Shown: piece after piece, positions 1 to 37,552 of the stretch
How the letters are laid out: each line of letters begins with the position of its first letter
Position numbering within the stretch: position 1 is the stretch's first letter
DNA from: a bacterium
GTDB lineage: Bacteria; Patescibacteriota; Patescibacteriia; UBA9934
DNA: 37,552 nucleotides
Reading direction: 5' to 3'
Assembly (NCBI GenBank): GCA_027592325.1
Contig: JAQCKO010000012.1
Span: forward strand, 1 to 37,552
The notes under the pieces: model-generated
Told to the model about the DNA's origin: nothing
The model's input: the letters and a program-made list of their open reading frames with translations, nothing else
Database searches by the model: none
Made by a program: the position numbers and the translations under genes

Positions 1-477
1 TTCCGGAGAAGAGGTGAGAACGTGATCAATCATGCCTTGACCAATAACGGCATACGTGCGCTGCCCAATGCCTGCTTCGGCTAGGAGTAGCTGAATATCG
101 GTAAGACGAACCTGTTTTCCATTCAGCAAATAACTCGCATCGCCATCGCGGTAGACGCGTCGGGTAATTACAACCTCGGTATAATCGACATTCATGGCGC
201 GATCGGTATTATCGAGCGTCATCGAAACCTCAGCAAATCCAGCCTGTGCCTTTCCTTCTGAACCCGAAAAAATGATGTCTTCGGTTTTTTTTCCGCGCAG
301 CTGTTTCATAGACTGCTCGCCAAGACACCAGCGAATGGCATCGGCAATATTCGACTTTCCCGATCCATTCGGACCAACAATAACGGTCAGATTCGTTTTC
401 CGGCTTCCGCCAAAATCAAGCCGGGTTTTTTTCTGGAAGGTTTTAAATCCTTGAATTTCAAGTGAAATGAGGTGCAT
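1..477 (-). CDS. smc: Chromosome segregation protein SMC, N-terminal ATPase part (truncated by window edge)
   Basis: Manual reverse translation from ATG at 477: MHLISLEIQGFKTFQKKTRLDFGGSRKTNLTVIVGPNGSGKSNIADAIRWCLGEQSMKQLRGKKTEDIIFSGSEGK...; Walker A GPNGSGKSN and the SMC 'WCLGEQS..LRG....DIIFSGS' signature. Absent from ORF track because it has no stop in the window. Confidence 0.93.
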   Translation of the reverse strand, partial: MHLISLEIQGFKTFQKKTRLDFGGSRKTNLTVIVGPNGSGKSNIADAIRWCLGEQSMKQLRGKKTEDIIFSGSEGKAQAGFAEVSMTLDNTDRAMNVDYTEVVITRRVYRDGDASYLLNGKQVRLTDIQLLLAEAGIGQRTYAVIGQGMIDHVLTSSPE

Positions 478-678
478 ACGATAGCGCCATGATAGCGAGA
501 ATTGCGAAAAAACGAAAGCAGGCACCGAAGTGCCTGCGAGGAGAGAGCATGGCGCTAGCTGCGCGCGAGGGCAGCCCACCATCAGCAAGTCGACCGTCAT
601 CCATTACTTGTAAAAAGAGATTCAAAAAGCCTGAATCATTGACAAAAGTGCGCTCGCAGGCTATGGTTCTTCTCTTCT

Positions 679-1647
679 ATGAACACCGCTCAAGCGAAAA
701 TGATGCACGAGGGAATACGCGCGGCAGAGCGTATTTTACTTTTGACCGATGAACGCATTGATGGCGATACTATTGGTTCAACGCTAGGGTTTTATCATAT
801 TTTGAAGGCCATGGGGAAGGAAGTTGATGTTTTTTCGCCGAAGGATTTGCCGGGAACCTTCGCCTTTTTGCCTGGAAGCGCAGCAATTCACCGAGAAGAA
901 GCAATTTTTGACGGAGCAGAGTATGATCTTCTGATGAGCTTCGATAATGCCGATGGGGTGTACTTAGAACCGCTTCGCAAGAGAATGAAATCGCCTTCAC
1001 GGCTGTTTGTTTTTGATCATCACAAAACGAATCCAGGTTACGGTGACCTGAATTTGATTGAAGATGATGCCGCTTCCACAGCCGATTTAGTGTGGCGGTT
1101 CGCAAAAACGTTCAAGCTGCCGGTAAATAAAGAGGCGGCTGAGTGTATTTTGACCGGTATTTGTACTGATACTGATGCATTTTATACCTCGAACACCACC
1201 GCGGCGTGCATGCAGGCGGCGCATGAGCTCACGCAGCTTGGAGCGCGCTTGCAGGTGATTGTGCGCGAAACCATGATGAATAAGTCGGTGGCGGCGCTGA
1301 AGCTTTGGGGGCTTGCCTTTGAGCGGCTGCATGAAAATATCGAATTCGAGGCCCTTGCTACCGCCATTCGCGCAGAAGATATGCATAAACTTGGCGCGAC
1401 GAAGGACGATTTAGAGGGGCTCAGCAATTTTTTGAATGCCATGGTTGAGGGGGCCGATAAGATCTTGGTGCTCTATGAGCAGAAAGATGGCAGCGTAAAA
1501 GGAGGTTTGCGCGCGCAAACAAGCGATGTTTCAAGTATTGCGCGCCGATATGGCGGAGGCGGTCATAAACTCGCTTCTGGGTTTACTGTGAATAATGCTC
1601 ATTTGGAGGAAAAAGACGGGCAGTGGTTTGTGGTCGAGACGCGGTAG
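679..1647 (+). CDS. DHH-family phosphoesterase (NrnA-like nanoRNase/pAp phosphatase)
   Basis: DGDTIGS, DHHKTN and C-terminal GGGGHKLASGF (DHHA1) motifs. Confidence 0.9.
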   Translation: MNTAQAKMMHEGIRAAERILLLTDERIDGDTIGSTLGFYHILKAMGKEVDVFSPKDLPGTFAFLPGSAAIHREEAIFDGAEYDLLMSFDNADGVYLEPLRKRMKSPSRLFVFDHHKTNPGYGDLNLIEDDAASTADLVWRFAKTFKLPVNKEAAECILTGICTDTDAFYTSNTTAACMQAAHELTQLGARLQVIVRETMMNKSVAALKLWGLAFERLHENIEFEALATAIRAEDMHKLGATKDDLEGLSNFLNAMVEGADKILVLYEQKDGSVKGGLRAQTSDVSSIARRYGGGGHKLASGFTVNNAHLEEKDGQWFVVETR

Positions 1648-1654
1648 TTGCACC

Positions 1655-1683
1655 TTGACTTTTCGTAGAAAATATCGTACGTT
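1655..1683 (+). promoter_or_regulatory. sigma70-like promoter for the 1726 ORFan
   Basis: TTGACT-17 bp-TACGTT; AAGGAG RBS follows just before ATG 1726. Confidence 0.55.
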
Positions 1684-1725
1684 TCGGCTGACTCGTCGAT
1701 TGGATGACGGGGAAGGAGAACGACG

Positions 1726-2439
1726 ATGAATCTGAGTGAAATGATCGATGCTGCTTGGCTTGCCGATTCACATGAGCGCGAAGACAGCAAGATGCGGGCC
1801 TACGAGGCCGCGCGGCGCGATGCCATGCAGCTCGACGAAAATACCGAGGACGCGATCCTCGAGATCGCGGGGAAGTGGGGCGTCGAGGGGGGGTGGCGCG
1901 ATGTCTTCATGACGGTCATGAAGCTCTGGAACACGGGAGTGGGCGGAGAACCGGGATTCTTCACGGCCGCCTTCGATATCGCGCGCGCGGACGGTATCGA
2001 GCCGGCGCTCGTCGTGCATGCCCTCGAGACCGCGAAGAGCGATTTGCAAGGTCCGGCGTGGCGCTGCGCGCGGCGCGGACTCATCGAGACTGCGCAGGCG
2101 ATGCTTGGTGAAATCGGCAATCTGCACGACCGAGCGTTGCTCGCGTGCTACCTGCGGCTTGGGCTCTGGCACGAGTACCCGGATGCCGTAAGGCTCCATG
2201 AGAGTCGGGAAGTCGTTGACTTCCTTGTGTGGGCTGGCGCCTACAATGCTCCGAACCAGGTTAGCTGGCTCGTCAGTCACCTCACGCACTTAGAGGGCGA
2301 TGGGCGGCAGGATGAGGTCAATGCGCTGTACGAGAGCCTGATCGCGAAGGCCGAGGCGGGCGACCACTGCATGAACCAGTACTGGCTGCTGCGCGCTCGA
2401 GCCGATGCGGACGACTTCCGTCAAGCGCAAGCCGATTAG
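1726..2439 (+). CDS. Hypothetical GC-rich ORFan protein, helical-repeat-like
   Basis: 237-aa ORF, AAGGAG RBS, own promoter and downstream terminator; no family recognised. Confidence 0.75.
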   Translation: MNLSEMIDAAWLADSHEREDSKMRAYEAARRDAMQLDENTEDAILEIAGKWGVEGGWRDVFMTVMKLWNTGVGGEPGFFTAAFDIARADGIEPALVVHALETAKSDLQGPAWRCARRGLIETAQAMLGEIGNLHDRALLACYLRLGLWHEYPDAVRLHESREVVDFLVWAGAYNAPNQVSWLVSHLTHLEGDGRQDEVNALYESLIAKAEAGDHCMNQYWLLRARADADDFRQAQAD

Positions 2440-2461
2440 ACCCTTGCGCCCCGCGGCGCGC

Positions 2462-2504
2462 TGACCCCCTGAGCCGAATGGCTCCGGGGGTCTTTCTTTT
2501 TCTC
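2462..2504 (+). terminator. Intrinsic terminator
   Basis: GACCCCCTGAGCC GAAT GGCTCCGGGGGTC followed by TTTCTTTTT. Confidence 0.85.
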
Positions 2505-2599
2505 GGATTGAGTTCTGGCACTCTTCACAGTGGAGTGCTAATGTGTTACCGTAGGAAGGCAGATGTAACTCTTTTGAATCTTCTTTGTACGAATAATGT

Positions 2600-3199
2600 A
2601 TGCAGAATAATCTTCTTATTCCAACGGTTATCGAAAAAACGCATCATGGCGAGCGCGCCTATGATATTTACTCGCGACTTTTAAAAGACCGTATTATTTT
2701 CCTCGGAACGGCCATTGATGACAGTGTCGCAAATGCCATGATTGCGCAGCTTCTCTTCTTAGAGAGTCAGGACAACGAAAAAGACATTAAAATTTACATT
2801 AATTCGCCGGGTGGGTCGGTAACATCGGGGCTTGCGATTTATGACACCATGCAGCATATAAAACCCGATGTTTCCACCATGTGCGTTGGAATGGCGGCGT
2901 CAATGGGAGCAGTCCTACTTGCCGGTGGCGCAGCTGGAAAGCGTTATGCACTCCCGAATTCAGAAATAATGATTCACCAAGTGCTCGGAGGCGTACAGGG
3001 GCAGGCAACCGACATAAAAATTCACGCCGATCGCATTATGGCAATGAAAAAGGGCCTTAACCAGATTTTGGCTGATCACACCGGTCAATCTATCGATGTG
3101 GTCACAAATGATACCGAACGTGATAACTTTATGACCGCAAAAGAAGCAAAAAAGTACGGATTAATTGACGAAGTTATTGCTAATTCAACGAAAAAATAG
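2600..3199 (+). CDS. clpP: ATP-dependent Clp protease proteolytic subunit
   Basis: [36 protein letters not shown]..., [14 protein letters not shown] (active Ser), MIHQ (active His). Confidence 0.97.
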
Positions 3200-3239
3200 C
3201 GAAATTCAGCCATATTTCGTGAATAGCTGCCCGCGTCCC

Positions 3240-3268
3240 TTGACAAAAAAGCCCGAGACTGATACAGT
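3240..3268 (+). promoter_or_regulatory. sigma70-like promoter of candidate rod-like RNA
   Basis: TTGACA-17 bp-TACAGT. Confidence 0.6.
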
Positions 3269-3273
3269 CGAGT

Positions 3274-3406
3274 ATCCCTCGCGTGCAGCTATCCGCAGTC
3301 ACGACAAGCATGGGGATATATCACCTATACACTTCGGCTCCGGCTGAACTGATATAGGATATATATCTTCTTGGCTGCGGTTAATTGCTCGCGAGGGCTT
3401 TTTTTG
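3274..3406 (+). ncRNA. Candidate ~133-nt rod-like structured RNA (6S-like architecture, unassigned)
   Basis: Closing stem CCCTCGCG(3276-3283)/CGCGAGGG(3390-3397) followed by T7; inner CCGCAG/CTGCGG, GGGATATAT/ATATATCTT, CCTATA/TATAGG and apical TTCGGC-TCCG-GCTGAA; promoter immediately upstream; no ORF. Confidence 0.65.
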
Positions 3407-3409
3407 TTT

Positions 3410-3860
3410 CCAGCTCACCGCATCTGCATGCTAAAATCTGCAGGTTTGCTCAATGGATCAGGTAATAGGTTCAGATGTCAGGTAAGGAATTTAAGGTTCA
3501 ATTAGCATTTCAAACACATCCCTCACATTCCTCACATTCGTTCCCACCAAGCATTTGCCTGCGGCGAGCCATGCACGAATGTGCAAATTCTCGAGCAGAG
3601 CGAGAGATCTATTCAAATCAATGTATATCGCTGATGAACAGATCCTTCACTGCGTTCAGGAAATTACAATAGTTTCCTGACCTTTTTATGTATCAGGGTG
3701 ACCTTGAGTTTATCGAAGGCTGAAAGCCGAAGACAAAGCAGTTCTCTGATATGTATGGATTGCTTTGTTACCAACTACGTCGGTGCCTCGCAATGACAGA
3801 ATGATAGTTGTGAACGAAGCCAAGAGCGGCAAACCGGAAATGAGGTGAGTTGCACGCTTC
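3410..3860. repeat. Intergenic region with degraded interspersed-repeat fragments
   Basis: Contains 'gatccttcactgcgttcagg', 'aaattctcgagcagagcgagag' (similar copy at 28560-28597, opposite strand) and '...cggtgcctcgcaatgacagaatga'; no plausible CDS. Confidence 0.45.
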
Positions 3861-3863
3861 AAC

Positions 3864-4916
3864 CTATTCCTGCTCCCAAACACCGCTTTTATACAGTTCA
3901 ATAATCGCCATCACAGAAGCAAGAACGGTCGGTCCGATGATGAATCCAATTGGTCCGAAGAAACGTAGTCCACCAAGAATTGAAAGTAAAATAAGCAGTG
4001 CGTGCATTTTTGTGCGGCCTTCAATCAGGTAAGGCGAAATAATATTGTCAATCATGCCAACAACAACGATGGCCCAAATGGCCATCCCAATCGCTGCTGC
4101 AGTTTTTCCAGAAATGAGTAAAAAAGCAATTGCAGGGATCATTACAAGGGAAGCTCCAATCATTGGAACTTGTGCCGCAATCATCACAATTGTGCCCCAT
4201 AGGACTGGACTTGGAACACCGAAGATTGCAAAGCCAATTGTGGCAAAGATTCCCTGTAACAGCGCCACTATAAGCGCGCCAAAGACCACGCCACGCATGG
4301 CGTCAACAATGCGCCGGACAATTTGTTGATCGAGCTTATCGTTAAACGGGCTGAGTGCAAGGATTTCTTTTTTGATGCGCGTTCGTTCAACGAGGAAAAA
4401 ATACGTTGAAATGAGAAATAAACCAGCGCCGAAGAAAATGGACAGGATACTTGAGAAAATCGGTTCAATATTGTCGATGATCCAATTCCCAACAATCGGT
4501 CCGAGCTCTGAGAGATCGAATGCGAGAATACGATTCTGGGCATTTTCTGGGAGTAGGTCGAATAGCGGCAGATCGGCCGGGTTGAATGCGGTCAGCCACT
4601 CGGCATCAGCGGAAGCAGAAATGAGGTCATTTGCTTCTCCTACCAATGTAAGGCCAATGAAGAAAAGCGGAATGAAGACAGCGATAATTGTGAGCGCAAT
4701 TAGCAGAAGCGCGACAATACGTGATGATGAAATACGTTGCTCAAGCCGCGTTGCAAGGGGCGAGAGGACAACACCTGCAACACCTGCCGTGAGTAAAATC
4801 ACCACGAAGGGAGAAATGATTTGCCAGAAGAGATAAAAGATAACGGCAGAAACACCGATAAAAAACCATCTCCTTGTTGTAAGATGATGGTGGTGCAGAT
4901 GGGATGATTTTGACAT
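3864..4916 (-). CDS. AI-2E family transporter (PerM/YdiK-like)
   Basis: 350-aa polytopic protein with LLQGIFATIGFAIFGVPSPVLWG and FFGPIGFIIGPTVLASVMAIIELY typical of the family. Confidence 0.88.
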   Translation of the reverse strand: MSKSSHLHHHHLTTRRWFFIGVSAVIFYLFWQIISPFVVILLTAGVAGVVLSPLATRLEQRISSSRIVALLLIALTIIAVFIPLFFIGLTLVGEANDLISASADAEWLTAFNPADLPLFDLLPENAQNRILAFDLSELGPIVGNWIIDNIEPIFSSILSIFFGAGLFLISTYFFLVERTRIKKEILALSPFNDKLDQQIVRRIVDAMRGVVFGALIVALLQGIFATIGFAIFGVPSPVLWGTIVMIAAQVPMIGASLVMIPAIAFLLISGKTAAAIGMAIWAIVVVGMIDNIISPYLIEGRTKMHALLILLSILGGLRFFGPIGFIIGPTVLASVMAIIELYKSGVWEQE

Positions 4917-4919
4917 AAG

Positions 4920-5411
4920 CTAATATCGTACTTTGCAAACTTCGCAATGATTATTGATGCGCTTTCCTGCATAGTATAGCGCAACAAGTGAAAGGAAAAG
5001 GGCAATGCCGCCAACAACCATACGATACTTCAGTAATACGGCGGAAATGCCAAGACCAAGAAGAGCCAGCACAGATGAATAACACGCGGCGCACACTATG
5101 GTTGCAGAAAGTGAGCTAAGAATAATACTGAGGAACCCTGCTTTTTCCGCTGCACCTTGTCTTCCCTTTACTTCGCGTCGTATGTAAAGCTGAAATTCAA
5201 TCAACAGGGCATTTAGCGTAGATAGCGAGATGAAAAGTGCAAGAATAATCGGGTCGAGAATACGAATTTGAAAGAAAAAATCATTTCCTGGAATGGTGAG
5301 GACAGGAATGAGAATAAGTGTGCTAAAGATACTGGTCGCCAGAAGCAAGAAGCGCAAAATCGCAATAGGACGCCGAAATACCTTTTGAAATGGTTGAATC
5401 AAGTTCATCAT
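4920..5411 (-). CDS. Hypothetical membrane protein with paired cysteines, coupled to DsbA-like gene
   Basis: About 4-5 TM segments; cysteine motifs VCAACYS and C-terminal CEVC; start codon overlaps the stop of the upstream dsbA-like ORF. Confidence 0.8.
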   Translation of the reverse strand: MMNLIQPFQKVFRRPIAILRFLLLATSIFSTLILIPVLTIPGNDFFFQIRILDPIILALFISLSTLNALLIEFQLYIRREVKGRQGAAEKAGFLSIILSSLSATIVCAACYSSVLALLGLGISAVLLKYRMVVGGIALFLSLVALYYAGKRINNHCEVCKVRY

Positions 5412-6136
5412 AATGTATCGAAGTAATCGGTTATTTCCGCAAGATCTTCAAATGTAATAACTCCGGGAATGAGCGTCGCGCTGCCATCTGGCCCAAGAAT
5501 GATAGAAGAAGGCGTACCGGTGATTCCGGCGATAATTGCCGCCGAGGTGTCTGATTCAATTCTCCCTTCGTGACGATTGCTTCGTTGACAGTCCGCAAAG
5601 GTCTGACGACTTATGCCAATTTCGACGGCATAATCCTCTGCATCTTGCATGCTAATGCCTTGGCCATTTTCGTCCGCACGCGCGAATAGCATGTCATGAT
5701 ACGTCCAAAAGGCTCCCTCGCCTCCAATTTCTGCTACACATTCCGAAGCATGTGCTTTTTCGTAGGCAAGCGGGTGACTGTCAAGTGGGAAATGACGATA
5801 TACATGCTGCACATCTTTTGTATATTCTGAAAAGTACGTTTTAAGTTCGGTGGAAAACCGTTTACAAAATGGACATTCAAAATCGCCATATTCCACAATG
5901 ATCATCTCTGCGTTGCTATCGCCACGAATATGGTCGCGTGCTGTGACGAAGGGAATGGTAGCACTTCCATTGCTTGTTGTCGGTTCTTCGCCTGAGGCAA
6001 AATTTCCAATCCGACGCTCAATGCTCTTTCCAAGTCCACCTTGCACAGCAAGACTGATGAGCACGCTACTTGCGAGCAAGGTGAATACCGCAATAGCAAG
6101 TTTGATGTAGGTATTCTGCGGTGAGGTTGTCGGCAT
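5408..6136 (-). CDS. DsbA/thioredoxin-fold secreted or membrane-anchored thiol oxidoreductase
   Basis: EYGDFECPFCKRF (CPFC active site), N-terminal TM, cis-Pro region GTPSSIILGPDG; start placed at internal Met (MPTTSPQNTY) rather than ORF-track 6232. Confidence 0.9.
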   Translation of the reverse strand: MPTTSPQNTYIKLAIAVFTLLASSVLISLAVQGGLGKSIERRIGNFASGEEPTTSNGSATIPFVTARDHIRGDSNAEMIIVEYGDFECPFCKRFSTELKTYFSEYTKDVQHVYRHFPLDSHPLAYEKAHASECVAEIGGEGAFWTYHDMLFARADENGQGISMQDAEDYAVEIGISRQTFADCQRSNRHEGRIESDTSAAIIAGITGTPSSIILGPDGSATLIPGVITFEDLAEITDYFDTL

Positions 6137-6266
6137 ATGAAGAGAGTATACAGGGTTTAGCTTACAGGTTACAGGTGCTGAGAGTTGCCGCAGATGATTC
6201 ATCACCGGCAACCTATGTGCTGATCGCAACACCTACTGTGATTATATTGTGCTAATATACACGTAT

Positions 6267-6638
6267 ATGCAAATTGATTTTCGCAAGAGTGAAGAACAAT
6301 TTATGACCGCTCCAGAAGGACAGCTCGCCATAGACGTGTCGGAAAGCGCACATGAGATTCGTATTTTTGCCTTTGTTGGTGGAGTGCAGCCGGACGATCT
6401 TGATATTCATGTCACGCACGATCTTGTAACGGTACGAGGTATGCGAAGGGCACCGCATCAACCTGATCGCGAGACACTGCATTTTGAAGAGTGTTTTTGG
6501 GGAACCTTCTCGCGTTCAGTGATTCTGCCACATCATGTCGACCCTGCAAAAGCAAAAGCAGAAGTTGAACTTGGCCTTCTTACATTGACACTTCCGAAGA
6601 CGTCTGATGAGATGCAAGTACAACCAATTTTTTCATGA
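6267..6638 (+). CDS. Small heat shock protein Hsp20/alpha-crystallin family
   Basis: ACD-like sequence with terminal ...AEVELGLLTLTLPK signature; start at MQIDFRKSEEQF. Confidence 0.88.
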   Translation: MQIDFRKSEEQFMTAPEGQLAIDVSESAHEIRIFAFVGGVQPDDLDIHVTHDLVTVRGMRRAPHQPDRETLHFEECFWGTFSRSVILPHHVDPAKAKAEVELGLLTLTLPKTSDEMQVQPIFS

Positions 6639-8569
6639 AGCATAGAACGCATACATTTTTGTCGCACCTGAAAGAAGGAATCGTTTCGCAGAAGAAACGT
6701 CTATTGGTATTGCTTACTGTATTTGGGGTAACCATATTCGTGATTGTTGGTGCCGGAGGGACGTATGCCGTTGCGTATCAAGGTAAAATCGCGCCTGGAG
6801 TATTTGTGGGCGATCTTTCTGTAGGAGGCATTACTGAACAACAAGCGGCAGATGAGCTTGCGGCACGCTATGAAGCGCTGCTCAATCGAGAACTATCGGT
6901 GGTGCTCATTAAAGAGGGAGAAGAGATCGATTCTGCCTCAATCGCCCTTCGCGCGGACGGCGCAACAGATCCAGATTTTGTACGGGATTATGTCTATATA
7001 AATCCTGAAGAGCTTGCTGCAGGTGCATATGAACGTGGCCGCGAAGGAGGTTTCCCTCGTCAAGTAATTGATCGGATTGCATTCATTGTGGCACCAAGTA
7101 CTCTCTCTCCACGATGGTCCATACAGCATGAAGAGATATTCAGCACGCTTGAAGGGCTTTTTTCTGATCATCTTATAGATGGCGAGCCGACGCGCTATAC
7201 GATTGAGGGCGATGCATTCACCGGCGCTGAGCGTGGAACCCCAGGGATGACCATGGACGACGGGAAGCTTTTAGAAAGTCTTTATGATGACCTGAATGAT
7301 TTTGATTTGCAGTTGGTGCATACGGTAGAGCTTGTTACCGCGATTAATGTGGTTGAAGTTGAAGAGGCAATGACGCTCCTTGATGATGCAAATGCGATCC
7401 TGAATCGCGCACCAATCGATCTTGTCCATACAGCTCATGATACTCGTGAACAACGCTTCACGGTTTCCCGCGATGACCTGTATGCATGGGTCATTGCCGA
7501 GAAGAATAAGACAGGACTTGCGCTTGCGCTCGATAGCGGAGCAGTAGATCGCTTTTTTGAGGAAATCGCCACAGCAATTAATATTCAGCCAGTTGATGCC
7601 ATATTTCGCATGGAAGGCGATCGTGTTATTGAATTTTCAGGAAGTCAAAATGGCTCAGAATTAGATGAAAAAGGGACGTATACAGACGTGCTTTCCTATC
7701 TTTGGGGGACTGAAGAAGGCGATGTGCAAATTGCAACAAGTATCATTGAGCCTGATATATCAACGGCATCTGTCAATGAATTAGGGATTCGTGAGGTTCT
7801 TGGTATAGGCATTTCTGATTTTTCTGGATCGCCATCAAATCGGGTAGCAAATATTCTGCATGGAGCCGCAAAACTTGATGGACTCCTCATTCCACCAGGA
7901 GAGGAAATCTCCCTTGTAGAAAAGCTTCGTCCATTTACGATTGCAGATGGATACCTTCCTGAGCTCGTTATCAAAGGTGATGAAATTACACCAGAAGTTG
8001 GAGGAGGACTATGCCAAATTGGGACGACAACCTTCCGTGCAGCCATGAATACCGGACTTGAAATTACCGAACGTCGGAATCATTCACTTGTTGTGAATTA
8101 TTATAACGATCCATCAAATGGCAATCCAGGGACCGATGCGACACTGTATGAGCCTCGGCCCGATTTTCGATTTCGAAATGATACAACGCATCATATTTTG
8201 CTAGATACGTTTGTTGATCTCTCAACATACGAACTTGTTTTCACCTTTTGGGGGACATCGGATGGACGAAAAGGCTACTATTCACCTCCCGAGATTCTTA
8301 GTTGGAATGGGTATGGGGCAACGCAATATATTGAAACCACCGACCTTGCTCCAGGTGTAACACGTTGTCAATCACCGCACCCGGGTGCGACAACCTCATT
8401 TGACTACATTGTTGAACGTCCGGGAGAAGATATTTTCTCGCATACCTATCAATCAACGTATCGATCATTGCCGCGTATTTGTTTGGTGGGTGCCGATCCG
8501 GTTGGACCAGCGGAAGTAGATGATGGGACGGGGGAACTGGACGTAGAAGATGTCACTGTAGAGGGATAG
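6635..8569 (+). CDS. VanW family protein with putative peptidoglycan-binding domains, membrane anchored
   Basis: N-terminal TM; GGGLCQIGTTTFRAAMNTGLEITERRNHS is the VanW core motif. Confidence 0.92.
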   Translation: MKHRTHTFLSHLKEGIVSQKKRLLVLLTVFGVTIFVIVGAGGTYAVAYQGKIAPGVFVGDLSVGGITEQQAADELAARYEALLNRELSVVLIKEGEEIDSASIALRADGATDPDFVRDYVYINPEELAAGAYERGREGGFPRQVIDRIAFIVAPSTLSPRWSIQHEEIFSTLEGLFSDHLIDGEPTRYTIEGDAFTGAERGTPGMTMDDGKLLESLYDDLNDFDLQLVHTVELVTAINVVEVEEAMTLLDDANAILNRAPIDLVHTAHDTREQRFTVSRDDLYAWVIAEKNKTGLALALDSGAVDRFFEEIATAINIQPVDAIFRMEGDRVIEFSGSQNGSELDEKGTYTDVLSYLWGTEEGDVQIATSIIEPDISTASVNELGIREVLGIGISDFSGSPSNRVANILHGAAKLDGLLIPPGEEISLVEKLRPFTIADGYLPELVIKGDEITPEVGGGLCQIGTTTFRAAMNTGLEITERRNHSLVVNYYNDPSNGNPGTDATLYEPRPDFRFRNDTTHHILLDTFVDLSTYELVFTFWGTSDGRKGYYSPPEILSWNGYGATQYIETTDLAPGVTRCQSPHPGATTSFDYIVERPGEDIFSHTYQSTYRSLPRICLVGADPVGPAEVDDGTGELDVEDVTVEG

Positions 8570-8691
8570 AAGCGGAATACACCGATAGCCACGCCGATGG
8601 CAAGGGCGACGAATAGATACGATCCGTACAAGCCAGGTTTGCATTTTTGGGCGTTTTTGCTACACTCAAAGTACTATTCGTAAATTATTGT

Positions 8692-9444
8692 ATGGGAGTT
8701 TTTGGTCTTTTTTTTGGCGCTACCGTATTTATTGTGCTCATTAGCATTCGTCAAATTAATGAATATCAGCGCGGGGTGAAGTTTACGCTTGGAAAGTACA
8801 CAAGCATCATGAGTCCAGGGTGGCGACTTGTTATCCCAGTCTTTCAGAGCTATCAGAAAGTCGACATTCGTGTTAAAGCCGTCGATGTTCCTGATCAAGA
8901 GGCGATTACAAAAGACAATATTTCAGCGCGGACTAATGCCGTCATTTATTACAAGGTGACCGATGCGAAAAAAGCTGTGATTGAAGTACAAAATTTTCAA
9001 CATGCGGTGAGCCAACTTGCGCAAACAACCATGCGTAATGTGGTAGGGGAGCTTGAGCTTGACGAGCTTCTTACAAATCGTGATCAGGCGAGCAAGAAAA
9101 TAAAAGATATTGTTGATTCGCTTACCGACCCATGGGGAATTTCGATTGATAATGTTGAACTGAAAGACATTACGCTTCCAGAAGAAATGAAGCGTACGAT
9201 TGCAAAGCAAGCCGAGGCAGAGCGTGAACGTCGCGCTGTCGTAATTAAAGCGGAAGGAGAGGTGCAAGCGGCAGTGAATCTTGAAAAGGCGGCAGCAATG
9301 CTTGCAAAAACACCGGGAGCGCTCCACTTGCGTTCATTATCAACACTCAATGATCTTTCAAGCGATCAATCAAATACGGTGATTATGGCCGTGCCGCTTG
9401 AAGTTTTGCGCGCATTCGAGACGATTACGGATATGAAGAAATAA
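8692..9444 (+). CDS. SPFH/band 7 (slipin/stomatin-like) protein
   Basis: N-terminal TM then INEYQRGVKFTLGKY...PGWRLVIPVFQSYQKVDIRV and KQAEAERERRAVVIKAEGE; start preferred at 8692 because a -10-like TACACT lies just upstream. Confidence 0.93.
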   Translation: MGVFGLFFGATVFIVLISIRQINEYQRGVKFTLGKYTSIMSPGWRLVIPVFQSYQKVDIRVKAVDVPDQEAITKDNISARTNAVIYYKVTDAKKAVIEVQNFQHAVSQLAQTTMRNVVGELELDELLTNRDQASKKIKDIVDSLTDPWGISIDNVELKDITLPEEMKRTIAKQAEAERERRAVVIKAEGEVQAAVNLEKAAAMLAKTPGALHLRSLSTLNDLSSDQSNTVIMAVPLEVLRAFETITDMKK

Positions 9445-9462
9445 GAAATAGTTGTTACAAAG

Positions 9463-9500
9463 TCAAAGCAAAACACCAGCCACGATGGCTGGTGTTTTGC
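9463..9500. terminator. Bidirectional intrinsic terminator between convergent genes
   Basis: AGCAAAACACCAGCC acgat GGCTGGTGTTTTGCT perfect 15-bp stem. Confidence 0.88.
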
Positions 9501-11420
9501 TTATCTGAATTGTTCAAGTAGCTGTTGTTGCGCACTAGGTGAGTAATAGTAATTTAGGTACAACCCGGTTTCATCTGATTGATACTTTCCATTCGAAGAA
9601 ACATACAAGCCTTTTTCAAGACGAGGTAGTGTATTCACTTGTTCTTCGTTTGGTTGGCGGCCGGGTATAGAGTCGAATAATCCAGTGAGTGTTTTCCAGC
9701 CCTTAGGGGCGGCCTCATTGAGGATTTTCTCAATCACTATATCAACAATTTCTTTCTTATAGAATTGAATCATTCCGGTAGGTCCGGTGCTTCTATACGT
9801 TGCTCCCATTTCGTCTTCCTTCCATCCGTGTTTCTCTTGCAAAAAACTGATTACGTGTGGCAGACTGCGGTGCGGTTCTATAATCTTTTGCCTACCCTTC
9901 GTCTCTAACAGTTCATGAATTTTATCCGTAATCCCTTGTCGCGAGAGTGCATCTTTTGGCGGGATCCCTTGTTCTAAGATTACTTTTACCTCTTGATATA
10001 GCGGTTCGTCGTAATTTTTTGTGAGCTTCAGTGGATTGTTTTCCAGCTCTTCTGGTTGTACTGTGCCCGTAGCAAAAAATTTCCGAACCTCAAAACCTCC
10101 CTCTGACACAAGGTCGTACACAGCGCCGCGCACAGTAATGTAGTCGACGCTAATTCCCTCGGCCGCAAGTCGTTTGCGCATTTTACCTATAGTCATCCAA
10201 GCACTATCTCTTGGTTTAAAGTATGTGACTACGGTCTCAATCAGCCGTTCGCTGAAGTCTTTATTAAATCTTGGCGCCTGCGTTGTGCCGTCTTTATGCT
10301 TGCCAAAATAAGTAATTGTATCACCTTTTTCCCCTCCTTCATACTCGCTAAGACCTACTGCACGATCAAAAAGCGCAGATTCAAGAACATTAATTCCATA
10401 TATCCATTTTAAGTGATTCAGTACTCCTCGAATAGATGTTAAGTCAAGCTTTGCTATTTTTTCTCGATTTTTGCTAGGCATTTCGATCGCTGACTTCACA
10501 AGAGTTTGCCATTCAAGTTCACTTCCTGGATAGCAAATGCGTAATGTAGTGGCGTCAGAACATCCACGCAATTGACGCTTTGTCATGCGGGCAAACAAAG
10601 CTAATGATCGTATCGCATCCATGACTTCGTCTGGGTGAACGATATAGGTCGCATTGCGTACATCGTCGCAAATAAATGCATGCACATAAGGTTGCCCTGG
10701 TCTCCCGTTTGAATCTTTTGCAGCATCGTTCTTAATAGTCGTTCCATGGTAGGGCTCATTTCTGAACCATCGCGGATCAACAGTTCCGGGTTGAGCGGCC
10801 ACTGCGTGAAAGTAAGGTGTGCTCTCAATGAGTGCATGCAGTAGATGGTTAAGCGCGTGTACTTCTGCTTCTTGAAATTCATTTGGCATTTCGCTTCCTG
10901 CATCGAGAAACCTTCCTTCGTCTGGTGGAATATTTAGGAAGGCGACTTCTGTTTCACCCTCAACTGAAGCATCAGGCGTTTCGTGATCGATAGTTGGCGG
11001 TTTCTTCAAAAACGGTCCATCGAGCCTTTCATCATCCTTTGTGACATCACGAATAACGGTGTATTTTCTATTGAATTCAGGCAGTTGAACATCACTTTGT
11101 ACGTATGCGGCGAATAGCTGTAGCAACTCCATTTCCGTAGCGATTCGGGACAGTTCATTCACATCACTCGGTGCTTCGTTTTCAAGTAAATGGGCTTTGC
11201 GTGCGTGCAATTCCTTTTGAATGATACCAATCGCCTCCACAGCAGAAGGGTCTTTTAATCGAATACGTTCCTGAATGTCTCCACCAGTATGACGTGCAAG
11301 CCGATCCGTCAACTTTGCATTCGTCTCCAAATCAGAAAAAGCGGATTGAATAATCTCCATCTCTCTTTCAATATTTCTACTATTATCACGACTTTCCATA
11401 CTGTCATTTAATACTGACAA
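9501..11420 (-). CDS. Uncharacterised 639-aa protein (soluble, possible winged-helix-like segments)
   Basis: Long ORF; TTG start at 11420 or ATG at 11399; no family recognised from sequence. Confidence 0.85.
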   Translation of the reverse strand: MSVLNDSMESRDNSRNIEREMEIIQSAFSDLETNAKLTDRLARHTGGDIQERIRLKDPSAVEAIGIIQKELHARKAHLLENEAPSDVNELSRIATEMELLQLFAAYVQSDVQLPEFNRKYTVIRDVTKDDERLDGPFLKKPPTIDHETPDASVEGETEVAFLNIPPDEGRFLDAGSEMPNEFQEAEVHALNHLLHALIESTPYFHAVAAQPGTVDPRWFRNEPYHGTTIKNDAAKDSNGRPGQPYVHAFICDDVRNATYIVHPDEVMDAIRSLALFARMTKRQLRGCSDATTLRICYPGSELEWQTLVKSAIEMPSKNREKIAKLDLTSIRGVLNHLKWIYGINVLESALFDRAVGLSEYEGGEKGDTITYFGKHKDGTTQAPRFNKDFSERLIETVVTYFKPRDSAWMTIGKMRKRLAAEGISVDYITVRGAVYDLVSEGGFEVRKFFATGTVQPEELENNPLKLTKNYDEPLYQEVKVILEQGIPPKDALSRQGITDKIHELLETKGRQKIIEPHRSLPHVISFLQEKHGWKEDEMGATYRSTGPTGMIQFYKKEIVDIVIEKILNEAAPKGWKTLTGLFDSIPGRQPNEEQVNTLPRLEKGLYVSSNGKYQSDETGLYLNYYYSPSAQQQLLEQFR

Positions 11421-11427
11421 AATACTA

Positions 11428-11485
11428 TCATCTTTGCCTCATTTACTCACGTGAGAGAGGTGAATAGCAAATGAGGCAAAGATGA
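11428..11485. repeat. 17-bp perfect inverted repeat upstream of the 639-aa gene
   Basis: TCATCTTTGCCTCATTT(11428-11444) / AAATGAGGCAAAGATGA(11469-11485). Confidence 0.9.
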
Positions 11486-11487
11486 GC

Positions 11488-11712
11488 GCCCGACCGTCTT
11501 CGTAGTGTCGAAGGGGTCGGGCAGGGCTCACAGGTCGCGACCTGTGAGCCGAGTGCCTCGCGGCCGAGTGGGATCGAAATCCCACTCGGCCCCATGAGCA
11601 GCCATCCGTAGTCGGACGGCTGCTAGGCGGCGCCACGCCCGTGCCCGGACATGCCGGGCGTGAAGCGTTGCCGAAACCTCTCGGTGCGCGCGCACTCGCG
11701 CGCACCGAGAGG
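11488..11712. repeat. Tandem array of GC-rich hairpins/palindromes
   Basis: 11488-11522 GCCCGACC..GGTCGGGC; 11525-11550 GGCTCACAGGTCGCGACCTGTGAGCC (26-bp palindrome); 11562-11591 GGCCGAGTGGGAT-cgaa-ATCCCACTCGGCC; 11597-11624 AGCAGCCaTCCG-tagt-CGGAcGGCTGCT; 11634-11662 CACGCCCG..CGGGCGTG; 11677-11712 CCTCTCGGTGCGCGCG-cact-CGCGCGCACCGAGAGG. Confidence 0.92.
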
Positions 11713-11837
11713 CGGTGAACCGCTCGACATTTGATGATTTTTGCAGATTGCCTCCACAAATTTCTGTCCGCTACCTAAGGTATTCTAGGTGCGCTACAAA
11801 TTTTTGAGCTCACTATTTTCATACTGTGCTCAAGAAT

Positions 11838-11891
11838 TTGCCCGACCATCGTGAGTACGAAGGTCGGGCAAGAGTGCGGCGAGTGAGCCGC
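11838..11891. repeat. Additional hairpins related to the array
   Basis: TTGCCCGACC(11838-11847)/GGTCGGGCAA(11862-11871), same stem sequence as hairpin 11488-11522; GCGGC gagtga GCCGC follows. Confidence 0.8.
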
Positions 11892-11973
11892 GGAGTTTGC
11901 AGACTATTCAGACCGGCCTGCAAGCGGGCATCGAATGCTCGATTGTTTTACTCCCCCGAGCTGGGGAGTAAGA

Positions 11974-12429
11974 CTAGGCGGCGATCTTGCGCTGCTTCAT
12001 CTTCACGACGCCGTGGAGGGCGCTGAGCCCCCCAGCGGCGGCGACCAGTACACCACCGAGAAAGGTTGAGCCTTTCCCGCTCCCGCTGCCGGTTTGGAAC
12101 CGGATCTTCCCCTCGGGCGAGATCCGGATGAACCGCCCCTGCTGGCCGCTCCAGGGCCGCCAGACGACGTTGCCGTCGTCGTCGAGGGTGACGTTGGGGC
12201 GCCAGAACGCCCCCTCGTCATCTGTGCCGGCCGCCGCGATGGCGGCCTCCAGCGACCCGGGGTCGTCTGGGAGCGACAGCGGGCCGCAGCCCTTTTTCTC
12301 CTGGCGCCAGGGGTGATCCCCCGTCGCCAGGGCTAAGGCGAGCGCGCGAGCGCGCTCCACCGGCACCATGACGGCGCCGGCGCGGACTGTCGTGACGGCG
12401 ATGATGACGGTGGTGGTCTCGTTGGACAT
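11974..12429 (-). CDS. Hypothetical GC-rich ORFan with C-terminal hydrophobic segment
   Basis: MSNETTTVIIAVTTVRAGAVMVPVERARALALALATG...FLGGVLVAAAGGLSALHGVVKMKQRKIAA; SD GGAGG at 12434-12438. Confidence 0.7.
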   Translation of the reverse strand: MSNETTTVIIAVTTVRAGAVMVPVERARALALALATGDHPWRQEKKGCGPLSLPDDPGSLEAAIAAAGTDDEGAFWRPNVTLDDDGNVVWRPWSGQQGRFIRISPEGKIRFQTGSGSGKGSTFLGGVLVAAAGGLSALHGVVKMKQRKIAA

Positions 12430-12445
12430 GATGCCTCCAGGCATC
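12430..12445 (-). promoter_or_regulatory. SD-sequestering hairpin immediately upstream of the ORFan start
   Basis: Minus strand GATGCC-TGGA-GGCATC-ATG with GGAGG partly in loop and partly in stem. Confidence 0.6.
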
Positions 12446-13398
12446 AACCCTGTTATTCCCAGATGTCACCCTGGGCAGGGCCCCCTCCGCAAAGGGGTGA
12501 TGGTATTTTGTCAGCCTCGAATGAGCTTTCGTCCCTTGGCACATGCCTTGGGAACTGACAATCTGTTGCGCTTCTCGGCGCATATCAGGTCAATTCGGAT
12601 CGATCCTTCGACTTTGTCCTGCTAGGCGGGACTACGCTCCCGGCGGAGCCGGGCAGGCAGGATGACGAAATGGGCTGATATGCACCTCGGAGGGCTTAAG
12701 GTTATAGCCTCGCTGTGGGCGCGAAATTCACGCGCACAGGGAGACTGACGGATGGTCGTGAGATCTCTCTTAGGTCCAAAGGACCATCTCCCGGGCCAGA
12801 GCGACCTACTGATATGGGCCTCTTACTTCTCTAAGCCGAAGCTGAGAAGGGAGGTTGTCCATATGCCGGTGCGGTCTAGCATCCGTCAATCAATGACTAT
12901 TCAATTGTGAATGTTCATCCTTTTCCCGCCTTTTCACAGGCTTCACACAGTGGTTACAGATCTCTCGCTGAACCTCTATTCTGTGGTAAGGACTGTATCC
13001 CTCGCGACTCAACGCCGTAGCGGAATCGCTTAGGATGCACTCATTACCACGGCATTTCTCAGGTGCCGGGGGATATCGCCATGTTTCCCTCGACCGCAGT
13101 CGATTGATGTATGCTAGGCGTATCCGACGTATTCCCTAGAAGGGGAATAAGGTGAGAATTTCAGATAAATGGTAGAAACCTCTCTCATGAAGTTTGGATT
13201 GCTCCCTTGCTACCACTTGGCTGAAAACGATCGCTTTTATGACAAAAGCGGATACATCGCTATCAATGGAGAGCAATATATCCGCTTCTACAATATCTAT
13301 CACTAGATATTATCTGCCTCGTTTCCCTGAGGCGGGCTCTCTCACCAGGTGTATTGTAATGTTCTGCGTTTCGTCTGTTTTCTTCCTCATCGTTCGCT
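12446..13398 (-). ncRNA. Candidate large structured RNA / long structured 5' leader (~950 nt), class unassigned
   Basis: Promoter TTGACA-17-TATAGT at 13433-13405 (minus); >12 helices including long-range 12746-12754/12880-12888 (TGACGGATG/CATCCGTCA), 12580-12588/12675-12683 (GCATATCAG/CTGATATGC), 12508-12514/12555-12561, 13247-13254/13279-13286, 13170-13175/13210-13215; C(UUCG)G loop and GAUGG/CCUAAG receptor-like motif on the minus strand; no good CDS. Confidence 0.7.
12602..12672. repeat. Interspersed repeat inside the structured RNA region
   Basis: gatccttcgactttgtcctgctaggcgggactacgctcccggcggagccgggcaggcaggatgacgaaatgg; related fragments near 13830-13880 and 15000-15030. Confidence 0.6.
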
Positions 13399-13404
13399 GG
13401 CACC

Positions 13405-13433
13405 ACTATAACATATTTCACCACTTCTGTCAA
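13405..13433 (-). promoter_or_regulatory. Strong sigma70-like promoter driving the large RNA
   Basis: Minus strand TTGACA - gaagtggtgaaatatgt (17) - TATAGT. Confidence 0.75.
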
Positions 13434-13536
13434 GCGCGTCATCTATATTATGGCTAATACTAGCGTAAAATACGCAGTATTTTTGGTGAGATGCTTGTGA
13501 GAATAATTGACGAAACTGTCTCTTTCCGCCATAATC

Positions 13537-13755
13537 ATGGCGTTTATGAAGATATTTACGTGGAAGCAGCGTGCCATTGTGTTTTTGGTGACTATCGCGA
13601 CCATCGCGCTATTCGCGCTTATTGGGTATCTTATTGGGCGAGCAGCAGGATCAGGCACCATTGGGCTCGTGATCGCTGTTCTTCTTTCATACCCGGCAAC
13701 GCAATTTCAGCTCGCTAAAACCATGCGCCGCCTGTACGATACGAATAAACACTAG
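13537..13755 (+). CDS. Small two-TM membrane protein upstream of atpB (AtpI/AtpZ position)
   Basis: MAFMKIFTWKQRAIVFLVTIATIALFALIGYLIGRAAGSGTIGLVIAVLLSYPATQFQLAKTMRRLYDTNKH; location only suggests an ATP-synthase accessory role. Confidence 0.65.
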   Translation: MAFMKIFTWKQRAIVFLVTIATIALFALIGYLIGRAAGSGTIGLVIAVLLSYPATQFQLAKTMRRLYDTNKH

Positions 13756-13847
13756 GGGTACGAATGCGCATTACGTTGAACCATTCGCTTTGCTCATTCG
13801 TTGAAAGCGTTGGGAGCGTTGGTGCGAAGAGATCCTTCACATTCGTT

Positions 13848-13912
13848 CCCGGCGGAGCCACGGCAGAGCCGGGCAGGCCGGACCAGGCTCCGCCTTGGCT
13901 GCCGCTAGTTCG
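13848..13912. repeat. Inverted copy of intergenic repeat (left of atpB)
   Basis: CCCGGCGGAGCCACGGCAGAGCCGGGCAGGCCGGACCAGGCTCCGCCTTGGCTGCC; reverse complement present at 14980-15026. Confidence 0.75.
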
Positions 13913-14049
13913 CAGGAATGATAAAACGATCAAATTCAAACAGTAGATAGGCACGGTGACTTTTCCCTACAACTAACAACTCACCACCTACAACCTCAGA
14001 TCTCTCACCTCCAACATCCAACCTGAAACCTGTAACCTGAACCCTCCAT

Positions 14050-14847
14050 ATGAATGACATCATGCTCCCAGCTCGCGAGCTCTTCTCGCTCGGGCTCATC
14101 CCAATCACAGACGGATTTCTTGGATCGATCATCGTCACCATTTCGATGATTACCTTCTTTTATCTAGCGGCAGGTCGATTCTCTATCGTGCCAACACGCA
14201 TGCAAGCCTTCCTTGAAATGATGTACGAGTATGTGCTCGGGGTGCTTGAAAATGCCTTTCGTTCAAAAGAGCGTGCCGAGAAATTCCTCCCGTTTTTCCT
14301 CACCATGCTCATTTTTCTCACCGTTGCGAATCAATTCACGTTGGTGCCGTTTATTTTTGAACTCACGTATCAAGGCGGTGATCTATTCCGTCAGCCAACC
14401 AGTCACTTCGCGCTGCCGATTGCGCTTTCACTTCTTGTCTTTGTGATTTCGCATATCATGGCCTTCCGAATCTCTCCAATCAAACATTTATCGAATTTCG
14501 TGAATGCGGGACCGCTGCTTAAGGCGAGAAAGCCGATGGATTTTTTTACGGGCGCGATTGAGGCCTTCATTGGCGTATTGAATGTGATTGGAGAGGTGGC
14601 GAAAGTTGTGTCGCTTGCGGCGCGTCTATTTGGAAATATCTTTGCCGGGAATGTGATGGTTGCGGTGATAATTGGGCTCGCCTCATTCACGCAATTCATC
14701 GTGCCGATTCCGTTCATCATTATCAGCGTGTTCTCAGGATTCGTTCAGGCCTTCGTATTCATGCTTTTGTCGATTCAGTATATCGCGATGGCCATTGATG
14801 GAGCGACGCCGGAAAAACACGTCAGTTCACCTAATCTAGTAGCTTAA
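14050..14847 (+). CDS. atpB: F0F1 ATP synthase subunit a
   Basis: SLAARLFGNIFAGNVMV (essential Arg motif) and PIPFIIISVFSGFVQAFVFMLLSIQYIAMA. Confidence 0.95.
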   Translation: MNDIMLPARELFSLGLIPITDGFLGSIIVTISMITFFYLAAGRFSIVPTRMQAFLEMMYEYVLGVLENAFRSKERAEKFLPFFLTMLIFLTVANQFTLVPFIFELTYQGGDLFRQPTSHFALPIALSLLVFVISHIMAFRISPIKHLSNFVNAGPLLKARKPMDFFTGAIEAFIGVLNVIGEVAKVVSLAARLFGNIFAGNVMVAVIIGLASFTQFIVPIPFIIISVFSGFVQAFVFMLLSIQYIAMAIDGATPEKHVSSPNLVA

Positions 14848-14979
14848 ATCTCCGGTCCTCATTCACCGTAGGTCCAAATACGTTTCATTTTGGTCCTCGG
14901 TTTGCACTACTATTCTCAGTCAACCTGAGCCGTTCTTCTCTTCATAACAGTACGAGGCTCGTCATTTCTGCGAACGATT

Positions 14980-15026
14980 GGCAGCCAAGGCGGAGCCTGG
15001 TCCGGCTCTGCCGTGGCTTCGCCGGA
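14980..15026. repeat. Inverted copy of intergenic repeat (right of atpB)
   Basis: GGCAGCCAAGGCGGAGCCTGGTCCGGCTCTGCCGTGGCTTCGCCGG; reverse complement of 13848-13903 apart from a 9-bp indel. Confidence 0.75.
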
Positions 15027-15055
15027 GAATCCATTGAATTGAAAATCAACAAGAA

Positions 15056-15087
15056 CCGACTCCTACGGGGGTCGGCGCTTCTTTTTC
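15056..15087 (+). terminator. Intrinsic terminator between atpB and atpE
   Basis: CCGACTCCTACGGGGGTCGG followed by CGCTTCTTTTTC. Confidence 0.7.
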
Positions 15088-15114
15088 AAAATGCGGTCAA
15101 TCGCGTGCGAACCC

Positions 15115-15143
15115 TTGAACTTTTTTGTTCAATCGTTTACACT
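15115..15143 (+). promoter_or_regulatory. atpE promoter
   Basis: TTGAAC-17 bp-TACACT between the terminator and atpE. Confidence 0.6.
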
Positions 15144-15178
15144 TACGTCGAATTTATTCATTTTCATGTATATTCACT

Positions 15179-15406
15179 ATGGATATCGAAGCTGTACGAC
15201 TTCTCGCTGCTGGCCTTTGTATGGGTCTTGGGGCTATTGGACCTGGTATTGGAGAAGGATTTGTTGGAGGAAAAGCGCTTGAAGCGATTGGGCGCAACCC
15301 GTCTATTTCAGACAAAATCATTCCGAATATGATCGTCGCTATGGCGATTACGGAATCAACGGCGATTTACTCGCTCGTTATTGCCCTTATCATCCTCTTC
15401 GGATAA
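15179..15406 (+). CDS. atpE: F0F1 ATP synthase subunit c
   Basis: MDIEAVRLLAAGLCMGLGAIGPGIGEGFVGGKALEAIGRNPSISDKIIPNMIVAMAITESTAIYSLVIALIILFG. Confidence 0.96.
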   Translation: MDIEAVRLLAAGLCMGLGAIGPGIGEGFVGGKALEAIGRNPSISDKIIPNMIVAMAITESTAIYSLVIALIILFG

Positions 15407-15410
15407 TCCT

Positions 15411-15914
15411 ATGGATGCCCTACAGAATCTTGGAATCGACGGATGGGGCATTGTCCTTTACCTAGGAAACTTCGGTCTTCTTATTCTTTTGATGCACCGC
15501 TTTGTTTATCGTCCTCTTGTAAAGATGCTCGATCAGCGACGCGAGACCATTAAAACGAATGTAGAAGAGGCAGAAGAAATGCGAAAAACGCTTGCATCAG
15601 AAAAGGCAGAAGAGGAACAACTCCGTCAGAAACGTGAAGCAGAGCTTGAACAGCGTATTCGTGAGGTAAAAAAGACCGTAAAGGAGCAGGCGAAAACGGT
15701 TTTGCAAGATGCAGAAGTGCAGCGAGAAGCGATTTTAACGCAGGCATCTGTACAAGCAAATCGGACGATTGATGGTGTGCTTTCTGAGGCAGAAGCAGAG
15801 ACAAAAAAACGCATTAAAACCGTTGCGCTTGCGGTTTTAGACGGAGGTGTTTCTGAAGCAGATGTAGAAAAAAGCGTTTCTGAAAGCTGGAAGCGCCTTG
15901 TGAAAGAAGTCTAG
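15411..15914 (+). CDS. atpF: F0F1 ATP synthase subunit b
   Basis: N-terminal TM, long charged coiled-coil, position in operon. Confidence 0.93.
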   Translation: MDALQNLGIDGWGIVLYLGNFGLLILLMHRFVYRPLVKMLDQRRETIKTNVEEAEEMRKTLASEKAEEEQLRQKREAELEQRIREVKKTVKEQAKTVLQDAEVQREAILTQASVQANRTIDGVLSEAEAETKKRIKTVALAVLDGGVSEADVEKSVSESWKRLVKEV

Positions 15915-15917
15915 GCT

Positions 15918-16511
15918 ATGGTGACAAATCTCTTCGCAGCTATGATTCGTGATGTCATGCAGGCGTCAGAAACGGCAGATTTCTTTAAGAAAGGAGCGAG
16001 CGATCGAAAGAAAACGCTTCGCGCAGCGCTTGGTCCCGACTACCCTGAGGCAATGATCGACTATATCGCCGAGGTGAAAGGGGAAGATTTTGCGCGTGCG
16101 GCAGCGCCCATTGTTGAGCTTGCTGCTTCTCGTCAATCATTGATCGTTGCAGCTCCGCGCCTAGCAAAAGAAGAGAATGGGTTTCTTGTCGCTGCTTCAA
16201 AAGCGCTACGCGGCGGTATCAAAGAACGCGGCGAAAATCATCTTGGGCGTGAGTTGAATCGAATTGAAGAAGCAGGCGGTTCGTACAAAGAAGCGTTTCA
16301 ACGCGAGGTGAGTGGCTTGCTGCTTGCTTGTGAAGGGAAAGATCTTCCAATATTGCAACTTGCGCGAACGCTTGAGGACGAAGAGTTCGCTGGATATCAT
16401 GTGACAGTCCAGAGCGATTTACTTGGCGGAGCAAGGCTTTTCAAAGAAGGAGAAGTGTATGACGACAGCTGGCGAGGCCGACTAACCAAGGTACTAAATG
16501 CCATCAATTAA
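15918..16511 (+). CDS. atpH: F0F1 ATP synthase subunit delta
   Basis: Divergent delta; C-terminal 'VQSDLLGGARLFKEGEVYDDSWRGRLTKV', operon position. Confidence 0.88.
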   Translation: MVTNLFAAMIRDVMQASETADFFKKGASDRKKTLRAALGPDYPEAMIDYIAEVKGEDFARAAAPIVELAASRQSLIVAAPRLAKEENGFLVAASKALRGGIKERGENHLGRELNRIEEAGGSYKEAFQREVSGLLLACEGKDLPILQLARTLEDEEFAGYHVTVQSDLLGGARLFKEGEVYDDSWRGRLTKVLNAIN

Positions 16512-18018
16512 CGATATGAGTGACTCACTGAATCAATTTTTTGCCTCATTCGATGCGGCGCTTCAACAAGAAGCGGGTGCAGAGAAGAAAAAAGGCGGTA
16601 TTGTGCGATCGGTAAAAGATGGCGTGGTGCATGTTTATGGACTGCTTGACCTGAAAATGGGAGAAGTTATTGTCATAGAAGAAGCGAATATACGCGCACT
16701 TGTGATGCAACTTGAGGGACGGAATACCTATGCTGTACAGCTTGAAGCATCGCTTGAAGTTAAAGAAGGGCAACGCGTTTCTTCAACCGGAGAGTTTCTT
16801 GGCATTCGTGTGAGTGACGATCTTCTTGGACGTGTGGTGAATCCACTTGGACGGCCAGAGGATGGAAAAGGCGTCGTAGCCGCTGAAGGAACGTTTATGC
16901 CACTTGAGCGTATTGCACCTGGTGTGATGACACGTGAGCCTGTTTCTGAGCCGGTACAGACAGGAATTCTCTCTATTGATTCAATGATTCCTGTTGGACG
17001 CGGACAACGTGAGCTGATTATCGGAGACCGCCAAACAGGAAAAACTGCGGTGGCAATCGATACTATTCTGAATCAAAAAGATCAGAATATGATTTGTATT
17101 TACGTTTCCTGCGGGCAGCGTGAAGCAAATACCGCGAGCGTCATGCGAAAACTCGAAGAAGAGGGTGCAATGTCGTATTCGATTATTGTTTCTGCGGGGG
17201 CGTCTTCGCCTGCGGTGATGCAATTCCTCGCGCCATATGCGGGAGCAGCGATTGGAGAATATTTCATGGAGCGTGGACGTGATGTGCTCGTTATCTATGA
17301 TGATCTTTCTAAGCATGCGGTTGCTTACCGCGAACTCTCCCTCCTTCTTCGCCGTCCACCAGGGCGTGAAGCGTATCCGGGAGATGTGTTCTTCCTTCAT
17401 TCACGCCTTTTGGAACGTGCGGCGCGCCTGAATAAAGAAAATGGTGGAGGAAGTCTTACCGCACTTCCGATTATCGAAACACAGGCGAATGACGTTTCAG
17501 CGTATATTCCAACGAATGTCATTTCGATTACCGATGGGCAAATCTTCCTTGAATCAGATTTGTTCTATAGCGGTGTGCGCCCGGCGATCAATATTGGTGT
17601 CTCAGTATCGCGCGTTGGAGGGGCAGCGCAAACGCATATCATGAAGAAAGTGTCAGGATCGGCAAAACTCGATCTTGCACAGTATTACGAGCTTGCCGCG
17701 TTCAGCCAATTCGCAAGTGAGCTTGATGAAGCAACCAAGAAACAACTTACACGCGGTGAACGCGTGGTAGAAGCCATGAAGCAGGCAGAAAATGCGCCGT
17801 ATCGTTTGTGGCAAGAAGTTTGTGTTTTGCGCGCCGCAACGGGTGGATTCCTCGATCAGGTACCGGTTGGTGATGTTAAAAAGACACTGACTGCAATGCT
17901 TCAGATGATTGAAGCGGAACATGGCGATATTGTGACGGCGATAATGACAGAGAAGAAGTATACCGATGAAATCAAGGGTAGCCTTGATGAAATTCTTAAG
18001 ACCGTTTTAACGGCATAA
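16498..18018 (+). CDS. atpA: F0F1 ATP synthase subunit alpha
   Basis: GDRQTGKTAVAIDTILNQ, ISITDGQIFLESDLF, RPAINIGVSVSRVGGAAQ. Confidence 0.98.
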   Translation: MPSINDMSDSLNQFFASFDAALQQEAGAEKKKGGIVRSVKDGVVHVYGLLDLKMGEVIVIEEANIRALVMQLEGRNTYAVQLEASLEVKEGQRVSSTGEFLGIRVSDDLLGRVVNPLGRPEDGKGVVAAEGTFMPLERIAPGVMTREPVSEPVQTGILSIDSMIPVGRGQRELIIGDRQTGKTAVAIDTILNQKDQNMICIYVSCGQREANTASVMRKLEEEGAMSYSIIVSAGASSPAVMQFLAPYAGAAIGEYFMERGRDVLVIYDDLSKHAVAYRELSLLLRRPPGREAYPGDVFFLHSRLLERAARLNKENGGGSLTALPIIETQANDVSAYIPTNVISITDGQIFLESDLFYSGVRPAINIGVSVSRVGGAAQTHIMKKVSGSAKLDLAQYYELAAFSQFASELDEATKKQLTRGERVVEAMKQAENAPYRLWQEVCVLRAATGGFLDQVPVGDVKKTLTAMLQMIEAEHGDIVTAIMTEKKYTDEIKGSLDEILKTVLTA

Positions 18019-18019
18019 C

Positions 18020-20340
<2,321 letters not shown>

Positions 20341-20369
20341 CTAGTAGAGAGTAGCGTTAAGACAAAATT

Positions 20370-20768
20370 ATGAATAGCCTCAATGTCACCTTACGCACAC
20401 CACTGAAAACGCTTTTTGATAGCGAGGCTGATTCAGTTCGATTAAAAACCGACCTAGGACGCATGGAGATTTTGCCGGGCCATGCGACGCTGGTCGGATC
20501 GATTCTGTATTCGAAAGTGTACATTCGGCACGGTGGAACTGAAGAGGCATTTGTGGTGCGTCAGGGAAGTGTATCAGTCGATGAAGCAGGCAATGTCGCG
20601 GTACTTGTCATGGACGCAGATAAAGAAGCTGAACTTAGTATTGAGTCGATGGAAGAATATTTGCGGCTGATTGCTGAGCAGCTTGAGAATCCGGAAGCGC
20701 TGAATAGCTATCAACGAACATTCCTCGAGGAGCAGCGCCAGGCGCTTCAAGAAGCGATGAGTGGATGA
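20370..20768 (+). CDS. atpC: F0F1 ATP synthase subunit epsilon
   Basis: LNVTLRTPLKTLFDSEADSVRLKTDLGRMEILPGHATLVGSI. Confidence 0.93.
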   Translation: MNSLNVTLRTPLKTLFDSEADSVRLKTDLGRMEILPGHATLVGSILYSKVYIRHGGTEEAFVVRQGSVSVDEAGNVAVLVMDADKEAELSIESMEEYLRLIAEQLENPEALNSYQRTFLEEQRQALQEAMSG

Positions 20769-20796
20769 AAAGGTCCCCGAAAGGGGGCTTTTTGAT
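20769..20796 (+). terminator. Terminator of the atp operon
   Basis: GTCCCCGAAAGGGGGCTTTTTG. Confidence 0.8.
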
Positions 20797-20818
20797 ATTA
20801 TACGATCGGAGGAGACGA

Positions 20819-21091
20819 GTGCAGATTGTCTACATAGTTGTCCTAACTAGCGGCATGATAGGCACGGCTGTTGTCTATCTCTGGCTTGAGATGATTCATT
20901 ACAACACGAAGGACACACCATCACCCAAGGCTCTGCCAGTTGTGCTGCATCATAATCCTGTGGAAGAGGAAGAGGAAGAGGAAGAGGAAGAGGAAGAGGA
21001 AGAGGAAGAGGAAGAAACCGCTGTGCTGTTTTTTCTGAGCGATGGTCGTGTAACACCAGCGCCGATGGAAGCATGTCAAGCATCAAAGTAG
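20819..21091 (+). CDS. Small single-TM protein with poly-glutamate tract (GTG start)
   Basis: GGAGGAGacgaGTG; VQIVYIVVLTSGMIGTAVVYLWLEMIHYNTKDTPSPKALPVVLHHNPV(E)18TAVLFFLSDGRVTPAPMEACQASK. Confidence 0.65.
   Translation: MQIVYIVVLTSGMIGTAVVYLWLEMIHYNTKDTPSPKALPVVLHHNPVEEEEEEEEEEEEEEEEEETAVLFFLSDGRVTPAPMEACQASK
20963..21016 (+). repeat. Hexanucleotide microsatellite (GAAGAG)n encoding poly-Glu
   Basis: 54 bp of GAA/GAG codons, almost perfect GAAGAG hexamers. Confidence 0.95.
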
Positions 21092-21096
21092 TACGC

Positions 21097-21125
21097 TTGA
21101 CAAAGGAGCGAAATAGGCGTAAACT
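21097..21125 (+). promoter_or_regulatory. sigma70-like promoter
   Basis: TTGACA-17-TAAACT. Confidence 0.55.
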
Positions 21126-21163
21126 TGCTTGTTCGCTGCATAAAGTGGCGGAGGGAGGATCGT

Positions 21164-21499
21164 ATGGGGAATGGAGTTTGGGGAGTGCGTTTGGGCGTCA
21201 TCGATATTGCCGATGAGACGCCGAAGATGACCACGGCTGTGTTCGCACAGATGCTCCGGGAGGGGCTCAGCTATGCCGGTCTCGACCCGACCATGCTAAG
21301 CACGCTCCGCGACTGGGCACGCCGGCAGGTCGCCGAGCTCTACGGCGCCGGGGCCGACGTGCAGTACCGAACGGACCGTGACATCAAGGAAGGGCTTGTG
21401 CTCGTCTGGTTCACGGTCTGTCTCAACGAGCGGACCATACTCGAGCTCTGCTCGAATGGTGAAGTGCGTGACCTTCGGGAGGGGGCGTGCGCTGCCTAA
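21164..21499 (+). CDS. Hypothetical GC-rich ORFan
   Basis: GGAGGGAGGatcgtATGGGG; 111 aa ending ...DLREGACAA. Confidence 0.65.
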   Translation: MGNGVWGVRLGVIDIADETPKMTTAVFAQMLREGLSYAGLDPTMLSTLRDWARRQVAELYGAGADVQYRTDRDIKEGLVLVWFTVCLNERTILELCSNGEVRDLREGACAA

Positions 21500-21568
21500 C
21501 CTTCCGGGTAGAACCGCTGCCCGCTCATGGCTCGCTCATTCGCGTCGGCGAGGGGGCGAGTCTTTTAC

Positions 21569-21597
21569 TTGACAATGCGGTATAGTTGACATAGGGT
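21569..21597 (+). promoter_or_regulatory. sigma70-like promoter
   Basis: TTGACA-17-TAGGGT. Confidence 0.45.
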
Positions 21598-21627
21598 GAT
21601 ATGTCACTCGTTGACAGGAGGTGTTCA

Positions 21628-21993
21628 TTGATTGAGATTGTTGAAGTAAACCCCAAAGAAAATGGTGCACCGCTATACCGGGACCTTCGTGGCCTAATTC
21701 GGGATGCATCGCGACGCCTTCAATTTGTCGGCGTGACGGTGGCGGTTGGGTTGCGCGGAATGCGCACTCTAGCAGAAGCCGACATGCTCAGCAGCTCCCT
21801 GACTGAAGAACTCCGCAGGCTTTGCGGAAAGCGTACCGTTCGTATTGTTGTGCACTTTGCTTCGCGCGAGGCGGTGGTGTACCAGAACGGCAAGGTTGTC
21901 GCAGCGATTGGAGTGAAGGGGCCCGCCAGGTGTATCTACTACCGTTCGGGAGTGGCCGAGCTTCCTCTCTTCAGGGGGACGTGTGCCGCGTGA
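21628..21993 (+). CDS. Hypothetical GC-rich ORFan (TTG start)
   Basis: ACAGGAGGTgttcaTTG; ends ...PLFRGTCAA; terminator GCCC...GGGCTTTTTTC at ~22020-22058. Confidence 0.6.
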   Translation: MIEIVEVNPKENGAPLYRDLRGLIRDASRRLQFVGVTVAVGLRGMRTLAEADMLSSSLTEELRRLCGKRTVRIVVHFASREAVVYQNGKVVAAIGVKGPARCIYYRSGVAELPLFRGTCAA

Positions 21994-22019
21994 TCGTATG
22001 GTCGCTCGCTCGACCACAG

Positions 22020-22058
22020 GCCCAAAATCGCAGACGGCGATGGCGGGCTTTTTTCATG
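22020..22058 (+). terminator. Intrinsic terminator
   Basis: GCCCAAAATCGCAGACGGCGATGGCGGGCTTTTTTC. Confidence 0.7.
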
Positions 22059-22086
22059 CAAAAACTGACCCAGAAGGGCCAGCTAT

Positions 22087-22638
22087 TTATGCCGCTTTTT
22101 TTCCTCGCTCAGGCTTGTGAAATTGAATGGTCAATTCTTCAACTTCTTCCCTTCGTTGCTCGATGTCTGCGAGCAATTCTTGACGCAAGTTTTTTGATAC
22201 AAGATCGAGCCGAGCAGCTTCTGTTTTTTTATGTCGAATCCATTGTTTCAGAGTAATTTGCTTAAATCGCAACGCGCGTAATTCCTGCATATCCCTGTCG
22301 CGGATTCGATCGTTGTCGTGCAAATCAGTTTCTAATTCATCCGTAAATCGCTCAATGTCATGAAGTGCTTCAAGGACAATGCGTTTATTTTCGATTCGTG
22401 GACGAATGTTTTCAACGACAGGAAGCAATTGCCGAATGACGTCTTGATCAAAATGTCGATCGCCGACATCATCCACTTGTTCAAATCGATGAAAAACTTC
22501 GGCACCATATTTTTCAACGGCTTCAAGCTCATCAGGCGTAACTTGTAATTGCTCTAACACTTCTTGGTATCCGAGACGTCTTTTACCATCAGGTGAGTCT
22601 ATTGGCGTGACTTCAGGAAATCCACGTTCATTATTCAT
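22087..22638 (-). CDS. Hypothetical coiled-coil protein
   Basis: MNNERGFPEVTPIDSPDGKRRLGYQEVLEQLQVTPDELEAVEKYGAEV...; start moved to MNNERG because the longer ORF overlaps the tRNA promoter. Confidence 0.75.
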   Translation of the reverse strand: MNNERGFPEVTPIDSPDGKRRLGYQEVLEQLQVTPDELEAVEKYGAEVFHRFEQVDDVGDRHFDQDVIRQLLPVVENIRPRIENKRIVLEALHDIERFTDELETDLHDNDRIRDRDMQELRALRFKQITLKQWIRHKKTEAARLDLVSKNLRQELLADIEQRREEVEELTIQFHKPERGKKAA

Positions 22639-22669
22639 ATACAAGCATGATATCAGGCATAGCGATATA

Positions 22670-22698
22670 TTGACAAAAATGCTTTCGAACGTTACAAT
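22670..22698 (+). promoter_or_regulatory. tRNA-Glu promoter
   Basis: TTGACA-17-TACAAT. Confidence 0.7.
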
Positions 22699-22720
22699 CC
22701 CCCCACATTTTGCCAAACAA

Positions 22721-22795
22721 GGCCCCATCGTCTAGTGGTTAGGACGCTAGGTTTTCATCCTGGAAGCGGGAGTTCGATTCTCCCTGGGGTCACCA
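22721..22795 (+). tRNA. tRNA-Glu (TTC), CCA encoded
   Basis: GGCCCCATCGTCTAGTGGTTAGGACGCTAGGTTTTCATCCTGGAAGCGGGAGTTCGATTCTCCCTGGGGTCACCA; loop TTTTCAT gives anticodon TTC. Confidence 0.95.
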
Positions 22796-22800
22796 ATAAA

Positions 22801-22830
22801 CCCGCAGTTTATTTCTGCGGGTTTGTTGTG
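22801..22830 (+). terminator. Intrinsic terminator after tRNA
   Basis: CCCGCAGtttatttCTGCGGGTTTGTT. Confidence 0.8.
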
Positions 22831-22844
22831 TAATATGGTCATAT

Positions 22845-24194
22845 ATGGAATTTGAAAAACCACGACCAGAAGTAGAAGACTATCATTCAGTAGACCCGCT
22901 CGAGACGAAAGATTCTCAATATGAAATGGCTCTCGATTTCATGATTGAAATGGCGCTTATTGAGCATGCAAGCCGTGTGAACGCCGGAAATAATGCTGTT
23001 ATTCTTGAACTCAAACTTAAACATATAGGAGACGAATTTCGGCAGTTTTTAGAAGGTAAAGGACTCAGCCCCGATGATCTATCTCATAAAGCTGTCAAAA
23101 TGTTAAAGGTGTATGAACCTGGTCGAGGTAGAAGAGAATTTGAAAATCATCAAGCAATTTGGGAGGCAGTGGAGAAAAAAGGAGATGAATATACTGGTGC
23201 ACGCGTTCCACGTCCGGTGTTTTTCCGCGATTTACGGTTAAGCGGTCCAGCACAGAAGGGAATTGAAGCATTTGGCCTTTCTGCGAGAGAGAATGTTGAG
23301 GTCATTATGATGGACTTTGTAGAAGGAGAAGATCTAGCGACGGCATTGTTTCGAGAAGTTCTTGCCTGCAAGCGTCCTGATGCATATAGCAATGCAGATG
23401 AATTAAAAGGACGAAGTCATGAGAGTCTCTTAAATGAAATTCAGGGATTATTTGCCTTTGAGCGTCCAGCGGGAAAGTCAAGAAACGAAGCGGAGAGGCA
23501 ATTCGAAGCGCGGAAAGTAGCGAATAGAAATGCCAGCATGCTCTACACATTTTTACGTAAAAATGGGTTTGTCATGCACCCTGATATTTTGAAACGATTA
23601 CAAGAAGGGGTCGATGCTATGCATGCTTCAGGTTGGCATCATAGGGATTTGCATGAACGAAATGTCATGGTGAACGGTAATATTCGTGCAGATGTAGATG
23701 TAAATACGACTCCATCGGTGCATATGATTGACTTCGATACGGCAGTCAATGCACGCGTTGTATTTGGTGATGTGTATCAGCAAGGTGGAAGGCGCTACAT
23801 GCAAGATGAAACTATCCTCAGAGTTTTGTCTCCATTAACTGAAAGTCTTGATGATGAAAGGAAGCGTATAGAAAAAGCTGATAAAGATGCGTACACAAAA
23901 CGTCTTGAGCGCCTTGCACAGGGAAGTGCGAAAGAGTTTATTGAACAAGCAGTTGCATATATTGAAAATGGTGATACACAGCTTCGATTGACCGCATTAT
24001 ACAGGCAGGTTACCGGCCCAGCCAAGTTTGAAAAATTCGCTGCATTTCTTCTGGCGGCAAAAGAAAAGGGGGCAATTGATAGTAATGATATTTCAACATT
24101 TATTGCGTCAAAACGCGAGCAGGCACAGGGCTATAGATCTCAGCCATTGCTGCCTTGGGAGCGTAATGGTTTTGCAAAAATCGCTAAATTGTAA
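22845..24194 (+). CDS. Protein kinase-fold protein
   Basis: GWHHRDLHERNVMVNG (catalytic loop) and VHMIDFDTAV (DFG-equivalent DFD), VIMMDFVEGEDL hinge-like segment. Confidence 0.82.
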   Translation: MEFEKPRPEVEDYHSVDPLETKDSQYEMALDFMIEMALIEHASRVNAGNNAVILELKLKHIGDEFRQFLEGKGLSPDDLSHKAVKMLKVYEPGRGRREFENHQAIWEAVEKKGDEYTGARVPRPVFFRDLRLSGPAQKGIEAFGLSARENVEVIMMDFVEGEDLATALFREVLACKRPDAYSNADELKGRSHESLLNEIQGLFAFERPAGKSRNEAERQFEARKVANRNASMLYTFLRKNGFVMHPDILKRLQEGVDAMHASGWHHRDLHERNVMVNGNIRADVDVNTTPSVHMIDFDTAVNARVVFGDVYQQGGRRYMQDETILRVLSPLTESLDDERKRIEKADKDAYTKRLERLAQGSAKEFIEQAVAYIENGDTQLRLTALYRQVTGPAKFEKFAAFLLAAKEKGAIDSNDISTFIASKREQAQGYRSQPLLPWERNGFAKIAKL

Positions 24195-24200
24195 AACCCC

Positions 24201-24371
24201 TCACACATCCTGAGTGAAGGGGTTCTGAGGGTCACGTTCAGTCATGCTGTACGTAGCCATGGTTGTACCATCTTTGAGGTAGATGGTGATGATTTGGGTT
24301 CGCGCATCTATATCGACGCGCAAGCCGCGTGAACGGGCGCTGTCGATGATAATTTTCATTCTTTTGTTCAT
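24201..24371 (-). CDS. Small hypothetical protein (56 aa), not in ORF track
   Basis: MNKRMKIIIDSARSRGLRVDIDARTQIITIYLKDGTTMATYSMTERDPQNPFTQDV*; GGGAGA upstream. Confidence 0.5.
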   Translation of the reverse strand: MNKRMKIIIDSARSRGLRVDIDARTQIITIYLKDGTTMATYSMTERDPQNPFTQDV

Positions 24372-24474
24372 ATCTCCCACAAAGAGCGAGCATTGAAGTT
24401 ATCAAATAATAACGATATTGTCAACCGTTGAGCCACTCAATCGGCGGCGGTACGTTTGAAGGGGAAATTGATGT

Positions 24475-24503
24475 TTGACATTGTGTTTAAAGTAAGCTAG
24501 ATT
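24475..24503 (+). promoter_or_regulatory. sigma70-like promoter
   Basis: TTGACA-17-TAGATT. Confidence 0.5.
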
Positions 24504-24596
24504 TAGCTGTCGATGCTGACGATTTATCCCCCGCGAGTGCGGTACGGACGAATGGTGCAGTGTACGGCGAGAATGCGTGACAGAGGAGTACACGCA

Positions 24597-24716
24597 ATGT
24601 TCGGTGAGAACGACGACGACACGCCGCCCGAGGGTTCCGTCGAAGAACTCAGGCCGAGCCGCCACGCGGGTCCGACGACAGCCTGCAGTGAACTGATCAC
24701 GCCTCTCGGGGCATGA
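24597..24716 (+). CDS. 39-aa hypothetical GC-rich ORFan
   Basis: AGAGGAGtacacgcaATG; MFGENDDDTPPEGSVEELRPSRHAGPTTACSELITPLGA*, followed by hairpin GCCCGTgcgcactgcgtACGGGC. Confidence 0.45.
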   Translation: MFGENDDDTPPEGSVEELRPSRHAGPTTACSELITPLGA

Positions 24717-24765
24717 TCGACAACGAGCCCGTGCGCACTGCGTACGGGCGACTCAAAAACGTCAT

Positions 24766-25458
24766 CTACCTTGTAGGTGGCATTTTTGTTTCTACAAGCC
24801 ACCCGATCGGCGTTTGCAATTTCGACAGCAAATAGTCGTTTGTGACTTTAAAATGGCCATTACCGAAAAAGCCTGTATGAGCGGAAAAGGGAGAGGGGTG
24901 AGGAGATTCTAAAACGAGGTGCTTTTTGCGATTTATAAAGGCCCCTTTTTTGCGTGCATAGGCGCCCCAAAGCATGAACACGAGGCCTTCGCGCTCTTCG
25001 GCGAGGGTGCGAATGGCGCTATCGGTAAACTCCTCCCATCCTTTTCTTTGATGCGAACCGGCTTTTTTCGCCTCAACAGTGAGTGTGCTATTCAGCAGAA
25101 GTACGCCCTGGTCAGCCCAGTGGGTCAAATCGCCCGATTCTGGCATATCGCCGCCAAGCTCAGCAATAATCTCTTTGAAGATATTCTGAAGTGATGGCGG
25201 AAACCGAACGCCGGGAGCGACACTAAAACACAGGCCATTGGCTTGTTCTGAGCCATGATAGGGGTCTTGGCCGAGGATGACGACCTTCACTTGATTGAAC
25301 GGCGTATGCGAAAACGCTGAGAAGATTTGCGTTAGTGGGGGAAAGACCGTTTTTGTTTGGTATTCGTGCTTCACAAAGCGTGAAAGTTCCTTGAAATAAG
25401 GCTTTTCAAACTCGTCTTGCAGCGCGTGTTTCCAGCTTTGTTCGATTTGGATGGGCAT
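24766..25458 (-). CDS. ung: Uracil-DNA glycosylase, family 1
   Basis: VVILGQDPYHGSEQANGLCFSV, LLLNSTLTVE, ESPHPSPFSAHTGFFGNGHF. Confidence 0.97.
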   Translation of the reverse strand: MPIQIEQSWKHALQDEFEKPYFKELSRFVKHEYQTKTVFPPLTQIFSAFSHTPFNQVKVVILGQDPYHGSEQANGLCFSVAPGVRFPPSLQNIFKEIIAELGGDMPESGDLTHWADQGVLLLNSTLTVEAKKAGSHQRKGWEEFTDSAIRTLAEEREGLVFMLWGAYARKKGAFINRKKHLVLESPHPSPFSAHTGFFGNGHFKVTNDYLLSKLQTPIGWLVETKMPPTR

Positions 25459-25549
25459 GCGGGGATTGTAGGACAAATTGTGAAATTTGCAAAAGTGATT
25501 CCTGACTACCGGTTCGTGTAGAAACTAAGTACATAGACGTACATGTGAC

Positions 25550-25578
25550 TTGACTTTATACTAACTTTGCGCTACTAT
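25550..25578 (+). promoter_or_regulatory. sigma70-like promoter
   Basis: TTGACT-17-TACTAT. Confidence 0.55.
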
Positions 25579-25620
25579 GCGTCGTTCGCCAATTACGGCG
25601 GGCACCACACTGGAGTTCAC

Positions 25621-26274
25621 ATGCTCTTCTTGATCCTGTCACTCGTTTCCTACGCGCAGGACACGACGGTCATCGGCCCGCCGCCCACGGCGGAAGAGGT
25701 GCGCGTGGAGATGGAGCTCGCCAAGAGGATGGCCACCGACGGCCGCACGTACGAGGACTTGGGCCGTGAGGACAAGGCCTTGGTCGATCGTGTGATGAAG
25801 ATGCTGGGTCGCTGCGTGATGGTGACCGCGCGTGCCGAGGCGATCGAGCGCAACCGTGCGGCGGTCAGCATGGCCGATGGCCTGCTCTCGGCGACGGATC
25901 CGGGTCTGACGCAGAAGGAGCAGCAAAACGTGCTCCTCGAGATCATCGTGTCGGCGCACGACAACCTGATCAGCATCATCGATGGCACCGAGCGCTACCG
26001 GTTGTCCTCGGTCGACATCGATGACACCAGTAGGATCGACCGCATCAGAGCGCATGCGGAGGAGATGCGCGTGGCCCTCGCGGCCTACATCGAGGATCCG
26101 AACGCTTCCAATGCGAAGTATCTTCACGCTGCCGCAGAAGCCGACAAGCAGATCAGTGCTCTGATCCTGCGGATCGAGTCGGCTCGGTTCGACGAGTACC
26201 TCGCCACGCCCTCCGGCTTCACGCCGGAGATCGACGCCAACTACTGCGCGGAGATGACGGCAACAACTGATTGA
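25621..26274 (+). CDS. Hypothetical secreted, helical, GC-rich ORFan
   Basis: MLFLILSLVSYAQDTTVIG signal peptide-like start after TGGAG RBS. Confidence 0.7.
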   Translation: MLFLILSLVSYAQDTTVIGPPPTAEEVRVEMELAKRMATDGRTYEDLGREDKALVDRVMKMLGRCVMVTARAEAIERNRAAVSMADGLLSATDPGLTQKEQQNVLLEIIVSAHDNLISIIDGTERYRLSSVDIDDTSRIDRIRAHAEEMRVALAAYIEDPNASNAKYLHAAAEADKQISALILRIESARFDEYLATPSGFTPEIDANYCAEMTATTD

Positions 26275-26277
26275 CTT

Positions 26278-26338
26278 CTCGGCCGCAACTCTGCGGCCGA
26301 CGAACCGCGTTCCCCTGGGACGCGGTCTTCACTTTTCA
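26278..26338 (+). terminator. Double-hairpin terminator
   Basis: TCGGCCGCaactctGCGGCCGA then ACCGCGTtcccctgggACGCGGTCTTCACTTTTC. Confidence 0.65.
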
Positions 26339-26371
26339 TGAGCCTTAAACCCTGCTACCATCGGCCTAACT

Positions 26372-27376
26372 ATGCGAATACTCGGCATTGAAACCAGTTG
26401 CGATGAAACAGCGCTTGCTTGCGCTGAATTTCAAGATGGCAAGCTGACAACGCTTTGGAGCGATATCGCCTCGCAAATGAAAAAACATGCCGAATTTGGC
26501 GGTGTTGTGCCCGAAGTCGCGGCTAGGTTGCACCTGGAACTCCTCTCAACCATGCTTCAGGCGCGCAAAGACGAGATTGTGACCGTAGATGCCATTGCCG
26601 TGACAGCGGGTCCGGGGTTGAAACCAGCGCTTCGCTCAGGGATTGAGGCGGCGAAAACTCTCGCCTGGACGCTTCAGAAGCCGCTCATTGCTGTTTCGCA
26701 TCTGGAAGGGCATGTCTATGCAAATTGGCTCGATCAACGCCCGCCAGCGCTTCCTGCGCTTGTGCTCCTTGTTTCTGGTGGTCATACGGAACTTGCTCTC
26801 ATGGGCGAAGATGGATCATTCACCCTCCTCGGCGAAACGCTCGATGACGCTGTGGGGGAGGCCTTCGATAAAGTCGCAAAAATGCTCTCGCTTGGCTATC
26901 CGGGCGGTCCGGCAATTTCAAAGCTGGCAAAGGAAGGTGACCGCGCTGCATTCGCCTTCCCGCGTGGATTCGCGAACGAGGATCATCTTAATTTTAGTTA
27001 TTCTGGGCTTAAAACATCGGTATTGTATACGCTGAGAAAGCACGAAGATCAGCTAGGTGATCTAACGTTCCGCGCAAATATTGCGGCAAGTTTTGAGGCA
27101 GCGGCAATTGATGCGCTTATGATTAAAACACGGAAAGCGCTTGAGAAACATGAAGTGAAATCGCTTCTCCTTGGGGGAGGGGTAACGGCAAATGGTTTGC
27201 TTCGCGCAAGGACAGCAGAGCTTGCTGATGAATTTGATGTTGATCTGCGCCTGCCCGAACTTAAGCTTACAGGCGATAATGCCATTATGATTGCGGCGGC
27301 CGGGGCATTTCATCTTGAGCATTTGTCGAATCCCTTCACACTCGAAGCGCGTTCAACGTGGCCGCTCGGCTCATAA
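26372..27376 (+). CDS. tsaD: tRNA N6-adenosine threonylcarbamoyltransferase TsaD
   Basis: MRILGIETSCDETALA, HLEGHVYANW, VSGGHTEL. Confidence 0.97.
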   Translation: MRILGIETSCDETALACAEFQDGKLTTLWSDIASQMKKHAEFGGVVPEVAARLHLELLSTMLQARKDEIVTVDAIAVTAGPGLKPALRSGIEAAKTLAWTLQKPLIAVSHLEGHVYANWLDQRPPALPALVLLVSGGHTELALMGEDGSFTLLGETLDDAVGEAFDKVAKMLSLGYPGGPAISKLAKEGDRAAFAFPRGFANEDHLNFSYSGLKTSVLYTLRKHEDQLGDLTFRANIAASFEAAAIDALMIKTRKALEKHEVKSLLLGGGVTANGLLRARTAELADEFDVDLRLPELKLTGDNAIMIAAAGAFHLEHLSNPFTLEARSTWPLGS

Positions 27377-27379
27377 TCT

Positions 27380-27820
27380 ATGCAAAAACGTGTAAAGACA
27401 ATCGAAGAAACAAATCTGCTTGCAATGGAATTTGTGAAAATGCTGAAAGGCGGCGAGACGATTGCGCTCATTGGTGATCTTGGTGCGGGGAAAACTGCCT
27501 TCGTGCGCGGATGTTTAGCGGCGATGGGATTTGAGGGAGCCGTCAAAAGCCCGACATTCACGGTGATGAACGAGTATGACGTTGATTTTGGACGCATACA
27601 ACACGTGCAGCATCTTGATTTGTATCGATTTACCTTGGCAGACGAGATTGAGGCCATGCATCTTGGTGATTTACATGCACCCAATGCAATTATGTTTGTA
27701 GAGTGGCCCAATGTGCTGGAAGAGGAGCTCATTCGGCCCGATATTGAGGTGCGTATTGAAATAGAGGAAGAGGGGAGAAGGATTGAGATTGCAGGTGACA
27801 GGTTTCAGCTTGCAGGTTAG
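27380..27820 (+). CDS. tsaE: tRNA threonylcarbamoyladenosine biosynthesis ATPase TsaE
   Basis: IALIGDLGAGKTAFVRG, SPTFTVMNEY, FVEWPN. Confidence 0.95.
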   Translation: MQKRVKTIEETNLLAMEFVKMLKGGETIALIGDLGAGKTAFVRGCLAAMGFEGAVKSPTFTVMNEYDVDFGRIQHVQHLDLYRFTLADEIEAMHLGDLHAPNAIMFVEWPNVLEEELIRPDIEVRIEIEEEGRRIEIAGDRFQLAG

Positions 27821-27878
27821 AGGTTTGAGGGACTCGGTCCTCCCCATTTTCAAGGGGGAGTCAGAGGGGGTCTTACGC

Positions 27879-27993
27879 ATATTCGTCATTCCTGCGCAGG
27901 TAGGAATCCATCGAATCTAACTCGACAAACGCTGGATCCCGCTCTTCGCGAAGGGCGGGATGGACCCCTGCCTTCGCAGGGGTGACGAAACGT
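27879..27993. repeat. Palindromic intergenic repeat element
   Basis: CATTCCTGCGCAGGTAGGAATCCA...GGATCCCGCtcttcgcgaaggGCGGGAT...CCCCTGCcttcGCAGGGGTGACG; related fragment at 29231-29310. Confidence 0.6.
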
Positions 27994-28001
27994 GTAAGAA
28001 G

Positions 28002-28030
28002 AAGCCGACGGCGAGTGCCGTCGGTGTGTC
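28002..28030 (-). terminator. Intrinsic terminator of the 28053-28406 gene
   Basis: Minus strand CGACGGCactcGCCGTCGGCTTCTTCTT. Confidence 0.7.
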
Positions 28031-28052
28031 GTTCCAGCCCGGAATGGGCAGT

Positions 28053-28406
28053 TCAGTTGATGCCGAAGATGCGCAGCAAGAGCGCGAGGCATCCCGGGCT
28101 CTGGTTCAGCTCAGCGGCACTCGTCACTTCCGGCGCATGTTGCCCGAGCTTGAAGATGTACTCGAGCTGGTCTATGGTGCCGTGCACATCTTGTGCCAGC
28201 TTCCCAGCTCGCCGAGCACGCTGCTCGATCGTTTCTGGGACGCGTGGGAGAGACCCGCTTCGGACAATCGTCTCGAGCGCCCTCAGCAGCGCTCGCCCTC
28301 TCGCGAGGTGCACCCTGACGTCGTCGCGCGTAGCATCTTCGGGGCTGAACCTCGCTGCCTGCTGCAGCCAGGCTCCTGCCGCTTCAAAGGGATCATTTTT
28401 GTTCAT
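28053..28406 (-). CDS. Hypothetical GC-rich ORFan
   Basis: GGAGGaagcATGAACAAAAATGATCC; promoter TTGACA-17-TATATT at 28459-28431. Confidence 0.68.
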   Translation of the reverse strand: MNKNDPFEAAGAWLQQAARFSPEDATRDDVRVHLARGRALLRALETIVRSGSLPRVPETIEQRARRAGKLAQDVHGTIDQLEYIFKLGQHAPEVTSAAELNQSPGCLALLLRIFGIN

Positions 28407-28430
28407 GCTTCCTCCGCAGTTGAACAACTG

Positions 28431-28459
28431 AATATAGCAAATTTTGACGATTTTGTCAA
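28431..28459 (-). promoter_or_regulatory. sigma70-like promoter
   Basis: Minus strand TTGACA-17-TATATT. Confidence 0.65.
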
Positions 28460-28731
28460 TGAAAACACAATTAAAGGCGTTTAAGCGGTTTCAGCTTTCA
28501 GATGAAAGGTTTGAGGTGAGAGGTTTGAGGTTGGAGGGAGCGACGTGGCAATCTCTTGCTGTGAATAGCTCTCTCGCTGCGCTCGAGAATTTGTGAATTT
28601 TTGATATGTAAGAAGCACGCAGATTGCCGTAGATACGGGTGCGTGGCGAGGACCAAAGTGAGACGTACTTATACGTACGTTGAACGAGGACTGGAGCCAC
28701 AAGCCCGTAGATGCAGTGAGCTGAGTGTTTC

Positions 28732-29162
28732 TAAAATAAAAGCAGACGCGTGGCTTGAGAGAGAATAGCTACACGTCTGCTCTTGTGAGTACAAATGAAT
28801 GGTGATTTCCACGCACAAGTGGATGCAGCGCGTTTGATAGCGCTGTAAGCCCCCTCCATAGATTTCTTATACTATTCCACAAGCCAATCGTTCAGGCAAG
28901 AGGGAAAAAAGAAGGGGCATGGTTTTTTTCTCCTTACGCTACTCCCCCCCCGGGGTGATGCGTAAGAATACGGCAAGATTGCCTAAAACCAGCCCCTGAC
29001 ATTGATTCCTAGACGTCGAGTAGGTACGCGGCTAGGGCAGACAGACGTGGTCCATCAATGCGAGAAGCTGGTTGTAAACAAAAATAGGCATAAATCAAAG
29101 AGAGATGCCTATTTACCACCCTGTTACAGGTGGATTCTCTCTCATTACCTGATAAAGTATCT
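28732..29162 (-). ncRNA. Candidate ~430-nt structured RNA, class unassigned
   Basis: Promoter TTGACA-17-TAGTAT (29197-29169); terminator AGCAGACGTGTAGC...GCCACGCGTCTGCT-TTTATTTT; helices AAATAGGCA/TGCCTATTT (29082-29090/29106-29114), AACCAGC/GCTGGTT (28987/29067), CATTGAT/ATCAATG (29000/29054), TTACGC/GCGTAA (28934/28960). Confidence 0.7.
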
Positions 29163-29168
29163 GTGCGA

Positions 29169-29197
29169 ATACTAGCACAAAAACCACCTTTTGTCAA
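29169..29197 (-). promoter_or_regulatory. sigma70-like promoter of the 430-nt RNA
   Basis: TTGACA-aaaggtggtttttgtgc-TAGTAT. Confidence 0.72.
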
Positions 29198-29331
29198 GTT
29201 TTAGAGCCATTTATCACTGTTTAAGCGATGTTCGTCACCCCTTGGCTTGACCAGGGGTCGAGCGCATATCAACGGCTATTCAATAGATTCCTGGTTTCGT
29301 AGGAATGGCGGATTCTGAGCTACAGCTTATT

Positions 29332-31233
29332 CTAAAACCCTGCGACTCTCTTCACTTCTTCGACGCTCGTCAAACCCTCTAGCGCTTTCAAAAGCCCATC
29401 CTGCGTCATGCTGACCATGCCTTGCTGTGTGGCGATTTTTCGCACTTCATACTCAGAAATACCTTCTGCCAAAATCATTTGCTCAATAGCCTCGTCTTTC
29501 ATCAGAATTTCATAAAGCCCAACACGTCCTTTGTATCCGGTTCCATGGCATGCATCGCAACCCGCTCCGGTGTAAAATGAAAGCGTTGATGTATCAATTG
29601 CCGCTTCTCCTGAATTCTCAGAGATACTCGACAAGAGCCCGGTGACTATTGTTAACGTTTCGTTATCTAGCTCCGCCGGTTTTTTACATTCACTGCAAAG
29701 ACGTCTTACAAGGCGTTGACCCATGATGGCATTAACGGCAGGAGCAAGGAGAAACGGTTTTACTCCCATGGAAAGAAAACGAGGGATGGCGCCGGCAGCG
29801 TCATTCGTGTGAATTGTCGAAATGAGCATATGCCCTGTGAGTGCTGCCTGAATGGCTGTCTCTGCTGTTTCTAAATCACGAATTTCTCCTACCATTACAA
29901 TATCAGGATCTTGACGCAGAACAGAGCGAAGACCTTTTGCGAAGGTATAATCGTGGCTTGTATCGATTTGACTTTGGTTGATGCCCTCAAGTTTATACTC
30001 AACAGGATCTTCTAGTGTGATGATTTTGACTCCAGGTTGATTGAGTCGATTCAAGATTGCGTATAGTGTCGTCGTTTTTCCACTTCCTGTTGGTCCCGTT
30101 GTGACAATCATGCCATTTGGCTTTTCTACCTCACGAAGTAATTTTTCAAGCGCGGCTTTTCTGAATCCAAGCTCTTCGAATTTAAGCTGAATCGATTCCG
30201 GGTTCAGTATACGCATGACGACGCTTTCCCCCCATGCGGTTGGCATTGTAGAGGTACGCACATCAATTTTTCCGCTCTTTTGGAAAATGGTAAATCTACC
30301 ATCTTGTGGGCGATCGTTGACATTGAGCTTTAGGCCGGCAATCAGTTTGATACGGTTAATGATTTTTTTCCATTTTGCTTTATCGATTTCTGCAACGTCT
30401 TGCAGGATTCCGTCTACACGAAGACGAACGACAATGCCTTTTTCTTCCGCCTCAATATGAATATCTGAGCTACGTAATTCAAGAGATGCGGCAATCACGA
30501 CAGCAAGGATGTCAGTGACGGTTGCTTTTTGCAGCATACCGCCAATGAGCGCAACATCTTTCATTTGTGTGCGATATTTGCTGAGTTCTGCTTCCGTTAA
30601 TTGCACGCCTTTTACATTCTGCACGATTTTTGGCAGCGTCTTATAAAGCTCGAGGGCGTGTTGATGGCTTTGTTCTGAAATTTGGTAGAGAATGGCATGC
30701 GATTTTTTCCGCTCTCCAAGTTGATACACGAGCTCTTGTATGGACGCATCGCTCGGTTTCACAGCGCCAATTCGCAATTCGGGTCCAGTGTAAAGAAAGG
30801 CAATAATCCCCATTGTTCTTGCCTGTTCTTCTGGTATCAATCCTAAGCTATCAGCAGAAATAGCAAAACCTTCAAGATCAATATACGGAATACCAAGTGT
30901 TTTTGCTTTTGCTTCAATCTCTTGCTCTTTACCTTTTAGTTTAAGATTATCGATGCGTTTATCAAGAATATTTTCGGTTTCAGAAAGTGGGCGGGGAGGG
31001 GGGTGAGGTGTAGGTGGTGGGTTTTGGATCGCGGGCGACGGACTCTTTGATTCATCGGTATCTTGCGTTTTGGGGCTTGTTCCGATAACGGACGTATCGT
31101 TCGACGCACCTGGGGATGGATTTGGGTCACCTACCTTGTTCGTATCAGAAATAACCGGTGCGGCTGCCGCGGGCTGCGGAGCGGCACCGGCCTCTTTTAG
31201 CAAGTCTTCAATGGACGGAAGGTCACCAGGCAT
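29332..31233 (-). CDS. pilB: Type IV pilus assembly / type II secretion ATPase (PilB/GspE)
   Basis: GPTGSGKTTTLYAIL, LEDPVEYKLEGINQSQ, LRQDPDIVMVGEIRDLETAETAIQAALTGH, CxxC zinc motifs. Confidence 0.95.
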   Translation of the reverse strand: MPGDLPSIEDLLKEAGAAPQPAAAAPVISDTNKVGDPNPSPGASNDTSVIGTSPKTQDTDESKSPSPAIQNPPPTPHPPPRPLSETENILDKRIDNLKLKGKEQEIEAKAKTLGIPYIDLEGFAISADSLGLIPEEQARTMGIIAFLYTGPELRIGAVKPSDASIQELVYQLGERKKSHAILYQISEQSHQHALELYKTLPKIVQNVKGVQLTEAELSKYRTQMKDVALIGGMLQKATVTDILAVVIAASLELRSSDIHIEAEEKGIVVRLRVDGILQDVAEIDKAKWKKIINRIKLIAGLKLNVNDRPQDGRFTIFQKSGKIDVRTSTMPTAWGESVVMRILNPESIQLKFEELGFRKAALEKLLREVEKPNGMIVTTGPTGSGKTTTLYAILNRLNQPGVKIITLEDPVEYKLEGINQSQIDTSHDYTFAKGLRSVLRQDPDIVMVGEIRDLETAETAIQAALTGHMLISTIHTNDAAGAIPRFLSMGVKPFLLAPAVNAIMGQRLVRRLCSECKKPAELDNETLTIVTGLLSSISENSGEAAIDTSTLSFYTGAGCDACHGTGYKGRVGLYEILMKDEAIEQMILAEGISEYEVRKIATQQGMVSMTQDGLLKALEGLTSVEEVKRVAGF

Positions 31234-31253
31234 GAGGAGAATTCTGTGTTAGT

Positions 31254-32273
31254 TTACCGCATGAACGGTTTTGTCGCGAATTGAACCGCGCGGTGAAGGA
31301 CGGGCTGAATATGGTACCGATCAAGATGTCGCATCATCCAAATCCATGCGCTGTAGTTAAATGTCACGACAAAGCCGCTCATCGCAATAATCGTGGCGAG
31401 CACGATGATGGCTGTAAGCGCTCCAACAAAGCTGACCAAAATCGTTGATCCTGACAAGATAACGGCGTAGAAAACGGTCATCATAAGAACAATTTCCACG
31501 AGTGCAATAAGTAATACGGCGAGAAAGGCAAAAATATTAACAAAAAGGATTAATATAGAGAGCTCGGTGGTTGTGAGCCAATGATTACGAAGCATATGCA
31601 CACCGAATCGGTACGATTCAGGAAGTGTTGCATCTTCACGAACAAGGTGGATGATGGCCGTCATACCAACGATATTGATTCCAAGCAATACTGGCAGTAA
31701 AGCAGCGTAAACAAGCAGGTACACGAGATAATTCAGCAGGACATTATCTGTCAACACATAGGAAACAAAGAGTGTGCCAATACCAATAACGATTAAACTC
31801 GAAAGAATAACGAGAGCATTTGCAGCTATAAGGCGCCAAAAATGTAGGTGATGCACCTCATGAAAAAGTTCTGCAAGCGTGAGTTTCTTTTGACGTTTGG
31901 CCGCACGCCAAACCGCGTTGACCAAAATGTGTTGCGCGCCAATGACCATGACCACAAATGCTAAGATCAAAATGATTCCTGCAGAAATGCGTATCGCGAG
32001 ATCGCTTGGTCCTAAGGTCAAAAGATTTTTTGAAAGTACCGTTGCGAGAGAATCGCTGCCAAGCAGGTTGTTCACTGTTTCGGCATTAAATTCGGTTGCT
32101 GGACGAATTTGCATCATTTGACGAAGAACCGGAAGGAGTATCGATCCTCCGGCCGCGAATGACGCAAGAAAGGCAAGGAACCAAAGTTCTTTATGGTCAT
32201 GCGCTGTTTTAAATGCTCGCCGCAGGAATGTTTCGTAGTGATTAACGGTCTTTTTTAGTATTGGCATTTTCAT
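31254..32273 (-). CDS. Hypothetical polytopic membrane protein
   Basis: TTTGGAGGactATGAAAATGCC; multiple TM segments. Confidence 0.75.
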   Translation of the reverse strand: MKMPILKKTVNHYETFLRRAFKTAHDHKELWFLAFLASFAAGGSILLPVLRQMMQIRPATEFNAETVNNLLGSDSLATVLSKNLLTLGPSDLAIRISAGIILILAFVVMVIGAQHILVNAVWRAAKRQKKLTLAELFHEVHHLHFWRLIAANALVILSSLIVIGIGTLFVSYVLTDNVLLNYLVYLLVYAALLPVLLGINIVGMTAIIHLVREDATLPESYRFGVHMLRNHWLTTTELSILILFVNIFAFLAVLLIALVEIVLMMTVFYAVILSGSTILVSFVGALTAIIVLATIIAMSGFVVTFNYSAWIWMMRHLDRYHIQPVLHRAVQFATKPFMR

Positions 32274-32311
32274 AGTCCTCCAAATATAGTCTGAGTATAT
32301 CATGTTGGTAG

Positions 32312-32459
32312 ACAAAAAACGCCACAGCTTCTCTTGAACGGCAACTTCAATCTATTGTTCTTGTGAAACATGCCAGGAAGCACGTTTCACTTTGGTCCTA
32401 CCTATCAGCAGGAACGACTGAACGGCGGTGCTATTCAGGAGAAGCTGTGGCGTTTTGAG
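32312..32459 (-). ncRNA. Structured ftsH 3'-UTR element / candidate sRNA with terminator
   Basis: 18-bp perfect closing stem AAAACGCCACAGCTTCTC(32316-32333)/GAGAAGCTGTGGCGTTTT(32439-32456), minus-strand U tract; inner hairpins GTGAAACgTGC..GCAtGTTTCAC and CTGAA..TTCAG. Confidence 0.65.
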
Positions 32460-32494
32460 CTCCTCAAGGAAAGTCAGATTTTTGCGGCGTAAAT

Positions 32495-34345
32495 CTAGTT
32501 CGATGATCGTACTTTGATCTTCGGTGCTTTCTTCGCTGGCCCAACGATGGCCTCGAATTCTTCCTTTTCAATCATTTCATTTTTCAGGAGGGCATTCACG
32601 ATTTTGTCGAGTTCTTTACGCTCAGTTTTAATGATTTCTCGTGCGCGATCAAGAGCTGTTGTAACAAGACGTTTAACTTCACCATCAATCGCTTCTGATG
32701 TTTTTTCAGAATAATCTTTGTTTTGGTGCATTTCCTTTCCAAGGAAAATCATCTCTTCACGCTCACCGTAGGTTCGTGGACCCATTTCTTCACTCATTCC
32801 ATAGCGAGTCACCATGCGCTTTGCGTTTTCTGTGACATTCTTGAGGTCGCTTGAAGGTCCGGTAGTGATATCACCAAAAATGATTTCCTCTGCCGCGTAT
32901 CCCCCGAGCGCCATCGCCATATCATCAAGATACTCATTTCGGAACTTGTATTTTTTATCATGCTCAGGAAGGCTCATTGTATATCCACCAGCCTGTCCAC
33001 GGGGAACGATTGATACCTTGTGGACCTCATCGCAATGAGGGAGCAAATGGCCAACAAGCGCATGACCAGCTTCGTGATATGCCGTGATGAGACGTTCGTC
33101 ATCGGAGTGAATATGGCTCTTACGTTCAGGGCCAAGCATCACCTTTTCAATCGCTTCAAGAAGATGTGCTTGCGTAATGATTTTCTTATTTTCACGAGCC
33201 GTCAAGATAGCCGCTTCATTCATGATATTCATCAGGTCGGCCCCAGAAAATCCTACCGTTCGCTGTGCAATACGTTGTAGATCAACGCTATCTTGCAGAG
33301 GCTTCCCCTTTGCATGAATGTCGAGAATTTCTTTTCGATCTTTGAGCGAAGGGAGGTCGAGGGTGATGCGGCGGTCAAAGCGTCCCGGACGAAGGAGGGC
33401 AGGGTCAAGAACATCTGGACGGTTTGTTGCTGCAATAACAATAATTCCGCTATTTGGTTCGAATCCGTCCATTTCAACAAGAATTTGGTTGAGAGTTTGT
33501 TCACGTTCATCATTTCCGCCTCCAAGACCCGCGCCACGCTGACGTCCAACGGCGTCAATTTCGTCAATAAAGACAATGCAAGGTGAGGCTTTTTTCGCTT
33601 TTTGAAATAGGTCACGAACGCGTGACGCACCAACACCCACGAACATTTCAACGAATTCAGAACCAGAAATATGGAAAAATGGCGCACCAGCTTCACCGGC
33701 AACAGCTCGTGCAAGGAGTGTTTTTCCCGTTCCAGGTGGCCCCATCAGAAGCACTCCTTTTGGAATTTTGGCCCCAACTTCGATGAATTTTTTTGGATGC
33801 TTTAAAAAGTCGACAATTTCAGATAGCTCTTCTTTCGCTTCTTTTGCACCTGCAACATCGCCAAACTTTACTTTATGCTTTTTCCCGTCCACTTCGCGTG
33901 CCTTTGTTTGTCCAAAATTCATTGCACGGCTATTGGCTCCTTGTACTTGGCGCATGATGAACCAAAAAATGACAAAAAAGCCAATAAGGAAGAGGAAGGT
34001 TGGAAGAATGGATTGAAGGAGGGCGAGAGCAGCGGGAGTCTCTTTCACTTCAATATTAAGCGCGGCAAGTTCTTCCGCGGTCATTCCGTAGCTTGTGAGA
34101 AGTTCAGAGAGTGATTGTCCTGGTTCTTTTTTTACCTCGAATGCTGTTTCTTCTGCTCCAAAGACAGCAATAGTGTCTCCGAGTACCTCAAGGCGCTCCA
34201 CTTCACCTGAATCAATTTTTTGTACAAGTGAAGAAATATCGATAATTTCTGGTTTACCGTTATCAATCGCAATGCCTGATAAGACAGCGCTAATTCCGAC
34301 GAGAACAATGATGAAGATCAAAATACGATTCCAAATATTCTGCAT
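32495..34345 (-). CDS. ftsH: ATP-dependent zinc metalloprotease FtsH
   Basis: [21 protein letters not shown]-like [30 protein letters not shown] zinc site. Confidence 0.98.
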
Positions 34346-34382
34346 AACATGATGAATTCAATGCGCGTAATATGACAGAGAA

Positions 34383-34430
34383 TGCCATTTTTGGCAAACA
34401 AAAGAAAGCCCGCTCACGAAGAGCGGGACG
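34383..34430 (-). terminator. Minus-strand intrinsic terminator upstream of ftsH
   Basis: Minus strand CCCGCTC-TTCGT-GAGCGGG-CTTTCTTTTG. Confidence 0.65.
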
Positions 34431-34553
34431 GCTTTGCCCATTGGGGCAGTTTGCGTTCGTCTGTCAGGTCGAGACGTTCTCGCGTGGTTGGCGAGAGGCG
34501 CACAAGGCAGCGCTTGTCTCGCATGAGGTGGTATAGCGTCTATTCTTCATTAC

Positions 34554-34844
34554 ATGCGTCATATAAAGATGATTGAAGGGGTGCCAGACAGTACGCGAAG
34601 AAAATCAGCAGATCATGTTTATTTGCTGACAGAAAGGTTACTCCTAGAGTCTTCAACATTTACTTTCGTCAATGGATTTGGAGCATCCTCTTTTCAGGCA
34701 TTTTCACCAGGTGATTGTATTGCCGTTATGGGCACAAAAAAAATCATCATGGACAATGAGGGTGTTATCGTGTTTCCAAAGCTGCCCGAACACACGAAGA
34801 TGGGGAGTCCGTACTGTTACCTTGCAAAAAGAGTACTCGAGTGA
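34554..34844 (+). CDS. Small hypothetical protein, resembling a C-terminal beta domain of succinylglutamate desuccinylase/aspartoacylase-type proteins
   Basis: FSPGDCIAVMGTKKIIMDNEGVIVFPKLPEHTKMGSPYCYLAKR; resemblance judged by eye. Confidence 0.5.
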   Translation: MRHIKMIEGVPDSTRRKSADHVYLLTERLLLESSTFTFVNGFGASSFQAFSPGDCIAVMGTKKIIMDNEGVIVFPKLPEHTKMGSPYCYLAKRVLE

Positions 34845-34856
34845 CACGCTATTCAA

Positions 34857-34893
34857 AAAATGAACGAGCTCGTTAGCTCGTTCATTTTTATTG
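34857..34893. terminator. Bidirectional terminator
   Basis: AAAAAATGAACGAGCtcgttaGCTCGTTCATTTTTATT. Confidence 0.85.
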
Positions 34894-34941
34894 GCACGCA
34901 TGAGTTCTGTACTCGTTTATGCTGCTCGTCTATTTCACCTT

Positions 34942-36123
34942 TTACTCAGCAGCTGTTTCCGTTGCGGCTTCTTCTGCTGCGGGCTCTTCTTTCGTATCTT
35001 CATTTTTATCCTCACCCTTAAGGGCCTTGATAGAAAGTCCTAGGCGGTGTTCATTTGCCTCAATTGAGACAATTTTGAATTCACGTTTCTTTCCGACCTC
35101 TCCGTACTTAGAGAGATCTTCTTTTGGATTATTCGTGATTTCTGAAATGTGCGCGAGTCCATGAATATCTTGGTCAAGCTCTACGAAGAATCCAAATGGA
35201 TTGATCTTCAGAACCGTCCCTTCAATGACATCTCCGACATTGTACTTTTTGCTCACTTTTGTCCACGGATCTTCAACGAGTTTTTTCATTGAAAGGAAAA
35301 TCTTACTTCCCTCAATGCCGATAATTTCCGCTTCTACTTGCTGACCGATTTTAAGGAGTTGCTTTGGGTGGTCAATACGCTGCCAAGCGATTTCAGAAAT
35401 GTGAACAAGCCCTTCAAGACCAGCATTTTCATCTCCGTTTTCTGGCGCGAATTTCACAAAGGCACCGAAATCAGCAAGGGCAGTAATCTCACCCTTTACG
35501 CGTTCACTGATGGTGATTTGTGAAATGACATTCTTCTGTTCTGCTTCCCAAACAGCTTTTTCAGAAACAATAAGCTTTTCATCCTCTTCATTAATGTCGA
35601 GAATCATGACCTCGAAACTCTTTCCAACATATTCTTGAAGTTTTTCAAGAATCTTTCCTTTGTCTCCGCCTGTCACGCGCGGGTAATGATCTGGAGAAAG
35701 CTGCGAAACAGGAAGGAATCCCGTCATATGCTTTGCGCGAATAAGAAGCCCTCCTTTATTTGCGTCAAGCACCTTGACTTTGATTTTCTCTCCAGCATCA
35801 AAAGCAGTTTTGATGTCTTCCCATGCCTTTTTGCGTCCAGCGTAACGGAATGAGAGCTCCATTTCTCCCATTTCATTTTCAAGCTCTATAACAGTCGCCT
35901 CAACTTTTTGTCCGATTTTAAGGCTTCCGTAAATATCGCTTTCAGAGAACAATTCTCCTCCGCGAACAACACCTGTGGTGAGTCCGCTGATATCGAGACG
36001 AATTTCACGTCCTTTCGTTGAGGTCACGGTACCGGTAACGAGCTCACCGATATTTGGAACAGACAAAAACTCGCCTGTTTCGAGCAGTTTTGCGAGTTCT
36101 GAGTGAGGGTTTTGGTCAATCAT
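34942..36123 (-). CDS. rpsA: 30S ribosomal protein S1-like protein, four S1 domains
   Basis: Repeated S1 domains e.g. GDVIEGTVLKINPFGFFVELDQDIHGLAHISEI. Confidence 0.93.
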   Translation of the reverse strand: MIDQNPHSELAKLLETGEFLSVPNIGELVTGTVTSTKGREIRLDISGLTTGVVRGGELFSESDIYGSLKIGQKVEATVIELENEMGEMELSFRYAGRKKAWEDIKTAFDAGEKIKVKVLDANKGGLLIRAKHMTGFLPVSQLSPDHYPRVTGGDKGKILEKLQEYVGKSFEVMILDINEEDEKLIVSEKAVWEAEQKNVISQITISERVKGEITALADFGAFVKFAPENGDENAGLEGLVHISEIAWQRIDHPKQLLKIGQQVEAEIIGIEGSKIFLSMKKLVEDPWTKVSKKYNVGDVIEGTVLKINPFGFFVELDQDIHGLAHISEITNNPKEDLSKYGEVGKKREFKIVSIEANEHRLGLSIKALKGEDKNEDTKEEPAAEEAATETAAE

Positions 36124-36417
36124 ACAATGTTTCCTGGCTCCAGTCGAAAATGGTCTTTCGAGGGCTCCGGGCGCTAAGAATTAGATAGCGGGGGGAGAAT
36201 AGCGATTTTTTGGGGGAAAGTCAAGGGTTGAATCGTTCACATACCTTCGGTACGTTCGCGATTTGCTGGCGTCAATTCGTCAAGAGTTGGGGGGAGAAGC
36301 GAATAGTATGAGCTTAGGATGAAGCGATACGAGCGTCTTACCTCCAATCTTTACACCTCCTGAATTTTCTGCTAACCTTACGCGAGTTCTAAACGTCCTT
36401 TTCCCCCGAGGTGTGAG

Positions 36418-36960
36418 ATGAGTGAGGCAGTGATCGCCATCGAGCGGGATGATCTTTCAAAGGCTCGTACACTCCTCAATGCGCTTCGCAATTACATCGA
36501 TACGATCGCACGTCAGAATGGCTGGTCGTTCACACCGCGCACTGAACACATTGCCTGCGAAGGCTCCCTCGCTGAGCACAACGAAACCTCCACTGGTTTC
36601 CGGTGGGGCATCCAAACGAGCGGTGGCTGGATGCAAGTGATGGAATTGATGCAGAAAAGGCCGGACAAGTCGGAGCTCATCCTTTTTTTCCGGCGCGTCG
36701 GTTCTCTCGGCTTCGAGCGTATCGAATTTGTTCAGGGTATGAATGGTCCGCAGGCATATATCCAAAATATGCATGGTGGCGTGGTATGGCATGGATCATC
36801 CCTAGCCGGTTCTGAGTCGTTGGTTAAAAGTGTACCAAGCCCATTGAATTGGATGCGTTATCTTGAGGTTATAATTTGGCGCGTACTCATGTACCACGAA
36901 ATGGCGCGTCACAAGCCGTCGGAGGATGGCGATGGTCCGCCGACCAAGCTCGACGCCTGA
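36418..36960 (+). CDS. Hypothetical GC-rich ORFan
   Basis: GAGGTGtgagATG; promoter TTTACA-17-TAACCT (36350-36378); terminator after stop. Confidence 0.68.
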   Translation: MSEAVIAIERDDLSKARTLLNALRNYIDTIARQNGWSFTPRTEHIACEGSLAEHNETSTGFRWGIQTSGGWMQVMELMQKRPDKSELILFFRRVGSLGFERIEFVQGMNGPQAYIQNMHGGVVWHGSSLAGSESLVKSVPSPLNWMRYLEVIIWRVLMYHEMARHKPSEDGDGPPTKLDA

Positions 36961-36984
36961 CCGCGCCTCGTCTCGCGTCCTCCT

Positions 36985-37018
36985 TCCGCCGAGTCCCCGT
37001 GGGCTCGGCGTTTTTCTG
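36985..37018 (+). terminator. Intrinsic terminator
   Basis: CGCCGAGtccccgtgggCTCGGCGTTTTTC. Confidence 0.85.
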
Positions 37019-37049
37019 TCTTACACATTTCCTGCTACACTACCCACAT

Positions 37050-37552
37050 ATGCCGCATAAACATCAAGCGTTTTTAGACGAATTCAAGATATCTATCGAT
37101 AACATGGTCCCGCTGACGCCGCCGGAACTCCTCGAAGAAGCAAAAAAACTTCATGCTGAACTATCGTCTTCGGAAGAAACGAATGAAAAGCAAATCCATC
37201 AGGCCCTTTCTCTTATTGGCCGCAAAGAATATCCCTATAGAAAAGCTTATGTAGAGCTTTGCGCCGGAGACGAAGAGAACCGATTGCAAGAGGCAGTGTT
37301 TGAGCGGCTTGACGATGAGGTGAAGAAGAAAATCCAAAATATGACCAAGCATGGGGTGATTTTGGAGGAGTATGTAAAGAGTTCGCTATTTGAAGAGCAG
37401 CTTGACCCCGACGAGCGTTACCAAGTTGAGCAGGCGATTTTACTTGCCGATGAAGTGCTTGAGCATCAATGTGATGATCGGGCGAAGAAGCGAAAGGAAA
37501 GCTACGATGAGCTTGTGAAAAAGCATCAAGGAGAAGTAGACCGTCTACAGCG
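37050..37552 (+). CDS. Hypothetical charged protein, truncated by window edge
   Basis: Open frame from ATG 37050: MPHKHQAFLDEFKISIDNMVPLTPPELLEEAKKLHAELSSSEETNEKQ... to window end; not in ORF track because it lacks a stop. Confidence 0.75.
   Translation, partial: MPHKHQAFLDEFKISIDNMVPLTPPELLEEAKKLHAELSSSEETNEKQIHQALSLIGRKEYPYRKAYVELCAGDEENRLQEAVFERLDDEVKKKIQNMTKHGVILEEYVKSSLFEEQLDPDERYQVEQAILLADEVLEHQCDDRAKKRKESYDELVKKHQGEVDRLQ

Follow-up and report, generated by a model that had tools for sequence, protein, structure and literature searches.

The window, i.e. the whole 37,552-nt stretch of DNA that was analysed, is taken from contig JAQCKO010000012.1 (GCA_027592325.1) of an ultra-small bacterium, and the feature of interest lies on its minus strand. 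Read along this strand, a strong promoter is followed by a structured leader, a GC-rich cargo gene, a hairpin array and a terminal hairpin. A second locus, in genome G013, has the same order with two cargo genes. The features of both are reported in Table 1.

Table 1. Features of the window and, in L085 numbering, cargo genes of the homologous locus in G013.
Feature	Position	Strand	Basis or remark
Sigma-70 promoter TTGACA-17-TATAGT, extended TG	13405-13433	-	Homologue: TTGACA-17-TATGGT, same place
Structured leader RNA (main finding), ~969 nt	12430-13398	-	Folding, R2 homologue, covariation
5' box CGAUGAGGAAGAAAACAGACGA	13371-13392	-	Common to both loci; homologue GUGAGGCAAGAGAACAGACGA
GAGAGAG motif 1	13337-13343	-	Present in homologue too
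Hairpin H1	13316-13333	-	Folding
Hairpin H2	13290-13313	-	Folding
Hairpin H3, apex CUCUC, UUUU end, attenuator-like	13244-13289	-	Folding, motif comparison
GAGAGAG motif 2	13180-13186	-	Present in homologue too
Conserved core	12980-13128	-	Covaries with L085:10074-10222
Small hairpin AUUCA-CAAU-UGAAU	12899-12912	-	Homologue CUUC-ACAAUA-GAAG
Lineage-specific domain, long-range stem and putative 'receptor'	12743-12891	-	Missing from homologue
REP-like repeat inside lineage-specific arm	12599-12672	-	Similarity to other loci
Hairpin GAUGCC-UGGA-GGCAUC over ORF ribosome-binding site	12430-12445	-	Folding
Orphan ORF P0001, 151 aa, GC3 0.895	11974-12429	-	Coding-like periodicity
Strong hairpin array	11488-11973	-	11945-11974, 11838-11871, 11677-11712, 11597-11624, 11562-11591, 11525-11550, 11488-11522
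Terminal 20-bp hairpin, CUCUCUC loop (11453-11459)	11428-11485	-	Homologue's operon ends likewise
P0002, 639-aa ORF beyond terminal hairpin	9501-11420	-	Orphan
Tandem Csx3-like gene (two domains), first cargo gene	L085 10394-11032		Pfam 2e-13, PADLOC 5e-18
SAVED protein, second cargo gene	L085 11195-11743		Best PADLOC match SAVED4--SAVED_TM, 5e-18

The minus-strand promoter named in the original prediction was borne out, being one of only three 11/12 sigma-70 sites in the 37.5 kb, another of which precedes tRNA-Glu. All the helices listed there were recovered in place, most with a pair probability of at least 0.9, and the absence of a convincing CDS was confirmed, since coding periodicity is lacking across 12440-13440. 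With 100 dinucleotide shuffles, the 969-nt fold scored z -8 (minus strand) and z -7 (plus strand); 20 shuffles gave z -11 and z -6, respectively. The strand bias derived from folding energy alone is therefore weak. By a 200-nt scan, the longest structured run in about 215 kb of the genome extends from 11401 to 12800. The structure does not, as had been proposed, end at 12430, and continues past the ORF into the hairpin array. The region 11421-11973, which includes perfect palindromes, is denser in hairpins than the leader itself (z -18 minus, -14 plus). Also not sustained was a suggested 11-nt GNRA tetraloop receptor: the sequence is GAUGG, not UAUGG, the segment competes with a GAGAU/AUCUC stem, and the domain containing it is missing from the G013 homologue.

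Comparison with Rfam 15, including the models for OLE, ROOL, GOLLD, HEARO, group I/II introns, RNase P and tmRNA, returned no relevant match, either for window positions 11400-14100 at E<=10 or, at E<=1, for the homologue, so that the RNA remains unassigned, as originally described. The RNase P RNA of the genome sits on contig C5, and no tmRNA was found in the window. DNA similarity searches of 60 relatives, 380 phylum genomes, 381 class genomes, phages and plasmids yielded nothing beyond the REP-like piece and hairpins matching by chance. REP-like palindromic repeats of the type GTCATCCTGCCTGCCCGGCTCCGCCGGG...GAAGGATC are found at 12599-12672 and 13820-13925 of the window, as well as on other contigs and in other genomes of the class.

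A covariance model, R2, was built from the single sequence 12980-13128 and used to search 39 relatives and 380 phylum genomes, partly overlapping sets, with stricter filters for the 380. A full-length match of 48.9 bits (E 5.8e-9 for one genome) was detected at G013:C14:24074-24222, corresponding to L085:10074-10222; G013 belongs to the same family as the window genome but to a different genus. The next-best match outside the window genome, in G130, reached only 22 bits and was rejected as lying inside a 698-aa reading frame; the noise ceiling is therefore far below the G013 match. The structured RNA has a homologue in another lineage, and the family rests on two clear members. Other searches did not enlarge it: model R1 (12738-12896) detected only itself in 96 relatives, and its domain was not found at the G013 locus; model R3, built on the 5' domain with a poor consensus structure, found nothing new; the RNA is not present in the four atpB neighbourhoods compared for synteny; and the homologue's leader matches no phage or plasmid. 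In viral contigs, pattern matches were either absent or chance matches dismissed by R2.

In the model alignment, 61% of the aligned positions are identical in the window and G013 cores. Within the 149-nt core, 10 of the 46 base pairs differ on both sides, and standard pairs occupy 96.6% of the cells; when partners were slid as a control, 36-46% were paired, with 0-2 double changes, and none of 500 shuffles reached the observed values. The alignment consists of two rows only, fitted to the model's own structure. Lack of covariation across homologues would have refuted the original prediction; the ten double changes, although between two sequences, remove this objection for the core, whose predicted fold they support within the limits of such a pair. 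Independent support comes from the G013 leader, which, folded alone, is structured (z -7.8) and forms the same core hairpin, GUGGUAA...UUAUCAC, with flanks GAGUGCA and CAGUCC. The stretches CGCC-AGCAUAC, GGCGA--UCCCCC, GUGGUAA-GAGUGCA-CC and CAGUCCUUA-CAC are conserved in sequence, and suggest, by inference, a functional pocket.

These data also bear on the possibility that the hairpins are DNA-level inverted repeats, such as protein-binding or replication hairpins, or the product of composition-driven folding, and not a functional RNA. Such an origin would account for a folding score nearly as strong on the opposite strand and for the palindromes of the 3' array, but not for compensatory core changes on the predicted strand, for the conservation of unpaired segments, for an orientation relative to promoter and ORF kept in two genera, or for the strand bias of the homologue's 3' array (z -11 versus -5). 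It is largely refuted for the core and not excluded for 11421-11973; as an explanation of the whole we consider it highly improbable.

The two genomes have in common the covarying core, the promoter and the end motifs, while the cargo differs. Both promoters read TTGACA-17-TATxGT. Both leaders contain, in order, a 5' box ending in AACAGACGA, a GAGAGAG motif, hairpins, a long CUCUC-apex hairpin ending in U's, a second GAGAGAG motif and the core; downstream of it come the small hairpin, a 3' part peculiar to each lineage, the GC-rich ORF, an array of 3' hairpins and a terminal hairpin whose loop carries CUCUCUC. The leaders, about 970 nt in the window and 640 nt in the homologue, extend in each case to the start codon of the GC-rich ORF, whose GC3 is 0.887 in G013, close to the tabulated value for the window. 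H3 closes with UUUU in the window, the homologue having CUUUU instead. Together, the two leaders carry four copies of GAGAGAG, where the frequency of the motif in the genome would predict 0.05; this count was made post hoc. The motif may pair with the C/U-rich loops.

Because the homologue has a like promoter, 5' box, GAGAGAG motifs, 3' hairpin array and CUCUCUC terminal hairpin, the RNA can be read as a long structured leader that heads a cassette spanning 13433-11428. The original prediction had left the choice between a new large RNA class and a very long riboregulatory leader, and is supported by the homologue, the compensatory changes and the absence of Rfam matches. Since the RNA heads a gene cassette in both genomes, the two readings are not exclusive, and a putative new family that sits as a leader is supported.

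A possible mini member lies on the minus strand of the window at 29176-28730. It is made up of a strong TTGACA-17-TAGTAT promoter, GAGAGAG, a hairpin and a terminator hairpin with a CUCUCUU loop (29172-29078), followed by a 17-codon ORF and a second terminator with a CUCUCUC loop. A strong promoter, TTGACAAAAGG-N-GGTTTTTGTGCTA, recurs in almost identical form at 29197 (minus strand) of the window and in several relatives (L064, L066, L068, L069); where read, it precedes short or GC-rich ORFs.

H3 could also divide the transcript into two layers, termination turning the first ~155 nt into a short, abundant RNA and read-through giving the cassette mRNA, with the core involved in read-through control. 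The U-ended H3 of both loci, with its CUCUC apex and upstream GAGAGAG, agrees with this, as does the ~100-nt unit of like layout, with a proper terminator, at 29172-29078; however, the U-run is short in the window, and the 5'-domain profile, poor as its consensus structure is, missed that unit. We regard this arrangement as improbable.

The cargo of the window could not be related to known proteins. The ATG of P0001, at 12429, is preceded by GGAGG and, as judged by eye, the protein may have a membrane segment at its C-terminus. Compared with family libraries, PDB, PADLOC and sequence collections, both P0001 and P0002 are orphans, and their predicted structures are of low confidence (pLDDT 37); P0002 has no relative in any family library, nor in the 96 related genomes searched, and P0001 resembles neither G013 cargo protein. 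Orphan-looking ORFs with GC-rich codons are also found at 1726-2439, 21125-21499, 25567-26274 and 28053-28406 of the window and on other contigs (L073 12371-14434 and 14573-15103; L076 1-455); those measured have a GC3 of 0.7-0.9, the genome as a whole being about 46% GC, and some stand behind strong TTGACA promoters. The interpretation of P0001 as a foreign island is weakened, because such ORFs occur elsewhere in the genome.

In G013, the tandem Csx3-like protein matches solved Csx3 structures (AF_1864, E 2e-10) and the SAVED protein has a hydrophobic segment at its N-terminus. Judged from these similarities, the cargo would belong to cyclic-nucleotide immunity, combining a ring-nuclease-like Csx3 with a SAVED-TM effector. 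No cyclase, Cas10 or CRISPR gene was recognised beside the G013 cassette, where ORFs were read by eye without a family search and the flanking ones look housekeeping; similarly, no cyclic-nucleotide synthase was recognised among the window genes scanned. L085 10394-11743 is, by itself, a stand-alone Csx3-Csx3 and SAVED-TM operon in a Patescibacteria-type genome. Nothing that could be detected ties P0001 to immunity, and the immune association therefore rests on one locus.

A long leader acting in cis appears the likeliest mechanism, to which we give an even chance, because no separate good promoter lies near the ORF, the leader reaches the start codon at both loci, and it contains an attenuator-like hairpin as well as one covering the ribosome-binding site. 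Close upstream of P0001 no other minus-strand sigma-70-like promoter was found, the sole other candidate being a 9/12 site at 13303. Transcription, regulation and an immune role are inferred. The leader would act as a sensor or switch setting the output of a potentially harmful cargo, through the early hairpin ending in UUUU and the hairpin covering the cargo's ribosome-binding site; possibly, GAGAGAG of the leader would pair with CUCUC of its own hairpin or with CUCUCUC of the terminal loop.

The main rival, rather unlikely in itself, is a large noncoding RNA acting in trans, of the ornate type or as a component of an RNP, with the cargo proteins as partners or guarded and read-through incidental. 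A structure of about 1 kb, core internal loops conserved in sequence and a promoter similar in strength to that of the tRNA-Glu gene would suit such an RNA, for which OLE RNA, bound by OapA, offers a precedent (PMC12265935); the conservation of sequence within the core could be equally compatible with it. No 3' end is found before the ORF, however, the sole intrinsic-terminator-like site within the leader being weak and located near 13240, and a cargo wholly different at the two loci is unlike a dedicated protein partner.

The preferred reading, of a new family of large structured RNAs in Patescibacteria-type genomes, produced as the 5' portion of a cassette transcript and acting mainly in cis, is in our judgement evenly poised: against it stand the two members, the model-fitted alignment, the lack of transcript data and the single immune-linked locus. 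We think it unlikely that the loci represent a hitherto unknown RNA-headed cassette system, in which the conserved RNA and the matching terminal hairpin (GAGAGAG/CUCUCUC) would bracket exchangeable GC-rich cargo, including in part cyclic-nucleotide effectors, the RNA being an infection sensor or an effector-releasing switch.

Large structured bacterial RNAs of unknown function are few, and to our knowledge none such has been described from Patescibacteria, a literature search being likewise empty. The present one joins a core fold with intergenus covariation to a concrete link at the locus, where the G013 RNA stands directly before two genes, one for a Csx3 ring nuclease, the other for a membrane effector of the SAVED type. 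If it controls, or senses for, these genes, a large RNA would be tied to cyclic-nucleotide immunity.

Several known systems share part of these properties. Type III CRISPR and CBASS accessory modules draw on the same Csx3 and SAVED-TM families as the G013 cargo, which has no recognised Cas10, cyclase or CRISPR gene adjacent to it, and the window cargo is unrelated. The ornate RNAs GOLLD and ROOL are similar in size class and density of helices, and GOLLD, which tolerates inserted cargo such as tRNAs (PMC12286853), also in cargo tolerance; in contrast, neither of our loci matches Rfam or lies in a phage or tRNA island, and their downstream cargo is protein-coding. OLE RNA, of Bacillota, is also a large structured RNA; among the genes found directly downstream of it the commonest is oapA, which encodes a membrane protein that binds the RNA (PMC12265935). 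The possible membrane segment of P0001 and the SAVED-TM product of the second G013 gene recall this arrangement, whereas the new RNA has no Rfam match, belongs to a different lineage, measures ~970 or 640 nt rather than ~600 nt, reaches the start codon of the ORF and has no conserved cargo. Long leaders and attenuators of the riboswitch type resemble it in leader position, in the terminator-like hairpin and in the hairpin over the ribosome-binding site; the new leader differs from them in lacking a known aptamer, in being far longer, and in the 3' array that accompanies it, where a motif complements part of the leader.
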